DNA from: Actinomadura luteofluorescens
Lineage (GTDB): Bacteria > Actinomycetota > Actinomycetes > Streptosporangiales > Streptosporangiaceae
Direction: 5' to 3'
Assembly (NCBI RefSeq): GCF_013409365.1
Contig: NZ_JACCBA010000001.1
Coordinates: 7,688,001-7,752,000 of the forward strand
Length of the DNA: 64,000 nt
The notes under the pieces were generated by a model, which was not told where the DNA came from, did not search any database, and saw only the letters and a program-made list of their open reading frames with translations. Within the stretch, counting starts at the first letter, position 1. The number at the start of each line of letters is the position of its first letter. Of this stretch, positions 1-64,000 are shown piece by piece. The position numbers were made by a program, and so were the translations under genes.

Positions 1-9
1 GGGCGCCTG

Positions 10-2343
10 ATGGAGCTGACCGCGCGGTTGCTGCAGGCCATGACCGACCCGACGGCGCAGGACGAGGAGTTCCGCACCTGGTATCCCGACCTGTCGGCGC
101 TGTCCGAGCAGGACCTCGGCACCCTCGTGCCCGCCGCCTACGCGGTCGGCCGGGAGGCGCCGTTCGTGTCGATGTCCGTCCGGCTCAGGATCGAGGACGA
201 GGCCAAGCAGCGGCAGCCGCGCTACACGCCGGAGGCGTGCGAGCGGATGTTCCAGTCGCTCGTCGACGGGCTGGCCCAGCGCAAGTGGGCGGACCTCGTC
301 CTCGGTACGGGCACGCTGGTCCGCTGCACGGGGCCCTGGCCCGACCTCTCTCGCCCGGCCCGGACGCTGGCCGAGTTCTTCCTCGTCCACGACCGCCTCG
401 ACCAGCCCTTCGCGCTGCTCGCGATCGCCGGGCTCGCGGGCGACGACATCCTGCGCGCGGTCGACCGCCGCCTGCGCCAGAAGTGGAAGGGACCGATCGT
501 GCACGACGAGCTGGACACCGTCGTGCGCCTCGCTCCGGTGGAGCGGGTGCTGCTCGCCCAGGTGGCCGACAGCCGCTCGTTCAACTCCCCGCCCGTCCCG
601 TCCGAGGTGTGGGAGCGCATCGCGGCCGTCCCCGCGTGCGCCGAGTTCGCCCGCCGGGCCCTTGAGGCCGCGGCCGAACGCGCCCGCGCCGTCCAGGAGG
701 GGGAGGTCCCGTTCCGCGCGGACAGCGCGTTCACCGGCGACGAGGTCGCCGCCGTGGGGCTCGCTGCGCGCATCGCGCTGCTGCGCGACGAGCCGTGGCT
801 GCCCGCCCTGTTCGACCGGCTCCTGCCCGGCATCTCGGTGGCCCCGACGCAGGCGAAGACGCTGCCGTCCCAGGCGCTGCTGTACGAGCTCGTCCGGGCC
901 GCGCAGGAGTTCCCGACGCCCGAGCTGGTCACCGCGATCCGGACCGTCCGCGGGAACGTCCGGCACGCCGGGGTGCCCAAGCAGCTCGACAAGATGCTCA
1001 AGAAGGTCGAGGCGGCCCTCGCCGAGCGGACCGAGGTCGCGCTGCGCCTCCCCGATCTCGGCTTCGGGCCCGGCGGCGTCCTGCGCCGGGAACTCGGCGG
1101 CTACACGGCCCTTGTCACGATCACCACGGGCAGGGCCGAGCTGACCTTCGAGAAGGACGGCACGGCGCTGAAGGGCGTCCCCGTGCCCGTCCGCCGCGAC
1201 CACAAGGACGACGTCAAGGAGCTCCGCGACCTCGTCAAACGCGTCAACGCCCAGCTCGTCACGCTCGCGCGGGCGCTGGAGGGCGGCTTCACCGCCGACG
1301 CCGTCCACCCGTTCGGCCGGTGGCGGGACACGCTGCTGCGCCATCCGATCGCCGGGCCGTCGGTCGGCGCGCTCCTCTGGCAGATCGAGGCCGCCCCCGG
1401 CGACTGGCGCACCGTCCTGCCCGAGGCGGGCGAACTGCCGGACGCCGCCGACGACGCGCCCGTCCGGCTGTGGCACCCCATCAGGTCGCGGCCGGACGAG
1501 GTGCGCGCCTGGCGCGACCTGCTCGTCGACCGGCGGATCCGGCAGCCGTTCAAGCAGGCGTTCCGCGAGATCTACCTCCTCACCCCCGCGGAAGCGGACA
1601 CTGTCACGTACTCCAACCGGTTCGCCGCGCACCTCGTCCACTACCGGCGGATGTTCGCCCTGTTCCGGGCCCGCGGCTGGACGAGCGCCCTGCTCGGCCC
1701 CTGGGACGGCGGAGGTTCCGACGAGGCGGCCCGGACGCTCGCGGCGGGGGAGTGGCGGGTCAGGTTCTCCCACGTCCTGGCCGACTGGCAGGGCGAGCAC
1801 GAGATCGCCGGCACGAACCGGGTGGTGTTCGACCGCCGCGGCGACGGCGGCGGCTGGCGGGAGGCGGCCCTCGCCGACGTCCCGCCGCTGGTGTTCAGCG
1901 AGGCGATGCGGGACGTGGACCTGTTCGTCGGCGTCTCCTCCATCGCCGCCGACCCCATGTGGGAGGACGGCGAGGCGCACGAGTACTGGGTCCGCGCGTG
2001 GTACGCCGACCTCGGCGAGTCGGCCCGGTCCCGCCGGGACGCGCTGGAACGCGTCCTGCCGCGCACCAGGATCGCTGACCGCTGCACGATCGACGGCCGC
2101 CACCTGGTGGTGCGGGGCGAGCTGCGCACCTACCGGATCCACCTCGGCTCGGCCAACATCGTGATGGAACCGGACGACGCGTTCCTCTGCATCGTCCCGG
2201 AGCGCCGCGCCGCCGGGGCCAAGGTCTTCCTGCCGTTCGAGGACGAGCGGCTCTCCCTCATCCTCAGCAAGGCGTTCCTGCTCGCCGCCGACGCCGCGAT
2301 CGACGACGAGTCCATCCTGACGCAGATCAAGCGAGGTGCCTGA
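10..2343 (+). CDS. DUF4132 (YehI/MolR-like) family protein
   Basis: The 777-residue protein is mostly helical and acidic. Residues about 511-522 (RQPFKQAFREIY) are the hallmark of DUF4132 proteins such as E. coli YehI/MolR. The C-terminal 90 residues, with GSANIVMEPDDAFLCIVP and FLPFEDERLSLILSKA, match the conserved tail of that group. The molecular function is unknown. The ATG overlaps a TGA at 8-10 that probably ends an upstream gene outside the window, and the stop overlaps the next ATG, so this is a middle gene of an operon. In E. coli the DUF4132 gene lies beside the yehLMPQ genes; here a yehLMPQ-like operon lies 14 kb away. Family confidence is good; no activity is claimed. Confidence 0.8.
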   Translation: MELTARLLQAMTDPTAQDEEFRTWYPDLSALSEQDLGTLVPAAYAVGREAPFVSMSVRLRIEDEAKQRQPRYTPEACERMFQSLVDGLAQRKWADLVLGTGTLVRCTGPWPDLSRPARTLAEFFLVHDRLDQPFALLAIAGLAGDDILRAVDRRLRQKWKGPIVHDELDTVVRLAPVERVLLAQVADSRSFNSPPVPSEVWERIAAVPACAEFARRALEAAAERARAVQEGEVPFRADSAFTGDEVAAVGLAARIALLRDEPWLPALFDRLLPGISVAPTQAKTLPSQALLYELVRAAQEFPTPELVTAIRTVRGNVRHAGVPKQLDKMLKKVEAALAERTEVALRLPDLGFGPGGVLRRELGGYTALVTITTGRAELTFEKDGTALKGVPVPVRRDHKDDVKELRDLVKRVNAQLVTLARALEGGFTADAVHPFGRWRDTLLRHPIAGPSVGALLWQIEAAPGDWRTVLPEAGELPDAADDAPVRLWHPIRSRPDEVRAWRDLLVDRRIRQPFKQAFREIYLLTPAEADTVTYSNRFAAHLVHYRRMFALFRARGWTSALLGPWDGGGSDEAARTLAAGEWRVRFSHVLADWQGEHEIAGTNRVVFDRRGDGGGWREAALADVPPLVFSEAMRDVDLFVGVSSIAADPMWEDGEAHEYWVRAWYADLGESARSRRDALERVLPRTRIADRCTIDGRHLVVRGELRTYRIHLGSANIVMEPDDAFLCIVPERRAAGAKVFLPFEDERLSLILSKAFLLAADAAIDDESILTQIKRGA

Positions 2344-2735
2344 TGCCCGCCGTGAACTTCCGCGACGAGACTGCCGCCGGCGCGCCCGTCGCCGGCTTCC
2401 AGGTGGCGGGGCTGCCCGACCGGATGACCGTCCGGGAGCTGATCAGGCTCCGGGTCCGCGAGGAGGTCGCCCGGCACAACGCCCGCCCGTCCGACCGGTT
2501 CCACGGCCTGGTCCGCCCGGACGACGCCGAGGCGGAGCTGAACGGCTACCGGCTCCGCGAGCCCCGCCGCCTGGACTGGGAACGGCAGGCCGACATCGCC
2601 GAGCGCGCCTTCCTCGGCAACGGGTTCTTCGTGCTCGCCGCCGACCGCCAGGTCGAGGACCTCGACGAGGAGATCGACCTCACCGGCGACCCCGACCTGG
2701 TCTTCGTCAAGCTCGTCCCGCTCGTCGGCGGCTGA
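2343..2735 (+). CDS. Hypothetical protein coupled to the DUF4132 gene
   Basis: This 130-residue soluble protein starts on an ATG that overlaps the previous stop (TGATG), so translation is probably coupled. It has no signal peptide or membrane segment. An N-terminal extended region is followed by a charged helix (residues about 28-50) and a C-terminal stretch ending in FVKLVPLVGG. I do not recognise the family. Its position suggests a partner of the DUF4132 protein, which is an inference from coupling alone. It ends about 20 bp from the convergent regulator gene. Confidence 0.7.
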   Translation: MPAVNFRDETAAGAPVAGFQVAGLPDRMTVRELIRLRVREEVARHNARPSDRFHGLVRPDDAEAELNGYRLREPRRLDWERQADIAERAFLGNGFFVLAADRQVEDLDEEIDLTGDPDLVFVKLVPLVGG

Positions 2736-2756
2736 GGGCCGGGCCGCCCGGGGGAC

Positions 2757-3422
2757 TCAGCCGACCAGGCCGAACTCGTGGGCGCGCAGGCCCGCCTGGA
2801 AGCGGGAGTCGGCGTCCAGCAGGGCCAGGATCTCCGCGACGCGGCGCCGGTAGGTGCGCAGCGACATGCCGAGCCGCCGCGCGGCCGCCTCGTCCTTCAG
2901 CCCGCCGCCGAGCAGCCGCAGGATGCGCAGGCTCTCCTCGCTCAGCGCGGGCGGCCGGCCGCGCCGGTGGTCGGCCAGCTCGGCCGCCGTCTCCCACGTC
3001 GCCTGGAACAGCGAGACCACGCCCTTCACGACGCCCGGCGACCGGACGACGGTGTACTCGCGGACGCCGCCCTCCACCGGGCCCGCGAGGATGGCGACCT
3101 TCCGGTCCACGATGATCGTCTCGTGCGGCAGCGGCGCCGGGCAGATCCGCACCCGCGCGCCCGCGGCGGCGATCGCGAGGAGCCGCCGCTCGGACTCCTC
3201 GTCGGCGAGGGCCGCCGGGTTGTACAGCTTGCGGACGGCCGGGACGGGCCGGATCCGGCGCCGCTCGGCGACGATCCGCTCCCGGAGCCCGGGCATCGCC
3301 CACGTGTTCTGGTCCGTCGCGGCGCACGCGAACTCCTCGCACGCGAAGAACAGCCGTCCGGCGCGCTCGACCAGCTCCTCCTCGCCGCGCAGCACGACGT
3401 TGCGGTCCAGATCGACGCTCAC
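2757..3422 (-). CDS. LuxR-type HTH transcriptional regulator
   Basis: The 221-residue protein has a C-terminal LuxR-like helix-turn-helix (about residues 155-205, with LSEESLRILRLLGGGLKDEAAA and RTYRRR) after an N-terminal sensor-like region. There is no receiver domain, so it is not a standard response regulator. I chose the GTG at 3422 (VSVDLDRNVV); the open frame continues upstream to 3524 but would run through the intergenic palindrome and into the start of the divergent aldo/keto reductase. It probably regulates itself and that reductase through the inverted repeat at 3461-3476. The ligand is unknown. Confidence 0.75.
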   Translation of the reverse strand: MSVDLDRNVVLRGEEELVERAGRLFFACEEFACAATDQNTWAMPGLRERIVAERRRIRPVPAVRKLYNPAALADEESERRLLAIAAAGARVRICPAPLPHETIIVDRKVAILAGPVEGGVREYTVVRSPGVVKGVVSLFQATWETAAELADHRRGRPPALSEESLRILRLLGGGLKDEAAARRLGMSLRTYRRRVAEILALLDADSRFQAGLRAHEFGLVG

Positions 3423-3460
3423 GGGGCCCAGTCTGCCACGCGGCCCGCCGAGCGCCGCCG

Positions 3461-3476
3461 TGGCAGCAAGCTGCCA
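3461..3476. promoter_or_regulatory. Perfect inverted repeat TGGCAGC-AA-GCTGCCA, candidate operator
   Basis: Two perfect 7-bp arms flank an AA centre in the 95-bp gap between the divergent LuxR-type regulator and the aldo/keto reductase. A further CTGCCA half-site lies at about 3433. Symmetry and position suit a dimeric HTH regulator controlling both promoters. Function is inferred. Confidence 0.5.
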
Positions 3477-3517
3477 GCGGTTCGCCGCGGCCTGGCGGGC
3501 ACAGCACAGTGGACCGC

Positions 3518-4372
3518 ATGACACGACACTTCGATCTCGGCGGCGACCTGCGCATCTCCCGGATGGGCTTCGGCGCGATGCGGCTGCCCGCGAGCACCCG
3601 CGGCGGGCCCGCGAACGACCGGGACACCGGAATCAAGATCCTCCAGCGCGCCGTCGAACTGGGCGTGGACCACATCGACACGGCCGCGTTCTACTACTAC
3701 CAGGGCGGCCCCGCGGCCAACGAGATGATCCGCGCCGCGCTCGCCCCCTACCCGCCCGGCCTGGTCGTCGCCACGAAGGTGGGCCCCTACCGGGGACCGG
3801 GCGACCCCTTCCCGTCCGGGCAGGTCCCGGCGTCGGAGCTGCGCGCCGAGGTGGAGCGCAACCTCACCGAGCTCGGGCTCGACCGGCTCGACTTGGTCTA
3901 CCTGCGTCCCGGCGGTCTGGAGGCCCCGTCGGACGAGCCGGTCGGGGAGCGGTTCGCCGTCCTGGCCGGGCTTCGCGAGGAGGGCCTCATCAGGCACCTC
4001 GGGCTCAGCCACGTGAGCCTCGCCCAGCTGGAGGAGGCGCGTGGGATCGCGCCGGTCGCGGCCGTACAGAACCGCTTCGACGTGACGCGGCCGCAGGACG
4101 CCGAACTCCTCGCCGCGTGTGAGCGCGACCACATCGCCTACGCCCCCTACTTCCCGCTCGGCGGGTTCGGCATCCCCGACGACGCGCGCGTCAACGCGAT
4201 CGCCGCCCGCCACGGCGCCACCGTCCCGCAGGTGCTCCTGGCCGGGCTGCTGGCGCTCTCGCCGGTCATGCTCGCGATCCCCGGCACGGGCTCCCCGGCC
4301 CACCTGGAGGAGAACCTCGCCGCCGCGGATCTGGCGCTCGCCCCGGAGGATCTCGCCGCACTGAAGCGGTGA
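3518..4372 (+). CDS. Aldo/keto reductase
   Basis: This 284-residue TIM-barrel oxidoreductase should reduce carbonyls with NADPH. It shows the N-terminal GFGAMRLP, the catalytic Asp54 and Tyr59 in HIDTAAFYY, and the Lys of VATKVG. The usual active-site His lies in a position that here reads DLVYLRPGG, so it appears to be Arg, as in some actinobacterial relatives. The C-terminal part keeps the cofactor-binding region (AIPGTGSPAHLEENLAA). The ATG at 3518 is preferred to an in-frame GTG at 3509. It is divergent from the LuxR-type regulator. The substrate is unknown. Confidence 0.85.
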   Translation: MTRHFDLGGDLRISRMGFGAMRLPASTRGGPANDRDTGIKILQRAVELGVDHIDTAAFYYYQGGPAANEMIRAALAPYPPGLVVATKVGPYRGPGDPFPSGQVPASELRAEVERNLTELGLDRLDLVYLRPGGLEAPSDEPVGERFAVLAGLREEGLIRHLGLSHVSLAQLEEARGIAPVAAVQNRFDVTRPQDAELLAACERDHIAYAPYFPLGGFGIPDDARVNAIAARHGATVPQVLLAGLLALSPVMLAIPGTGSPAHLEENLAAADLALAPEDLAALKR

Positions 4373-4373
4373 G

Positions 4374-4389
4374 GACCGCGCGCGCGGTC
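4374..4389. terminator. GC-rich palindrome after the aldo/keto reductase
   Basis: A 16-bp perfect palindrome (GACCGCGC and its complement) begins two bases after the reductase stop and can fold as a hairpin with a short loop. It has no T tract. It could end transcription before the PadR gene or act as an operator for it; the sequence does not decide. Confidence 0.3.
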
Positions 4390-4433
4390 GCCGGAGCCTC
4401 TACCCTGAACAGGTTTGCGATCAGGGGGAGAGG

Positions 4434-5003
4434 ATGTCGACGACGCGGCTGCTGGTGCTCGGCGGGGTGCGCAGGTTCGGGCGGGCGCACGGCTACGAGG
4501 TCCGCCGCGAGCTGCTGTCCTGGGGCTCGGACGAGTGGGCCCACGTCAACCCGGGCTCGATCTACCACGCGCTCAGGCAGCTGGCCAAGGAGGGCCTGCT
4601 GCACGCCCACGAGGTGGAGGAGAGCGAGGCCGGTCCGCCGCACACCGACTACGAGATCACCGACGCCGGCCGGGCGGAGTTCCACCGGCTGCTGCGCTCC
4701 GCCCTCTCCGCGGTGGACGTCCGGCACCCGGAGATGCTGACGGCGGGCCTGGGGTTCCTCACCGAGCTGCCGCGCGCCGAGGCGCTCGCCCTGCTGCGCG
4801 AGCGCCTCGACGGCCTGGCCGCCTGGCGCGCCTCCGTGGCCCCGCCCCTGGACGAGCTGGACCCCGCCGACCACCTCCGCGAGCTGCTCGGCTGGTGGGT
4901 CCACTCCGCCGACTCCGCCCGGACCTGGACGCTCGGCGTGATCGAGCGCCTGGAGGCGGGCGCCTACGTCATGGCCGACGAGCGCGGACCGGGCGGCCCC
5001 TAG
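4434..5003 (+). CDS. PadR family transcriptional regulator
   Basis: The 189-residue protein has the PadR winged helix at its N terminus: GYEVRRELL near residue 20, PGSIYHALRQLAKEGLL near 40-56, and the wing DYEITDAGRAEF near 75. A C-terminal helical dimerisation region follows. A GGGGAGAGG ribosome site precedes the ATG. PadR proteins usually repress a nearby transporter or detoxification gene, but none is adjacent on this strand. It ends 4 bp from the convergent lipid kinase gene. Confidence 0.85.
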   Translation: MSTTRLLVLGGVRRFGRAHGYEVRRELLSWGSDEWAHVNPGSIYHALRQLAKEGLLHAHEVEESEAGPPHTDYEITDAGRAEFHRLLRSALSAVDVRHPEMLTAGLGFLTELPRAEALALLRERLDGLAAWRASVAPPLDELDPADHLRELLGWWVHSADSARTWTLGVIERLEAGAYVMADERGPGGP

Positions 5004-5007
5004 CCGG

Positions 5008-6009
5008 TCAGGTGTCGACGAACGTCCTCGGGACGATCACCCGCAGGGCGTTGCCGCGCAGCTTGATCGACACCGGGGTGCGGCCGCGGACCTCGCCGTC
5101 CACGTCCACCTGCATCGGCGGGTCGGTCTCGATCTCCACGCTGGTCGTGGTGAGGAAGGCGTCGTCCTCCAGCGACCGCCACGGGCCGGTGAGGACGTGC
5201 CGGGCCGTGGCCGACGCCAGCCGCAGCCGCCGCTCGTCGCCGAGCCGGTACACCGCCAGCAGCCGGTCGTCCGGGCTGGCGTCGCGGGCGATGCGCTGCC
5301 CGCTGTGGTGCGCGCCGTTGGCGACGTTCAGCTGGTGCGTCGCGACCTCGTGCGTCTCGCCGTCGATCGTGATGCGGGCGGTGAACGCCTCGTGGCGGGG
5401 CAGCAGGCCCGCCGCCGTCAGCGCGTAGGCGGGGCGCCCGATGAACCGCTTGAGCGTGTGCGGGACGTGCTCGGCCACCTGGACCGACAGGCCGAGGCTG
5501 ACCATGTTGGCGAAGATGTGCTCGCGGTCGGCGCCCGGCCCCTCGCCCTGCGGGTCGCCCGTCGACTCGAACCAGCCGACGTCGACGTCGGCGACCTTCC
5601 CGCCGTCCGGCCGGCCGACGGCGAGGGTCGCGACCGCGCCCGGCAGGTCCAGCGGCAGCTCCAGGCTGCGGGCGAAGTTGTTGGTGGTGCCGAGCGGCAG
5701 CACCCCGAGCGCGATGTCGCGGTGCGCCAGGTGCCCGACCGCCTCGGCGACCGTGCCGTCCCCGCCGCCGACGACGACGAGGTCGGGCTCCAGGGCGAGG
5801 ACGTCGGCGAACAGCTCCCGCAGCCGGGCGGGGTCGGTCACCGGGAAGACGTGCGGGAACTCCAGCCCCGCCTCCCGCAGCAGGCGGCGGGCCGTGCCGT
5901 AGAGCCGCCGCCCCCGCCGGGAGCGGGAGTTGATCACCAGCACCGCGCGCCCGCCGTCCGCGATCGCCGACTCCAGCTCCGCCTTGCTCCGCATCTGGAC
6001 GCTCCGCAT
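5008..6009 (-). CDS. Diacylglycerol kinase family lipid kinase
   Basis: The protein has a DAGK/YegS-type catalytic domain: VINSRSRRGRR near residue 25, the nucleotide-binding GGGDGTVAEA at 81-90 and LPLGTTNNFARSL at 104-116. It probably phosphorylates diacylglycerol or a related lipid at the inner membrane face. The C-terminal domain (VDVDGEVRGRTPVSIKL) is typical of the family. I chose the ATG at 6009 because it has an upstream GGAAGAG; an ATG at 5994 is possible. The open frame runs to 6078 but adds no family-like sequence. Confidence 0.85.
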   Translation of the reverse strand: MRSVQMRSKAELESAIADGGRAVLVINSRSRRGRRLYGTARRLLREAGLEFPHVFPVTDPARLRELFADVLALEPDLVVVGGGDGTVAEAVGHLAHRDIALGVLPLGTTNNFARSLELPLDLPGAVATLAVGRPDGGKVADVDVGWFESTGDPQGEGPGADREHIFANMVSLGLSVQVAEHVPHTLKRFIGRPAYALTAAGLLPRHEAFTARITIDGETHEVATHQLNVANGAHHSGQRIARDASPDDRLLAVYRLGDERRLRLASATARHVLTGPWRSLEDDAFLTTTSVEIETDPPMQVDVDGEVRGRTPVSIKLRGNALRVIVPRTFVDT

Positions 6010-6163
6010 CTCTTCCGGTCGCCCCCTTCGTCCGCACCACCCGGAAAGGTACGTGGACCGGAACTCCCGGCCCGACATTTTATAAACCGATTACACAGCG
6101 TTGAAACATTCCCGTCAGAGGGAACCTTTACCAGCAGGCACCTCTGGACGACGGGGGCGGATC

Positions 6164-7180
6164 ATGCGGTTGCGCGGCTTGGCGGGGGCGGGACTCATCG
6201 TTGCGGTCGCCGGGCTGACCGCGTCCATCGCGGCGGGCGGCACGGCCCCGCCCGGAGCCCCCGCCGACGACGGCGCGACCGTGGTCGGCGAGCGCCGCCC
6301 GCGCCGCCGCGTCCTCGACCTGGCCGTGCGTTCCCCCGTCCTGGAGGGCGTCGCGCACGCCCGCCTGCTGCTGCCCCCCGGCTGGTCGCGGGACGCCTCC
6401 CGCACCTGGCCGGTGCTCTGGCTCCTGCACGGGGCCTCCGCGGGCCGGGACGGCCACACCGCGTGGAGCGAGCACAGCGACATCGAGGAGCTGACCGAGG
6501 ACGCCGATGTGATCGTCGTCATGCCGGACGGCGGGCCGTGCGGCAGCTACACCGACTGGTGGAACCGCGGTGGCGGCGGCGCGCCGAAGTGGGAGACCTT
6601 CCACCTCGCCGAACTCCGGCAGATCCTGGAACGCGGATACCGCGCGGGCCCGGACCGCGCCGTCGCCGGCAACGCGATGGGCGGGCTCGGCGCGCTGGCC
6701 TACGCGGCCAGGCACCGGGGCCTGTTCCGGGCGGCGGCGTCGTTCAGCGGGCCGGTGCACACGCTGCACCGCGACCCGTCCGGGCTCGACGTCGCCGACC
6801 TCGTCGAGCTGAGCGTCGCGATCGGCGCGCCGTCGCTCGACTGGACGGACGTGTGGGGCGACCCTGACGAGCAGCGCGTCGTGTGGCGCCAGCACAACCC
6901 CTACGACCTCGCGGGCCGGCTCGCGGGGGTCCGCGTGCACGTCAGCGCCGGGGACGGCGCCCCCGGCCCCTTCGACCACCCCGCCAGGGGCGTGCTGGAC
7001 GCCGCCCCCTGCGACGTGCTGGAGGCCCTCGCCCACACCGTCTCCCGGGAGTTCGCGGGCAAGCTGAAGAAGCTCGGCGTCCCCGTCACCACGCACTTCT
7101 ACCGGGGCACCCACACCTGGCCCTACTGGCGCCGGGAGTTGCGGGCCGCGCTGCCCGCCCTGCTCGCGGAGATCACCTGA
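6164..7180 (+). CDS. Antigen 85/esterase-D-like secreted protein lacking the nucleophile Ser
   Basis: The 338-residue protein starts with a hydrophobic export segment (residues 5-27) and carries an alpha/beta-hydrolase fold of the antigen 85/putative esterase family: PVLWLLHG, VIVVMPDGG, and the C-terminal GTHTWPYWRREL with His317. The nucleophile elbow, normally GxSxGG, reads G-N-A-M-G-G, so Ala171 replaces serine. The codon is GCG, so one base change cannot account for all common Ser codons. The protein may be a binding protein, like mycobacterial MPT51, instead of an enzyme. It starts at ATG 6164 after GGGGGCGG. The amidohydrolase gene follows 20 bp downstream. Confidence 0.8.
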   Translation: MRLRGLAGAGLIVAVAGLTASIAAGGTAPPGAPADDGATVVGERRPRRRVLDLAVRSPVLEGVAHARLLLPPGWSRDASRTWPVLWLLHGASAGRDGHTAWSEHSDIEELTEDADVIVVMPDGGPCGSYTDWWNRGGGGAPKWETFHLAELRQILERGYRAGPDRAVAGNAMGGLGALAYAARHRGLFRAAASFSGPVHTLHRDPSGLDVADLVELSVAIGAPSLDWTDVWGDPDEQRVVWRQHNPYDLAGRLAGVRVHVSAGDGAPGPFDHPARGVLDAAPCDVLEALAHTVSREFAGKLKKLGVPVTTHFYRGTHTWPYWRRELRAALPALLAEIT

Positions 7181-7200
7181 GCGGAGGCTAGTGTCGGGGC

Positions 7201-8088
7201 GTGGCCGAACCTCGTTCTGATTCAGACGTCCCCGCGTTCTGGCGGTCGCTGGGGCTGCCCGGCATCATCGACGTCCACGTCCACTTCATGCCGCAGCGGC
7301 TGATGAGCGCGGTGTGGGGCTACTTCGACGAGGCCGGTCCGCTGATCGGCACCGAGTGGCCCATCCGCTACCGGGACTCCGAGCAGGAGCGGCTGGACTT
7401 CCTGCACGGGCTCGGCGTCCGCGCGTTCACCTCGCTCGCCTACCCGCACCGCCCCGGCATGGCCGAGTCGCTGAACGAGTGGGCCGCCCGGTTCGCCGCC
7501 CGCGTCCCCGAGTGCCTCCAGTCCGCCACGTTCTACCCCGAGCCCGGCGTCGAGGAGTACGTGCGCCGCGCGCTGGACGCGGGCGCCCGCGTCTTCAAGG
7601 TCCACCTCCAGGTCGGCGGCTTCGACCCGCGCCTCAAGGAGCTGGACGCGGTGTGGGGGATGCTCGCCGACGCCGGCGTGCCCGCCCTCGTCCACGCCGG
7701 CTCCGGGCCGGTCGCCAACGGCTTCACCGGGCCCGGCCCGTTCGGCGAGGTCCTCGCCCGCCACCCGGGCCTCACCGCGATCGTCGCCCACCTCGGCGCG
7801 CCGGAGTTCGAGGGCTTCTTCGCCCTCGCCGACGCCCACGAGCGCGTCCACCTCGACACGACGATGATCTTCACTCGCTTCGCCGCCCTGGCGCCCTTCC
7901 CGGACGCGCTGCTGCCCCGGCTGCGCGACCTCGGCCTGGAGGGCCGCGTCCTTCTCGGCACCGACTTCCCGAACATCCCCTACGCGTACGCGCACCAGCT
8001 GGAGTCGCTGGCCGCGCTCGACCTCGGCGACGACTGGCTGCGCACCGTCTGCTGGCACGGCCCCGCCGACCTCTTCGGCCTCTCGTAG
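7201..8088 (+). CDS. TIM-barrel amidohydrolase (Amidohydro_2 type)
   Basis: This 295-residue protein belongs to the amidohydrolase-2/ACMSD-like group of metal-dependent hydrolases or decarboxylases. Metal-binding motifs are DVHVHF at 24-29, a His in FKVHLQ, VHAGSG, VAHLGAPE and the late LLGTDFPN. It starts at a GTG. The 20-bp gap from the antigen-85-like gene suggests co-transcription. The substrate cannot be read from the sequence; members act on cyclic or carboxylated intermediates. Confidence 0.8.
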   Translation: MAEPRSDSDVPAFWRSLGLPGIIDVHVHFMPQRLMSAVWGYFDEAGPLIGTEWPIRYRDSEQERLDFLHGLGVRAFTSLAYPHRPGMAESLNEWAARFAARVPECLQSATFYPEPGVEEYVRRALDAGARVFKVHLQVGGFDPRLKELDAVWGMLADAGVPALVHAGSGPVANGFTGPGPFGEVLARHPGLTAIVAHLGAPEFEGFFALADAHERVHLDTTMIFTRFAALAPFPDALLPRLRDLGLEGRVLLGTDFPNIPYAYAHQLESLAALDLGDDWLRTVCWHGPADLFGLS

Positions 8089-8199
8089 GCGCCGGACCGA
8101 GGCCGTTGCGGCATCCCGAGTATCTCGGACGATCCCCGTGTGGTCGGAGTCAATGCTTCGACTTCTTATTAGGGATAAAACGAGATGGAGTGGATGAAT

Positions 8200-8349
8200 A
8201 TGGCAGCCGATACGCCTCCGCAGCCCGAGGATGACAAGACCTACCCGCAGGTCATCTTCAGCGGGCCCAAGGAGGACCTCGACAAGCTGGTCAAGGAGAC
8301 GGCGGAGAATCTTGGCGTCGACCCGAAGGCGGGCAAGATCAAGAGCTGA
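8200..8349 (+). CDS. Small charged hypothetical protein (49 aa)
   Basis: The reading frame encodes MAADTPPQPEDDKTYPQVIF and then a Lys/Asp-rich helix ending in AGKIKS. GGAG lies 9 nt before ATG 8200; an upstream in-frame ATG at 8185 would add five residues. The region is less GC-rich upstream (AGGGATAAAACGAG) than typical coding here, which suits a promoter and leader. It sits directly before a strong terminator, so it looks like a single-gene transcript or the last gene of one. I do not recognise the family. Confidence 0.6.
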   Translation: MAADTPPQPEDDKTYPQVIFSGPKEDLDKLVKETAENLGVDPKAGKIKS

Positions 8350-8390
8350 CGAACCGACCTTGTTGTTGCCTGACCGTTGATTGTTAACCG

Positions 8391-8425
8391 CTGGCCCCGC
8401 ACAGAGTGCGGGGCCAGCCTTTTTT
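8391..8425 (+). terminator. Intrinsic terminator with 12-bp stem and T tract
   Basis: A perfect 12-bp stem (CTGGCCCCGCAC / GTGCGGGGCCAG) with an AGA loop at 8403-8405 is followed by CCTTTTTT. This is a textbook factor-independent terminator, rarer in actinomycetes than plain hairpins. It closes the small-ORF transcript and insulates the cellulase operon. Confidence 0.92.
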
Positions 8426-8477
8426 CACCAGTTTTCACACGGGGTGCCAGGTCAGCGCGGGACGGCGCGCTCCGTCC

Positions 8478-10056
<1,579 letters not shown>

Positions 10057-10057
10057 C

Positions 10058-12049
10058 ATGACCCGGAAGGCCTGGCTCGCCGTCGTCGCGGCCGCCGCGC
10101 TCCTGCCGTGGGCCGCGCCCCCGGCGCGGGCCGCGGACGGCCCCGCGCTCACCGTCGACCCGTCCGCGTCCCGGCACGCGATCAGCCCCTACGTCTACGG
10201 GATGAACTTCGCCGCCGAAGACCTCGCCAAGGAGCTGCGCCTCCCCGTCCGGCGATGGGGCGGCAACGCCACGAGCCGCTACAACTACCTCTACGACGAG
10301 ACCAACCGGGGCTCGGACTGGTACTTCGAGAACGTCCCCGGCCCGGCACCGGACCCCGCCAAGCTCCCCGACGGGTCCGAGACCGACCAGTTCACCGACC
10401 AGGACCGCCGGACCGGCACCGGCACCCTCCTCACCGTCCCGCTGATCGGCTGGACGCCCAAGGGCCGCGACTACACCTGCGGGTTCGGCATCGCCAAGTA
10501 CGGGCCGCAGCAGGGCGCCGACACCCAGTGGCGGCCCGACTGCGGAAACGGTGTGAAGCCGGACGGGACGAACGTGACCGGCAACGACCCGGCCGACACC
10601 AGCGTCCCGGCCGGCGCCCAGTACGTCACCGACTGGCTGTCCCATCTGACGGGCAAGTACGGCCGGGCCGACGCCGGCGGCGTGCGCTTCTACAACCTCG
10701 ACAACGAGCCCGACCTCTGGCACGCCACGCACCGCGACGTCCACCCGGACGGCGCCGGCTACGACGAGATGCGCCGCCAGACGTACGCGATCGCCTCGGC
10801 CGTGAAGGCCGCCGACCCCAGCGCCAGGACGCTCGGCCCCGTCGGCTGGGGCTTCCAGTCGCTGACGATGTCGGGCCTCGACAAGCAGACCTGCGACCGT
10901 GAGGGCGGGGACTGCTGGTCGAACCCGCCTGACCGGGCGGCCCACGGCGGCGTCCCGTTCGCGGACTGGTACCTGCGGCAGATGAAGGCGTACGAACAGG
11001 AGCACGGGACCCGCATCCTCGACTACTTCGACGAGCACATCTACCCGCAGCAGGCCGGGGTGTCCTCCGGCGACCCCGGCGACGCGGCGACCCAGGAGCT
11101 GCGGCTGCGCTCCACCCGGCAGCTGTGGGACCCCGCCTACACCGACGAGAGCTGGATCGGGCAGCCGATCAACTACATCCCGCGGATGCGCGAACTCGTG
11201 AACCAGAACTATCCGGGCACCAAGCTGGCGATCACCGAGTACAACTGGGGCGCGCTCGGGCACCTGAACGGGGCGCTGGCCCAGGCGGACGTCCTCGGGA
11301 TCTTCGGGCGGGAGGGCCTCGACCTGGCCACGCTGTGGGCGCCGCCGGGCACGTCGGACCCGGGCGCCTACGCCTTCCGCATGTACCGGAACTACGACGG
11401 CGCGGGCGCCTCGTTCGGCGAGACGTCCGTCCGCGCGTCGAGCGCGGACCAGGGCAGGCTCGCGGTGTACGCGGCGGAGCGCTCGTCCGACAAGGCGCTC
11501 ACCCTGATGATCGTGAACAAGTCGCTCACCGACGACCTCACCAGCACGGTCTCGATCGCCGGACGGTCCGGCCCGGCGACCGGGCGCGTCTACCGGTACG
11601 GCGGCGCCGACACGTCCGCGATCGTCCGCGCCCCGGACGCGGCGGTCGGCGCGGACGGGTTCACCTCGACGTTCCCCGCGTCCTCGATCACCCTGGTCGA
11701 GATCCCGGCGGACGGCGGCCCGGCCGCCGCGGCCTGCGAGGCCGGCTACTCGGTGCAGAGGCAGTGGGGGACCGGCTTCACCGCGCAGGTCACCGTCGCC
11801 AACACCGGGACCTCGCCCATCGAGGGCTGGACGCTGGGGTTCGGCTTCGCCGCGGGCCAGCGCGTCACCCAGGGCTGGAACGCCGCCTGGTCGCAGAGCG
11901 GCCCGGACGTGACCGCCCGCAACCTCGACTGGAACCGCACCATCCGGCCGGGAGGCTCGGTGACGATCGGCTTCAACGGATCGAGCGGCGGGACGAACCC
12001 GCCGCCGGCGGCCTTCAAGGTCAACGGCGCCGCCTGCACCACCCGCTGA
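10058..12049 (+). CDS. Secreted GH44 endoglucanase/xyloglucanase with CBM2
   Basis: The 663-residue protein has a signal peptide (1-25, ARAAD) and a GH44 catalytic region, recognisable by RRWGGNATSRYNY, DETNRGSDWYFENVP, the acid/base Glu217 in NLDNEPDLW and the nucleophile Glu394 in AITEYNWG. A beta-sandwich (to about 560) and a CBM2 module (about 565-663) follow. GH44 enzymes cleave cellulose, xyloglucan and mixed glucans, so it complements the GH5 enzyme. Its ATG lies within 2 bp of the GH5 stop, so both share the CebR-controlled promoter. Confidence 0.93.
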   Translation: MTRKAWLAVVAAAALLPWAAPPARAADGPALTVDPSASRHAISPYVYGMNFAAEDLAKELRLPVRRWGGNATSRYNYLYDETNRGSDWYFENVPGPAPDPAKLPDGSETDQFTDQDRRTGTGTLLTVPLIGWTPKGRDYTCGFGIAKYGPQQGADTQWRPDCGNGVKPDGTNVTGNDPADTSVPAGAQYVTDWLSHLTGKYGRADAGGVRFYNLDNEPDLWHATHRDVHPDGAGYDEMRRQTYAIASAVKAADPSARTLGPVGWGFQSLTMSGLDKQTCDREGGDCWSNPPDRAAHGGVPFADWYLRQMKAYEQEHGTRILDYFDEHIYPQQAGVSSGDPGDAATQELRLRSTRQLWDPAYTDESWIGQPINYIPRMRELVNQNYPGTKLAITEYNWGALGHLNGALAQADVLGIFGREGLDLATLWAPPGTSDPGAYAFRMYRNYDGAGASFGETSVRASSADQGRLAVYAAERSSDKALTLMIVNKSLTDDLTSTVSIAGRSGPATGRVYRYGGADTSAIVRAPDAAVGADGFTSTFPASSITLVEIPADGGPAAAACEAGYSVQRQWGTGFTAQVTVANTGTSPIEGWTLGFGFAAGQRVTQGWNAAWSQSGPDVTARNLDWNRTIRPGGSVTIGFNGSSGGTNPPPAAFKVNGAACTTR

Positions 12050-12075
12050 TCACGGGGCGGCGCGGCCGCGCGGCC

Positions 12076-13092
12076 CTAGTGGTCGCACGGCGCGCCGCCC
12101 GCGTGCTCGTGGTCCTCGACGGCCTCCGCCACGTGGCGGGGGCCGTGCGCGTCGTCGCAGTGGACGTGGCCGCCGCCGGAGGGCTCGGCCACGTGGTCGA
12201 CCTCCAGCGTCGTGTGCGTGATCGCGTAGGTGTCGCGCAGCAGCTCCTGCAGGTCGCGGCGGACGGCGTGGCAGTCGCCCTGGGAGTCGACGAGCACGTG
12301 CGCCGACAGCGCCGGATAGCCCGAGCTGACCTCCCACACGTGCAGGTCGTGGACCTCCTCCACGCAGGGGCGCCCGGCGAGCCGCGCGCCGAGCTCGGAC
12401 GGGTCGATCCCGGCGGGCGCGGCCTCCATGAGCACCCGGCCCGCGTCCCGCAGCAGCCGGTACCCGGCCTTGAGCATCAGCGCGGCGACCACCAGCGAGG
12501 CGATCGCGTCCGCGCGGGCGAAGCCCGTCGTCCACACCACCAGGCCCGCGACCGCGGTGGCGACGAACGCGAACAGGTCGTTCAGGATGTGCTGGAACGC
12601 TCCCTCGACGTTCAGGCTGCGCCGGTCCGCCCGGCTGATCAGCATCGTCGCCGCGATGTTGACGGCGATGCCCGCGAGCGCCGTCCAGAAGACGAACTGG
12701 CCCTCCACCGCGGGCGGCTCGACCAGCCGCCGGACGCCCTCGTACACGAAATAGACGGTGAGCAGGATCAGCGTCAGCCCGTTCAGCTGCGCGGACAGGA
12801 TCTCGGCGCGGCGCAGGCCGAAGGTGTACCCGCCCTTCGGCGGGCGGGCGGCGATGCGCATCGCGACCAGCGCCAGCGCGATCGCGAACGCGTCGGTCAT
12901 CATGTGCGCGGCGTCGGTGATCAGCGCCAGCGATCCGGCGAGCAGGCCGACGACCACCTCGCCCGACATGTAGGCGATGATCAGCGCGAGCGCGCCGGTC
13001 AGCAGCCGCCGGTCGGCGCCCGCGGAGACGGCGTGCCCGTGCCCGTGGCCGTGCCCCCGCTTCCCGGGCGCGTCCTCGCGGTCCCCGATCAT
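12076..13092 (-). CDS. Cation diffusion facilitator (CzcD/ZitB-type) metal efflux protein
   Basis: The 338-residue transporter has six predicted membrane helices and exports a divalent metal, most likely Zn2+ (or Co2+/Cd2+), by proton exchange. The metal site shows in DAAHMMTD (residues 60-67) of helix 2 and HILND of helix 5. His-rich segments occur at the N terminus (HGHGHGH) and C terminus (HVHCDDAHGPRH and DHEH), typical metal-gathering tails. The cytoplasmic domain contains VEEVHDLHVWEV. The ATG overlaps the stop of the upstream ArsR gene (ATGA), so sensor and pump are co-translated. Confidence 0.93.
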   Translation of the reverse strand: MIGDREDAPGKRGHGHGHGHAVSAGADRRLLTGALALIIAYMSGEVVVGLLAGSLALITDAAHMMTDAFAIALALVAMRIAARPPKGGYTFGLRRAEILSAQLNGLTLILLTVYFVYEGVRRLVEPPAVEGQFVFWTALAGIAVNIAATMLISRADRRSLNVEGAFQHILNDLFAFVATAVAGLVVWTTGFARADAIASLVVAALMLKAGYRLLRDAGRVLMEAAPAGIDPSELGARLAGRPCVEEVHDLHVWEVSSGYPALSAHVLVDSQGDCHAVRRDLQELLRDTYAITHTTLEVDHVAEPSGGGHVHCDDAHGPRHVAEAVEDHEHAGGAPCDH

Positions 13093-13478
13093 GTGCCTTC
13101 CTCCCCGTGGCCGACGTGGGTGAGGGCGAGGTCGAGCAGCAGCCGGACGTGCGAGTCGTCCAGCCGGTAGTAGGCCATCCGGCCGGCGCGGCGCACGCGC
13201 ACGACGCGGTTGGCGCGCAGCAGGCGCAGCGCGTGCGAGACCGCCGACTCCGAGTGCCCGCAGGACGCGGCGATGTCGCACACGCACATCTCTCCCCCTT
13301 CGAGCAGCGCGGTGATCACCCGCAGCCGGCCGGGGTCGGACAGCAGCCCGAACACCTGCGCCAGCTCGGTGATCGTCTCCCCGTCCGGCAGGGACGCCGA
13401 GACGGCGGCCACCTTCGCGGCGTCGACCACGCGGACCGCGCAGGCGTCCGGGGCGATGACATCTGAAGCACTGCTCAT
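13089..13478 (-). CDS. ArsR/SmtB-family metal sensor (alpha-5 zinc-site type)
   Basis: This 129-residue repressor has the ArsR winged helix. Its C-terminal helix carries Asp108, His110, His121 and His124 in the spacing D-x-H-(10)-H-(2)-H, the alpha-5 Zn/Co site known from CzrA and SmtB. EMCVCD (Cys65, Cys67) also resembles the alpha-3N site of cadmium/lead sensors, so both site types may exist. Metal binding would release it from DNA and induce the coupled CDF pump. The ATG lies inside the palindrome at 13472-13485, its probable operator. Confidence 0.9.
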   Translation of the reverse strand: MSSASDVIAPDACAVRVVDAAKVAAVSASLPDGETITELAQVFGLLSDPGRLRVITALLEGGEMCVCDIAASCGHSESAVSHALRLLRANRVVRVRRAGRMAYYRLDDSHVRLLLDLALTHVGHGEEGT

Positions 13479-13485
13479 ATGAACA
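13472..13485. promoter_or_regulatory. Candidate ArsR operator overlapping the start codon
   Basis: TGCTCATATGAACA is an imperfect palindrome centred on CATATG, with one mismatch per arm. It overlaps the arsR initiation codon. Family operators are AT-rich imperfect repeats near the promoter, and the local base composition (GAACAAAGATAG) fits. The overlap suggests a leaderless or very short-leader transcript. Confidence 0.5.
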
Positions 13486-13501
13486 AAGATAGCGCACGCG
13501 G

Positions 13502-14575
13502 TCAGGAGACCCCGGACGCGGGCTCCTTCGACGGCGGCAGGGAGACCGGCCCGTGCCCGCCGTCACCCGGCGTCTGCTTCCCACCGGCGTCCGTACCCGG
13601 GTCCTGCGTGGTCACGCCCGGAGACGGGGACGAGAGCGCGGGACCCGGCGTCTGCGGTCCGGGCGTCTCGGTGTCCGGTGTCTGACCGCCGGGCGTCTCC
13701 GGGCCGGGCGTCTCCGCACCGGGCGTCTCCGGTCCGGGCGACTCGGTGCCGGGCGTCTCCAGACCGGAGCCGGACGGCGCGGGCGAGTCGCTCGCCACGA
13801 CCTCCGTCTCCGTCGGCGGCAGCGCGGTCGGCGGCCCGTCCGCCGCCCCCTCGGTGGCGCGGGGCCGCTCGAACCCCATCGTGGCCTCCGGGTTGACGAG
13901 GACGAAAGTGACGATCGTCCCCTTCTGGGAATCCCGCGGCCGGATTCGGGTGACATTCCCCTTCTCGAATCCCGGCCAGGACCGGCCGCCGTACGACGCG
14001 TTCCGGGTGGAGATCTTTTTATCGGGCGGAGTGAGGGGATTGCCGCAATTGCACTTCACCGTGGGCACACCGTAACCATTGACCAGAACGCCCATTCCCG
14101 CCTGCAGGACGGCGGGGTCGCTCGTCGGCCTCCCGTCCCGGTACCCGTGGTTGGTGACCAGCGTGTCGGTGCGCAGCAGGACCGGCGTCTGCCGCGACAC
14201 GTACCGCGGGATGTCGTCCACCGGGATCCCCTGCACCCGCGCCCACGCCCGCGCCTTCTCGGGATGGGTCCGCAGGAAGGCGGCGAGCTTCTCCCTGTCG
14301 CAGGTCGAGGCCTGGCGCGTCCCGCCGTAGAGTCCCGGCGAATCCCCCTCCTTCGTGCCGCCCGCCTGCGGCCTCGCCTTCACGCCGGCCTTGTCGGTGC
14401 CGGACGCCAGCGTGTACGGGTCGGGCCCCGGCGATCCCACCGTCAGCCGCGTGATGGTCGCGCCGGCGTCCCCGCAGCCGGTCAGCGCTCCCGCCGCCAC
14501 GATGGCCGCGACGGCCCCCGCCAGCGGCACGGCGCCGATCCCGGACCGCGCAATCGTCGAACGAATCTGCAGCAT
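13502..14575 (-). CDS. DUF6777 lipoprotein with Pro/Thr/Gly repeat tail
   Basis: The 357-residue lipoprotein begins with a signal peptide ending in the lipobox ALTGC (Cys near residue 34). The folded region (to about 245) matches DUF6777: SPGLYGGTRQASTCDREKLA, a VQGIPVDDIPRYV helix, VTNHGYRDGR and the motif CNCGNPLTPP. The last 100 residues are low-complexity tandem PGxETPG units, a likely cell-wall spacer. GGGAG stands 6 nt before ATG 14575. It is divergent from a membrane Ser/Thr kinase, a pairing that suggests a shared surface-sensing role. The function is unknown. Confidence 0.85.
   Translation of the reverse strand: MLQIRSTIARSGIGAVPLAGAVAAIVAAGALTGCGDAGATITRLTVGSPGPDPYTLASGTDKAGVKARPQAGGTKEGDSPGLYGGTRQASTCDREKLAAFLRTHPEKARAWARVQGIPVDDIPRYVSRQTPVLLRTDTLVTNHGYRDGRPTSDPAVLQAGMGVLVNGYGVPTVKCNCGNPLTPPDKKISTRNASYGGRSWPGFEKGNVTRIRPRDSQKGTIVTFVLVNPEATMGFERPRATEGAADGPPTALPPTETEVVASDSPAPSGSGLETPGTESPGPETPGAETPGPETPGGQTPDTETPGPQTPGPALSSPSPGVTTQDPGTDAGGKQTPGDGGHGPVSLPPSKEPASGVS
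13640..13765. repeat. Tandem GC-rich repeat within the DUF6777 gene
   Basis: Units of about 18 bp built on CCGGGCGTCTCCG recur imperfectly six or more times and encode PGxETPG. Slippage could vary the length of the wall-spanning tail between strains. Confidence 0.7.
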
Positions 14576-14676
14576 CTTCTTCTCCCGCTTCGGGCTCGCC
14601 GAACCTATACTCTTCGATGCCGGGCGGAGCGGTTTTGTGCCCGCGGGAATGCTCAATTTTTTTCGAGGGGGTACGA

Positions 14677-16197
14677 ATGGCGGGTCCGGTTCCCCTCACC
14701 GCGGCCGATCCCACCAGCCTCGGCCGCTGGGAGCTTCTCGGCCGGCTCGGCGCCGGCGGCCAGGGCACGGTGTACCTCGGCCGGCCCACCGAGACGGGCC
14801 GGGGGCCGTCCCGCGTCGCCGTCAAGCTGCTGCACGCCCAGCTCGTCGGGGACGCCGACGCGCGGGAGCGGTTCGTGCGCGAGATGGCCGTCCTGGAGCG
14901 GGTCGCCGGGTTCTGCACCGCGCAGATGCTCGCCGCCGACGTCGCGGGCGACCGCCCCTACATCGTCAGCGAGTACGTGCCGGGGCCGTCGCTGCGCGCC
15001 CTGGTCCGCGAGGAGGGCCCGCGCACCGGCGCGGCGCTCGACCGGCTCGCGATCAGCTCGGTGACGGCGCTGTCGGCGATCCACCGCGCGAACATCGTGC
15101 ACCGCGACCTCAAGCCGCAGAACGTGCTGATGGGCCCGGACGGGCCGCGCGTGATCGACTTCGGGATCGCCCGCGCGTTCGACGCGAGCGCGACGATGAC
15201 GAGCCAGGTCGTCGGGACGCCCGCCTACATGGCCCCCGAGCAGTTCACCGGGCGGGTCGGGCCGTCGGCCGACCTGTTCGCCTGGGCGAGCACCCTGCTG
15301 TTCGCCGCCACCGGCCAGGACCCCTTCGCGGGCGGCCCGCTGCCCGCGGTGATGTACCGGATCCTGCACGAGACGCCCGCCCTCGGCGCCCTGCCCGCCC
15401 CGCTCGCCGAGGTCGCCGCCGCCTGCCTCGCCAAGGAACCGCAGGCCCGCCCCACCTCCGAGGACGTCCTGCTGTGGCTGCTCGGCGAGAGCGAGCGGCA
15501 CGCCCGGCTGGAGATCCCCGCCGAGTACCTCACGGAGGACTTCGCCGGCTCGACGTCGCCGGTCCCGGGCCCCGCGCCCGAGGCCGCGCCGCAGCCGGCC
15601 GCCGACACGTTCGCCCAGACGTCCTGGGAGCAGACGCCGACCTGGCCCGGTCCGTCCACGTCGGCGCCCCCCGCACCCGCACCGCCATCGCCCGCACCGC
15701 CATCGCCCGGCCCCGCGCCCGCCCCCGGGCCTGCGGCCGGAGCCGCGGCCGCGCTCGGAACCGCGGCCGGCCCCGCGCCCGTGCCCGGCCCCGCGCCCGC
15801 TCGGCGGTTGCGGTCGCCCCGGACCCTGCGGCGCGGCCCGGCGGTCGTGGCGGGGCTGCTCCTCGCCGGGCTGCTCGCCGCCCTCGACGTCGCCGCCCTC
15901 GCGATCCTGATCGCCCGGCCGCCGCTCAGCGAGGGCCACCGGGGCGGCCTGCTGCCCGTGGTCGCCTCGTCCTTCGCCGTCGTCGCCGTCGTCACCCTGG
16001 TCGGGGTTATCCTGGCGTGGCGCGGCAGCCGGCCCGCCGCGGGGACGGTGATGGCCGCCCGCGTCGCCCGCGTCGCGATGTGGGCGGCCTGGGGCGCGCT
16101 CGTGGAGATCCAGCCGTCCGCCCTCGCCGGCCACGCCGTGCTGACCGCCCTGGTGGTGGTCCTCCTGGTCCGCGGCCTGTCCCGGTCACCCGTCTGA
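14677..16197 (+). CDS. Membrane Ser/Thr protein kinase
   Basis: The protein has a complete PknB-type kinase domain (about 16-280): glycine loop GAGGQGTVYLG, Lys50 in VAVKLL, catalytic Asp144 in VHRDLKPQN, DFGIAR, and GTPAYMAPEQ. A Pro/Ala-rich linker of about 120 residues contains the duplicated APPSP unit. The C terminus has about four hydrophobic segments (from about residue 395) in place of an extracellular PASTA sensor. It starts at ATG 14677 after GAGGGGG. It is divergent from the DUF6777 lipoprotein 100 bp away, a plausible external partner. Confidence 0.92.
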   Translation: MAGPVPLTAADPTSLGRWELLGRLGAGGQGTVYLGRPTETGRGPSRVAVKLLHAQLVGDADARERFVREMAVLERVAGFCTAQMLAADVAGDRPYIVSEYVPGPSLRALVREEGPRTGAALDRLAISSVTALSAIHRANIVHRDLKPQNVLMGPDGPRVIDFGIARAFDASATMTSQVVGTPAYMAPEQFTGRVGPSADLFAWASTLLFAATGQDPFAGGPLPAVMYRILHETPALGALPAPLAEVAAACLAKEPQARPTSEDVLLWLLGESERHARLEIPAEYLTEDFAGSTSPVPGPAPEAAPQPAADTFAQTSWEQTPTWPGPSTSAPPAPAPPSPAPPSPGPAPAPGPAAGAAAALGTAAGPAPVPGPAPARRLRSPRTLRRGPAVVAGLLLAGLLAALDVAALAILIARPPLSEGHRGGLLPVVASSFAVVAVVTLVGVILAWRGSRPAAGTVMAARVARVAMWAAWGALVEIQPSALAGHAVLTALVVVLLVRGLSRSPV

Positions 16198-16202
16198 GGC
16201 GC

Positions 16203-17396
16203 TCACCGGTCTCCCGCGGCGCGCTCGGACCACTCCTTGAGGTCGCGGCGCTCGATGGCCGCGGCCATCAGGCCGGGGAAGGCGTCGGGGGTGCACGCGA
16301 AGGCCGGGACGCCCATCGCGGCCAGGGCGGCCGCGTTGTCGTGGTCGTAGGCGGGCGCCCCCTCGTCCGACAGGGCGAGCAGCACGACGACCTGCACGCC
16401 CGCCGCCGTGAGCGCCGCGACCCGCTGCAGCATCTCGTCGCGGATCCCGCCCTCGTACAGGTCGCTGATCAGCACGAGGGTCGTCTCGGCCGGGCGCGCG
16501 ACCAGGCCCTGGCAGTACGCGACGGCGCGGTTGATGTCGGTGCCGCCGCCGAGCTGCGTGCCGAACAGCACCTCCACCGGGTCGTGGAGCTGGTCGGTGA
16601 GGTCCACGACGCTGGTGTCGAACACCACCAGCGACGTGCGCAGCGACCGCATCGACGCCAGCACCGCCCCGAAGACGCTCGCGTACACCACCGACGCCGC
16701 CATCGAGCCGCTCTGGTCGATCGCGAGCACCACGTCCCGCTTGACGGCCTGCCGCCGCCTGCCGTACCCGATCAGCCGCTCCGGCACGAGGGTGCCCTGG
16801 TCGGGCAGGTAGTGGCGCAGGTTCGCGCGGATCGTGCGGTCCCAGTCGACGTCGGCGAGCCGCCGCGGGCGCAGCACCCGCGCCGACCGGTCCAGGGCCC
16901 CGCCGACGGTCGAGCGCGTCCGCTGCGCGAGCCGCCGCTCCAGGTCGCGCACGACGGTGCGGACCACCGCGCGCGCCGACTCCCTGGCCTTGTCGGGCAG
17001 CACCCGGTTCAGTGACAGGAGCGTCCCGACGAGGTGGACGTCGGGCTCGACCGCGTCGAGCATCTCCGGCTCCAGCAGCAGCCGGGTGAGGTCGAGGCGG
17101 TCGATCGCGTCCTTCTGCATCACCCGCACGACGCTCGACGGGAAGTAGGCGCGGATGTCGCCGAGCCAGCGGGCCACGGAGGGCGCCGAGTCGCCGAGCC
17201 CGGCGCTGCGCCGCCCCGGCCGGGGCCGCCCCTCGCCGCCGCCGGCCCCGTAGAGCCGCTCCAGGGCGCCGTCCATGCGGACGTCGTCGCCGTCCAGCGC
17301 CACGCCCGTCCCGTCGGCCTGGTCACCGCCCAGTACCAGGCGCCAGCGCCGCAGCCGGTCGTCCGCGCCCTCGCCGGTCGGGCTCTCGTTCGTCAT
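16203..17396 (-). CDS. VWA domain protein (YehP-like)
   Basis: The 397-residue protein has a helical N-terminal half and a von Willebrand A domain with an intact MIDAS: DQSGSMAAS near residue 225, a Thr in GGGTDINRA and the Asp of LVLISDLYEGG. VWA partners of MoxR-type ATPases often act as metal-dependent adaptors. It is the last gene of the operon, and its ATG overlaps the DUF5682 stop (ATGA). E. coli YehP is the likely counterpart. It ends 5 bp from the convergent kinase gene. Confidence 0.87.
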   Translation of the reverse strand: MTNESPTGEGADDRLRRWRLVLGGDQADGTGVALDGDDVRMDGALERLYGAGGGEGRPRPGRRSAGLGDSAPSVARWLGDIRAYFPSSVVRVMQKDAIDRLDLTRLLLEPEMLDAVEPDVHLVGTLLSLNRVLPDKARESARAVVRTVVRDLERRLAQRTRSTVGGALDRSARVLRPRRLADVDWDRTIRANLRHYLPDQGTLVPERLIGYGRRRQAVKRDVVLAIDQSGSMAASVVYASVFGAVLASMRSLRTSLVVFDTSVVDLTDQLHDPVEVLFGTQLGGGTDINRAVAYCQGLVARPAETTLVLISDLYEGGIRDEMLQRVAALTAAGVQVVVLLALSDEGAPAYDHDNAAALAAMGVPAFACTPDAFPGLMAAAIERRDLKEWSERAAGDR

Positions 17397-19591
17397 GCAG
17401 GCCTCTCCCATCCGAGGATCCGCAGGGCCGTGGCGGTGGCCGGCGCCGCCCGGGCCTCGTCGACGTCGTCCTCCAGGGGCCGGGCCCGCCCGGCGGGGGC
17501 GCGGTCGCGGCGGCGGAGCCGCTCGCCGATGGCGCGGCGCTCGGCGGCGGGGTAGGCGCCGAACGTCCGGCGCAGCAGGGGCAGGACGTCGGTGAACGAG
17601 TCGGCGGGCAGTCCGGCGATCCACCCGTCGACGAGCCGCAGGAGCGCCTCGTCGTGCATGAGCAGCAGGCCGCCGCCCGCGAGGAAGCCCTCGACCCAGG
17701 CGGCGGCGCGGTCGGGCGCCTCCCCGACGGACACGGCGCGCGCCATCCGGTCGGGGACGTCGTGCAGCCGCCCGGCGTCGAGCAGAAGGCGGGTGAGGCG
17801 GCCCTCGATGAGGCCGTGCAGGGAGCCGGGGCGGCCGAGCAGGCCCTCCAGGGTGCGGCGCCAGCGCTCGATGTGGCCCTCGTCGTCGAGCAGGGCCAGG
17901 GCGCCGTGGACGGCGTCGACGTGCCCGAGGAACTCGCGGGCGGCGTCGTCGTCCAGCCCGGTGATCGCGGGCGGGAGCCCGACGCAGACGCGGACGACGA
18001 GGCCGTCGACCACCGCGGCGAGCGGGCCGGTGGAGGTGCCGCGGACGTCGCCGTAGCGCAGCGCGCGGACCAGCGCAGGCATGGCCGCCATCAGGTGCGC
18101 GACGTCGGCGTCGACCGCGGCGCGGTCGGCGAGCGCGCGCATGACCGCGGGGAGCGCCTCGCCGAGGTCGGCGAGCAGGCAGCGCTCGGCCACGGCGGTG
18201 AGGTCGGCGAGGGCCGTGGCGCTCTCGGCCGCCTCCCGCGCGCGGGCGGTGCTCGCGCCGCGCACGGTGGTGCCCCACGCGCTCGCCTCGATCAGCTCCA
18301 CGTCGAACTCGGGCCGCCAGAGCAGCGTCCACGTCTCGCGGAACGTGCCCTTGGAGCGGCTCTCCGATGGGACGCCCCAGTGCACGTCCAGCATGCGGAG
18401 CCGGTGCAGCAGGCGGCTGCGCTCCAGGTCGGTGGGCTTGCGCAGGTCGAGGTCCTGCTCCTTCTCGAGCGCGGACGGCCTGAGCCTGAGCCGCCGCTGC
18501 TCGGCCTGCAGGTCGCGCTGCAGCGGCACCATCGGGGTCCGCTCCGGGACGGCGCCGAGCCGCTCGCCGACGACCATCCGGTCCTGGATGAGCCGGACGG
18601 GCAGGTCGGCGCCCTCGCACAGCACGGCCCGCGTCGCCTCGGTGACCTCGTCCAGCCCGGCGAGGGGGCGCCCGCGCAGCGCGGCCAGGGCTTCGGCGAG
18701 CCGGACGGCCTCGATCACATGCGCGGAGGAGACGTGCAGGTCCTCCTCGCGCAGGACGCGGGCGGCGGCGGTCAGCCACCGCTCGATCGGGCGGTCGCGG
18801 GCCGCGAACAGGTGGTGGTACCAGCCGGGGGAGCGCACGCCGGCGCCGTACCCGGACCGCCCGGCGAGCCGCCCGTGCGTCCACGGCACCCACGTCATCG
18901 CGACCTTGGTCTTCGGCAGGCCGCGCAGCGTCTGGTCGTCGCGGCTCGCCGGGACCTTGGCGCGCAGCGCCGGGACGTGCCACGCCCCGCAGACCACGGC
19001 GACCCGCTCGTGGCCCTCCTTGAGCGCGCGGCGGACCGTCCGGCGCATGTGGGCCTCGCGCCGCTCCTCCCTCGGGGCCGGTTCGAGCTCGCCGCGCAGC
19101 TCCGCCATGGCCTCGGCGATGGCGGGGAACGGGGACGGGCCGCCGTGGCGGTGCTCGACCACGTCGTCCCACCACCGCTCGGCGTCGTCGTACCCGGCGG
19201 CCTTCGCCAGCCAGCCGAGCGGGTCGAGCCTGATCCCCTCCTCGGGCGGCTCCTCCTCGGCGGGCGCGAGCTGGTTCGCGGCGGGAAGGTCGCAGAACCG
19301 GACGGGCACGCCCGCCGACAGCGCGTACCTGACCGCCTGCCATTCCGGACTGAACTCGGCGAACGGCCAGAACGCGGCCCTGCGGTCGCCGTCGGCGGGC
19401 GCGGCGGAGTAGGCGAGCAGCGCGACCGGCGGCACCATCGCCGGATCGCCGGCCAGCTCCACGATCGCGTCGGCCTCGGGCGGCCCCTCGACCAGCACCG
19501 CGTCCGGCTTGAAGTCCTCCAGCGCACCCCGCAGCGCGCGGGCCGACCCCGGCCCGTGGTGCCGGATGCCGAAGACTTCGACCTGGCTCAA
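17393..19591 (-). CDS. DUF5682 family protein (YehM-like)
   Basis: The 732-residue protein begins EVFGIRHHGPGSARALR, a DUF5682 signature. The N-terminal half also resembles ChaN/TraB-like folds (DAVLVEGPPEAD; HERVAVVCGAWHVPAL), and the C-terminal half is helical. Its activity is unknown; it is the usual companion of YehL-type MoxR ATPases. I chose a TTG start at 19591: GGGAGGTC lies just upstream and the codon overlaps the ATPase stop (TTGA), matching the coupling seen throughout the operon. Confidence 0.85.
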   Translation of the reverse strand: MSQVEVFGIRHHGPGSARALRGALEDFKPDAVLVEGPPEADAIVELAGDPAMVPPVALLAYSAAPADGDRRAAFWPFAEFSPEWQAVRYALSAGVPVRFCDLPAANQLAPAEEEPPEEGIRLDPLGWLAKAAGYDDAERWWDDVVEHRHGGPSPFPAIAEAMAELRGELEPAPREERREAHMRRTVRRALKEGHERVAVVCGAWHVPALRAKVPASRDDQTLRGLPKTKVAMTWVPWTHGRLAGRSGYGAGVRSPGWYHHLFAARDRPIERWLTAAARVLREEDLHVSSAHVIEAVRLAEALAALRGRPLAGLDEVTEATRAVLCEGADLPVRLIQDRMVVGERLGAVPERTPMVPLQRDLQAEQRRLRLRPSALEKEQDLDLRKPTDLERSRLLHRLRMLDVHWGVPSESRSKGTFRETWTLLWRPEFDVELIEASAWGTTVRGASTARAREAAESATALADLTAVAERCLLADLGEALPAVMRALADRAAVDADVAHLMAAMPALVRALRYGDVRGTSTGPLAAVVDGLVVRVCVGLPPAITGLDDDAAREFLGHVDAVHGALALLDDEGHIERWRRTLEGLLGRPGSLHGLIEGRLTRLLLDAGRLHDVPDRMARAVSVGEAPDRAAAWVEGFLAGGGLLLMHDEALLRLVDGWIAGLPADSFTDVLPLLRRTFGAYPAAERRAIGERLRRRDRAPAGRARPLEDDVDEARAAPATATALRILGWERPA

Positions 19592-20721
19592 GAGACCTCC
19601 CGGCAGGCGCGGTAGAAGTCCCGCCACTCGGTGCGGTCGCGGACGACCGCCTCCAGGTACTCCTGCCACACGACGCGGTCCGACACCGGGTCCTGGACGA
19701 CGGCGCCGACGATCCCGCCCGCCACGTCGGCGGCGCGCAGCACCCCGTCGCCGAAGTGCGCGGCCAGGGCCAGCCCGCTGGTGATCACCGAGATGGCCTC
19801 GGCGGTGCTGAGGGTCCCGCTGGGCGACTTCAGCTTGGTGCGCCCGTCGGCGGTGGCCCCGGACCGCAGCTCCCGGAACACCGTGACGACGCGCCGGATC
19901 TCCTCCAGGCCGGCCGGGCTCTCGGGCAGCTCCAGCCCGGCGCCGATCTGGTCGACGCGGCGCGCGACGATCGCGACCTCGTCCTCGGCGGACTCCGGCA
20001 GCGGCAGCACGACCGTGTTGAACCGGCGGCGCAGCGCGCTGGACAGCTCGTTCACGCCCCGGTCGCGGTCGTTGGCGGTCGCGATGACCGTGAAGCCCTT
20101 GCGCGCCTGCACCTCGGTGTTCAGCTCGGGCACGGGCAGCGTCTTCTCCGACAGGACGGTGATGAGGGCGTCCTGGACGTCGGAGGGCATCCGGGTCAGC
20201 TCCTCGATGCGGGCGACGGCGCCGCGCCGCATCGCGCGCATCAGCGGGCTCTCCACCAGCGCCCGCTCCGAGGGGCCCTCGGCGAGCAGCCGCGCGTAGT
20301 TCCAGCCGTAGCGGATCGCCTCCTCCGCCGTGCCCGCCGTGCCCTGCACGAGCAGCGTGGAGTCGCCGCTGATCGCGGCGGCGAGGTGCTCCGACACCCA
20401 GGTCTTCGCCGTGCCGGGGACGCCGAGGAGCAGCAGCGCCCGGTCGGTCGCGAGCGTCGCCACCGCGACCTCCATCAGCCGGCGCGGCCCCACGTACTTC
20501 GGGCTGATCGCCGTGCCGTCCGGCAGTTCCCCGCCGAGCAGGTACGTGGTGACCGCCCAGGGCGACAGGCGCCAGCCGGGCGGGCGGGGCCGGTCGTCGT
20601 GCTCGGCCAGCCGCGCCAGCTCGCCGGCGTGCTCCTGCTCGGCGTGCGGCCGCAGCACGGCGCCCGCGGTCGGCGCGGGGGAGCCGTTGTCGAGGCCCCC
20701 CGGGCGTGCCTGTTCGGTCAC
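19588..20721 (-). CDS. MoxR-like AAA+ ATPase (YehL type)
   Basis: This 377-residue AAA+ protein has Walker A GVPGTAKT at 100-107, a Walker B-like VARIEEL near 169-175 (Glu-Glu in place of the usual Asp-Glu), and a sensor-1 Asn in VIATANDRDRG. The arginine-finger region ELSSALRRRFN is intact. It fits the YehL branch of the MoxR family, chaperone-like ATPases that work with VWA partners. GTG 20721 overlaps the DUF5691 stop (GTGA). It is the probable motor of the five-gene operon. Confidence 0.88.
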   Translation of the reverse strand: MTEQARPGGLDNGSPAPTAGAVLRPHAEQEHAGELARLAEHDDRPRPPGWRLSPWAVTTYLLGGELPDGTAISPKYVGPRRLMEVAVATLATDRALLLLGVPGTAKTWVSEHLAAAISGDSTLLVQGTAGTAEEAIRYGWNYARLLAEGPSERALVESPLMRAMRRGAVARIEELTRMPSDVQDALITVLSEKTLPVPELNTEVQARKGFTVIATANDRDRGVNELSSALRRRFNTVVLPLPESAEDEVAIVARRVDQIGAGLELPESPAGLEEIRRVVTVFRELRSGATADGRTKLKSPSGTLSTAEAISVITSGLALAAHFGDGVLRAADVAGGIVGAVVQDPVSDRVVWQEYLEAVVRDRTEWRDFYRACREVS

Positions 20722-22238
20722 TGGTCAAGCTCCTTCAGCATCTCGTCGCGGAAGCGCAGGGTCGCGATCAGATCGGTGACGGCCCGCGGGGCGGCCGGCC
20801 CGAGGGCCGCCAGGCGGGCCGCGGCGCCAGGGTCGAGCCGCTGGTCGGCGAGGCGGCACAGCTGCGTGATCAGGTGCTCGTCGCGGCGGGTGGGGCTTTC
20901 GGCGGACGCGCTGAGCGTCCCGACCACCGCCTCCGCGAGCGGCCCGGCCCACGGGCCGGGCACCCGTTCCAGGACCCGCAGCAGATCGGGCCGCCCCTCC
21001 ACCCAGCGGATCAGGTCGGCCGCCGCCGGGTCGCGCTCCGGGCCGGGCAGGACCGACAGCAGGTCGGCGAGGGCCTCCGGCTCGTCCACCATGACGCCGC
21101 CCCGGAGCAGCGCCCGCGCCCATGCGGTGTCGCGCTGGCCGAGGGCCGCGCGGGCCCAGCCGATGTGGACGTCGCGGCCCTCGGAGTCGGAGACGGGCAG
21201 GCACACGATCTCGACGGGCGGCAGCCCGAACAGCTCCGTCCAGGTGGACAGCGGGGTGCGGGCCAGGATCTCGCGCAGCCACGCGGCCCGCGTCCCCACC
21301 GGCGCGCCCCCGCCGCGCGGCGCGAACGACCCGGTCGGATGGAACGGGACGCCGTCGCGCGCCATGTCCTCGTCGTGGGCGCGGGGCGGCTCCACCCGGA
21401 TCCACGTCTGCCTGCGGCCCCGGACCGTGCGCTCCTCCGTCGACAGGCAGGCCCGGGCACGCGCCGCCATGCGCTCCCCGTACGCCGAGCCCGGCATGCG
21501 GGCCAGCAGGTCGGACGCGAGCTGCCGGACGTCCTTCCCCCGGTCGCCCAAGGCCGCTTCGAGGAATTCCTCGTCGTCCAGGGAGAGCCCGTGCGCGAAC
21601 GTGGCGACGAACGCCGCACGGTCGGGCGCCGGCTCCTTGGCCCAGGTCTCCTGGAGGAGTTCGCGCGCGCGCCGCGGCTCGGTCTCGCGCAGCATGGTCA
21701 GGTAGGCCACGCGCCGGTTGCGGGTGCCGGTCTCCCACACTTCGGGGCCGCCGCCGGGGTCGTCGCCCGAACCCACCAGGTAGGCCCAGTCGGTGTTCTG
21801 CAGGGCCAGCCACACGCCGCGCCGCCCGCACGCCCGAGCGATCGACGGCCGCAGCATCCGGTCGCTCCGCCCCCGCTCCAGCAGGTCGGGCAGCGACTGG
21901 GCGGGCACCCGCAGGCCACGGGCGGCCGCCGCGTCCAGCCATTCGGGCAGCACCCGGATCTGCTCGCCGCCGAGGATCCTTCGCAGCCGGGCCGCCGCCG
22001 CCCTCGCGACCGCCGGGACGTCCTCCACCGGGGCCAGCGCCACCGGCTCGGCGGGCGTGCCCGGCGGGACCTGCCCCGCCCGCCGCCGGACGGCCAGCAG
22101 CGCCGCCTGGTCGAGCAGCCGCCCCGCCTTGTCGCCGTCACCGTCCCCGTCGCCGCCGGGCGCCTCCGCCAGGACGGGCGGGTCGCGGCGCTCGGTGCCG
22201 AGCAGCGCGGCGGTGACGTGCTCGTCCCACGTCGTCAC
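20718..22238 (-). CDS. DUF5691 family protein
   Basis: The 506-residue protein starts at a GTG overlapping the SWIM-gene stop (GTGA) with TTWDEHVTAALLGTERR, characteristic of DUF5691. It is rich in helical-repeat-like segments (RRARELLQETW, DEEFLEAALGDR, RQLASDLLARMPGSA) that resemble HEAT-type scaffolds. A short Gly-Asp run (GGDGDGDGD) lies near residue 30. No catalytic motif is visible. It probably serves as a scaffold or substrate adaptor for the downstream MoxR ATPase; this is inferred from gene order only. Confidence 0.82.
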   Translation of the reverse strand: MTTWDEHVTAALLGTERRDPPVLAEAPGGDGDGDGDKAGRLLDQAALLAVRRRAGQVPPGTPAEPVALAPVEDVPAVARAAAARLRRILGGEQIRVLPEWLDAAAARGLRVPAQSLPDLLERGRSDRMLRPSIARACGRRGVWLALQNTDWAYLVGSGDDPGGGPEVWETGTRNRRVAYLTMLRETEPRRARELLQETWAKEPAPDRAAFVATFAHGLSLDDEEFLEAALGDRGKDVRQLASDLLARMPGSAYGERMAARARACLSTEERTVRGRRQTWIRVEPPRAHDEDMARDGVPFHPTGSFAPRGGGAPVGTRAAWLREILARTPLSTWTELFGLPPVEIVCLPVSDSEGRDVHIGWARAALGQRDTAWARALLRGGVMVDEPEALADLLSVLPGPERDPAAADLIRWVEGRPDLLRVLERVPGPWAGPLAEAVVGTLSASAESPTRRDEHLITQLCRLADQRLDPGAAARLAALGPAAPRAVTDLIATLRFRDEMLKELDQ

Positions 22239-23555
22239 AGGATCACCGTCCCCTCGTCGTCGTGCCACGCGGCCAGCGGGCGCAGGCCGCGCGGGCGCCA
22301 CTCACCGGCCAGGGTGACCGGCCCGCCGCCCGACAGCGCGAGCAGCCGCCACGGATCGCCCATCCGGAGCGGCAGCGAGTCACCGGCGCCGTCGACGACG
22401 TGCAGGTCTCCTCCTTCGGTGCGCGCGACGCGGACGTCCTCCAGCGTCGCGGGCCAGCGGTCCAGCCACGGGTCGAGCGCGAGGGCCGCCGCGTGCTCGT
22501 CCAGGAAGCCCCGGACGGACGTCCCCGCGGGCGCGCCCCGCATGGGCGACCCGTACCGGTCGGCGACCAGGGCCCGCAGCGGCTGCCCTCCCGGGTAGAA
22601 GGCCAGCTCCGCATCGACCTGCGTACCCACGACGAGCGAGCCGTCCAGGGACGTGCCCGGCGCGGCGAAGGACAGCACGAGCGCGGGGCGCCCCGTCCGG
22701 TTCCCGCGGAGCCACACCCGCCGCGTGGTGAGAAGGTCTTGCGCGGTGTCGCGCGACCCCGTCACCGACCACAGGTCCCGGACGCGCTCCCCGCCGGACA
22801 GCACCTCCTCCTGCGGGACGGTGAACCCGACCCGGGAGCGGACGGTCTCGCGCAGCCCTTCGGGCAACTCCTCCTGCCGCTGGTAGGCCCGGACGAGCAG
22901 CCGCAGCAACGCGTACTCCTCCAGCAGCCGGCCCGGCCAGCCGGGCCGGCGCGGGATCGCGGCCAGGCCCCTGACCAGCCCCGCGAGCGCCCCCGCCTGC
23001 GCGTCGACGAGCCGCCGCGCCGCGTCGTCCCACAGCCGGTAGGGGGCCTTCTCCGCCTGCGCGAGCCCGTGCGCGACCTGGTCGCGGAGCCACTGGTCCA
23101 GCTCGGCGAGCCCGTCGTCGACCCGCCTGGCCCGCCGCTCCGCCGTCTTCGGATCACGGGTTCTAGCCGCCGATGAGGCCCGCCGCTCGGCCGCCCGGTC
23201 GGCCCGGCCCCCGCCGGTCCGCGACCCACTCGGCGACCCACCCCGGACGATTCCCCGCACCCCCCGGAGCGCCTTCGGCTTGTACGAGGCCGTCCGACCA
23301 GAGGAACAAGAGCGCCAGAGCGTGCTTGCACGGGAACTTGCGGCTCGGGCACGTGCACCGGAACGCCGGGCCCGTCAGGTCGGCGCACGTCCGGTAGGCG
23401 GACTTGCCGCTGCCCCGGCACTCGCCCCACACGGCCTCGTCGTCGCACCCCGTCGCCGCCCACTTGGCGGGCTTGGCGACGCCGCCCGCCGCCCTGGCGG
23501 ACGACGCGTCGGGCGCGAGCCCGAGCACCTGCTCACGAGACCACCGATCCGTCAC
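22235..23555 (-). pseudogene. SWIM zinc-finger protein (YehQ-like), split by a +1 frameshift
   Basis: The N-terminal frame (23555 to stop at 23163) contains the SWIM motif CTCPSRKFPCKH (Cys67, Cys69, Cys76, His78) followed by LALLFLWSDG and WVAEWVADRRG, then meets a TAG. The rest of the family-like sequence (ADRAAERRASSAAR through to the C terminus at 22235) continues in another frame. The switch falls at a run of five C on the plus strand (23208-23212). Removing one base gives an uninterrupted protein of about 440 residues. It is either a sequencing error or a recent mutation. This is the first gene of the operon; its stop overlaps the DUF5691 start. Confidence 0.8.
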
Positions 23556-23613
23556 ACCCCCGAAACTATCGGCGACCTCGGACAGTCGGCGGCATCGCGG
23601 CCCCGGTCCGGCG

Positions 23614-24375
23614 TCAGCCCACCCCGCCGAAGCCCGGCGGGGTCGGGAAGTCGGGCAGCGAGACGTCCGGGATGAGGAGCGCGCCGCCCGCCAGCAGGGC
23701 CACCAGGGCGGTGAGCGCGAACAGGCCCACCCAGGCGAGCCCGGGGACGCCGGTGAGGTGGTGGAGCTGGTCGGCGTCGGAGCTCGGCGCCATGTGCCGG
23801 GCCCGCATCCGCTGCAGCTCGATCACCGGGCGGGTGCCGGCCAGCAGCAGGAACCACGCGGCCAGGTAGGCGAACCCGGCCTGCACCGTGGCGCTGCCCA
23901 GCCACGACACCGCGAAGACGATCGCGCCCGTGACGATCACCGACAGCGCCCCGTAGGCGTTGCGGATCATGATGAGCATCGCGGCGAGCAGGGCCAGCGT
24001 GAACCACAGCATCAGCGTGATGCGGCCGTCCTCCAGCAGCAGCGCGAACAGCAGCCCGAGCAGCGGCGGCGTGACGTACCCCGCCAGCGCCGTGAAGATC
24101 ATGCCGGGGCCGTGCGGCTTGCCGCGCGACACGGTCACGCCCGAGGTGTCGGAGTGCAGCTTGATGCCGTCCAGCTTGCGGCCGAAGATCAGCGCGACCA
24201 GCGCGTGCCCGCCCTCGTGCGCGATCGTGACGGTGTTGCGCGCCATCCGCCAGGTCGGGCCGTGGACCACCGAGGCGAGCGCCACGAGGCCGACGAGGGC
24301 CACCAGCCACCATGGCGGATCCGGCTGCGTTCCGGTCACCCGGTGCCACAGGTCGGCGATGCTCACGTTTTCCAC
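23614..24375 (-). CDS. M50-family membrane metalloprotease
   Basis: The roughly 253-residue protein has six or so hydrophobic helices and the zinc motif HEGGH (about 53-57) at the end of an early helix, as in M50B-like site-2-type proteases. A long loop with LDGIKLHSDTSGVTVSRG follows. It probably cleaves membrane proteins in or near the bilayer; the substrate is unknown. I chose GTG 24375, 5 nt after GAGG; GTG 24381 and 24366 are alternatives. It stands alone between two MoxR-type operons. Confidence 0.82.
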   Translation of the reverse strand: MENVSIADLWHRVTGTQPDPPWWLVALVGLVALASVVHGPTWRMARNTVTIAHEGGHALVALIFGRKLDGIKLHSDTSGVTVSRGKPHGPGMIFTALAGYVTPPLLGLLFALLLEDGRITLMLWFTLALLAAMLIMIRNAYGALSVIVTGAIVFAVSWLGSATVQAGFAYLAAWFLLLAGTRPVIELQRMRARHMAPSSDADQLHHLTGVPGLAWVGLFALTALVALLAGGALLIPDVSLPDFPTPPGFGGVG

Positions 24376-24648
24376 GTCCACCTCGGAGTCGTCGTCGCGA
24401 TGCCCAACACTAGGACGTCCCGGATAACGTTCGCGTTCGGTTCTCTGGCAGACGGACGGGGCATGCCGCCTTCTGTCGCATATGTGATCAATGTCATAGC
24501 GAGTCACCCGTAACCCGCCGGACCGGCATCGATCCACCAGGCCGATCTCCGCAATCTCATTCCGGAGCGCCCCGTATAGCAGTTAAGGTGCCTTCGCGCC
24601 CCGGGCCAGCGGCCCCCGCTCCCGGCGCGCCGAGAGGGTGAGCGGGGA
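24376..24648. other. Divergent intergenic region, 273 bp
   Basis: This gap separates the M50 protease from the propeller/Fn3 gene and is clearly more AT-rich than its surroundings (for example GTCGCATATGTGATCAATGT near 24477). It should hold both promoters. A GTATAG-like -10 lies near 24576. I see no ORF or strong hairpin. Confidence 0.45.
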
Positions 24649-26798
24649 TTGAACGGGGACCGATCCTCCGCGCGGGCCAGCAGCCAGCGCGGTCTTTTCC
24701 GATTCTTCCGGCGTGACAGGCTGACCGGCCAGATCGCCGCCGGGCTGGTCGGCGTGCTCGCCGTGGGCGCGCTCGTCTACGGCGTGGGCACCGCCAGCGC
24801 GCGGTACCGGCTCTCGGACGTGGGGGCCTGGCTGAGCGCGAGCGGGAAGGGCCTGGTCGTGCACGCCAACGGGCTGGCGGGCAAGGTCGACGGCAAGGCC
24901 CCGGTGGTGCCGCAGATGCGCGGCCACCGCATCAAGGTCGTCCAGGACGGCGCGACGGTGCTGCTGGTCGACGAGGACTCCGGCGTCGTCAGCCGGATCG
25001 ACCCCTCCCAGCTCAAGATCACCAAGAGCCGGCAGGTCGGCGGGCCGGGCATGCAGGTGGTCTCCGGCGGCGGCGCCGCCTACACGGTCGACCTCGTCAA
25101 GGGCACGGTCCAGCAGATCGACCCGCTGACCCTGGCCCCGGTCGGCGCCCCCGCCACCCTCACCGCACCGCTCGGGCAGGCCGGGATCGACGCCGGCGGT
25201 GCGCTGTGGGTGCCCGTCCCGCAGACCGGCCAGGTGGTCCCGTTCACGTCCGGCCGCCAGGGCGAGCCCGTGGCGGCCGGGAAGGCCGGCGACCGCCTCG
25301 CGCTGACGATGGCCGCCGGAACGCCCGTGGTCATCGACAGCACGTCCGCGACGGCGCTGATCGTCCGCCCCGAGGGCACCCGGCGGATCAACCTGCCCGC
25401 GCCCGTCGCGCGGGCCGCGAACGGCGTCAAGGTCCCGGCGGTCGCCGACGGGCAGATCGTCCCGATGCTCGGCGAGGGCGGCGCCCTCTACCTGCTGGAC
25501 ACCGGCGTCGGACGGGTCGACTCGGTGGCCCTGCGCGTGCCCGGCCACGCCTTCGAGCCCCCGAACGTCCTCGGGCAGCGCGTCTACCTGCCCGACCGGA
25601 CGTCCGGCCGGCTGCTGGTCTTCAACACCGAACGCAACGCCTGGGAGCGGCCCGTCGCGGCCACCCGCCCCGGCGGCGCGATCGAGGTCCTCGTCCGCGA
25701 CCACATGCTGTGGGTGAACGACCCCGACGGCCCCACCGCCCTCGCCTTCGGCCCGGACGGCGGCGTCAAGCGCATCAAGAAGTACGAGGACAAGGTCCCC
25801 GGCGGAGCGCGGCGCCCGCTGCCCGTCCAGGCCAACCCGGGCGGCCAGGGCAACCGCAACGGCGGCGGCCGGGGCAACGGCGGCACCACCCCCGTCACGC
25901 CGCCGCCGTCCTCCAGGCCGCCGGTGAAGAAGGACCCCACCGCGCCCGATCCGCCCATGCCCGCCGCGTCCGGCGACAACGGCTCGATCAAGGTGCGGTT
26001 CACGGCGCCCGCGCAGCCGCAGGGCGTCTACCCGGTGACCCGGTTCGTCCTGCTCGGCCAGAACGGCAGGCCGGTCGCGGGCACGAGACCGGCGCAGTTC
26101 CCCGGGAACAGCCAGGGCGGGACGTTCAACGTCGGCGGCCTGACCTGCGACACGACCACCCACCTCTACAAGGTGGCCGCCGAGTACAAGGGGAAGGACG
26201 GCAAGCCCGCCTACAGCGAGTCCGGCGAGGTCGGCGCCACCGCCTGCACCGCCCCCGGCCCGCCGACCGGCCTCACAGCGACCCCCGTCAACCACGGAGC
26301 CGACCTCACCTGGGCCCCCTCGTCCGGCTTCGACGTCACCTACGAAATCACTTGGGACGGCGGATCGGCCTCGACCAAGGCCACCTCGCACCAGGTGCGG
26401 AACCTCGCCAACGCGAGGACGTACTCGCTGAGCGTGACCGCCCGCAACGGCGCGGGATCGTCCACGCCGGTGAGGGCGTCGGCGGATCTCAACCCGGACC
26501 CGCACGCCCAGTCCTATCCCGGCCACAACAACGACAACACCAACACGTACCTGCACAGCGGCCCGGGTACCGGCGCGCCGCGCAACGGCCAGTTCCCCAA
26601 GGGCTTCACGGGCCAGGTGACGGTGTACTGCCAGCAGAGATCCGACCTGGTCATCGACCAGAACAACCCCAGCCTCAGAAGCAACGTCTGGGACAAGATC
26701 CAGTACGACGGTCAGACGCGCTGGGTCAGCGACCTCTACGTGAACACCCCGGGCTCGAACTCGGGGACGTTCTCTTCGTCACTGTGGGAGTGCACCTG

Positions 26799-26799
<1 letters not shown>
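24649..26799 (+). CDS. Membrane-anchored propeller/fibronectin type III protein
   Basis: This 716-residue protein has a cytoplasmic tail (FFRRDRLTGQ), one membrane segment (about 28-50), then an extracellular region of propeller-like repeats (GATVLLVDEDSGVV; AYTVDLVKG; ALWVPV; GQRVYLPD). A Gly/Pro-rich linker (about 390-430) leads to two Fn3-like domains, and the C-terminal 90 residues (NTNTYLHSGPG to the end) resemble a bacterial SH3 fold. It starts at TTG 24649. Such proteins head MoxR/DUF58/transglutaminase-like operons in actinomycetes, and the MoxR ATG overlaps its stop. It is paralogous to the protein at 32975. Confidence 0.82.
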
Positions 26800-27794
<995 letters not shown>

Positions 27795-27795
27795 C

Positions 27796-28926
27796 GTGCT
27801 GACGCCGCTCGGGTGGGGGACGGCGGCCGGGTCGGTCCTGCTGTACGCGGCCGGCTGGTGGCTCGGCTACCCCGAGCCCGCCGTGCTGGCCGTCGCGGGC
27901 CTCGCCGCGGTCGGGGCGGCGGCGCTGTGGACGCTGCCGCGCCCGAAGCTGGAGGTCGGCAGGGAGATCGCGCCGGCGCGGGTGGAGCGCGGCGAGCCCG
28001 CCGTCGGGGTCCTGCACGTGACGAACAGGGGGCGCGGCGTCCGCGGGCTCAGCGCCGAGGACGCTGCTGGCTCCACCCCGGTCGCGGTCGACATCCCGCG
28101 GCTGCGCCCGGGCGGCGGGCGCACCGTGACCTACCGGCTGCCGACGTCCCGGCGCGGCGAGATCCCGGTGGGGCCGCTGCGGCTGGTGCGCGCCGACCCG
28201 CTCAGGCTGGCGCGCCGGGTGCGGGAGTACGGGGCGCCGCGGGTCCTGCTCGTCCGGCCGAGGACGGTGCGGCTGGCGCTGCTGCCGTCCGGCCGCGCCC
28301 ACCACCTGGAGGGCCCGACCAGCGACAGGTCCCCGGCGGGGACGGCGACGTTCCACGCGCTGCGCGAGTACGTGATCGGGGACGAGCTGCGCCACATCCA
28401 CTGGAAGTCGTCGGCCCGCACCGGGACGCTGATGGTCCGCCAGCTCGTGGACGCCAGCCTGCCGACGACGACGGTCGTGCTGGAGGCGCGCCCCGGCTCG
28501 TGGCCGGAGCCCGACGACTTCGAGCTGGCCGTGGACGCGGCGGCGTCGGTGGCGTCCGGTGCCGCGTCGGCGAGCTTCCCCGTCCGGATCCTCACCGGCG
28601 ACGGCCAGGTGGCCGACACGCGGGGCGGGCCGGACGACGTGGAGGTCCTGCTCGACCGGCTCACCTCCGTCCAGACGCGGGAGGGGCCGCGCTCGGCCGT
28701 CGACGCGGTGCGCCGCGTGCGCCCGGGCGGGTCCCTGGTCGTCATCACCCCGGACGCGGCCGAGCTCGGGCGCATCGCGGCCGTCCGCAGCCGCTTCGAC
28801 CGGATCGTCGTGCTGCGGGTCCGCCCGCGGGAGCCCGCGGCGGCACCGCCCGGCGTCCAGATCGTCGACTTCACCGACCTGGAGGGGCTGGCGGAGGCAT
28901 GGCGCCGGCTGGGCAGCGCCCGGTGA
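27796..28926 (+). CDS. DUF58 membrane protein
   Basis: The 376-residue protein has two N-terminal hydrophobic segments (about 8-45), a beta-rich region and then the DUF58 core: GDELRHIHWKSSARTGTLMVRQ near residues 195-216. The C-terminal part is VWA-like without a full MIDAS. DUF58 proteins are constant partners of MoxR ATPases. It starts at GTG 27796, one base after the MoxR stop, and its TGA overlaps the GTG of the next gene. Confidence 0.92.
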   Translation: MLTPLGWGTAAGSVLLYAAGWWLGYPEPAVLAVAGLAAVGAAALWTLPRPKLEVGREIAPARVERGEPAVGVLHVTNRGRGVRGLSAEDAAGSTPVAVDIPRLRPGGGRTVTYRLPTSRRGEIPVGPLRLVRADPLRLARRVREYGAPRVLLVRPRTVRLALLPSGRAHHLEGPTSDRSPAGTATFHALREYVIGDELRHIHWKSSARTGTLMVRQLVDASLPTTTVVLEARPGSWPEPDDFELAVDAAASVASGAASASFPVRILTGDGQVADTRGGPDDVEVLLDRLTSVQTREGPRSAVDAVRRVRPGGSLVVITPDAAELGRIAAVRSRFDRIVVLRVRPREPAAAPPGVQIVDFTDLEGLAEAWRRLGSAR

Positions 28927-31109
28927 CCAGGTACGCGTCGATCGCCGTGACGGCCTGCCTGGCCGCGGTCGCCGGGCTGGCGTTCCAGCGGGTCTTCGGG
29001 CTCGGGCCGGTCGTCCCCGTCGCCGCGGTCGCGGCGGTCGTGCCGACGCTGCTGTGCGGGCTGCTGTCGGGGCCGCGCAAGGACAAGGGCCCGTGGCCGC
29101 TGTGGATCTCGCTGGTGCTGACCGTCGTCGCCTGGGCGGGGACGGTCTCGGTCACCGTCCTGCGCCCCGCCCTCGGGGACGGGACGCTGCCGCAGACGCT
29201 GCGCGAGGGCGTGCTCGGCTCGTGGAAGTCGATCCTGACGACGCTGCTGCCCGCCCCCGCGAAACCGGAGTACCTCGTCCTGGTCCACCTGGTGGTGTGG
29301 CTGGGGGCGTTCGCCGCGGCGGAACTCGCGCTGCGCACGTCGCTGCGCGCCGTGCCGTGCGTGCCGGTGCTCGGCGTGTGGGCGGTCGCGCTGCTGCTCG
29401 GGGTGGACGGCCCCGGATCCAACCTGCCGGCGGCCGCCGCGACCGTCGTCCTCACCGCCGTGCTGGTCCTCGTCCGCGCGGACGGACCGGGCTCGGGCGT
29501 CGCCTGGCGGCCCCTTCTGATCGGTGTCCCAGCCGCGGCCGTCCTCGGGGCGCTGGCGTTCGCCGCCGGTCCCGTCGTCCCCGTCAGCGCCGACCCCTAC
29601 AACCCGCGCGAGCAGGTGCAGGCGCCGCCGCCGCAGCAGCGCGACGGCGTCAGCCCGCTGGACCGCGTCGGTGGCTGGCTGCTCAGCCCCGACCAGGTGA
29701 TGTTCACGGTCGAGTCGAAGCGGAACGAGATCGAGCGGCTCGCCGTCCTGGACCGGTTCGACGGCGTGACGTGGTCGTCCACGGCGCGGTTCGTCCCGAC
29801 CGGGAGCCGCGTGCCGCAGGGGCCGGACCCCGATCGGGAGCACGAGGTCGCGCAGCGCATCACCATCCGCGACCTGCCAGGGGTGTGGGTGCCCGCCGCC
29901 GACCGGCCGCGGGAGGTCACCGGGCTCCCCGTCGTCGTCGACCCCGGCAGCGGCGCGCTGGCCGCCGCGCAGCCGCTGCGCCCCGGCCAGGCCTACCGCG
30001 TCGACTCCGTCGTCCCCGAATGGACGGCCGACGACCTCGCCGGTGCGGCCGTCGCGAACGACGCCGAGGCCAGGGCGGCGCGAGAGCTGCCGTGGGGGCC
30101 CGGCGCGAAGGAGCCGCCCGTCCAGATCGCCGAGTTCCGCAGGTTCGCCCAGGCCGCGACGCAGGGCGCCGTGTCGCCCATCCAGAAGGCCGCGATGCTC
30201 GCCCAGTACCTCAAGCGCTACGCCCGGTACGACGTCACCGCCCCGCCTGGGCACAGCTACCGGCAGCTCGACTACTTCCTCGGCGAGGGCAGGCGCGGCA
30301 CGCCCGAGCACTTCGCGACCGCCTACGCCCTGCTCGCCCGGACGATCGGCCTGCCGTCCCGCGTCATCGTCGGCTTCGACGGCGGCGACCGCGCGGGCGA
30401 CACCGTCCAGGTCCGGTCCGGGGACGTGATGGTGTGGCCCGAGGTCAAGTTCGACGGGCTCGGCTGGATCCGGTTCAACCCGCTCCCCGACAGCGCGCGC
30501 CGGTCCAAGAAGAACGACTCCGTCGCGGCGGGGGAGACCGAGCAGAAGCTGGAGCAGGCCCAGAAGAACGCGGCCTCCCAGCAGCGTGGCCAGGGGCCGG
30601 GCGACACGACGCAGAAGGCCCCGGAGAAGCCGGGCACCGCGGGCGACCGGCCCGCGCCGTGGTGGGTGTTCGCCTCAGTCGCGGTGGGCGTGCTCGTCAT
30701 CGGCTACCTGGGCGCCGTCCTCCTCGCCCCCGCCCTGCGGACGCGGCGGCGCAGGGCCGGGACGCCCGCCGCCCGCATCACCGGCGCCTGGCACCAGGCC
30801 CTCGACCACCTCGCCGACGTCGGCCTGTCCACGGCCCGGACGCTGACCGCGCACGAGGTCGCCCGCTTCGGCGCGTCCGCCGTCGGCGACGACGCCCACG
30901 GCCACCTCGGGCCGCTCGCCGACCTCGTCAACCGCAGCCGCTTCGCCGCGTCCCACCCGGACCCCGGCGCCGCCGAGCGCGCGTGGCGGCACACCGACGA
31001 GCTCGGGCGCCTCGTCACCGCGCGGGCCGGGCGGCTGCGCCGGCTCCGGCGCCGCCTGCACCCGCGGTCGCTGCGGGACCGCCGGGCCGTCAGGACGCGG
31101 GGACGCTGA
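28923..31109 (+). CDS. TgpA-like membrane protein with degenerate transglutaminase domain
   Basis: The 728-residue protein has about six N-terminal membrane helices, an extracellular transglutaminase-like domain (about 420-520), and a late membrane helix (about 583-605) before a cytoplasmic tail. The catalytic triad appears lost: the Cys position in GRRGTPEHFATAY is Pro461, the His position in DVMVWPEV is Met503, and the usual FDP Asp reads FNP. The fold signature (LLARTIGLPSRVIVGFDGG) is strong. It is probably a binding or scaffolding pseudo-enzyme. The GTG start overlaps the DUF58 stop, and the 3' end overlaps the convergent hydrolase gene by 20 bp. Confidence 0.85.
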   Translation: MTRYASIAVTACLAAVAGLAFQRVFGLGPVVPVAAVAAVVPTLLCGLLSGPRKDKGPWPLWISLVLTVVAWAGTVSVTVLRPALGDGTLPQTLREGVLGSWKSILTTLLPAPAKPEYLVLVHLVVWLGAFAAAELALRTSLRAVPCVPVLGVWAVALLLGVDGPGSNLPAAAATVVLTAVLVLVRADGPGSGVAWRPLLIGVPAAAVLGALAFAAGPVVPVSADPYNPREQVQAPPPQQRDGVSPLDRVGGWLLSPDQVMFTVESKRNEIERLAVLDRFDGVTWSSTARFVPTGSRVPQGPDPDREHEVAQRITIRDLPGVWVPAADRPREVTGLPVVVDPGSGALAAAQPLRPGQAYRVDSVVPEWTADDLAGAAVANDAEARAARELPWGPGAKEPPVQIAEFRRFAQAATQGAVSPIQKAAMLAQYLKRYARYDVTAPPGHSYRQLDYFLGEGRRGTPEHFATAYALLARTIGLPSRVIVGFDGGDRAGDTVQVRSGDVMVWPEVKFDGLGWIRFNPLPDSARRSKKNDSVAAGETEQKLEQAQKNAASQQRGQGPGDTTQKAPEKPGTAGDRPAPWWVFASVAVGVLVIGYLGAVLLAPALRTRRRRAGTPAARITGAWHQALDHLADVGLSTARTLTAHEVARFGASAVGDDAHGHLGPLADLVNRSRFAASHPDPGAAERAWRHTDELGRLVTARAGRLRRLRRRLHPRSLRDRRAVRTRGR

Positions 31110-31728
31110 CCGCGATCTCGCCGCCGAGCACCGCTCCCGTCTCCAGCTCCAGGTCGTCCCCGCTCCAGAACCGGCCCGGGTCGAACCAGTTCGGGCGGCG
31201 CCCCTTCGGTAGCAGCCCCATCGACTGGTACGTCACCGCGACGATCTCCGCGCAGAACGCCGTCTCCAGGTTCGCGTCCCGCTCGGCGGGCCGCCGGATC
31301 GGCACCCGCCCGCGCAGCCACCGCGTCGCCAGCTTCGACGTGGAGGGGAACGGCGTGCCGTCCAGCCGCGCCACCGCGCGGAGCGCCGCGTCCTCCGTCG
31401 CCCGGTCCGGCGGCGGGTCGAGCTGCCGCAGCCAGGCCCGCTGGCCGTAGCGGTTCCCCCAGGCCAGCACCGCCTCCCGCAGGTCGTGCAGCTGCGCGCC
31501 CCGGTGGTGCCCGCCCGTCCACATGTCACGCAGCGAGCGGCCGAGCTCGGCGTGCCACATCAGCGGCGGCAGATCGTCGATCACCACCGCCATGCCGACG
31601 TGGTTGACGGGGCTGTTGGTCGTCATCTGGATGGCGCGGTCGGCGACCGTCCGGCCGCGGAACAGCCACACGTCCCCGGTGCGGGTCAGCTCGACGGCCT
31701 CGGCGAGGGAGATGCTCGTGCCCGGCAT
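31090..31728 (-). CDS. Permuted papain-like (YiiX/NlpC-P60-type) hydrolase
   Basis: The 212-residue protein begins with GDVWLFRGRTVADRAIQ and carries the early His43 in SPVNHVGMAVV and the late Cys159 in ETAFCAEIVAVTYQSMGLL. This His-before-Cys order marks the circularly permuted NlpC/P60 group that includes YiiX. Such enzymes cleave amide or ester bonds in lipids, peptides or cell wall. There is no signal peptide, so it is likely cytoplasmic. Start ATG 31728 is 18 bp from the divergent small ORF. Confidence 0.75.
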   Translation of the reverse strand: MPGTSISLAEAVELTRTGDVWLFRGRTVADRAIQMTTNSPVNHVGMAVVIDDLPPLMWHAELGRSLRDMWTGGHHRGAQLHDLREAVLAWGNRYGQRAWLRQLDPPPDRATEDAALRAVARLDGTPFPSTSKLATRWLRGRVPIRRPAERDANLETAFCAEIVAVTYQSMGLLPKGRRPNWFDPGRFWSGDDLELETGAVLGGEIAVSVPAS

Positions 31729-31746
31729 GGTCGCTACCGTAGCCGT

Positions 31747-31944
31747 ATGCGCACGTTGAGCGGGTCCGGCCTCTGGAAAGCAGCCAATCTCTGGAAGGCG
31801 CTGGGCGTCGCCGGGTTTCTCGGCGTCGCCGCGACCGGGGCCGTGATCGTGCGCGCCGAGCGCCGCCGCCGCTCCTACACCCCCGAGGAGATCCGGCAGC
31901 GCCTCCACGAGCGGCTGGACGGGTCGCCGGAGGAGCGGGCGTGA
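31747..31944 (+). CDS. Small single-pass membrane protein
   Basis: This 65-residue protein has one hydrophobic helix (about 20-38) and a basic-then-acidic C-terminal helix (RAERRRRSYTPEEIRQRLHERL). No clear ribosome site precedes the ATG, and only 18 bp separates it from the divergent gene, so it may be leaderless. Its TGA overlaps the GTG of the dehydratase gene (GTGA). I do not recognise the family. Confidence 0.7.
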   Translation: MRTLSGSGLWKAANLWKALGVAGFLGVAATGAVIVRAERRRRSYTPEEIRQRLHERLDGSPEERA

Positions 31945-32888
31945 CGGTGCGCCCCGTCCGGCCGCCCGGCCCGGACGACCTGGACCGCGCCTGGCGGACC
32001 GTGTCCGCCGAGCTCGCCCCCACGCCCCTCGTCCCGTCGGGCCTGGCGCCGGGCGCGCTGCTGAAGCTGGAGACGCTCCAGCCGACGGGCGCGTTCAAGG
32101 TGCGGGGCGCGCTCGCGGCGGTCGCCGCGCTCCCCGAGGGGGAGCCGGCCGTCACGGCGAGCGCGGGCAACCACGGTCTCGGCATGGGGTACGCCGCCGC
32201 GAAGGCGGGCGCGGACGTCACCGTCGTGGTCTCGACCCGGGCGTCGCAGGTCAAGGTCGACAGGATCCGCGCGTTCCCGGTGCGCCTCGTCCAGCACGGG
32301 ACGACCTACGACAAGGCCGAGGCGCACGCGATGACGCTGCCCGGCCGCTTCGTCTCGCCCTACAACGACCCGGCGGTCATCGCGGGGCAGGGCACCATCG
32401 GGCGCGAACTCGACCGGCAGGCGGACGGCCCCCTCACGGTCGTCGCGCCGGTCGGGGGCGGCGGGCTCGTCGCCGGCCTGTGCCTGTGGGCGCGCGAGCG
32501 CGGCGACGTGCGGATCGTGGGCGTGGAGTCGGCGGTGTCGCGCGGCGTCTCGGCGTCGGTGGCGGCCGGGCGGGTCACCCGGGTCGAGGTGGGCGACACC
32601 TTCGCCGACGGGCTGCCCGGCAACCTCGAACCCGGCTGCGTCACCCCGGAGGTGATCGGGCGCACCGCCGAGCTGACGTCGGTCACCGACGGCCAGATCC
32701 GCGCCGCGCTGCGCCTGCTGTTCCACGCGCACGGCCTCGTCGCCGAGGGCGCGGGCGCCGCGGCGGTCGCTGCCGTCCTGGCCGGGAAGGTCGAGGCCGC
32801 CGGGCGCCTGGTGGTGGTCGTGTCCGGCCGCAACATCACCGTCCCGGCGTACACGGCCGCCATCGGCGGGGACACCGGCGGTCACTGA
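31941..32888 (+). CDS. PLP-dependent threonine/serine dehydratase
   Basis: The 315-residue fold-type II PLP enzyme has the cofactor lysine Lys53 in QPTGAFKVRGA, the substrate loop ASAGNHGLG and the phosphate-binding APVGGGGLVAG (about 170-180). It lacks a C-terminal ACT domain, so it is the short catabolic type that deaminates L-threonine or L-serine, or a serine/threo-hydroxyaspartate relative. It is co-translated with the small membrane protein. Confidence 0.87.
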   Translation: MTVRPVRPPGPDDLDRAWRTVSAELAPTPLVPSGLAPGALLKLETLQPTGAFKVRGALAAVAALPEGEPAVTASAGNHGLGMGYAAAKAGADVTVVVSTRASQVKVDRIRAFPVRLVQHGTTYDKAEAHAMTLPGRFVSPYNDPAVIAGQGTIGRELDRQADGPLTVVAPVGGGGLVAGLCLWARERGDVRIVGVESAVSRGVSASVAAGRVTRVEVGDTFADGLPGNLEPGCVTPEVIGRTAELTSVTDGQIRAALRLLFHAHGLVAEGAGAAAVAAVLAGKVEAAGRLVVVVSGRNITVPAYTAAIGGDTGGH

Positions 32889-32974
32889 GCACCGCCGTTT
32901 CCGGGGATCTCCGGCGCCGGTGGGACGCGAGCGGCTACGGTGTCCCCGGCGAAACGGGTGGGAGATTTCAGGAC

Positions 32975-35059
32975 ATGGCGGGCCTGGGCGTTTTCTTTCG
33001 GCGTGATCGGCTGACGGGGCAGGTGGCCGTCGGGCTCACCGGCGTGCTCGTCATCGCCGCGGTCGTCTACGGGGTGGGCGTCGCGAGCGCCAAGTACCGG
33101 ATCGCCGACGTCGGCGCCTGGCTCGCCGCGGGGAGCAGGGGCCTCGTCGTGCACGTCAACGGGCCCGCGGCCAAGGTGGACGGCAAGACCGGCGTGCCCC
33201 CGCAGATGCGCGGCCACGACATCAAGATCATTCAGGACGGCGCGACCGTGCTGATCGTCGACCAGGCCACCGGCGTCGTCAGCCGGCTCGACCCCTCCCA
33301 GCTGGACGTCGGCGCGAGCCGCCCGCTCGGCCGCGGCCTCCAGGTCCTCGCGGGCGCCGGGAGGGCCTACACGGTCGACTCCGTCAAGGGCGTCCTCCAG
33401 CAGATCGACCCGGTCGCCCTGACGCCGGTCGGCGCGCCCGCCTCCCTCTCGCCCGTCCTCGGGCAGGCGGGCATCGACGCGCGGGGCGCCCTGTGGGTGC
33501 CCGTGTCGCGGGACGGGCAGGTCACGGCGTTCGCCGACGGCCGCGCGCAGCCGCCGGTCCGCGTCGGCGGGCCGGGGGACGACCTCGCGCTCACCATGGC
33601 CGCGGGCGACCCGGTCGTCGTGAACTCCACGGCCGCCACCGCCACGGTCGTCAGGCCGTCCGGGACGCGCCTGACGGTCGCGCTGCCCGCGACCGTCCGG
33701 CAGGCGGGCCGCGGCGGCGTACTCGCCCCGCCCGCCACCGACGGCAAGACCGTCCCGCTGCTGGTGCCCGGCGCCGGGTCGCTGGTGACGGTCGACACCG
33801 ACACCGGGCGGTACTCCAGCACGCGGCTCGCCGTGCCGAAGCACCGGTACCGGCCGCCGCAGATGCTCGGGCACAAGGTCTACATCCCCGACGAGACGGC
33901 CGGGGCCCTGCTCGTCTACGACTCGGCCGGCAACCGGTTCGAGGCGCCGGTCCCGGTCAGCGGGCGGCCCGCCAGGCTGGACGTCTTCGTCCGCGACGGC
34001 CTGCTGTGGGCGAACGACCCGGCCGGCCCGCACGCCGTCGTGATCGACGGGCAGGGCGCGCGCAAGGGCATCGACAAGTACCGGGACAAGGTCGCGGGCG
34101 GCCCCGTCCGCCGCGCCCTCCCGCAGCCCGGCGGCAGCGGCGCCCCGGCGCCGCGGACCGCCCCGCGCGACCCCCGCCGCCAGCCTCCGGACGCGCCGCC
34201 CGGCGCGCCGCTGAACGTGTCGGTCACGCCGGGGGCGGGCACGATGCGGATCGACTTCCAGCCCTCGGAGGGCGAAGGCGTCATCGGGTACGCGCTGAAG
34301 GACGTCCCGTCCGGCCTCGCGGCGAGCCCGCCCGCGATCGCGCCCGGCGCCGGGCCCTTCACGTTCACGATCACCGGCGGGGACTGCGCCCGCGAGTACC
34401 GCTTCCGCGTCGCCGTCCGCTACCGGGACGGCGGCGGACGGACTCGCGAGCAGGTGTCGGCGCCCAGCGATCCCGCCCGCCCCTGCGTGACGCCCGGCGC
34501 GCCGACCGGCCTCCAGGCGCAGGCCACCGCGTCCGGGACAAAGGTCTCATGGACGGCCCCGCCCGGCGCGTCCACCTACCGCATCGGCTGGGACGGCCCG
34601 GTCAGGGGGACCCGGACGGTGCCCGCCGCGACGGGCTCGGCCATGACCGCGACGCTCGGGGACGTGTGGACGAACGGGCCCTACACCTTCACCGTCGCCG
34701 CCGTGAACGGCGCCGGCACGGGCGCCGCCGCGACTCTCGACGCCAGGCTCACCGGCCCCGCGACCACGTACCCGGTGGAACGCAACGGGAACTCCAACGC
34801 CTACATCCGGGCCACCGCCGACGCCAACAGCGGCACGACCATCGCCACCATGACCGACAACAACGGCACGCTCGTCGTCGTGCACTGCCAGGTGAAGGGC
34901 GCCTACTACAAGCACCCGAAAGACTCCAACCTCGCCGGCGACATGTACGCCAAGATCACGTGGAGCGGCAAGACCGGCTACCTCATCGGGTACCTGGTCG
35001 ACACGCCGGGCGACTGGAGGAGCCCCGCGGGGCCGGCGGTCTGGACGTGCGAGCCCTGA
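32975..35059 (+). CDS. Second propeller/fibronectin type III membrane protein
   Basis: This 694-residue paralogue of the protein at 24649 shares FFRRDRLTGQ, the membrane helix, the propeller-like start (MRGHDIKIIQDGATVLIVD) and the two Fn3-like domains. Its C-terminal module (SNAYIRATADANSGT to YLVDTPG) is a clearer bacterial SH3-like domain. It starts at ATG 32975 after GGGAG and AGGA. It stands alone, without its own MoxR/DUF58 genes, so it may use the products of the operon 4 kb upstream or respond to a second ligand. Confidence 0.82.
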   Translation: MAGLGVFFRRDRLTGQVAVGLTGVLVIAAVVYGVGVASAKYRIADVGAWLAAGSRGLVVHVNGPAAKVDGKTGVPPQMRGHDIKIIQDGATVLIVDQATGVVSRLDPSQLDVGASRPLGRGLQVLAGAGRAYTVDSVKGVLQQIDPVALTPVGAPASLSPVLGQAGIDARGALWVPVSRDGQVTAFADGRAQPPVRVGGPGDDLALTMAAGDPVVVNSTAATATVVRPSGTRLTVALPATVRQAGRGGVLAPPATDGKTVPLLVPGAGSLVTVDTDTGRYSSTRLAVPKHRYRPPQMLGHKVYIPDETAGALLVYDSAGNRFEAPVPVSGRPARLDVFVRDGLLWANDPAGPHAVVIDGQGARKGIDKYRDKVAGGPVRRALPQPGGSGAPAPRTAPRDPRRQPPDAPPGAPLNVSVTPGAGTMRIDFQPSEGEGVIGYALKDVPSGLAASPPAIAPGAGPFTFTITGGDCAREYRFRVAVRYRDGGGRTREQVSAPSDPARPCVTPGAPTGLQAQATASGTKVSWTAPPGASTYRIGWDGPVRGTRTVPAATGSAMTATLGDVWTNGPYTFTVAAVNGAGTGAAATLDARLTGPATTYPVERNGNSNAYIRATADANSGTTIATMTDNNGTLVVVHCQVKGAYYKHPKDSNLAGDMYAKITWSGKTGYLIGYLVDTPGDWRSPAGPAVWTCEP

Positions 35060-35080
35060 CCGGCGGCCCGTCCGCGGGCG

Positions 35081-36808
35081 TCACGGCGTGGTGCGCTTCT
35101 TCGCCTTGCCGACGCAGGCGGGCGCCGACCACGCCACGTCCGGCGCCTGGCCCTGGTTGAGGCGCAGCACCGCGCCGACCTTGAAGCAGTGGGTCGTGTT
35201 CGGCCGCAGGCCCGGCATGGTCGCCGACTGCGATCCCGCCTTCACCGAAACGATCGGCTGGGTCCCGGCGGGCTGCTGCTGGACGAGGAGCGGCAGCCCG
35301 CGTGCGGCGGGCGGCAGCGTCCAGAGCAGCGCCGCCGTCCGGCCGACCTGCCGGGCGACCACCTTGCGCGGGCGGGTCGCCGCGAGCTGCGAGCCCGGGA
35401 TCGGCTGCTGCGGGGTCTGGGTGGCCTGCCCCTGCGGGACGGTCTGGGACGGCGGCGTCGATGCCGCGGTCGTCCCGCCCTTGCCGTCGCCGCCGGACAG
35501 CGCGAGCGCGCCGACGCCGAGTGCCAGCCCGCCCGCGAGCACGATCCCGGCCACGACGATCAGGCCCCGGCGGGGCCCGTCCTGCGGCTGGTCCCAGGTG
35601 GTGTGGTGCGGGCTCTCGTGCGACGTCGTGTGCGGCGGCATGTGCGGTGCCGTGTGCGGTGTCGTGGAGGAGCCGCTCACCGGTCGGTCGCCCGCCTGGG
35701 GCGCCGGGACCGGGGGCCAGGCGGCCTCGGGGGCGGGCCGCGGGCCGTCCTGGGGGAGGAGCGCGTCCGGGGTCTGCGACGGCAGGGCGTTCGGCGCCCA
35801 CGGCGACGGCGGCGGGTTGGGCAAGGCGACGGGCGCCGGAAGCGGAGCCGGAGCCGGCGGCGCGACGGTGGGCAGGGACTGCGCCTGAGTGGGCGCCGGC
35901 GGCGCGGCGGAGGTGTCGGGGAACGAGAGGCGGCCGGAGTCGGGCACCGCCGGAGCGCCGAGGCCGCTGTGCGCCACGTCCGTCACCGGCAGCCCCAGCT
36001 CGGACTGCACGCGCTGGAGCGCCTGCGCGAACTCCACGGCGCTGGCGAACCGCTCGTCGGGCGTCTTGGCCATCGACCGCACGATGAGGTCGGTGACCTG
36101 GCGCGGGACGTCGGGGCGGGGGAAGGGCGGCGGCGGGTCGTTCAGGATCCGCAGCATCAGCGGCGCGATGCCCTCGCGGGGCGGCCCCTTGAACGCGGGC
36201 CGCCCAGCCAGCAGCTGGTAGAGCGTCGAGCCGAGCGAGTAGAGGTCGGACCCGATGCCCGGCGGCCTGCCCTCCAGCACCTCGGGGGCGGCGTGGTGCG
36301 GGGTGAACGCCTGCGTGTGGGTGGCGTCGAAGCTGTCCACCAGGCGGGCGATGCCGAAGTCGGCGAGCGCGGGCTCCCCGTACCGCGAAAGCAGCACGTT
36401 CTGCGGCTTGACGTCCCGGTGCAGGACGTCGGTCTCGTGGGTGGCGGCGAGCGCGCCCGCCATCTTCACCCCGATCCGCAGCACCTCGGCGAGCGGCAGC
36501 GGCCCCTCCCGCTTGAGCCGGTCGGTGAGCGCGCCGTGCTCGAAGTACTCCATCACGATGTAGGGGCGCCCGGACCGGGTGGTGCCGGTGTCGAGCACGG
36601 TCACGATGTTCGGATGCCCGGAGAGCCGCCCGGTGATCTTGCACTCGCGCTGGAACCGCCGCATCGCCGCGTCGTCGACCGCGCTGATCGACAGGACCTT
36701 CAGCGCGACCATCCGGTCCAGGCGCTCCTGGTGGGCGCGGTAGACGACGCTGAAGCCGCCCTCGCCGACCTGCTCCAGCACCCGGTAGCCCGGAACGTCC
36801 TCGGTCAT
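35081..36808 (-). CDS. Ser/Thr protein kinase with C-terminal extracellular domain
   Basis: The 575-residue kinase has an N-terminal catalytic domain (1-270): GEGGFSVVYRA, Lys37 in VALKVL, Asp132 in LHRDVKPQN and DFGIARL. The activation segment reads FTPHHAAPEVL in place of the common GTPxYMAPE, a PknK-like variant. A long Pro/Ala/His-rich linker (HTAPHMPPHTTSHESPHH) precedes one membrane helix (about 430-452) and an Fn3-like extracellular region. It is convergent with the second propeller/Fn3 gene, a possible functional partner. Confidence 0.92.
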   Translation of the reverse strand: MTEDVPGYRVLEQVGEGGFSVVYRAHQERLDRMVALKVLSISAVDDAAMRRFQRECKITGRLSGHPNIVTVLDTGTTRSGRPYIVMEYFEHGALTDRLKREGPLPLAEVLRIGVKMAGALAATHETDVLHRDVKPQNVLLSRYGEPALADFGIARLVDSFDATHTQAFTPHHAAPEVLEGRPPGIGSDLYSLGSTLYQLLAGRPAFKGPPREGIAPLMLRILNDPPPPFPRPDVPRQVTDLIVRSMAKTPDERFASAVEFAQALQRVQSELGLPVTDVAHSGLGAPAVPDSGRLSFPDTSAAPPAPTQAQSLPTVAPPAPAPLPAPVALPNPPPSPWAPNALPSQTPDALLPQDGPRPAPEAAWPPVPAPQAGDRPVSGSSTTPHTAPHMPPHTTSHESPHHTTWDQPQDGPRRGLIVVAGIVLAGGLALGVGALALSGGDGKGGTTAASTPPSQTVPQGQATQTPQQPIPGSQLAATRPRKVVARQVGRTAALLWTLPPAARGLPLLVQQQPAGTQPIVSVKAGSQSATMPGLRPNTTHCFKVGAVLRLNQGQAPDVAWSAPACVGKAKKRTTP

Positions 36809-37108
36809 GGGTCGGGGGTTCCCTCTCGGTCGCTCGTCTCGTCCGGGGCGCGGCGGGGCGCGGTCATTCGATGCGGTGCGGCCCGGGCCGGTTCCCGGGG
36901 GCAACAGCGTAGTACGGGGAGGAAACGGGCGTGGCTGCTCTCGCCGGGAAAGCCCGGACCGAACGACCCCCGGCACCTCGTACGGAAATGAGATGACATT
37001 TCCATTCGCCCGGTTAATCGTTGTGCCAATTGCGCTCCAGTGCCGGCCCACTCCGTCCTAACCTCGGGTTTCGCGACGAAGGAACTGCCCCAGAGGGAGT
37101 GGCCGGCC
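36809..37108. other. 300-bp divergent intergenic region with an AT-rich inverted repeat
   Basis: The region between the kinase and the next gene has a perfect inverted repeat GGAAATG (36984-36990) / CATTTCC (36997-37003) with a 6-bp centre, followed by an AT-rich stretch (TTAATCGTTGTGCCAATTG). It should contain both promoters, and the repeat is a candidate operator. No gene is evident. Confidence 0.45.
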
Positions 37109-38671
37109 GTGACGGACGATGTCATGACGAATCCGTACAACGAAACACCGCCGGCCGAATCGGCTTATGGCGAGCTCGTCCGGATGGCGTATTTCGTTCT
37201 GCCGGGACGGGGAAAGCGCGTCTACCGGCTGGCGATCGCCCGCCGGATCGTCGACTCCACCGCGCGCGGCACCCGCGACCGCTCCGCCGCCGGGCACGCC
37301 CGGCGCCGCACCCGCGTGCTGCGCCGGGCACTGCGCCCGTCCCGCCGCCTGCAGATCGGCCTCGGCCCGTGGCTGCGCGCGCTGCCCGCCCGGCTGCCCG
37401 ACCCGGCGCTGACCGCGGCGCTGTCCAGGCTCGACCCCCACGTCCGCGTCGCCTACGTCCTGCGCAACGTGGAAGGGATGCCCCGCTACGCCGTCCGCGA
37501 CCAGCTGATCGAGCTCCGGGTGCGCGACCCCTGGCCGGTGATCCGCGCCGCCGAGGCCGTCGAGGTGCCCGAGCCGCGCCGCGCCGACCGCTTCGAGCCT
37601 GAGCTGCTGCGCCCCGTCCGGACCCGCTCGGTGCTCCCGCTGGCGGCCGCGGTCTTCCTCACCGCCGCGCTGGTCGGTGCGCTGCTGCTGACCGAGCGGG
37701 AGGGCGCGCGCGAGGCGTCCGCCCGCGGTCTCGGCCTCGTCGCGGCCGCGCCGGACGCGTGGACCCGCGGCGCCCGCTCCCTCGACGTCTGGCCCGCGCG
37801 CGGCGAACTCGCCGGCGACCGGGCGTTCGGCCGCCGCGCCGCCGCCGCGTGGGCGGCCGCGCCCGAGGCACGCCGCCCCGAGAGCGGCGTCGCGCAGCTC
37901 CTGTACGCCGGCCAGGTGGACGGCGCGCCCCTCGCCGTGATGCGCAGCGGCGGGCGCCTGGCCCGCTACGCCTCCGGCCGCCTCGACGTCGCCGCGATCG
38001 GCGCCGATCCCTCCGCGCCGATCGCCCTCGGCGGCGGCCGCTACCTCCTCGCGCCCTGGGACGTCCGGCCGGAGACCTTCGCCGGGGGGCGGCTCGCCAC
38101 GTCCGGCGGCGTGACGGCGCCCGTCCGCCCCGGCACCGGCTGCGGCCGCGGCCCGCTCTTCCACCTCGGCCCGCGGACGGTCGGCGACCTCGGCGGCCCG
38201 CGCGCCGCCGTCCTCGGCTACCGCGGGCCGGACCGCCGCCCCGGCGGCCCCGACCGTCCCGCCGTGCTCGGCCGGTCCGCCCGGTCGTTCTGGAAGAAAC
38301 TGGCCTGCGCGGTGCCCGCGCCCTCCCGGCCCGTCTCCGCGGCGACGGCGTTCGACTTCTGGTCGGGGACGCTGCCGCACGGCGGGAAGCGCGCCGACTG
38401 GACCTGCACCCGGCTGGCGTACGCCGACGGCGGCGCCGCCGCCTTCGCGACCCTGCTCGGTGCGCAGAACCTGGCCACGGGCGCCTGCGACGTCGGGCGC
38501 CCGGTCAGCGGGACATGGTGGCGCGCCCCCTCGGACGGCTGGTACTACCTGGCCGCGGCGGGACGCGGTCTCGTCCCGCACGCCGAGGGGGTCCGGCGCC
38601 CGGTGACGCGCGACCGCCTCCTCGTCGCCGGCGGCACCCCCGGCGCGCCCGTGACCCTCACCGCCCGTTAG
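37109..38671 (+). CDS. Hypothetical single-pass membrane protein
   Basis: This 520-residue protein has a basic, helical cytoplasmic region (1-170) with LDPHVRVAYVLRNVEGMPRYAVRDQL, faintly like sigma-factor region 4 or an anti-sigma partner. One membrane segment (about 178-196) follows, then a large extracellular region with several Cys and Trp (CGRGPLFHLG; DWTCTRLAYADGG; GTWWRAPSDGWYYLAAAG). The GTG at 37109 has GGGAG 10 nt upstream; ATG 37124 is possible. The architecture suggests a surface sensor linked to cytoplasmic regulation, but I do not recognise the family. Confidence 0.7.
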   Translation: MTDDVMTNPYNETPPAESAYGELVRMAYFVLPGRGKRVYRLAIARRIVDSTARGTRDRSAAGHARRRTRVLRRALRPSRRLQIGLGPWLRALPARLPDPALTAALSRLDPHVRVAYVLRNVEGMPRYAVRDQLIELRVRDPWPVIRAAEAVEVPEPRRADRFEPELLRPVRTRSVLPLAAAVFLTAALVGALLLTEREGAREASARGLGLVAAAPDAWTRGARSLDVWPARGELAGDRAFGRRAAAAWAAAPEARRPESGVAQLLYAGQVDGAPLAVMRSGGRLARYASGRLDVAAIGADPSAPIALGGGRYLLAPWDVRPETFAGGRLATSGGVTAPVRPGTGCGRGPLFHLGPRTVGDLGGPRAAVLGYRGPDRRPGGPDRPAVLGRSARSFWKKLACAVPAPSRPVSAATAFDFWSGTLPHGGKRADWTCTRLAYADGGAAAFATLLGAQNLATGACDVGRPVSGTWWRAPSDGWYYLAAAGRGLVPHAEGVRRPVTRDRLLVAGGTPGAPVTLTAR

Positions 38672-38745
38672 GGCGGGCCGGTCAGCATCCGCTTACTCGG
38701 ATCGGGCACACTGGAGGGGACCGAACGAGATTCAGGGAGTCGCAG

Positions 38746-39891
38746 ATGGGCAACGGGCCGCTCTCCGGAGTGCGGGTGATCGAGCTGGCCGGGATCGGGC
38801 CGGGGCCGTTCGCGGCGATGCTGCTGGCCGACCTCGGCGCCGACGTGATCCGCGTCGACCGCGCCTCCGCCGTCCGGGACGGCGAGAGCACCGGCGGCAC
38901 CGACTTCACCAACCGCGGCAAGCGGTCGATCGCCATCGACCTCAAGAGCGAGCGCGGCAGGGAGGTCGTCCTGCGCCTGGTGGAGAGGTCCGACGTCCTG
39001 CTCGAGGGGTTCCGCCCCGGCGTCACCGAGCGCCTCGGCATCGGCCCGGACGACTGCCTGGCCCGCAACCCCCGCCTGGTCTACGGGCGGATGACCGGCT
39101 GGGGGCAGGAGGGGCCGCTGGCGCACACCGCGGGCCACGACGTCGGCTACATCGCGATCACCGGCGCCCTGCACGCGATCGGCCGCGCGGGCGGCCCGCC
39201 GCAGGTGCCGATGAACCTGCTCGGCGACTTCGCGGGCGGCAGCATGTACCTCGTCACCGGCGTCCTCGCGGCCCTGCTCGAATCGCGGGCGAGCGGGCGC
39301 GGCCAGGTCGTCGACGCCGCCATCGTGGACGGCACCGCCCACCTCTCCACCTTCATCCACGGCTTCCTCGCGGGCGGCATCTGGGAGGACCGCCGCGGCG
39401 TCAACATGCTCGACACCGGCGCCCCCTGGTACGACGTCTACGAGACCTCCGACGGCCGCCACATGGCCGTCGGCGCCATCGAGCCGCAGTTCTACGCCGA
39501 GTTCCTCCGCCGGCTCGGCCTCGACGGGGAGGACCTCCCCGCCCAGTACGACCGCGACCGGTGGCCCGCGATGCGCGACCGCTTCGCCGCCGCCTTCCGC
39601 ACGAGGACGCGCGACGAGTGGGCGGAGGTCTTCGTCCCCAGCGACGCCTGCGTGGCCCCCGTCCTGTCGATGACCGAGGCCGCCGAGCACCCCTACAACA
39701 CCTCCCGCGAGGTCTTCCCCGACCTCGCCGGCCACCGCCAGCCCGCCCCGGCCCCCCGCTTCTCCCGGACCCCGGCCGAGACCGACGGCGTCCCCGTCCT
39801 CCCCGGAGGCCAGACCAGGGCCGTCCTGGACGAGCTGGGCTTCGACGACGTCGAGGCCCTCCTGAAGGAAGGCGCCGTGGCCCAGGCCTGA
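38746..39891 (+). CDS. CaiB/BaiF-family alpha-methylacyl-CoA racemase
   Basis: The 381-residue protein is a class III CoA-transferase fold member. His131 in AGHDVGYIAI and Asp161 in NLLGDFAGG align with the catalytic pair (His126/Asp156) of the Mycobacterium racemase MCR with the same spacing. It should epimerise 2-methylacyl-CoA esters in branched-chain lipid or sterol side-chain breakdown. It starts at ATG 38746 after AGGGAG. It stands alone. Confidence 0.9.
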   Translation: MGNGPLSGVRVIELAGIGPGPFAAMLLADLGADVIRVDRASAVRDGESTGGTDFTNRGKRSIAIDLKSERGREVVLRLVERSDVLLEGFRPGVTERLGIGPDDCLARNPRLVYGRMTGWGQEGPLAHTAGHDVGYIAITGALHAIGRAGGPPQVPMNLLGDFAGGSMYLVTGVLAALLESRASGRGQVVDAAIVDGTAHLSTFIHGFLAGGIWEDRRGVNMLDTGAPWYDVYETSDGRHMAVGAIEPQFYAEFLRRLGLDGEDLPAQYDRDRWPAMRDRFAAAFRTRTRDEWAEVFVPSDACVAPVLSMTEAAEHPYNTSREVFPDLAGHRQPAPAPRFSRTPAETDGVPVLPGGQTRAVLDELGFDDVEALLKEGAVAQA

Positions 39892-39997
39892 CCGGACCCC
39901 GGTGGCCGTGGTCGGCAGCACAGTTGTGGTTGCTGCCGCGAGAAACCAGCGGTGTGGTCCTGGCGCCGTCCGTCTCGCTGGGATCCGGCTCTCGCCA

Positions 39998-40198
39998 TCA
40001 GCCGCCGTTCGAACTCTTGCTGCGCTCGCCCAGGACGAGCACCCCGATCCCGAGGAGGCCGGTCGCGATGCCGATGAACGGCTGGTACTCGTGCGCCCAC
40101 TTCAGCAGGAACCCGAACTTCGCGTCGTCACTGAACATCGTGGCGATTGCCGAGCCAAAGCCCTGGATCATGACGATTACACCGAGGAATCCCCACAT
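39998..40198 (-). CDS. Small two-helix membrane protein
   Basis: The 66-residue protein has two hydrophobic helices (about 3-22 and 38-57) and a short basic tail (ERSKSSNGG). The amphipathic middle (DDAKFGFLLKWAHEYQ) looks like real coding sequence. No strong ribosome site is visible before ATG 40198. I do not recognise the family. Confidence 0.6.
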   Translation of the reverse strand: MWGFLGVIVMIQGFGSAIATMFSDDAKFGFLLKWAHEYQPFIGIATGLLGIGVLVLGERSKSSNGG

Positions 40199-40355
40199 GA
40201 GACAAGTATGTCGGCCTCGGATGCCGGGGCGATATCAGCCAAGGTCTACAGCGATCACGACTTTGGTCGTCGCGGAGGCCAAGGTCACCGACGCCGCTGA
40301 GCCGGGCGCTCGCAACCGGGTTCGACGGTCCTCGGCTCCCAGGCTTTGGAAAGGG

Positions 40356-40394
40356 CCGGTCCGCAGATCGAGGGGGCCTCAACCTGCGGACCGG
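40356..40394. terminator. Hairpin with perfect 11-bp stem
   Basis: CCGGTCCGCAG (40356-40366) and CTGCGGACCGG (40384-40394) form a perfect stem around a 17-nt loop, which can pair further (GAGG/CCTC). It lies 50 bp downstream of the 53-residue ORF on the minus strand. This is a plausible T-less terminator. Confidence 0.55.
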
Positions 40395-40443
40395 TGAATC
40401 ATGAGTTCAAGCTCTAGGTGCGCTCACGGACCTGGAGTCGTTG

Positions 40444-40605
40444 TCAGTGCCCGGGGTCCAGGACCTCGGTCCCGCCGGTCCCGTCGGGATTGCGGGTGAC
40501 GGCCGAGACGCGGCCGGAGTCCGTCGTGACGACCCGCACCGCGGGCTCTCCGGTCACCTTGGCCTCCAGCTCCGCAGCCTTGCGAGCATTGTCGAAATCC
40601 GACAT
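40444..40605 (-). CDS. Small acidic hypothetical protein (53 aa)
   Basis: The protein begins MSDFDNARKAAELEAKVTGE, an amphipathic helix, followed by a beta-rich segment (AVRVVTTDSGRVSAVTRN) and DGTGGTEVLDPGH. A near-perfect ribosome site (AAAGGAGG) stands 6 nt before ATG 40605, strong support for a real and well-translated gene. There is no signal or membrane helix. It is monocistronic. The function is unknown. Confidence 0.75.
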   Translation of the reverse strand: MSDFDNARKAAELEAKVTGEPAVRVVTTDSGRVSAVTRNPDGTGGTEVLDPGH

Positions 40606-40796
40606 ATCGATCCTCCTTTGTTCCAACACTGGACCCACGGCTTTGGTGCCGCGGGCAAGGAAGACCGTAGCTCCCCCGGAGTCGGGAGGGACTTGTTCTG
40701 AGCAGGGAAGGGCCGATCATGATCGGCATCACACGCGCCCGCGCCGGAGAAGATGTCGCCGGGTGAGCGGGAACGCGTTCGCCGGGCTGACACCCG

Positions 40797-41630
40797 CTAC
40801 GCCGCGAGGAACTCCAGCAGGGCGGCGGTGAGCTCGGCGGGGCGGTCCTCCGGCAGCAGGTGCCCGGCCCGGTCGATGACGCGCAGGTCCGCGCCGGGGA
40901 CGAGGGCGGCGAGTTCGCGGCCGCGTTCGGCGGGCACCCAGCGGTCGTCGGCGCCCCAGCACACCAGCACGGGCACGTCGATGGCGGAGTAGCCACCCCG
41001 GATGCGGTCGACGTAGGTCTGGTCGGGGCGGCGCTGGGCGAGTTGCCGGTAGAAGGCCGCCTGCCCTTCGCCGCCGAGGCACGGAGCCGTCAGGGCGTCC
41101 AGGACGTCCCGGCGCAGGCCGGGAGAGCTCGCCGTGGCGACGTACTCGCGGAGCATGGCGCGGTGCAGCGGCCCCGGCAGCCGCCGGAACACGTCGGTGT
41201 GCTCGCCCACCAGCGCGAAGTACTCGCTGCCCCACGGCGGCAGCGAGACCGCGTCCACCAGGGCCAGGCTCCGGTACGGAACACCGCGGTCCACGAGCGC
41301 GCCCAACGCGACCGCGCCGCCCGAGTCGTGCGCGACCACGTCCGGGCGGGTCAGGGCCCAGTGGTCCAGGAGCTCGGTGAGGACTCCCGCCAGCGCGTCC
41401 AGAGACAGGTCCTGGTGCTCGGTCGCCGACGAGGCGCCGTAGCCGGGCATGTCGAAGACGTACACCGACCTGCGCACGGCCAGGGCGGGGGCGATGTCAC
41501 GCCAGATGAAAGAGGAGAAGGGGGTGCCGTGCAGCAGGACGAGGGGCGGGGCGGCCGGGTCCCCCAGCCGGTCCCATCGCACCTCCCCGAGCGTGCTGCG
41601 ACAGCCGTGCCGGAGGGGCCACACGTTCAT
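40797..41630 (-). CDS. Alpha/beta hydrolase (epoxide hydrolase/dehalogenase-like)
   Basis: The 277-residue protein has the oxyanion motif LLHGTPFSSFIW (33-44), a nucleophile elbow VAHDSGG in which Asp102 takes the nucleophile position, as in epoxide hydrolases and haloalkane dehalogenases, and the acid and base in WGADDRWVP and DRAGHLLPED. It starts at ATG 41630 after GAGGAA. A C-C or peroxidase-like activity cannot be excluded. It stands alone, with no sign of export. Confidence 0.82.
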   Translation of the reverse strand: MNVWPLRHGCRSTLGEVRWDRLGDPAAPPLVLLHGTPFSSFIWRDIAPALAVRRSVYVFDMPGYGASSATEHQDLSLDALAGVLTELLDHWALTRPDVVAHDSGGAVALGALVDRGVPYRSLALVDAVSLPPWGSEYFALVGEHTDVFRRLPGPLHRAMLREYVATASSPGLRRDVLDALTAPCLGGEGQAAFYRQLAQRRPDQTYVDRIRGGYSAIDVPVLVCWGADDRWVPAERGRELAALVPGADLRVIDRAGHLLPEDRPAELTAALLEFLAA

Positions 41631-41849
41631 CCATTTCCTCTTCCCCTGCTGGGCCACCTGAACCGGGACGCAGCACCAGGCATGGCAGCGCCTACGGCAA
41701 CGACGGGCCGCGTGAACGCTGGGACATCGCCAACCAGCACCTCGCGCCACTGCGCGAACCCAGCGGCTGCGGCTGCCATCCCGGATGCGAGGCGGATGCG
41801 AAAGATCATCAGGCGTCCGGGGCCGCCCGGCACGTCCCAGGCGGGAGGG

Positions 41850-42542
41850 CTACTGAGGGAGGCGGCGGTGCGCGGCGAAGTGGTCGATGGCCGTCGCCAG
41901 GTCGTCGAGTGCGGGAGTGGCGAGTTCCAGGACGTAGCGCTTGCCGGTCAGACCCGGCGCGGCGGGTGGCGCGTCGATCACCCGGCCGCCGAGGTGGCCC
42001 TCGGCATGCGGGAGTGAGCTCTTCGGGGGTTTCCTGTCGCGAATCCGCTCGACGGGGAAGACCTCCACCAGCGGCGGGACCGCGGCCGTCGGCGGGATGG
42101 TGGTGGCTCCTCCGGGACCGACCAGGTTGACCGCGGCGATCTGGGCCCATTCCAAACCCTGCGCGATCCGTCCGCCGATCAGCAGCCATACACCCCGGGA
42201 GTCGATCGCGACCTTGGGCGTGCTCAGGCGCGCCCGGGCGGCCCGCCAGGTTAGGTAGGCCAGGATCGCCAGGAACGGGACGCCGTATGCCGCCGCCTGG
42301 AGGCGCTCCCCGACGGGGGCGGGCCCCTCGGCGTCCCCCTGGTTGATCAGGCCGGGCACCGACGGCCCGGAGATCGCGTAGACCAGCAGGTAGAAGGTGC
42401 CGCCGACCAGGACCACCGCCGCGAAGACCATCAATGGCACGCCGAGCAGCAACTCCAGCCCGCCCAGCCTGACCTTGCGGGGCGGTCGGCGTTCGAGGTC
42501 GGCGACCACGGCGTCGGCTCCCGGCCTGGTCTGCTCGGACAT
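41850..42542 (-). CDS. Hypothetical two-helix membrane protein
   Basis: The 230-residue protein has two hydrophobic segments (about 28-57 and 84-100) followed by a cytoplasmic domain with VAIDSRGVWLLIGGRIAQGLEWAQI, like the PH-type bPH folds found in small membrane proteins. It ends with a helix (ALDDLATAIDHFAAHRRL). There is no catalytic motif. I do not recognise the family further. Confidence 0.72.
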   Translation of the reverse strand: MSEQTRPGADAVVADLERRPPRKVRLGGLELLLGVPLMVFAAVVLVGGTFYLLVYAISGPSVPGLINQGDAEGPAPVGERLQAAAYGVPFLAILAYLTWRAARARLSTPKVAIDSRGVWLLIGGRIAQGLEWAQIAAVNLVGPGGATTIPPTAAVPPLVEVFPVERIRDRKPPKSSLPHAEGHLGGRVIDAPPAAPGLTGKRYVLELATPALDDLATAIDHFAAHRRLPQ

Positions 42543-42621
42543 GAATCGGACCCTATCCGCATGACGAAACCCCTGTCCTCAGTTGCCCCGGTTGGGGAAC
42601 CGGAGCGACTGCCGGGGCCGG

Positions 42622-42696
42622 TGGGAGGAGCTGACCGCGCGGGACACCTACCTCGACGGCCTGCGCGCGCTCGTCGGCGGGCTCACCCGCGCATGA
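42622..42696 (+). pseudogene. Possible 3' remnant of a lost gene
   Basis: Twenty-four codons with strong local codon bias read WEELTARDTYLDGLRALVGG and then LTRA before a TGA. Upstream, the same frame degenerates (an earlier stop at 42562-42564 and Cys-rich sequence) and has no start codon. It looks like the C-terminal end of a helical protein, perhaps a TetR-type regulator. The evidence is thin. Confidence 0.25.
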
Positions 42697-42841
42697 GGCC
42701 GCAGGCCACGCCCCCGTCCGCCGGGGCGATTGTGAATCGGCTGACAATTCCCGCGCGGTAACCGGCGGTCATCCGACAAGACTGCGCCGGAACCCGGTCG
42801 TACTTTGTGGGCACTTCCACCCCGATCAACACGGCGACCGC

Positions 42842-42865
42842 GAAGGCCCGACGACGGCCTTTTTC
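42842..42865 (+). terminator. Terminator-like hairpin in the lipase leader
   Basis: AAGGCC (42843-42848), a 7-nt loop and GGCCTT followed by further T form a short hairpin with a T tract, about 25 bp before the lipase ribosome site. It either ends the upstream remnant's transcript or lies in the lipase leader as an attenuator. Confidence 0.4.
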
Positions 42866-42891
42866 GTCGTGCCCGCATTAGGGAGATGCCC

Positions 42892-43749
42892 ATGCGTTTC
42901 AAACGACTCCGCTCGTGGGCGGTCGTCGCCGCCGCGGTCCCCGCCGCGCTCGGCCTGGCCGGGACGGTCGCGCCCGCCGCGCACGCCGAGACGAGTCCTC
43001 AGGGGGCGAACGACTGGAACTGCAAGCCCTCGTTCGTCCACCCCCGTCCCGTGGTGCTCGTGCACGGCACGTTCGAGAACATGGCGTTCAACTGGCAGAA
43101 GCTCTCCCCGGCGCTGAAGAAGGCCGGGTACTGCGTCTACGCCCTCAACTACGGCGGCCCGAAGGACGGCCCCATCCAGGGGATCGGCGACATCCCGACC
43201 TCGGCCGGTGAGCTGGCGGCGTTCGTCGACAGGGTCACGGCCTCCACCGGGGCGTCCAAGGTCGACATCGTCGGGCACTCGCAGGGTGGCATGATGCCGC
43301 GGTACTACATGAAGTTCCTCGGCGGCGCCGCGAAGGTGAACAGGCTGGTCGGCATCGTGCCGTCCAACCACGGGACCAACATGTCCGGGCTGGTGGAGCT
43401 GGGCACCCTGCTCGGCATCACCCAGGAGGTCGTGAAGGCCGCGCCGGCCGCGGGCCAGCAGATCGTCGGCTCGGACTTCCTGAAGAAGCTGAACGAGGGC
43501 GGCGACACCGTGCCCGGCCCGACCTACATCGTGCTGTCCACCAGGTACGACGAGGTCGTCACGCCCTACACCTCGGAGTTCCTCAACGGCTCCAACGCGC
43601 AGAACGTCCTGCTCCAGGACAAGTGCGCGAACGACACCAACGCGCACGTCGGCATCGCCTTCGACCCGGTGATGATCAAGTTCGTGCTGAACTCGCTCGA
43701 CATCTGGGGCCCGTACTGGCCCATCGACTGCGCGAACCCCCTCGGCTGA
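42892..43749 (+). CDS. Secreted class 2 lipase/esterase
   Basis: The 285-residue secreted protein has a signal peptide (1-32, cleavage near AHAET), the oxyanion motif VVLVHGTFEN (54-63), the nucleophile Ser130 in GHSQGGMMPRYY and a C-terminal His in NAHVGIAFDP. Four Cys (residue 44, 81 and two late) suit extracellular disulphides. This is the PF01674-type lipase group of actinomycetes, hydrolysing triglycerides or esters. I chose ATG 42892, 6 nt after AGGGAG; ATG 42886 abuts that site. Confidence 0.92.
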   Translation: MRFKRLRSWAVVAAAVPAALGLAGTVAPAAHAETSPQGANDWNCKPSFVHPRPVVLVHGTFENMAFNWQKLSPALKKAGYCVYALNYGGPKDGPIQGIGDIPTSAGELAAFVDRVTASTGASKVDIVGHSQGGMMPRYYMKFLGGAAKVNRLVGIVPSNHGTNMSGLVELGTLLGITQEVVKAAPAAGQQIVGSDFLKKLNEGGDTVPGPTYIVLSTRYDEVVTPYTSEFLNGSNAQNVLLQDKCANDTNAHVGIAFDPVMIKFVLNSLDIWGPYWPIDCANPLG

Positions 43750-43756
43750 CCCGGAA

Positions 43757-43794
43757 CGGCGGCGCCCGGCGGCCTTCACCGCCGGGCGCCGCCG
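43757..43794. terminator. Bidirectional terminator hairpin, 16-bp stem
   Basis: CGGCGGCGCCCGGCGG and its complement flank a 6-nt loop (CCTTCA) exactly between the convergent lipase and acyl-CoA dehydrogenase genes. There is no T tract, as usual in high-GC actinomycetes. The symmetry allows it to serve both strands. Confidence 0.85.
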
Positions 43795-43797
43795 GCC

Positions 43798-44937
43798 TCA
43801 CAGTCCGAGGCGCTTGGCGGCGATCTCGTTCATGATCTCGTTGGTGCCGCCGCCGATGCCGAGGATGCGGGCGTCGCGGTAGTGGCGCTCCACCTCCGAC
43901 TCGCGCATGTAGCCCATCCCGCCGTGCAGCTGGACGGCCTCGTGCACGACGTGCTCGCAGGCGAGGACGGCGGTGTTCTTGGCGTAGGCGGTCTCGGTGA
44001 GGACGTCCTCCCCGGCGGCGTGCCGTTCGGCGACCGCGCGGGTGTAGGCGCGGGCGACGTCGGTCCGCCGCGCCATCTCGACGATCTTGTGCCGGACGAG
44101 CTGCCGGGAGGCCAGCGGGCGCCCGAACGTCTCCCGGTCCCGGACCCAGGCCAGGGTGAGGTCCAGGCAGCGCTGCGCCGTCGCGTAGGCCTGGACGGCC
44201 AGGGAGAGCCGCTCGGTCACGAAGTTCTGGACGATCTGCACGAATCCGCTGTTCTCGGCGCCGACCAGGTTCTCCGCCGGGACGCGGACGCCGTCGAACG
44301 CCAGCTCGGCGGTGTCGGAGCAGAGCCAGCCCATCTTGCGCAGCGGCCGCGACACGGTGAACCCGGGGGCGCCCTTCTCCACGACCAGCAGGGAGATGCC
44401 GTCGAAGCCGGGCCCGCCCGTCCGCACCGCCGTGGTGACGAAGTCGGCCCGCACGCCCGAGGTGATGAACATCTTGGCGCCGTCGACGACGTAGTGCCCG
44501 CCGTCGCGGACGGCGGTGGTGCGGATGCCCGCGACGTCCGACCCGGTGCCGGGCTCGGTGACGCCGAGCGCGCCGATCAGCTCGCCGGCGAGCGCCGGCC
44601 GCGCGAACCGGTCGATCAGCGCCGCGTCCCCGGAGGCGATGATGTGGGGGAGCGCGATCCCGTGCGTGAACAGGGAGGCGACCACGCCGCCCGAACCGCC
44701 GGACTGGATGATCTCCTCGGCGACGATCAGCGCGTCGAACAGCTCCCCGCCGGACCCGCCGGCCTCCTCCGGGAACCCGGCCCCGAGCAGCCCCGCCTCG
44801 GCGGCCCGGACGTGCAGCGAGCGGGGCAGCTCGCCCGCGTCCTCCCAGCCGGCGAGGAACGGCGCGATCTCCCGCGCGGTGAAGTCGCGGACCAGGGCCC
44901 GCAGCGCCGCGCGCTCCGGGGTCTGCCAGGGGTCCAA
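43798..44937 (-). CDS. Acyl-CoA dehydrogenase
   Basis: The 379-residue flavoenzyme oxidises acyl-CoA thioesters. It shows LGVTEPGTGSD for FAD binding, VVDGAKMFITSG, the RETFGRPLASRQLVRHK helix, VQLHGGMGYMRESEVERHYRDARI and IGGGTNEIM. The start is a TTG at 44937 with GAGGAGG 4 nt upstream. It lies 47 bp downstream of the TetR gene on the same strand, so it is probably the main target of that regulator. Confidence 0.92.
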   Translation of the reverse strand: MDPWQTPERAALRALVRDFTAREIAPFLAGWEDAGELPRSLHVRAAEAGLLGAGFPEEAGGSGGELFDALIVAEEIIQSGGSGGVVASLFTHGIALPHIIASGDAALIDRFARPALAGELIGALGVTEPGTGSDVAGIRTTAVRDGGHYVVDGAKMFITSGVRADFVTTAVRTGGPGFDGISLLVVEKGAPGFTVSRPLRKMGWLCSDTAELAFDGVRVPAENLVGAENSGFVQIVQNFVTERLSLAVQAYATAQRCLDLTLAWVRDRETFGRPLASRQLVRHKIVEMARRTDVARAYTRAVAERHAAGEDVLTETAYAKNTAVLACEHVVHEAVQLHGGMGYMRESEVERHYRDARILGIGGGTNEIMNEIAAKRLGL

Positions 44938-44984
44938 CGCGCCTCCTCGGGTAGAACGAGGTTCGGAATCTAGCAGGCGGCGCG

Positions 44985-45653
44985 TCACTCCCCGGCGCGC
45001 GGGACGGGCGGCGCGGGCAGGTCGGCCGCGGGGACGCCGGACAGCTCGCTGACGTGCCGGCGCAGCACGGCCCGCAGCTCCGCCGGGTCCGTGTCCTCGG
45101 GCCGCAGGACGGCGTGCGAGGTCAGACCGTCCACCAGCGCGTGCACCCGCGCGGCCTCCACCTCGATGTCCAGCTCCGGGCGCAGCGCCCCGGCGCTGCG
45201 GGCCGCCCGCAGGACCCGCGCCGCGATCGAGCGCAGGTCGTCGTGCATCTCCCGGGCCAGCGGGCGCAGCTCGGGCCGGGTGCGGGCGCCGACGGTGAAG
45301 GCCAGCCACACCTCGGCCTCCTCGCGGCGCTCGGCGTCCAGCGGCAGCAGCTCGGCGAACAGGGCCTCCATCGCCGCCGCGTGCTCGGCGGGCGGCGCGG
45401 CGGGGTCGGGCACCGCGAGGCGGCCGGCGCGCTGCCGCAGCCGCTCGCCGGCCCGCTCGGCGAGCGTGCGCATCGCGAAGATCATGATGTCGGCCTGGCC
45501 GCCGAAGTAGTGCCGGACGGACCCGATCGCCAGGCCCGCCTCGGCGGCGACGGTGCGCAGCGAGGCCTGCTCCAGGCCGTCCCGGAGCACGACGCGGAAC
45601 ACGGCCTCGGCCACCTCGCGGCGGCGGGCCTCGGGATCGACGATCTTCGGCAC
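44985..45653 (-). CDS. TetR family transcriptional regulator
   Basis: The 222-residue repressor has the TetR N-terminal helix-turn-helix (VAEAVFRVVLRDGLEQASLRT ending in AIGSVRHYFGGQ, residues 12-50) and a helical ligand domain. It starts at GTG 45653. Two perfect palindromes with the core GCACGnCCGTGC lie immediately upstream and are its likely operators. Genomic context (acyl-CoA dehydrogenase downstream) suggests an acyl-CoA or fatty-acid-type ligand. Confidence 0.87.
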   Translation of the reverse strand: MPKIVDPEARRREVAEAVFRVVLRDGLEQASLRTVAAEAGLAIGSVRHYFGGQADIMIFAMRTLAERAGERLRQRAGRLAVPDPAAPPAEHAAAMEALFAELLPLDAERREEAEVWLAFTVGARTRPELRPLAREMHDDLRSIAARVLRAARSAGALRPELDIEVEAARVHALVDGLTSHAVLRPEDTDPAELRAVLRRHVSELSGVPAADLPAPPVPRAGE

Positions 45654-45663
45654 CGCTCTTTTA

Positions 45664-45679
45664 TAGCACGTCCGTGCTA
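45664..45679. promoter_or_regulatory. TetR operator candidate 1 (TAGCACG-TC-CGTGCTA)
   Basis: A perfect 7-bp-arm palindrome lies 10 bp before the tetR start. It shares the GCACGnCCGTGC core with the second site 24 bp away, centre to centre about 26 bp. Confidence 0.7.
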
Positions 45680-45687
45680 CAGTCTTT

Positions 45688-45707
45688 TTTGGCACGACCG
45701 TGCCAAA
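45688..45707. promoter_or_regulatory. TetR operator candidate 2 (TTTGGCACG-AC-CGTGCCAAA)
   Basis: This 20-bp palindrome is perfect in its 9-bp arms and lies 27 bp before the first small membrane-protein gene. Together with site 1 it would allow coordinated repression of both divergent transcripts. Confidence 0.75.
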
Positions 45708-45734
45708 GAAGCCCGACGGAGGGGGAAGGCCGAC

Positions 45735-46028
45735 ATGGACGAGGTGATGAACATCCTGCTGATCCGCTTCGCGATCATCGTCGCGGGGATCGCGCTGCTG
45801 GCCGTCGCGGTGTTCAGCGTGGCGATCACGCTGAGGCGCCGCGGCCGGCTCGGCCGGGCCCGCGGCCTGGTCGAACCGGCCCTGCGCGCCTGGGCCGACC
45901 GCCCGGCGCCCGGCCCGGGCGCGCGGCGGAGCGGCGGCCGGTCCGAACTCGGCCGGCTCGCCGCCCGCGGCGCCCTGCACTACCTGGACCACCGGACCGG
46001 GCCCCGCCGGGCGGGAGGGGACCGGTGA
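45735..46028 (+). CDS. Small membrane protein divergent from TetR
   Basis: This 97-residue protein has one N-terminal membrane helix (about 7-31) and a basic cytoplasmic tail (LRRRGRLGRARG to the end). It has a strong ribosome site (GGAGGGGGAAGG). Its TGA overlaps the GTG of the next gene. The function is unknown; both are probably induced together with the TetR/acyl-CoA dehydrogenase unit. Confidence 0.72.
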   Translation: MDEVMNILLIRFAIIVAGIALLAVAVFSVAITLRRRGRLGRARGLVEPALRAWADRPAPGPGARRSGGRSELGRLAARGALHYLDHRTGPRRAGGDR

Positions 46029-46174
46029 CCCTCGCCGCCGACGACGCCGATGTGATCATCGACCTGCTGGTGGACCGGCTGATCAAGGGCGGGATCGTCC
46101 TGGCGGCCCTCATCGCGGTCGTGGTGACCCTCACGATCGTCTACCGCAGAACCGGCCCCAAAGACCCGCCCTGA
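46025..46174 (+). CDS. Very small membrane protein (49 aa)
   Basis: The protein has an acidic N terminus (TLAADDADVIIDLLVDRLIK) and one membrane helix (about 22-41) ending YRRTGPKDPP. GTG 46025 overlaps the previous stop. The opposite charge of the two coupled proteins suggests they pair in the membrane. I do not recognise the family. Confidence 0.65.
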   Translation: MTLAADDADVIIDLLVDRLIKGGIVLAALIAVVVTLTIVYRRTGPKDPP

Positions 46175-46219
46175 CCACGGGCCCAGGCGCGGTCACGTAG
46201 TGGGCCGGGACTGTGAGAA

Positions 46220-47473
46220 CTAGCCGAGGGCGTCGGTGACGGCGTCCGCCCACAGGGCGAGCCCGTCGTCGATCTGCTCTCCGGTGACGACCAGCGGCGG
46301 GATCATGCGGACGACGTTGCCGTACGCGCCGCAGGTCAGCAGCAGGAGCCCGCGCTCGGCGGCGGCCCCGTGCGCCCGCGCCGCGGCGGCGGCGTCGGGT
46401 TCGCCGTCCGGCGTGGTGAACTCGCTGGCCTGCATCAGCCCGAGCCCCCGCACGTCGCCGATGGCCGGGTGGTCGGCGGCGACCTTGCGGAGCCCGTCGT
46501 TCAGCCGCGCGCCCTGCACCGCGGAGTTGCCGACCAGGTCCTCGTCGGCGATGACCTGCAGGGTGGCGAGCGCGGCGGCGCACGAGACGGCGTTGCCCCC
46601 GTACGTGCCGCCCTGCGATCCCGGGCGGGCCTTGGCCATCAGCGCCTCCGGCGCCGCGATCGCCGACAGCGGGAAGCCGCTCGCCAGTCCCTTGGCCGTG
46701 ATCAGGACGTCGGGGCGCGCGTCGGAGTGCTCGTGGCCCCAGAACCGGCCGGTGCGCCCGAACCCGGTCTGCACCTCGTCCATGATCAGCAGGATGCCGT
46801 GCCGGTCGGCGCGCTCGCGCAGCCCCTCCAGGAACGCGGGCGGCGCGGGGATGTAGCCGCCCTCGCCGAGGACGGGCTCGACCACGAACGCGGCCGTGTC
46901 GGACGCCGGGCTCGCGGTGACGAGCAGGTAGTCGAGCTCGCGCAGCGCGAACCGCGTGGCCTCCTCCTCCGACCACCCGTACCTGTAGGCCTGCGGGAAC
47001 GGCGCGATCGCGGCGCCCGGCATCAGCGGGCCGATCCCGGCGCGGAACTTCGTGCCCGCCGTGGTGAGCGCGGCGGCGCCCATCGTCCGGCCGTGGAAGG
47101 AGCCGTGGAAGACGACGATGTTCTGCCGGCCGGTGGCGTGCCGCGCCAGCCGGATGGCCGCCTCGACGGCCTCGCTGCCGCTGTTGAGGAAGAACAGCGA
47201 GTCCAGGCCCGCCGGCAGCACCTCGCCGAGCGCCTCGGTCAGCCGCAGCAGCGGCCGGTGCATGACGGTCGTGTACTGGCCGTGGATGAGCGTGCCCACC
47301 TGCCGCTGCGCGGCCTCGACCACGCGCGGGTGGCAGTGGCCGGTGTTGGTGACGCCGATGCCCGCGGTGAAGTCCAGGTGCCGGCGGCCCTCGGCGTCGT
47401 ACAGGTAGACGCCCTCGCCGCGCTCGGCAAGGACGGGGGTGGCCTGCTTGAGCAGGGGAGACAGCGTCGCCAT
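46220..47473 (-). CDS. Class III PLP aminotransferase (4-aminobutyrate type)
   Basis: The 417-residue enzyme has the class III layout: DFTAGIGVTNTGHCHPRVV, FLNSGSEAVEAAIRLAR, FHGSFHGRTMGA, IMDEVQTGFGRTG and the PLP lysine Lys261 in ITAKGLASGFPL. The closest pattern is 4-aminobutyrate/omega-amino-acid:2-oxoglutarate aminotransferase. ATG 47473 follows GGAGGG. A perfect GntR-type palindrome lies 15 bp upstream, making it part of the local catabolic regulon. Confidence 0.9.
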   Translation of the reverse strand: MATLSPLLKQATPVLAERGEGVYLYDAEGRRHLDFTAGIGVTNTGHCHPRVVEAAQRQVGTLIHGQYTTVMHRPLLRLTEALGEVLPAGLDSLFFLNSGSEAVEAAIRLARHATGRQNIVVFHGSFHGRTMGAAALTTAGTKFRAGIGPLMPGAAIAPFPQAYRYGWSEEEATRFALRELDYLLVTASPASDTAAFVVEPVLGEGGYIPAPPAFLEGLRERADRHGILLIMDEVQTGFGRTGRFWGHEHSDARPDVLITAKGLASGFPLSAIAAPEALMAKARPGSQGGTYGGNAVSCAAALATLQVIADEDLVGNSAVQGARLNDGLRKVAADHPAIGDVRGLGLMQASEFTTPDGEPDAAAAARAHGAAAERGLLLLTCGAYGNVVRMIPPLVVTGEQIDDGLALWADAVTDALG

Positions 47474-47487
47474 GGCGTCCCTCCGGT

Positions 47488-47503
47488 AGATTGTCGACAA
47501 TCT
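47488..47503. promoter_or_regulatory. GntR (FCD) operator: AGATTGTCGACAATCT
   Basis: A perfect 16-bp palindrome upstream of the aminotransferase carries the TTGTnnACAA core bound by FCD-type GntR regulators. The same ATTGTnnACAAT core recurs at 50532, tying the two promoters to one regulator, most likely the gene at 47567. Confidence 0.82.
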
Positions 47504-47566
47504 GCAATGTAGGTGGCCCCGGGCCGGTTGTCCAGGGCGGCTCGCGCCGTGTGGCGGCGCCGGAAG

Positions 47567-48226
47567 TTACGACTCGCGGAGGCGGTGGATGGAGTCGGTC
47601 ATGTGCTCCTCGATCAGGGTGAGCAGGTGCTCCTCCTCCCCGTCGCCGATCGCGTCGACGAGCCGCCGGTGCTCCTCGACGAGGTCGGCGGGCTCGGGAT
47701 AGGTGTCCTGCAGCGCGTTCAGGCACATGCGCGTCTCCACCAGCAGCGTGTGCGCCATCCGCTCCAGCCGCGGGCTGCCCGACGAGCTGACCAGCACCTC
47801 GTGGAACGCCTGGTCGGCGTCGCTCATCGCGACCCGGTCGCGCTCGCGGGCGGCGGCCACGAGCGCCTCCAGCGCCTCGGTGAGCCGGGCCACCGCCTCG
47901 CCCCGGTTCCGGTCCATGATCAGGCGGCAGGCCTCGCGCTCGATCGCGAGCCGGGCGAGGTAGACGTCCTCGACGTCCCCCTCGTCCAGGGTGATCACGA
48001 ACAGCCCGCGGTGCGGCTCGCTGACCAGCAGGCCCTCCTGGACGAGCCGCTGCATGGCCTCGCGCAGCGGTCCGCGGCTGATGCCGAGGCGCGCGGCGAG
48101 CTCGGCCTCGCCGAGCTGCGCGCCGGGCTCCAGCGACCCGTACATGATCGCCGAACGCAGCTCGTCCGACACGATCTCCACTGTGGACTTGCGGGGAACA
48201 GGCTCAAGCTCACCCAGTCGGCCCAT
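47567..48226 (-). CDS. GntR family regulator (FadR/FCD subfamily)
   Basis: The 219-residue regulator has a winged helix (about 18-75) with ELRSAIMYGSLEPGAQLGEA, AARLGISRGPLREAMQRL and LVSEPHRGLFV. The FCD helical ligand domain has metal-type Asp/His positions (DQAFHEVLV; VEEHRRLV; IEEHM). The ligand is probably an organic acid from the local pathway. It ends the DUF3830-led operon, so its synthesis falls under the promoter it likely controls. Confidence 0.9.
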   Translation of the reverse strand: MGRLGELEPVPRKSTVEIVSDELRSAIMYGSLEPGAQLGEAELAARLGISRGPLREAMQRLVQEGLLVSEPHRGLFVITLDEGDVEDVYLARLAIEREACRLIMDRNRGEAVARLTEALEALVAAARERDRVAMSDADQAFHEVLVSSSGSPRLERMAHTLLVETRMCLNALQDTYPEPADLVEEHRRLVDAIGDGEEEHLLTLIEEHMTDSIHRLRES

Positions 48227-48247
48227 CGGTTCCCTTTCGTCTTCTTG

Positions 48248-49033
48248 TCATGGCTGCCAGGCATGTCGCCCGTGCGGGAGGACGGCGGCGGGGACGGAGA
48301 ACAGCCGGCCCAGCCCGGTGCGCGGCGGGAGCCCCTCGGGGCCGGACGCGAGCCGCAGCCCCTCCCAGACGCTCACCTGGTTGGCGGTCAGCACCGGCTT
48401 GCCGACCCGCGCCTCCAGCTTGTCGAGCCAGGACACCGTGTGCAGCGCGGTGTCGGGCACCAGCACCGCCTCGGCGTCCGGATGGTCGTTGGCCGCCACG
48501 AAGCTCAGCACCTCGTCGCGGCCGAGGGTGCCGACCTCGGCGGCGGTGACGATGCCCCGGCAGGACAGCGCCACCACCTCGATGCCGGCGTGGGCGAGGA
48601 ACGCGACGAACCGCTCGGCGACGTCGGCCGGATAGGTCGCGGCGACCGCGACCCGGGTCACGCCGAGGGCCCGCGCCGCGTGCACGAACGCGAACGAGGT
48701 GCTGGAGGCGGGCACGCCCGCCGCCTCGCGGACGCTCGCGACCTGCTGCGCGGCGCCGTCCCAGCCGAACACGAAGCTGCCGCTGGTGCACGCCCACACT
48801 GCGGCCTTCACGCCGAGGTCGCGGAGGGCGCGGGCGCCGTCGCCGAGCACGTCGGCGCCGCCGATGTCCAGCAGCGCGTCGACGCGGTGGGCGTCCTCGC
48901 GCATCAGGGTGTGCACGACCGGGAGGCTGACCTCTCCCAGGGCGCGCTCGATGGCGGGGTAGTCGTCCTCGGCGCTGAAGCCGGGGTAGAGGAACCCCGC
49001 GCGCAACCCGTTCTGTGGCATGTGGTCGGCCAT
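48248..49033 (-). CDS. Asp/Glu racemase-like protein missing the second catalytic Cys
   Basis: The roughly 261-residue protein is a paralogue of the next upstream gene, with the maleate-isomerase/Asp-racemase fold. It keeps the first Cys (Cys82 in WACTSGSF), but the second catalytic position reads VLVPDTAL, so Asp194 replaces Cys. It may be a decarboxylase or an altered isomerase, or pair with its sibling. I chose ATG 49033 after AAAGG; ATG 49051 is possible. It lies 21 bp before gntR, in the same operon. Confidence 0.8.
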   Translation of the reverse strand: MADHMPQNGLRAGFLYPGFSAEDDYPAIERALGEVSLPVVHTLMREDAHRVDALLDIGGADVLGDGARALRDLGVKAAVWACTSGSFVFGWDGAAQQVASVREAAGVPASSTSFAFVHAARALGVTRVAVAATYPADVAERFVAFLAHAGIEVVALSCRGIVTAAEVGTLGRDEVLSFVAANDHPDAEAVLVPDTALHTVSWLDKLEARVGKPVLTANQVSVWEGLRLASGPEGLPPRTGLGRLFSVPAAVLPHGRHAWQP

Positions 49034-49056
49034 CCTACCTTTGGGGATCATGGCGG

Positions 49057-49833
49057 CTAGGCCGCGGTGAAGGGAGCGAGCCTGACCAGGGACTGCCCGG
49101 GACCGGACGCCGAACGGCCCATGGCGCGCAGCGCCGAGCACATCGTCACCTGGTTGGCGGTCAGCACCGGCTTGCCGATCATCTGCTCCAGCGGGGCGAT
49201 GATGTCGTAGGTCGGGACGTTGGTGCAGCTGATGAAGACGGCCTCGGCCTCGGGGCAGTCCACCGTCGAGACGGCCGACACGATCTCGCCGTAGCCGACC
49301 TTCCAGATGTGGCTGAGCAGCCCCAGCCCGACCGAGGAGACCACCTCGATGCCGTGCTCGCCGAGGAACGACACGAGCCGCTCGGTGACGGCGTCGATGT
49401 AGGGCGTGACGACCGCGATGCGCCGGGCGCCGAGCAGCCCCAGCGACTCCACCAGGGCGCCGGAGGTCGTCGTCGAGACCGGCGCGCCGGCCCGCAGCAT
49501 CGACTCGTGCAGTTGCAGCTCGCCCGCCTTGCCGCGGATGAAGCTGCCCGAAGCGCACGCGTAGGCGACCGCGAGCGGCTCGGGCGCCAGGACGTCGCGG
49601 GTCGCCTGCCGGACGATCGACTGGTCCGACAGGGCGGAGGCCATCTCCACCGTGACCGGGACCGGCACGTACGGCAGCCGGGTCATGAACAGCGACACGT
49701 CGTCGGGCGTCCAGCGCCACAGCTCCCGGTCGAGGGCGAAGTCGAACGGCGCGACCACCCCGATGCCGTGCTGGGCGAGCAGCTCGGGGCCGACGACCAG
49801 GGAGGGGTCGAATGTCATCTGCGCGGCCGTCAC
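49057..49833 (-). CDS. Asp/Glu racemase / maleate isomerase family protein
   Basis: The roughly 258-residue protein has both family cysteines: Cys93 in AYACASGSF and Cys203 in FISCTNVPTYD, the two-base catalytic pair of maleate cis-trans isomerases and amino-acid racemases. It probably isomerises a dicarboxylate or racemises an acidic compound. GTG 49833 starts one base after the DUF3830 stop; ATG 49818 is an alternative. Confidence 0.85.
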   Translation of the reverse strand: MTAAQMTFDPSLVVGPELLAQHGIGVVAPFDFALDRELWRWTPDDVSLFMTRLPYVPVPVTVEMASALSDQSIVRQATRDVLAPEPLAVAYACASGSFIRGKAGELQLHESMLRAGAPVSTTTSGALVESLGLLGARRIAVVTPYIDAVTERLVSFLGEHGIEVVSSVGLGLLSHIWKVGYGEIVSAVSTVDCPEAEAVFISCTNVPTYDIIAPLEQMIGKPVLTANQVTMCSALRAMGRSASGPGQSLVRLAPFTAA

Positions 49834-49834
49834 T

Positions 49835-50329
49835 CTAGGACTCTGCACGCGCGTAGACGAGGCGCTCGCCGACGCCGCCGGACCGCCACACGTCGTTGCA
49901 CGCCTCGGCCATCCGGTCGAGGCCGTCGACGATCGTGGCGTAGACGTTGCCGGGGACCCAGCCGACGTCCCCGTTCAGCAGCAGGTTGTTGCGGCCGTAG
50001 AAGATCGCGAGGTCGATGACGCCGGGCAGCGCGTGGATGTTCTTCTCCTCCTTGAACTTCCGGTCGAGCATCCCGCCGGGGAAGGAGAAGTAGACGACGT
50101 CGCCCGGGATGGGGGTGACGGTGGGGTTCTCCAGGCCGACCTCCTCCTCGGAGAACCGCTGGACCATCGTGTAGACCTCGTTGCGGGCGTACTTGGCGTG
50201 GTACGCCTCGCCTCCGAGGGGTAGAGCGTTCCAGACGGCCTCGCAGGTCCGCGGCGCGTCCTTCTCAAGAAGTTCGGCGACGCACGACACGCCGCGGCGC
50301 TCCAGAGTGATGGTCATGAGCTTGGGCAT
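49835..50329 (-). CDS. DUF3830 (cyclophilin-like fold) protein
   Basis: The 164-residue protein matches DUF3830: MTITLERRGVSCVAELLE, APRTCEAVWNALPLGGEA, and a conserved PGDVVYFSFPGGMLD. Members sit beside racemase, amidase and hydantoin-type catabolic genes; no reaction is established. ATG 50329 follows GGGGAGGTC. It is the first gene of the minus-strand operon, about 200 bp from the GntR operator. Confidence 0.82.
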   Translation of the reverse strand: MPKLMTITLERRGVSCVAELLEKDAPRTCEAVWNALPLGGEAYHAKYARNEVYTMVQRFSEEEVGLENPTVTPIPGDVVYFSFPGGMLDRKFKEEKNIHALPGVIDLAIFYGRNNLLLNGDVGWVPGNVYATIVDGLDRMAEACNDVWRSGGVGERLVYARAES

Positions 50330-50390
50330 GCTGACCTCCCCGTGGACAGGGGTGGGCGAGAGCGTCGCCACCCGAAGGACTCTCCATGTT

Positions 50391-50425
50391 CGTGGGGGGC
50401 GTCCCCCCACACCCCCGGACGGGGG
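50391..50425 (-). promoter_or_regulatory. Two GC-rich hairpins in the DUF3830 5' leader
   Basis: GTGGGGGG/CCCCCCAC (50392-50399 and 50103-offset partner at 50403-50410) with a 3-nt loop lies next to CCCCCG/CGGGGG (50412-50425). Both would be transcribed in the roughly 200-nt leader between the operator and the DUF3830 start. They may act as an attenuator or RNA stabiliser. No known riboswitch class is recognised. Confidence 0.35.
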
Positions 50426-50531
50426 CTGTTAGAGCGCTCTGGGATCCGTCCTGGCCCTGCTGGGCAGCGGTTGCGACGGTCTTGCAGCACATGTCCCATT
50501 GCGGTGCGCCGGGGCCGCGGTGCACCGCGTT

Positions 50532-50545
50532 GATTGTTGACAATC
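50532..50545. promoter_or_regulatory. GntR (FCD) operator: GATTGT-TG-ACAATC
   Basis: This palindrome, with perfect 6-bp arms, lies between the divergent DUF3830 operon and the D-2-hydroxyacid dehydrogenase/amidase pair. Its ATTGTnnACAAT core matches the site at 47488. One bound regulator could control both directions. Confidence 0.8.
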
Positions 50546-50623
50546 CTACGAACGCTTTCTAGCGTGTCAATGCCTCCCGCCGTTGCCTTCTCGTAAACTC
50601 CGCACACCCCGGAAGTGACGCCG

Positions 50624-51637
50624 ATGGACCCTGCTCTGCCCGCATCCGGTGGCCCGCCTGACGTGGTGGTCCTGCTGGGCGACGTCGATCCGCGCGGCAT
50701 GGAGGAGGCGGAGGGCCTCGCGCGCATCCGTTACGTGCGTGAAACAGAGCTGGCGAAGGCCCTTCCCGGCGCCGACGTCCTGTTCATGTGGGACTTCCTC
50801 TCGGACGCCCTGGCCGGCGCGTGGCCGGAGTCCGGCGGCCCGAGGTGGGTCCACATCGCCAGTGCCGGAGTCGACCGGCTCATGTTCCCCGGCCTCACTC
50901 ACAGTGACACTATTGTCACCAACTCGCGCGGCGTCTTCGACGAGCCGATCGCCGAGTACGTCCTCGGCCTCGTGCTCGCCTTCGCCAAGGACCTGCACAC
51001 CACCCTCCGCCTCCAGGGCGAGCGGCGCTGGCGGCACCGCGAGACCGAGCGGGTCACCGGCTCCCGCGCGCTGGTCGTCGGCACCGGCCCGATCGGCCGC
51101 GCGATCGGCCGCCGGCTGTCGGCGGCGGGCCTGGCCGTCTCCGGCGCCGGGCGCACCGCCCGCGACGCCGACCCGGACCTCGGCGTCGTGCACCCCATGG
51201 AGCGGCTGGGCGAGGCGCTGGCCGAGGCCGACTACGTCGTGCTCGCCGCGCCCCTCACCCCGCAGACCCGGAAGATGATCGACGCGGCGGCGCTGGAGCG
51301 GATGCGGCCGTCCGCGCGGCTCGTCAACGTCGGCCGCGGCGGCCTGGTGGCCGAGGACGACCTCGTCGAGGCGCTGCGCGCGGGGCGGATCGCGGGCGCC
51401 GCGCTCGACGTCTTCGAGGACGAGCCGCTCCCGGCGTCCTCGCCGCTGTGGGACCTGCCGAACGTCATCGTGTCCCCGCACATGTCCGGCGACGTCGTCG
51501 GCTGGCGGGACGAGCTGGTCCGGCTGTTCGCCGACAACCTCGGCCGCTACGTCTCCGGCCGCCCGCTGCGCAACGTCGTGGACAAGCGCCTCGGGTACGT
51601 GGGCTCGGAGCGGGCGGCAACACACCAGAGGGGGTAG
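50624..51637 (+). CDS. D-2-hydroxyacid dehydrogenase (NAD-dependent)
   Basis: The 337-residue enzyme has the Rossmann motif VVGTGPIGRAIGRRL (about 141-155), the substrate Arg in LVNVGRGGLVAEDDL, the acid in DVFEDEPLP and the catalytic His in VIVSPHMSG. It interconverts a 2-oxoacid and a D-2-hydroxyacid. ATG 50624 has GGAAG 8 nt upstream. It lies three bases from the amidase gene and is divergent from the DUF3830 operon. Confidence 0.9.
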   Translation: MDPALPASGGPPDVVVLLGDVDPRGMEEAEGLARIRYVRETELAKALPGADVLFMWDFLSDALAGAWPESGGPRWVHIASAGVDRLMFPGLTHSDTIVTNSRGVFDEPIAEYVLGLVLAFAKDLHTTLRLQGERRWRHRETERVTGSRALVVGTGPIGRAIGRRLSAAGLAVSGAGRTARDADPDLGVVHPMERLGEALAEADYVVLAAPLTPQTRKMIDAAALERMRPSARLVNVGRGGLVAEDDLVEALRAGRIAGAALDVFEDEPLPASSPLWDLPNVIVSPHMSGDVVGWRDELVRLFADNLGRYVSGRPLRNVVDKRLGYVGSERAATHQRG

Positions 51638-51639
51638 CC

Positions 51640-53049
51640 ATGGCCGATGCGGCCGATCTGACCGCGACCGAACTGCTCGCGGAGTACCGGGCGGGGACGC
51701 TGTCCCCGGCCGAGGCCGCCGGGGCCGTCCTCGCCCGGATCGAGCGGGACGACCCGGAGCTCAACGCGTTCTGCCTCCTCGACGAGGAGACCACCCTCGA
51801 CATGGCGCGGGCCGCGACCGAGCGGTGGCGGCGCGGCGCGACGCTCGGGCCGCTGGACGGCGTGCCCGTCTCCATCAAGGACGTCCTGCTCACCCGCGGC
51901 TGGCCGACGCTGCGCGGCTCCAGGACGATCGACCCCGTCGGCCGGTGGGACGAGGACGCGCCGTCCGTCGCCCGCCTGCGCGAGCAGGGCGCGGTGTTCG
52001 TCGGCAAGACGACGACGCCGGAGTTCGCGTGGAAGGGCGTGACCGACAACCCGCTGACCGGCGTCACCCGCAACCCGTGGGATCCCTCCCGCACGCCGGG
52101 CGGGTCGAGCGGCGGCGCGGCGGCGGCGGTGGCGGCGGGCATGGCGCCGCTCGCGCTCGGCACCGACGGCGGCGGCTCGGTGCGCATCCCCGCCGCGTTC
52201 ACCGGCACCTTCACGATCAAGCCGACGTACGGCCGCATCCCGCACTACCCGGCGAGCCCGTTCGGGACGCTCGCGCACACCGGTCCGATGACCAACACGG
52301 TGGCGGACGCGGCGCTGCTGCTCGACGCCGTCTGCGGCGCCGACGGCCGCGACTGGTCGTCGCTGCCGCCGCCGGACGTCGCGTTCGCCGAGGCCGGGGC
52401 CCCCGGCGACGGGCGCGACGACCTGACCGGCCTGCGCGTCGCGTTCAGCCCCGACCTCGGGTTCGCGGAGGTCGATCCCGAGGTCGCGGCGCCGGTCGCG
52501 GCCGCCGCCGGGGTCTTCGCCGAGCTCGGCGCGAAGGTCGAGCAGGTCGACCCCGGCTTCGGGGATCCGGTCGCGGATTTCGAGGTGCTGTGGTTCGCGG
52601 GCGCCGCCAAGGTCGTCGAGCACCTGTCGCCGCGGGAGCGCGAGCTGCTCGATCCCGGCCTGCGGGAGATCTGCGAGCAGGGCGCGCGGTACTCGGCGCT
52701 GGACTACCTGACGGCCACGGCCCGCCGCATGGAGCTCGGGCGGATGATGGGCGTGTTCCACGAGCGCTACGACCTGCTGCTCACCCCGACGACCCCGATC
52801 GCCGCGTTCGAGGCCGGCCTGGAGGTCCCGCCGGGCTCGCCGTCGCCGCGCTGGACGGGCTGGACCCCGTTCACCTACCCGTTCAACATGACCCAGCAGC
52901 CGGCGGCGAGCCTGCCGTGCGGCTTCACCTCCCGCGGCCTGCCCGTCGGCCTCCAGGTCGTCGGCGCCCGGCACGCCGACGCCCTGGTGATGGCCGCGTG
53001 CGCCGCCTACGAGCGGGCGCGGCCGTGGAGGCGGTTCACGGGAAGGTGA
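51640..53049 (+). CDS. Amidase signature family enzyme
   Basis: The 469-residue amidase has the Ser-cisSer-Lys triad: Lys80 in PVSIKDVL, the Ser pair 156-157 in TPGGSSGGAAAAVAAG and the nucleophile Ser180 in GTDGGGSVRIP. It hydrolyses a carboxamide to acid and ammonia. Without GatB/GatC partners, and beside catabolic genes, it is not the Glu-tRNA amidotransferase subunit. Its 3' end overlaps the convergent alcohol dehydrogenase gene by 14 bp. Confidence 0.9.
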   Translation: MADAADLTATELLAEYRAGTLSPAEAAGAVLARIERDDPELNAFCLLDEETTLDMARAATERWRRGATLGPLDGVPVSIKDVLLTRGWPTLRGSRTIDPVGRWDEDAPSVARLREQGAVFVGKTTTPEFAWKGVTDNPLTGVTRNPWDPSRTPGGSSGGAAAAVAAGMAPLALGTDGGGSVRIPAAFTGTFTIKPTYGRIPHYPASPFGTLAHTGPMTNTVADAALLLDAVCGADGRDWSSLPPPDVAFAEAGAPGDGRDDLTGLRVAFSPDLGFAEVDPEVAAPVAAAAGVFAELGAKVEQVDPGFGDPVADFEVLWFAGAAKVVEHLSPRERELLDPGLREICEQGARYSALDYLTATARRMELGRMMGVFHERYDLLLTPTTPIAAFEAGLEVPPGSPSPRWTGWTPFTYPFNMTQQPAASLPCGFTSRGLPVGLQVVGARHADALVMAACAAYERARPWRRFTGR

Positions 53050-54049
53050 TGACGGCGCGGCCCCGGTGGGTGCCCTCGTCCATCGCGGCGAGGACGCCCG
53101 GGGCCTCGTCCAGCGTGACCGGGGTGACCTCGGGGACGATCCCGTGCGCGACCGCGAACGCGAGGGTGTCGCGCAGGTCGTGCGGGGAGCCCGACGGCAC
53201 GCCCAGCACCCGCAGCCGGCCGCTGACCAGGGCCATCGGCGGCACGCTCACGTTCTCGGCGCCCATGCCGAGGTAGAGCAGGGTGCCGTCCGGGCGCAGG
53301 CCGCCGAACGCGGCGAGCCCGGTCGCGGTGTCGGGCGCGGCGTTGACGACGAGGTCGGCGCCGCCCCACGCCCGCAGCGCCTCGGCAGGGTCCCGCTCGT
53401 CGGTCGCGACGAACAGTTCCGCGCCGAGCGCGAGCGCCTCCTTCTCGGCGCGGCGCGACCGCGACACCACGGCGACGCGGGCGCCCATCGCGGCGGCGAA
53501 CCGCTGGGCCATCGTCCCGACGCCGCCGGTGCCGAGCACGGCCACCCTGGACCCGGCGGCGGCCCCGGCCTGCCGGAGACCGTTGAACGCGGTGAGCCCG
53601 GCGCACATCAGCGGCGCGCCGGCGACCGGGTCCAGGCCGTCCGGCAGCGGGGTGGCGAACCCGGCGCGGCCGACGAAGTACTCGGTGTACCCGCCGTCGC
53701 GGTTGACGCCGGTGACCTGCTTGGGCGCGCCCGTGCACAGGATCTGGTCGCCGCGGGCGCACTGGTCGCAGTGGCCGCAGGACCCGTACAGCCAGGCGGC
53801 GCCGACCGGGGTGCCGACCTCGGGCCAGTCGACGCCCTCGCCGAGCGCCGCGACGACGCCGCTGATCTCGTGCCCGGGGACGACGGGGAAGGTTCCGAAC
53901 GGGTAGTGGCCCCGCAGGTGGTTGACCTCGGAGAAGCACATCCCGCAGGCGGTGACCCGCACCAGGATCTCGCCGGGGCCGGGCCTCGGCTCGTCGCGTT
54001 CGACGATCTCCAGCGGTCCGCCCGGGGCGGTGAGCACGGCGCTGCGCAT
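53036..54049 (-). CDS. Zinc-dependent alcohol dehydrogenase
   Basis: The 337-residue medium-chain dehydrogenase has the catalytic zinc ligands Cys38 (ACGMCFSE) and His60-Glu61 (GHEISG). Its four structural-zinc Cys are 91, 94, 97 and 105 (CGHCDQCARGDQILC). The Rossmann site is VAVLGTGGVGTMAQ. ATG 54049 follows GAGAGGGGG. It is probably controlled by the divergent TetR through the repeat at 54121-54144. The substrate is unknown. Confidence 0.9.
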   Translation of the reverse strand: MRSAVLTAPGGPLEIVERDEPRPGPGEILVRVTACGMCFSEVNHLRGHYPFGTFPVVPGHEISGVVAALGEGVDWPEVGTPVGAAWLYGSCGHCDQCARGDQILCTGAPKQVTGVNRDGGYTEYFVGRAGFATPLPDGLDPVAGAPLMCAGLTAFNGLRQAGAAAGSRVAVLGTGGVGTMAQRFAAAMGARVAVVSRSRRAEKEALALGAELFVATDERDPAEALRAWGGADLVVNAAPDTATGLAAFGGLRPDGTLLYLGMGAENVSVPPMALVSGRLRVLGVPSGSPHDLRDTLAFAVAHGIVPEVTPVTLDEAPGVLAAMDEGTHRGRAVITFP

Positions 54050-54120
54050 GGCGGCGCCCCCTCTCGTGTCGTGACGGCCGGCGGGCCGTTCGTAGCATCG
54101 GTATATCAATGACTGTACTC

Positions 54121-54144
54121 ACGCTATAGGTACGAGCATAGCGT
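54121..54144. promoter_or_regulatory. Inverted repeat ACGCTAT-(10)-ATAGCGT, candidate TetR operator
   Basis: Perfect 7-bp arms with a 10-bp spacer lie between the divergent alcohol dehydrogenase and TetR genes, at the expected -35 region of tetR. The spacing of about one and a half turns suits a TetR dimer. Confidence 0.6.
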
Positions 54145-54161
54145 TGCTCGGAAAATTTCTG

Positions 54162-54167
54162 TAACAT
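54162..54167 (+). promoter_or_regulatory. Candidate -10 (TAACAT) of a leaderless tetR
   Basis: TAACAT lies 7 bp before GTG 54175, and no Shine-Dalgarno sequence is present. That placement would start transcription at or near the first base of the codon. Confidence 0.4.
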
Positions 54168-54174
54168 CGTTGTT

Positions 54175-54867
54175 GTGACCGCTCAGAAGGACCCCGACAC
54201 CCGCGACCGCATCCTGCGCGCCGCCTCGCGGCTGCTCACCGAGGCCGGCGGCGAGCCGGTCTCGACGCGGGCCGTGTGCACCGCCGCCGGCGTCGGGGCG
54301 CCGACGCTCTACCACCACTTCGGCGACAAGCGCGGCCTGTTCGACGCCGTCGCCGCCCGCGGTTTCGAGGAGTACCTGGCGAGCAAGCGGGCGCAGGGCG
54401 GCACCGGCGACCCGGTCGAGGACCTGCGCCGCGGCTGGGACCTGCACCTCGAGTACGCCGTCACCCATCCCGCGTTCTACACGCTGATGTACGGGACGCC
54501 GCGCACTCCGGCCGCCGCCGGCGAGGCGTACGGCATCCTGCTGGGCCTGGTCGAGGCCGTCGCCGGCGCGGGGCGGCTCCGCGTCCCGGTCGCCACCGCC
54601 GCCCGCATGATCCACGCCGCCGGGGTCGGGACGGCCCTCACGCTGATCGCGAGCCCGTCCGGCGCGGCCGCCGACCGGGAGGCGTCGGTCCGCACGCGGG
54701 AGGCCGTCCTCGCCGCCGTGACCTCGGAGGGCGGCGATCCGGCCGGCACGCCGCTCGCGGCCCGCGCGGTGGCGCTGAAGGCGGCCCTGGGCTCCGCCCC
54801 GCCGGCCGGGCTGACCGCCTCGGAGGCGGCGCTGCTCGGCGAGTGGCTGGACCGCCTGGCCGGCTAG
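54175..54867 (+). CDS. TetR family transcriptional regulator
   Basis: The 230-residue repressor has the TetR HTH (DRILRAASRLLTEAGGEPVS and CTAAGVGAPTLYHHFGDKRGL, residues about 10-55) and a helical ligand domain of the kind often annotated TetR_C_33 (HLEYAVTHPAFYTLMYG). It starts at GTG 54175, apparently leaderless. It is divergent from the zinc alcohol dehydrogenase. Its stop shares CTAG with the convergent DUF1707 gene. Confidence 0.87.
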   Translation: MTAQKDPDTRDRILRAASRLLTEAGGEPVSTRAVCTAAGVGAPTLYHHFGDKRGLFDAVAARGFEEYLASKRAQGGTGDPVEDLRRGWDLHLEYAVTHPAFYTLMYGTPRTPAAAGEAYGILLGLVEAVAGAGRLRVPVATAARMIHAAGVGTALTLIASPSGAAADREASVRTREAVLAAVTSEGGDPAGTPLAARAVALKAALGSAPPAGLTASEAALLGEWLDRLAG

Positions 54868-55493
54868 GGCCGCGGGGTCCTGTTACCGGGGCGCCGGCGG
54901 CGCTTCACGCCGACGCCGCCCCAGAACGCCAGGCCCTTCACCACGACCGTGGGGGAGCCGGGCACGCCGGGCCCGCTGGCCCGCTGGTCGAACCCGCCCA
55001 TGATCCCGAGCCCGTTGACGTGCACGGTGATGTCGTCCGGCACGATGATCTCGAACCCGCCCATGATCGCGAGCGCCCGGATCACGACCTGGCCCTCCTC
55101 GAACCGGGCCTCCCGCAGATCGATCCTTCCGCCGCCCCAGAAGGCGAACGCCCGGAACCGGCGGGGGACGTTCCACACGCCCGCGCGGCGGAACCCGCTC
55201 ATGATCCCGATGCCGCTCCGCCAGGACGGCGCGCCGTGCACCGGCCGCCAGTCCGCCCCGGTCGCCGGGGGCGCCGCCCGGCCCGGCGAGGGCAGGTCGC
55301 GGGTGATCGGCTCGAGCTCCGCGTAGGTCTTGGCCGCGTACACCGCGTCCAGCCGCTCGTCGAGCTCGTCCAGCGTCAGCCGCCCCTCGCCGGCCGCGTC
55401 CCGCAGCACCTGCGCGACCCGCTCGCGGTCGGCGTCGCCGGCCCGCATCTCCGGCGCTCCGGGCGTCCCGGGATGCTCGGGGAGGTTCGTCAT
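54864..55493 (-). CDS. DUF1707 protein with LiaF-like C-terminal domain
   Basis: The 209-residue protein begins with a DUF1707 helix-pair (MRAGDADRERVAQVLRDAAG and GRLTLDELDERLDAVYAAKT, about 16-58), common in actinobacterial envelope-stress proteins. It ends with beta-repeats (FWGGGRIDLREA; IMGGFEIIVPDDI; GFDQRA; FWGGVGV) like the LiaF/VraT response domain. There is no membrane helix. It may sense or modulate envelope stress. Confidence 0.82.
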   Translation of the reverse strand: MTNLPEHPGTPGAPEMRAGDADRERVAQVLRDAAGEGRLTLDELDERLDAVYAAKTYAELEPITRDLPSPGRAAPPATGADWRPVHGAPSWRSGIGIMSGFRRAGVWNVPRRFRAFAFWGGGRIDLREARFEEGQVVIRALAIMGGFEIIVPDDITVHVNGLGIMGGFDQRASGPGVPGSPTVVVKGLAFWGGVGVKRRRRPGNRTPRP

Positions 55494-55546
55494 GCCCGAA
55501 GCCTAGACGGACGCCGCCCGCCCCGCATGCCCGATCCGCCGTGGAA

Positions 55547-57829
55547 TCAGGGCCGGGGCGGCTCCAGGCGGACGACGACGGACTTGGACGTGGGGGTGTT
55601 GCTGATCTCGGCGGTGCTGTCGAGCGGGACCAGGACGTTGGTCTCCGGGAAGTAGGCCGCCGCGCAGCCGGGCGCGGTCGGGTAGGAGACGGCGCGGAAG
55701 GCGGTGGCGCGGCGCTCGGCGCCGTCCGGCCACTCCGAGACGAGGTCGACGGTCGCGCCGTCGGCGACGCCGAGGCGGGCCAGGTCGGCGGGGTTGACGA
55801 GCACGACGCGGCGTCCCGCCTTGATGCCCCGGTAGCGGTCGTCCAGGCCGTAGACGGTGGTGTTGTACTGGTCGTGGCTGCGGACGGTCTGCAGCAGCAG
55901 CCGCCCCTCGGGGACCCGCAGGACCTCCAGCTCGTTCACCGTGAGGTTGGCCTTGCCGGTCGCCGTCGGGAACCTGCGCTCGTCGCGGGGCGCGTGGGGG
56001 AGCGTGAAGCCGCCGGGCTCGCGGAGGCGGGCGTTGAAGTCCTCGAAGCCGGGGACGACCCGGGAGACGTGGTCGCGGATCACGTCGTAGTCGCGCTCCA
56101 TCGCCTCCCAGTCGATGCCCGAGCCGGGCAGCGCGGCCCTGGCGAGCCGGCAGACGATCGACACCTCCGGCAGCAGGTGCTCCGACGCGGGGGCGAGGCG
56201 GCCGCGGGAGGCGTGCACCATGCCCATCGAGTCCTCGACGGAGACGATCTGCGGCCCCGTCTCCCGCACGTCCCGCTCGGTGCGGCCGAGCGTCGGGAGG
56301 ATCAGCGCCACCTCCCCGGTCACCGCGTGCGACCGGTTGAGCTTGGTCGACACCTGCGCCGTCAGCCGGCAGCCGCGCAGGGCCGCCTCCGTCACGGCGG
56401 AGTCGGGGGTGGCGCGGACGAAGTTGCCGCCCATCCCGAGGAACACCCTGGCCCTTCCGTCGCGCATGGCGCGGATCGCCTCGACGGTGTCCAGGCCGTG
56501 CTCGCGGGGCGGCTCGAACCCGAACTCGGCGGCGAGGGCGTCCAGGAAGGCGGGCTTCGGCCGCTCCCAGATGCCCATCGTCCGGTCGCCCTGCACGTTG
56601 GAGTGGCCGCGGACGGGGCAGACGCCCGCGCCGGGCCGGCCGATGTTGCCGCGCAGCAGCAGGAAGTTGACGATCTCGCGGATCGTCGGCACGGAGTTGC
56701 GGTGCTGGGTGAGGCCCATCGCCCAGCAGACGACGATCCGCTCGGCGGCGAGGACGTCGCCCAGCGTCGCGGCGATCTCCGCGCGGGTGAGGCCGGTCGC
56801 CTCCAGGACGTCGTCCCAGTCCAGGCGCAGGGCGTGCTCGCGGAACGCCTCGAAGCCGTGCGCGTGGGCGTCGAGGAACTCCCGGTCGAGGGCGCCGGGC
56901 GCGTCCGACTCCAGCAGCATCCGGTTGAGCGCCTGGAACAGCGCGAGGTCGCCGTTCAGCCGGATCTGCAGGAACCGGTCGGCGAGCACCGTGCCCCGCC
57001 CGGCCATCCCGGAGGCGCGCTGCGGGTTCTTGAACCGCATCAGCCCCGCCTCGGGCAGTGGGTTGACGGCGATGACGCGGGCGCCCTCCCGCTTCGCCCG
57101 CTCCAGCGCCGACAGCATCCGGGGGTGGTTCGTCCCGGGGTTCTGGCCGACGACGAAGACGAGGTCGGCCTGGTAGAGGTCCTCCAGCAGCACCGAGCCC
57201 TTGCCGATGCCGATCGTCTCGCTCAGCGCGGAGCCGGAGGACTCGTGGCACATGTTGCTGCAGTCGGGCATGTTGTTCGTCCCGAACGCCCGCGCGAACA
57301 GCTGGTAGGCGAACGCGGCCTCGTTGCTCGTCCGCCCGGAGGTGTAGAAGACGGCCTCGTCCGGCGAGTCCAGGGCGTTCAGTTCGGTCGCCAGCAGGCC
57401 GAACGCCTCGTCCCACGACACCGGCTCGTAGTGCCCGGACCCGGCGCGCTTCACCATCGGCTCGGTCAGCCGCCCCTGCTGCCCGAGCCAGTGGTCGGAC
57501 CTCCCGGCCAGCTCCTCGACGCCGTGCTCGGCGAAGAACTCCCGGGTGACGCGCCGCAGGGTCGCCTCCTCCGCGACGGCCTTCGCGCCGTTCTCGCAGA
57601 ACTCGGCGGTGTGCCGGTGGTCGCCCTCCGGCCAGGCGCACCCCGGGCAGTCGAAGCCCTGCTTCTGGTTGACGCGCAGCAGCGTCAGCGCCGTCCGCCG
57701 CACGCCCATCTCCGCCTGGGAGTGACGCAGCGCGGCCGTCACCCCGGGAACGCCCGCCGCCCACTGCTTCGGCTTCGAGACCTCCAGACCGGAGTCGTCG
57801 AAGTCACCGGCGGGCGGCTTGCGCGTCAT
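55547..57829 (-). CDS. FdhF/YdeP family molybdopterin oxidoreductase
   Basis: The 760-residue protein has the formate-dehydrogenase-H-like fold of the YdeP group. An Fe-S-type FDCPGCAWPEGDHRH...C motif lies near residue 58, a Mo-bis-MGD site includes CSNMCHESSGSAL, and DLVFVVGQNPGTNHPR and GMGGNFVRATPDS bind the pterin. The C-terminal part (VRSHDQYNTTVYG to VLVPLDSTAEISN) is the molydopterin-binding cap. YdeP is linked to acid resistance in E. coli; the substrate is not known. ATG 57829 has GAGG 9 nt upstream. Confidence 0.9.
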   Translation of the reverse strand: MTRKPPAGDFDDSGLEVSKPKQWAAGVPGVTAALRHSQAEMGVRRTALTLLRVNQKQGFDCPGCAWPEGDHRHTAEFCENGAKAVAEEATLRRVTREFFAEHGVEELAGRSDHWLGQQGRLTEPMVKRAGSGHYEPVSWDEAFGLLATELNALDSPDEAVFYTSGRTSNEAAFAYQLFARAFGTNNMPDCSNMCHESSGSALSETIGIGKGSVLLEDLYQADLVFVVGQNPGTNHPRMLSALERAKREGARVIAVNPLPEAGLMRFKNPQRASGMAGRGTVLADRFLQIRLNGDLALFQALNRMLLESDAPGALDREFLDAHAHGFEAFREHALRLDWDDVLEATGLTRAEIAATLGDVLAAERIVVCWAMGLTQHRNSVPTIREIVNFLLLRGNIGRPGAGVCPVRGHSNVQGDRTMGIWERPKPAFLDALAAEFGFEPPREHGLDTVEAIRAMRDGRARVFLGMGGNFVRATPDSAVTEAALRGCRLTAQVSTKLNRSHAVTGEVALILPTLGRTERDVRETGPQIVSVEDSMGMVHASRGRLAPASEHLLPEVSIVCRLARAALPGSGIDWEAMERDYDVIRDHVSRVVPGFEDFNARLREPGGFTLPHAPRDERRFPTATGKANLTVNELEVLRVPEGRLLLQTVRSHDQYNTTVYGLDDRYRGIKAGRRVVLVNPADLARLGVADGATVDLVSEWPDGAERRATAFRAVSYPTAPGCAAAYFPETNVLVPLDSTAEISNTPTSKSVVVRLEPPRP

Positions 57830-57891
57830 AGGGCACATCCTCGTGGTCGGCCGACAACCCCACTGTCGCACGGTAGCGGCGGTCCGGCGCG

Positions 57892-58974
57892 CTACTGGGG
57901 CGGGCCTTCGGTCAGGTGGACGGTCCCCGCCATGCGGTCGCCCCGGCTCGTCGTCCACTCGATCCGGACGGCGTCGCCCGGGTGGCGGGCCAGCATCAGG
58001 GTCGTGAGGGTGGACGGGGTGTCGACGGAGGCGTCGCCGAAGGCGACGATGACGCCCCCGACGGGGACCCCGGCGGCCTCGGCGGGGGAGCCGGGCACGA
58101 GCTCGGCGACCAGCGCGCCGGGGGAGCGGCCGTTCGGGCGGACCTTGACGCCGAGCATCGCGGTCGGGCCGATGTGCACGGTCGAGGACGCCTCGCCGCG
58201 CTGGATCTGCCGCGCGACCTCCAGCGCCCGGTCGGACGGGATGGCGTACCCCCGGTGGTCCTTGCGCTGCTCGGCGTCCTTCACCGAGAACCCGGCGGAC
58301 GCCGCGGTGTTGATGCCGATGACCTTGCCGGAGGTGTCCAGCAGCGGCCCGCCGGAGTCGCCCGGCCGGATCGGCGCGTTCGTCTCGATCAGGCCGGCGA
58401 GCCGCTCGGAGGTGCCGTTGCTGTCGTCGCGCGCGGTGACCGACTGCTCCAGCGCGGTGACCCTGCCGGTGACGACGGTGGGCGTGCCGCCCTTGCCGCC
58501 CGCGTTGCCGACGGCGGTGACCGTGTCGCCGACCTCGACGCCCTCCGCGGAGGCGAACGCGGCGGCCTTCAGCCGGGTGGCCCCCGACAGCCGGATCACC
58601 GCGATGTCGCCGGCCCGGTCGTAGCCCACGACCTGCGCCGTGTAGCCGCGGCGGTTGTCGACGTCGGTCCCCTTGATCGCGGTGGCGCCCTGGATGACGT
58701 GGTTGTTGGTCAGCACGAGGCCGGACGCGGTGAGCACGATGCCCGTCCCGGCGGCGCGGGTGCCGTTCAGCGTCTGCTCGGTCTCGATGTTGACCACGCC
58801 CGGCCGCCGCCCGCTGGGCTTGGCGTGCTTGTTGCGGGTCGCCGCGGCGGAGGGCGGGGCGTCCTGCGGGGTCCCGCTCTCCACGACCCGGCAGCCGGGG
58901 GCGAGGAGGGCCAGGAGCGCCACCAGCAGCAACGGGATCGCGGCGCGGGCGCGGCGCCCGGAGTCCTCGCTCAC
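57892..58974 (-). CDS. HtrA/DegP-like trypsin protease with PDZ domain (lipoprotein)
   Basis: The 360-residue protein has a lipoprotein signal with lipobox LAPGC (Cys28), a trypsin-like domain with the triad His92 (TNNHV), Asp123 (GDIAVI) and Ser207 (RPGDSGGPL), and a C-terminal PDZ domain (LGVKVRPNGRSPGALVAELV; VGGVIVAFG). It probably works in envelope protein quality control. GTG 58974 has GGGAGGAGG 8 nt upstream. The PTE-family gene lies upstream on the same strand after a terminator hairpin. Confidence 0.9.
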   Translation of the reverse strand: MSEDSGRRARAAIPLLLVALLALLAPGCRVVESGTPQDAPPSAAATRNKHAKPSGRRPGVVNIETEQTLNGTRAAGTGIVLTASGLVLTNNHVIQGATAIKGTDVDNRRGYTAQVVGYDRAGDIAVIRLSGATRLKAAAFASAEGVEVGDTVTAVGNAGGKGGTPTVVTGRVTALEQSVTARDDSNGTSERLAGLIETNAPIRPGDSGGPLLDTSGKVIGINTAASAGFSVKDAEQRKDHRGYAIPSDRALEVARQIQRGEASSTVHIGPTAMLGVKVRPNGRSPGALVAELVPGSPAEAAGVPVGGVIVAFGDASVDTPSTLTTLMLARHPGDAVRIEWTTSRGDRMAGTVHLTEGPPQ

Positions 58975-59050
58975 CTGGATGCCTCCTCCCGCAGGTTCCT
59001 CCCATGATTCCCGATTCCGGGCAATTAGTCCGAAAGAAGGGAGGGCAACG

Positions 59051-59080
59051 CGGCGCGGGCCCCCGGCCGGGCCCGCGCCG
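59051..59080 (-). terminator. Hairpin with perfect 12-bp stem
   Basis: CGGCGCGGGCCC and GGGCCCGCGCCG flank a 6-nt loop (CCGGCC) just 5 bp after the minus-strand stop of the PTE-family gene. It probably terminates that transcript before the protease promoter. Confidence 0.8.
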
Positions 59081-59085
59081 GGGGC

Positions 59086-60066
59086 TCAGCGGGTGAAGTA
59101 GCGGCGGGGGTTCTCCACGAGCATCTGGTCGATCTGCCCGTCGGAGACGCCGGCGGCGCGCAGGGCGGGCAGGACGTCCTCGCTGATGTGCCGGTAGTTC
59201 CAGTTCGGCTGCATCGCGGGCACCGTCGCGGGGTCGGGGCCGAACCAGTCGATGAAGCAGGACGCGTCGTGGCTGAGGACCATCCGGTCGGCGTAGCCCC
59301 GCTCGCACAGGGCCGCGACGGTCGCGACCCGCTCGGAGGTCGGGTTGATGATGTCGAGGCCGAAGCGGTCCATGCCGAGGATCGCGCCCGTGTCGGCCAG
59401 CTCCATCAGGTAGTCGAGGTCGTTGCTGTCGCCCGCGTGCCCCACGACGACCTTGGCGAGGTCCACGCCCTCCTCGCCGAGCAGGCCCACGACCGTCCGG
59501 CCCGCGTGGATCGAGCTCTCGGTGTGCACGGTGACCGGCGCGCCCGTCTCGCGGTGCGCCGCGGCGACGGCCCGCAGCACCCGCTCGACGCCGGGCGTGA
59601 GGCCGGGGGCGTCCACGGCGCACTTGAGGAAGGCGGCCCTGACCCCCGTCCCGGCGATGCCCTCGGTCAGGTCGCGGGTGAAGTCGGCGATCATGGGGTC
59701 GGGGCCCTGGTCCACCAGCGTTCCGGGACCCCGGTGGTGGAACTGAAACGGCACGTCGTTGTAGGTGTAGATGCCCGTCGCCACGATGATGTTGAGCTCC
59801 GGCACCCGCTCGTTGACCCGCTGGATGCGCGGGAGGTAGCGGCCGAGCCCCCACACCGTGGGGTCGGCGATGGTGGTGACGCCGAGCCCGGCCAGCTCGC
59901 GCAGCTTGCCGGCCGCGTCGGCGACCTTCTCCTCCTCGTCCCACCAGTCGCCCGCGCCGTAGTTCTGGACGTTCTCGGCGCCGAGCACGAAGACGTGCTC
60001 GTGCATCAGCGTGCGCCCGAGGGCGGCGGCGTCGACGGGGCCGCGGACGGTCTCAACTGCGGGCAT
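59086..60066 (-). CDS. Phosphotriesterase-family metal hydrolase
   Basis: The 326-residue PTE-family hydrolase keeps the binuclear metal site: His22/His24 in LMHEHVF, the bridging Lys148 in AAFLKCAVD, His181 (VTVHTES), His210 (VGHAGDS) and Asp267 (LSHDASC). Relatives are lactonases or esterases as often as phosphotriesterases. ATG 60066 follows AGAGGAA. It is divergent from TetR across the ACCGACCGGTCGGT palindrome. Confidence 0.9.
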   Translation of the reverse strand: MPAVETVRGPVDAAALGRTLMHEHVFVLGAENVQNYGAGDWWDEEEKVADAAGKLRELAGLGVTTIADPTVWGLGRYLPRIQRVNERVPELNIIVATGIYTYNDVPFQFHHRGPGTLVDQGPDPMIADFTRDLTEGIAGTGVRAAFLKCAVDAPGLTPGVERVLRAVAAAHRETGAPVTVHTESSIHAGRTVVGLLGEEGVDLAKVVVGHAGDSNDLDYLMELADTGAILGMDRFGLDIINPTSERVATVAALCERGYADRMVLSHDASCFIDWFGPDPATVPAMQPNWNYRHISEDVLPALRAAGVSDGQIDQMLVENPRRYFTR

Positions 60067-60111
60067 TCGATGGTTCCTCTGCGGGTGCGATATTGGCTCT
60101 GCGGGGGGCAT

Positions 60112-60125
60112 ACCGACCGGTCGGT
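60112..60125. promoter_or_regulatory. TetR operator candidate ACCGACCGGTCGGT
   Basis: A perfect 14-bp palindrome of a form common to TetR operators in actinomycetes lies between the PTE-family hydrolase and the divergent TetR gene. It should control both. Confidence 0.82.
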
Positions 60126-60189
60126 TTCTGGCAAGCTAGGGCTCGGGGCGCGCCGGAGTCAATGCCGCCGCGCGGGAGGAGGTGAGCAG

Positions 60190-60825
60190 GTGACGCAGGC
60201 CGATCCGACACCCGGCCCGGTGCCGGAGTCCACGGCGCCCGTCCGGCAGAGCGCGGTCGAGCGGCGGATCCTGGACGCGGCGCTGCGGCTGTTCGCCGAG
60301 CGCGGCTTCGACGGGACGCCCGTGCAGAGCGTCGTGGAGGCCGCCGAGGTCACCAAGGGCGCGCTGTACCACTACTTCGACTCCAAGGACGACCTGCTCT
60401 ACGAGATCTACCACTCGCTGATCGCCCGCCAGCTCGCCGACCTCGGCGCGGTGCTGGCGCGGGGGCTGCCGCCGCGCGAGGCCGTCCACGCGGTGCTGAC
60501 CGGGCTGATCCGCAGCACCGCCGAGCACATCGACGAGGCGAAGGTGTTCGCCCGCGAGATGCACCGGCTGGACCACGCCCGGATGCGCTCGGTCCGCGCC
60601 GACCGCCGCCGCTACCACGTGACGTTCCGGGGCCTCATCGAGCAGGGCCAGCGGGACGGCGTGTTCGGCACCGGGACCCCCGCGGAGACGATCACGATCG
60701 TCGCGCTCGGCATGGTCAACCAGATGCCGTCCTGGTACCGGGCGGACGGCCCCAAGCCCGCCGCGCGGCTCGCCGACGAGGTCGCCGGGTTCATCCTCGA
60801 CGCGCTGGACCGGCCCACGCCCTGA
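60190..60825 (+). CDS. TetR family transcriptional regulator
   Basis: The 211-residue repressor has the TetR HTH (RRILDAALRLFAERGFDGTPV and KGALYHYFDSKDDLLYEIY, residues about 24-75) and a C-terminal domain of the KstR2/TetR_C_41 kind (AREMHRLDHARMRSVRADRR). It starts at GTG 60190 after GGAGGAGG. It is divergent from the PTE-family hydrolase, its most likely target. Confidence 0.88.
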   Translation: MTQADPTPGPVPESTAPVRQSAVERRILDAALRLFAERGFDGTPVQSVVEAAEVTKGALYHYFDSKDDLLYEIYHSLIARQLADLGAVLARGLPPREAVHAVLTGLIRSTAEHIDEAKVFAREMHRLDHARMRSVRADRRRYHVTFRGLIEQGQRDGVFGTGTPAETITIVALGMVNQMPSWYRADGPKPAARLADEVAGFILDALDRPTP

Positions 60826-60848
60826 CGGTACCGCGCGGGGCCGCGCCG

Positions 60849-62093
60849 TCAGGGCGGCGACGCGCCCCTCGGGGCCCGGGAGGCGACCGCGGTGACGGCC
60901 GCGGCGAGGACCGCGAGCGCGGCGATGGTCACGGCCATCGGGACGGCGGTGCCCGGCCCGGCGACGCCGGCCAGCGGTGCGGCGGCGCCGCCCAGCGCGA
61001 ACTGGGCCACGCCGAGCAGCGCCGACGCGGTCCCGGCCACCCGCGGTGGGCGTCCGGCCAGCGCCAGGGCGGTGGCGTTGGGGCCGATCAGCCCCTGCCC
61101 GCTCGCGACCAGGAACAGGCCCGGCAGCACCCCGCCGAGCCCCCATCCGGCGAGGACGGCGGCCATGAGGACCGCCCCGCCCGCCGCGACGACGGCGAGC
61201 CCGGCCGCCAGCAGCCGGGTCAGCGCGACCCGCCCGGCGAGCAGCGCGCCCGCCTGGCCCGCCGCGACGATGCCGAGGGAGTTGACGCCGAAGGCGACGC
61301 TGAACCCCTGCGGCGACATCCCGTAGATGTCCTGGAGCACGAACGGCGATCCCGAGATGTAGGTGAACATCGCCGCGAACGACAGGCCGATCGCCAGTCC
61401 GTACCCCGTGAACGCCCGGTCCCGCACGAGCGCCCCGCAGACCGCGGCGGTCGCGCGCGGCCCGCCCGTCTCGCGCCGTTCGGGCGGCAGCGTCTCGGCC
61501 AGCCCGAGCAGCGACCCGAGGAACAGCGCGACGCCGATCGCGGCGAGGACCGCGAACACGCCCGGCCACGGGACGACCCGCAGCAGCTGGCCGCCGAGGA
61601 CGGGCGCCAGGATCGGCGCCAGCCCGTTCACCAGCATCAGCACCGAGAAGAACCGGGCCGCCGCGACGCCGTCGTACAGGTCCTGGACGATCGCCCGCGC
61701 GATCACGATCCCGGCGGCCCCGGCGGCGCCCTGCACCAGCCGCAGCGCGATGAGGGTCTCCACGCTCGGCGCCGCGACGCACAGCAGCGACGCGACGGTG
61801 TAGGCGGCGAGGCCGGCCAGCAGCGGGCGGCGGCGGCCGAGCCTGTCGCTCAGCGGTCCCGCCACCGCCTGCCCGACGGCGAGGCCGACGACGCACGCGG
61901 TCAGCGTGAGCTGCGCCTGCACGGCGCCCGTGGACAGGTCCGCCGACATCCGGGGCAGCGCCGGCAGGTACATGTCGATCGACAGCGGCGCCACCGCCGT
62001 CAGCGCGCCCAGCACGAGGACCAGCACGGGCCTCCGGCCGGCCGGAGGGGACGCGGACAGCTCGGAGCCGGCGGAGGCGGCCGCCTGGGTCAT
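60849..62093 (-). CDS. Bcr/CflA-type MFS drug exporter
   Basis: The 414-residue transporter has 12 predicted helices and the Bcr/CflA signatures: PLSIDMYLPALPRM in helix 1, GPLSDRLGRRRPLL in loop 2-3, and RLVQGAAGAAGIVIARAIVQDL. It expels drugs or small metabolites by proton antiport. It lies 29 bp downstream of the nitroreductase gene, so the two are probably co-transcribed. It ends 23 bp from the convergent TetR. Confidence 0.9.
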   Translation of the reverse strand: MTQAAASAGSELSASPPAGRRPVLVLVLGALTAVAPLSIDMYLPALPRMSADLSTGAVQAQLTLTACVVGLAVGQAVAGPLSDRLGRRRPLLAGLAAYTVASLLCVAAPSVETLIALRLVQGAAGAAGIVIARAIVQDLYDGVAAARFFSVLMLVNGLAPILAPVLGGQLLRVVPWPGVFAVLAAIGVALFLGSLLGLAETLPPERRETGGPRATAAVCGALVRDRAFTGYGLAIGLSFAAMFTYISGSPFVLQDIYGMSPQGFSVAFGVNSLGIVAAGQAGALLAGRVALTRLLAAGLAVVAAGGAVLMAAVLAGWGLGGVLPGLFLVASGQGLIGPNATALALAGRPPRVAGTASALLGVAQFALGGAAAPLAGVAGPGTAVPMAVTIAALAVLAAAVTAVASRAPRGASPP

Positions 62094-62122
62094 GGGGGGT
62101 CTCCAGCGGGGGCGGGGGAGGC

Positions 62123-62734
62123 TCAGACGGTGGTGATGACCTGCGCGGCGTCCAGGCGCGGGTTGCGGGGGCGGAAGGCGTCCGGGGCGGGCCTGCCCGC
62201 GTTGATCACGGCGATGGGGCGGAGGTTGCCCTCCGGGAAGAACTCCTTCTCGACGGCGTCCGCGTCGAAGCCGGACATCGGCCCCGCGGCGAGACCGGCG
62301 GCGCGGATCCCGAGGATCAGGTAGCCGAGCTGGAGGGAGGCGTTGAACCGGGCCATCGCCGGGCGGCCGGGGCTGTCGCGCAGGGCCTCGCGGGCGCCCT
62401 CCCGGTGCGGGAACGTGACCGGCAGGTGCTCGTGGAAGTCCTCGTCGGCGGCGGCGATCAGGGTCAGCGGGGCCGTCGCCGTCTTGGCGCGGTTGCCCTC
62501 GCTCATCAGCGGGACCAGCCGCTCGCGCGCCTCCCGGCTGCGCACGTCCACGATCCGCAGCGGCTGGGCGTTCATGGCGGTCGGGGCCCACCTGACCAGG
62601 TCGTAGATCGCGCGGACCTGCTCCTCGCCGACCGGCTCGCCGGTGAAGGCGTTGGCGGTGCGCGCCCCGCGGAACAGCAGCTCCTGCGCGGCGGGGTCCA
62701 GGATCAGCGGGGTCTGGTTCGCGGTCGTCGTCAT
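62123..62734 (-). CDS. Nitroreductase family protein (RutE-like)
   Basis: The 203-residue FMN enzyme matches the RutE/HadB/3-hydroxypropanoate-dehydrogenase group: FRGARTANAFTGEPV, LVRWAPTAMNAQPLRIV, the NRAKTATAPLTLI strand and a C-terminal NPRLDAAQVI. RutE reduces malonic semialdehyde in pyrimidine breakdown, but the other rut genes are absent here. It is the first gene of a unit with the MFS exporter. Confidence 0.87.
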   Translation of the reverse strand: MTTTANQTPLILDPAAQELLFRGARTANAFTGEPVGEEQVRAIYDLVRWAPTAMNAQPLRIVDVRSREARERLVPLMSEGNRAKTATAPLTLIAAADEDFHEHLPVTFPHREGAREALRDSPGRPAMARFNASLQLGYLILGIRAAGLAAGPMSGFDADAVEKEFFPEGNLRPIAVINAGRPAPDAFRPRNPRLDAAQVITTV

Positions 62735-62848
62735 GGCGCGCCTTTCGGACGGGGAAGCTTTCCGAAGGGGTCAATGCGATGACGTTCAGTTATCTTCCAC
62801 GTCAGGAAGTGGGGTGCGTCACACAGAGGCGGCCGGCGGGGCGGCCGG

Positions 62849-64000
62849 TCAGAACGGGATGCGTTCGGCCGCCGCGACGAGCGCCCCCGCGATCGTGGCG
62901 ACGGTCAGGACCGACACGCCGGCCAGCACGGCCCAGCGCCCCACCTGATAGCCGGCGGGGACGCGGCCCGCGTCGCGGCCGCGCACCGGCCACGGGGCGC
63001 GCAGCGGCGCAGTCCCCGGAGGATCCGGCGGGACGTCGGCCGGCGGGCGCTCGCCGTCCGGCGGGCCCGCGGCGGGCAGCCCCGTCACCCAGCCGAGCAG
63101 GTCGGCGACGGCGGCGGGCTCGGTGCCGAGGCCGGAGGCGAAGTACCGCACCTGGGCGGCGACCTGGTCGAGCGTGCGCACGGTGTTGCCCAGCCCGACG
63201 CGGTCGAGCCAGTCGCGCGGGTCGCCGCCCGGGTCCAGACCGCGGCCGATCTCCGTGCGCAGCAGCAGGTCGGTCTTGGTGACGACGACGGCGACGCGTT
63301 TCTGCCGCCCCTGGTCGGGACGCGAGCGCAGCTCGTTCAGCACTCGCTGGAGGGTGTCGGCGGGATCCTCCTCCGACGATGCGGCCGCCTCGTCGACGAA
63401 CTCCCTCTCGTCCCCGGTCAGCGACCGGCGGAGCTGGGGGAGCGCGAACGGGTCCACGACGAACAGCAGCGCCTCGCTGTGCTCCAGGTAGCGCAGCGAC
63501 TCGACCTCCGTCGCGCCCGTGTAGTGCTCGCCCGCCGGGTCGAACAGGTAGAGGATGCGGCGCGCGCGGCCCGGCAGCTCCACGTCCACCATGGTGGCCA
63601 GGGGCAGCTCCGGGCCGGTCTTGGCCAGGCGCCCGCCGCGCTGGAACTCGCGGATCGCGCCCGCGTACGCCTGCGCGTGCCGCTGCTCGACGAACGACAG
63701 CCGCCCGTGGACGGCGCGGGCCCGCGCGTGCAGGGCCCTGATGCCGAGGACCATGAACGTGGTCTTGCCCGCGGCCGGTCCGCCCACGAACGGCAGGGGC
63801 TCCACGCGGACGCGCCCGATGCGCTCGGGCAGCCGCCCCCCGCAGTGCGGGCAGTACGCGGCCAGGCGGAAGCGCCCGAGCGGGACGGTCGTGGGAAGCC
63901 GCGCCCCGCACCGGCACACGTGCCGGAACGCGCCGCCCGCCCCCGGCGAGAGGCGCCGGTGCCGCGCGCCGCAGCTCGGGCACGCGTACTCCGGCAGCCC
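62849..64000 (-). CDS. Zinc-ribbon P-loop GTPase-like membrane protein (5' end beyond window)
   Basis: The frame stays open to the right edge, so the N terminus is missing. The visible part begins with two zinc ribbons (YACPSCGAR with CRCGAR; YCPHCGGR), then a P-loop GGPAAGKTTFMVLG, a G3-like YLFDPAGEHY and a G4-like VVVTKTDLL. A Pro-rich linker and one membrane helix follow near the C terminus. It resembles TRAFAC-clade (DO-GTPase) proteins found with conflict or envelope systems in actinomycetes. The role is unknown. Confidence 0.78.
   Translation of the reverse strand, partial: GLPEYACPSCGARHRRLSPGAGGAFRHVCRCGARLPTTVPLGRFRLAAYCPHCGGRLPERIGRVRVEPLPFVGGPAAGKTTFMVLGIRALHARARAVHGRLSFVEQRHAQAYAGAIREFQRGGRLAKTGPELPLATMVDVELPGRARRILYLFDPAGEHYTGATEVESLRYLEHSEALLFVVDPFALPQLRRSLTGDEREFVDEAAASSEEDPADTLQRVLNELRSRPDQGRQKRVAVVVTKTDLLLRTEIGRGLDPGGDPRDWLDRVGLGNTVRTLDQVAAQVRYFASGLGTEPAAVADLLGWVTGLPAAGPPDGERPPADVPPDPPGTAPLRAPWPVRGRDAGRVPAGYQVGRWAVLAGVSVLTVATIAGALVAAAERIPF

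Follow-up and report, generated by a model that had tools for sequence, protein, structure and literature searches.

A five-gene MoxR-VWA operon of Actinomadura luteofluorescens and a predicted DNA-damage-type promoter among its relatives

The five genes and their products

The window, as we use the term here, is the whole 64,000-nucleotide stretch of A. luteofluorescens DNA that was analyzed. On its minus strand, positions 16203..23555 hold 5 adjoining genes encoding, in order, a SWIM zinc-finger protein, a DUF5691 protein, a MoxR-type AAA protein, a DUF5682 protein, and a CoxE-type VWA protein. This domain set had been proposed in an earlier, sequence-only reading, and Pfam bears it out with SWIM PF04434 at 28.2 bits (cut-off 19.6), DUF5691 PF18944 at 475 bits, AAA_5 at 137 bits (cut-off 22), DUF5682 PF18934 at 938 bits, and VWA_CoxE at 187.5 bits. 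The same reading had listed 4-bp overlaps of GTGA, GTGA, TTGA, and ATGA at the 4 junctions, and all of them can be read in the sequence. In related loci, an in-frame 4-bp stop/start overlap is kept at 152 of 266 same-strand junctions (29/69, 36/46, 41/77, and 46/74 across the 4 junctions) versus 26 of 302 co-directional neighbor pairs in the same loci, the control pairs being at most 600 bp apart with genes from a simple gene caller, so the overlaps of the operon exceed chance.

The SWIM gene had been taken to be a single open gene, which in this assembly it is not, as a frameshift splits the reading frame. The first piece (23163..23555, minus strand) has a GTG start and encodes 130 aa before an early stop, and the C-terminal part follows as a second piece in another frame (22235..23161, minus strand; the mechanical ORF spans 22235-23260). 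Tblastn places the frames as −3 and then −1, with the break between 23161 and 23223. Since an intact 439-aa A. luteofluorescens protein, P0121, has 99% identity over 95% of the second piece, the break is either a mutation of this strain or an error in the assembly. The first piece contains the zinc finger, CxC-xn-CxH, and the CxC...CxH pattern is kept in relatives; the finger is missing from some of them, which suggests that it is dispensable at times. As a side observation on the flanking DNA, the in-frame counterpart of window positions 23614-24358 in the related locus L061 is a Peptidase_M50B.

The DUF5691 protein (506 aa, 20718..22238, minus strand) is predicted to be an all-helical HEAT/ARM-like scaffold. 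The next gene encodes the YehL-like AAA+ ATPase (377 aa, 19588..20721, minus strand), in which an alignment of 10 sequences finds the Walker A motif GxPGTAK, E173/E174, N217, and R232/R233 conserved, with A105 kept in at least 9 of the 10 and the remaining motor residues invariant. Judged from this alignment, the protein has the core of a MoxR AAA+ ATPase, namely Walker A, Walker B, sensor N, and arginines. Searching solved structures by sequence gives Midasin as its top match, and no useful match for the DUF5682 and VWA proteins. The VWA protein (397 aa, 16203..17396, minus strand) aligns with an intact MIDAS consisting of DxSxS at 227-231, T286, and D312. The motor gene is linked to this VWA gene in the manner of a MoxR-VWA pair; the Deinococcus VWA protein has N in place of the MIDAS T.

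Between the motor and VWA genes is encoded the YehM-like DUF5682 protein (732 aa, 17393..19591, minus strand, TTG start), from a family with at least 7986 homologs scored that includes E. coli YehM. The model, with a pLDDT of 85.6, has an N-terminal alpha/beta domain at about 1-245 with a helical repeat after it, and H11, H12, E35, E83, R178, E179, and H205 are invariant among 11 diverse sequences. The protein had been called ChaN-like, which was a fair guess, given that the N-domain has a TraB-like look, with weak sequence support, and is a candidate for the TraB/TIKI/ChaN-like hydrolase superfamily, which is marked by a common fold and H...E...GxxH residues. Pfam finds TraB in 1 of 11 DUF5682 members at a weak E = 0.18, hhalign of DUF5682 against TraB gives weak probabilities of 1.5 and 9.5, and a 6-member TraB profile run against solved structures found no TraB structure. 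Foldseek of the DUF5682 and DUF5691 models against the PDB gives no match with E < 0.001.

Conservation and comparison with known systems

A check of whether the set is conserved in order was part of what the sequence-only reading proposed, and it comes out in favor of a conserved MoxR-type system. All 5 genes are together in 66 of 80 loci, 44 with the genes in one direction and 22 with SWIM-DUF5691 divergent. By phylum, it is spread over Actinomycetota, Deinococcota, Pseudomonadota, Bacteroidota, and Cyanobacteria; gene order is identical in Rhizobium, and likewise in Deinococcus with one small extra ORF. Across 149 genomes of the phylum, each of the 9 DUF5691 genes above the cut-off has a DUF5682 gene no more than about 3.3 kb away. 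The set is made of 2 modules, SWIM-DUF5691 and AAA-DUF5682-VWA. Fusions of SWIM to DUF5691 (L080, L116, L121, L125, L130, and Hymenobacter) and of DUF5682 to VWA (Streptomyces atratus) argue for physical partnership.

The claim that the operon amounts to yehLMPQ plus DUF5691 stands in part. In the E. coli arrangement yehI-yehL-yehM-yehP-yehQ, the genes yehL, yehM, and yehP encode homologs of the clustered AAA, DUF5682, and VWA proteins, with identities between the window and an E. coli plasmid copy of 40%, 25%, and 35%, respectively. Yeh-type loci also have a SWIM protein, but their gene order is unlike that of the window operon, in which DUF5691 occupies the place that DUF4132 has in yeh-type loci. 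The YehQ part of the claim falls away, as hhalign detects no homology between the SWIM protein and YehQ (probability 2.8%), and DUF5691 has no profile similarity that would make it a relative of DUF4132 (hhalign probability 0.4%). Homology to E. coli YehLMP can be detected for the AAA-DUF5682-VWA module only. The genome from which the window comes carries both kinds of operon, the DUF5691 type and the yeh type.

For mechanism, one comparison is with NorQ-NorD, from which MoxR-VWA action and metal insertion are known (PMC9976466, PMC13036017). A MoxR ATPase and a VWA protein with a MIDAS are common to both, making NorQ-NorD a plausible working model, whereas the window operon adds DUF5682 between the motor and the VWA protein, plus the SWIM-DUF5691 module. 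A linked client enzyme in the style of NorQ-NorD is not seen at the window operon. One could propose a chaperone for cofactor insertion or enzyme maturation. As in NorQD and CoxDE, AAA and VWA would open the way for a metal or cofactor by remodeling DUF5682 or some unlinked metalloenzyme, and the damage-type promoter described below would only reflect a need for the client during stress. The invariant His and Glu residues of DUF5682 could bind metal and the VWA MIDAS is intact, all in keeping with the metal insertion known for such pairs, but the DUF5682-VWA fusion suggests a built-in part and not a passing client. The genomic neighbors also count against it. The recurring families, found at 14-24 loci each and including sucCD and a B12-binding protein (gene names by eye), belong to Streptomycetaceae, where the operon occupies a fixed chromosomal place, and we read them as synteny, setting aside the cofactor link that they might have indicated in Streptomyces; outside Streptomycetaceae, neighbor families are common to at most 9 loci. 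We regard the chaperone as possible and somewhat unlikely.

A MoxR-VWA switch that arms an effector against phage or in other conflicts is another reading, and defense had been one of the early suggestions. Such switches occur in predicted conflict systems, of which the MoxR-vWA ternary systems (PMC7159879) have MoxR, VWA, and a third component in common with the operon, and some operon copies sit on plasmids. Pfam, however, finds no beta-propeller, VMAP, or iSTAND part on the operon, and bpMoxR PF20030 scores 20.4 bits, under its cut-off of 27, so that the MoxR-vWA-beta-propeller class does not take it in. PADLOC on 6 operon proteins returns a single weak match, IetA at E = 0.0055; viral relatives were not confirmed and no phage DUF5691 was found. 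The spread of DUF5682 is near-universal, in 24/24 Actinomadura and 117/121 Streptomyces genomes, with the fixed locus in Streptomycetaceae. At E = 1e-10, the 80 nearest neighbors from 45 other loci match 44 PADLOC families, a count without background control; those that appear among the 25 of 44 families listed, each with 2-3 of the 80 neighbors, include PD-T4-6, mad2, mad6, C3a189, and MkoA, and we read these matches as ordinary kinases and methyltransferases. Pfam of the operon neighbors gives transporters, regulators, and enzymes, so the neighbor test, again without background control, offers no clear defense island. With PADLOC, viral searches, and genome spread all looking ordinary, we have dropped defense as a working idea and consider it very improbable.

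A damage-type promoter motif

In actinobacteria, a LexA/RecA-independent DNA-damage promoter has the RecA-NDp/PafBC consensus TTGTCRGTG-N8-TANNNT (PMC5656591; for the regulon, see also PMC8223512 and PMC5087735). Of 28 divergent Streptomycetaceae loci, 24 have the exact motif upstream of SWIM and the other 4 have it with one mismatch, a count that is not independent, as the motif was first spotted in those 28 loci. On their AAA side, the motif with TA or CA is present in 27/28. Independent tests are provided by 43 same-strand loci, the yeh-type operon, and a genome-wide search. Of the same-strand loci, 5 match exactly, 7 have a single mismatch, 9 have two, and 22 have three or more, and the best match is 28-32 nt upstream of the SWIM start in 24 of the 43; a background of 2098 sequence windows yields 1 exact, 3 one-mismatch, and 185 three-mismatch cases. 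The yeh-type paralog operon in the genome of the window carries an exact copy; in G000 and G002, the exact motif is 31 nt upstream of the DUF4132 gene at the head of the yeh-type operon. Further exact copies precede uvrA, uvrB, UDG, OGT, recD2, AlkZ-like, and macrodomain genes, so that in the genomes searched the operon relatives have the promoter motif of the PafBC/RecA-NDp regulon in common with repair genes. In G002, 8 of 11 exact sites are upstream of a transposase-like ORF, as judged by eye.

The window itself has a promoter-like site, CTGTCCGAG-N8-TAGTTT (23563..23585, minus strand), 30 nt upstream of the SWIM start codon, which is a degenerate version of the motif with 3 mismatches. Because matches of that quality are common in the background, the candidacy of this site rests on its position and on relatives. 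The TAGTTT box is at the same position in Actinomadura relatives L033, L035, L038, L051, and L061, while L034 has TAGGTT and L037 differs. Farther away, 3 cyanobacterial loci have no PafBC-type motif (3-4 mismatches), and strict patterns found no SOS-type box upstream of 12 non-actinobacterial genes (Deinococcus, Rhizobium-type, Methylosinus, Hymenobacter, cyanobacterial, and E. coli).

The regulatory link, a predicted damage-type promoter before the operon in relatives, is a new result, and it gives form to the earlier suggestion of a stress role. In the parts of the literature available to the search, no paper places the operon in the PafBC regulon, and the names DUF5682 and DUF5691 are absent from the 5.39-million-paper corpus searched. 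The PafBC motif is seemingly not conserved in S. venezuelae (PMC9380542), and the operon motif bears on whether a PafBC-type response exists in Streptomyces, a point that this paper left open. With one motif before 2 paralogous versions as well as uvrA, uvrB, and other repair genes, there is a cheap test of the role of YehL-branch MoxR proteins.

A proposed remodeling machine and the SCO4804 phenotype

The reading that we prefer, at a probability of roughly 0.5, is that the operon encodes an ATP-driven MoxR-VWA remodeling machine, predicted to be DNA-damage-inducible in actinobacteria; with a repair-gene switch motif upstream in many relatives, it likely helps cells with damaged DNA. The AAA hexamer would turn the VWA protein in the way that NorQ turns NorD, and the MIDAS would grip the DUF5682 protein, whose TraB-like, possibly metal-binding N-domain may make it the working (hydrolase-like) or the activated part. 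SWIM-DUF5691 would be a targeting arm to nucleic acid or a protein on it, and where DNA is damaged or over-wound, the machine would remove, release, or reactivate a protein sitting on it.

A narrower version, which we think unlikely, has the machine clear DNA of proteins that are stuck there, crosslinked proteins and trapped topoisomerases for example. SWIM-DUF5691 would locate the site, the MoxR AAA+ motor would pull by way of the VWA protein, and the stuck protein would be cut or unlocked by the TraB-like DUF5682 part; the PafBC promoter would activate 2 versions, one with DUF5691 (A) and one with DUF4132 (B, yeh). In function, such a machine would parallel the eukaryotic pathway of Spartan/Wss1 with p97, without sharing its ancestry.

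A Streptomyces phenotype bears on the remodeling machine if SCO4804 is DUF5682, an identification made by length and synteny. At 815 aa, SCO4804 compares with 747-872 aa for DUF5682 in divergent loci, where DUF5682 is the one gene of the set to reach that length, and its flanking gaps are of the same order as those of DUF5682 there. Its position before sucC (SCO4808) also agrees. No S. coelicolor name is among the 120 DUF5682 matches listed; the phyla of the SCO4804 homologs in PMC8120823 support the identity. In that study, an insertion in sco4804 lowered TopA protein and the topA and gyrB transcripts, overexpression also altered topA and gyrB, and TopA depletion raised sco4804 eightfold and induced its neighbors too (PMC8120823). 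The insertion lowered sco4805 as well, so either gene may cause the effect (PMC8120823). SCO4804 bound neither TopA nor topA DNA specifically, and supercoiling was unaffected (PMC8120823). The remodeling output proposed above would account for how the insertion can alter topA and gyrB though SCO4804 does not bind TopA. The shifts of topA and gyrB on disruption and overexpression might instead suggest a transcription-linked regulator, with DUF5682 and its partners directly setting topoisomerase gene expression, but the DNA binding is non-specific and lost with poly(dI-dC), and the authors term the effect indirect (PMC8120823). A motor and a VWA protein would also be unusual company for a transcription factor, and we find a direct regulator quite improbable.

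Gene order and the two modules

The window is part of a 9.6-Mb Actinomadura/Spirillospora chromosome (G000:C1:7688001-7752000). On its minus strand the genes run SWIM zinc-finger, DUF5691, MoxR-type AAA+ ATPase, DUF5682, and VWA of the CoxE type. The sequence-only reading had claimed a 4-bp overlap at all four junctions, and these are present in the window sequence. Such overlaps are conserved across the system, with an in-frame 4-bp overlap kept at 152 of 266 same-strand junctions of related loci, compared with 26 of 302 neighbor pairs in the same loci under simple gene calling. A Ser/Thr protein kinase gene (14617-16197, plus strand) converges on the VWA gene, 5 bases away, and directly upstream of SWIM (23614 upward, minus strand) is a gene whose counterpart in related locus L061 (5190-5942) is a Peptidase_M50B.

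That reading missed that the SWIM gene is split by a frameshift in this assembly. The SWIM finger is within ORF 23163-23555 and the remaining protein continues in another frame down to 22235, the break lying between 23161 and 23223 (all minus strand). An intact A. luteofluorescens protein of 439 aa, P0121, has 99% identity over 95% of the second piece, and among the matches listed for SWIM this species is the nearest one with a name. The frameshift is either a mutation or an assembly error. Homolog sequences suggest that the finger seems dispensable in some relatives. The N-terminal SWIM part is absent by tblastn in six loci (L036, L039, L062, L074, L090, and L123), and 18 of the best 120 homologs listed are under 360 aa with no SWIM domain in precomputed annotation, some of the 18 being on short contigs and some full-length entries also having no SWIM label.

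A pattern scan with one genome per species finds at least 588 confirmed DUF5682 relatives, of which the closest 80 were retained, making them by selection the version with DUF5691 (A-type). All five genes occur on one strand in the window's order in 44 of the 80 loci; in 22, SWIM-DUF5691 is a separate divergent pair beside AAA-DUF5682-VWA; 12 have 2-4 of the genes, many truncated by contig ends; and 2, both cyanobacterial (L099 and L111), have DUF5682 alone. Three further cyanobacterial loci (L100, L107, and L136) have the complete set. In L105 the divergent pair is 6.5 kb off from the other three genes, and in L075 and L092 AAA and DUF5682 are 1.3-1.4 kb apart. By annotation, Rhizobium has the window's order, and Deinococcus taeanensis has it with a single small ORF added; in Methylosinus, where the gene table is incomplete, the first four genes are annotated; and Hymenobacter encodes SWIM and DUF5691 as one protein, with an additional gene between AAA and DUF5682.

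Among 149 genomes drawn across the phylum, DUF5691 is above the cut-off in 9, and in 9/9 the distance to a DUF5682 gene is no more than about 3.3 kb; a further genome carries DUF5682 alone, and another has only a sub-cut-off DUF5691 match. DUF5682 is in 24/24 genomes of the window's own genus versus 0/16 relatives from other families, and in 117 of 121 Streptomyces genomes, the best match in 110 of the 121 (counted by hand) being at E <1e-225, the range of A-type proteins.

Two modules, SWIM-DUF5691 and AAA-DUF5682-VWA, make up the set, as is shown by its fusions and divergent layout. SWIM-DUF5691 is a single ORF in five actinobacterial loci, and Streptomyces atratus has a DUF5682-VWA fusion of 1255 aa. 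The A. luteofluorescens genome, G000, also has a yeh-type version, with several DUF4132 genes followed by YehL-, YehM-, YehP-, and YehQ-like genes. Detectable kinship of the two versions is confined to the second module, and profile comparison finds no relationship between DUF5691 and DUF4132 or between the two SWIM proteins. The proposed match to yehLMPQ plus DUF5691 is partly right: AAA, DUF5682, and VWA are homologs of YehL, YehM, and YehP, and for SWIM and YehQ no homology is detectable. A third version (type C) has weakly matching DUF5682-like genes (L044-L050 and L057, DUF5682-VWA being fused in L057). On an E. coli multiresistance plasmid (L059, NZ_CP103756), a yehI-yehL-M-P-Q block is flanked on both sides by IS26-family transposase genes.

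A DNA-damage promoter motif

Intergenic alignment of 27 divergent loci gives two strongly conserved inverted blocks, matching the RecA-NDp DNA-damage promoter consensus tTGTCRgtg - 8 nt - TannnT (PMC5656591), whose regulator in mycobacteria is PafBC (PMC6789036, PMC8223512, PMC11804915). In 28 divergent loci, all Streptomycetaceae by genus name, the motif on the SWIM side is exact in 24 and has one mismatch in 4; on the AAA side it is found in 27 of the 28 if the second box is allowed to begin with T or C.

The divergent loci are where the motif was discovered, so an independent test has to come from the 43 same-strand loci, of which 3 are cyanobacterial. Here 5 are exact, 7 have one mismatch, 9 two, and 22 three or more; a 44th, L084, was excluded for its short upstream, though it has an exact match. 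Among 2098 random windows of the same loci outside the system 1 has an exact match, and 3, 16, and 185 have matches with one, two, and three mismatches, respectively; including the system, 11 of 2400 windows are exact, and shuffled upstreams give 0 exact of 2100. In 24 of the 43 the best match begins 28-32 nt ahead of the SWIM start, a position that would give a leaderless transcript. The window's own promoter-like site (23563-23585, minus strand) has three mismatches but is correctly placed and spaced and has a TAGTTT box, like its Actinomadura relatives. Among the matches listed from the open-licence literature we found no report placing the operon in a DNA-damage regulon.

Genome-wide, the exact motif occurs 4 times in G000 and 11, 3, and 21 times in compared genomes G002, G020, and G061, where the reversed-pattern control gives 0, 0, 0, and 1. 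One of the 21 in G061 is within the system, between DUF5691 and DUF5682. One of 4 in G000 and one of 11 in G002 lie 31 nt before the DUF4132 gene opening the yeh-type operon with its several DUF4132 genes (L208 1542-18828, and L209). Ten proteins downstream of exact sites were picked by eye, 7 from 12 G061 loci and 3 from 4 in G000. Pfam names those of G061 as UvrA, UvrB, UDG, O6-methylguanine methyltransferase, RecD2, DEAD helicase, and GmrSD_N, and those of G000 as DUF4132, AlkZ-like (L210 590-1993), and Macro (L212 552-998). In Streptomyces, recA and SCO6735, a macrodomain gene, are reported to have the same promoter type in front of them (PMC5087735). Not all exact sites are repair promoters, since 8 of the 11 in G002 are followed by copies of an ORF that resembles an IS605-type transposase, as judged by eye (L185, L189, L192, L194, L198, L200, L202, and L206); this may be chance capture or a damage-induced transposon. 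For S. venezuelae, PMC9380542 describes an initial search in which the PafBC motif was not found conserved, and its authors leave the question open.

Chromosomal place and the defence reading

A defence role had been suggested for the set from sequence. PADLOC gives no match of note on the operon proteins, a scan of viral contigs for DUF5682 gives 14 pattern matches with 0 confirmed as relatives, and DUF5691 has no match in phage records. In Streptomycetaceae the set is at a fixed core site between a UvrD-type helicase and sucC-sucD, a sucC-like gene being present in 24 loci and a sucD-like gene in 23 (names by eye). On these grounds phage defence looks unlikely. For the 80 nearest neighbors in 45 other loci, PADLOC reports 44 families at E 1e-10, as raw, uncontrolled counts; the 25 listed have 2-3 members each, among them PD-T4-6, mad2, mad6, C3a189, and MkoA. 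Pfam on those neighbors finds transporters, regulators, and enzymes; 2 match kinases and 3 match methyltransferases.

A possible working, and the Streptomyces mutant

The DUF5682 and DUF5691 families and the E. coli yeh operon are known by name only; the open-licence literature searched yielded no mention of either family and, among the matches listed, no study of the operon. Beyond the observed parts, order, fusions, and promoters, we propose that DNA damage, probably via PafBC, would raise expression of the set; that AAA and VWA may work as a motor by analogy with NorQD (PMC9976466, PMC13036017); that DUF5682 could be the arm or enzyme they drive; and that SWIM-DUF5691 might aim the machine. 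In Deinococcus radiodurans, DdrO depletion strongly induces a DUF4132 gene (PMC8533742), which points in the same direction for the yeh-type version.

SCO4801-4806 are mentioned in a single study within the open-licence literature, on S. coelicolor (PMC8120823). From its length (815 aa) and place in the conserved block, SCO4804 is presumably DUF5682. A transposon insertion in sco4804 left topA transcript at about 70% and TopA protein at about 50%, and lowered gyrB; it lowered sco4805 too, so either gene may cause the effects. Overexpression of sco4804 raised topA promoter activity, and TopA depletion raised sco4804 eightfold and induced its neighbors as well. SCO4804 bound DNA only non-specifically and did not bind TopA, and supercoiling was unaltered (PMC8120823). 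The mutant's changed topA and gyrB expression fits action on DNA-bound proteins or over-wound DNA, and could equally be a distant effect.
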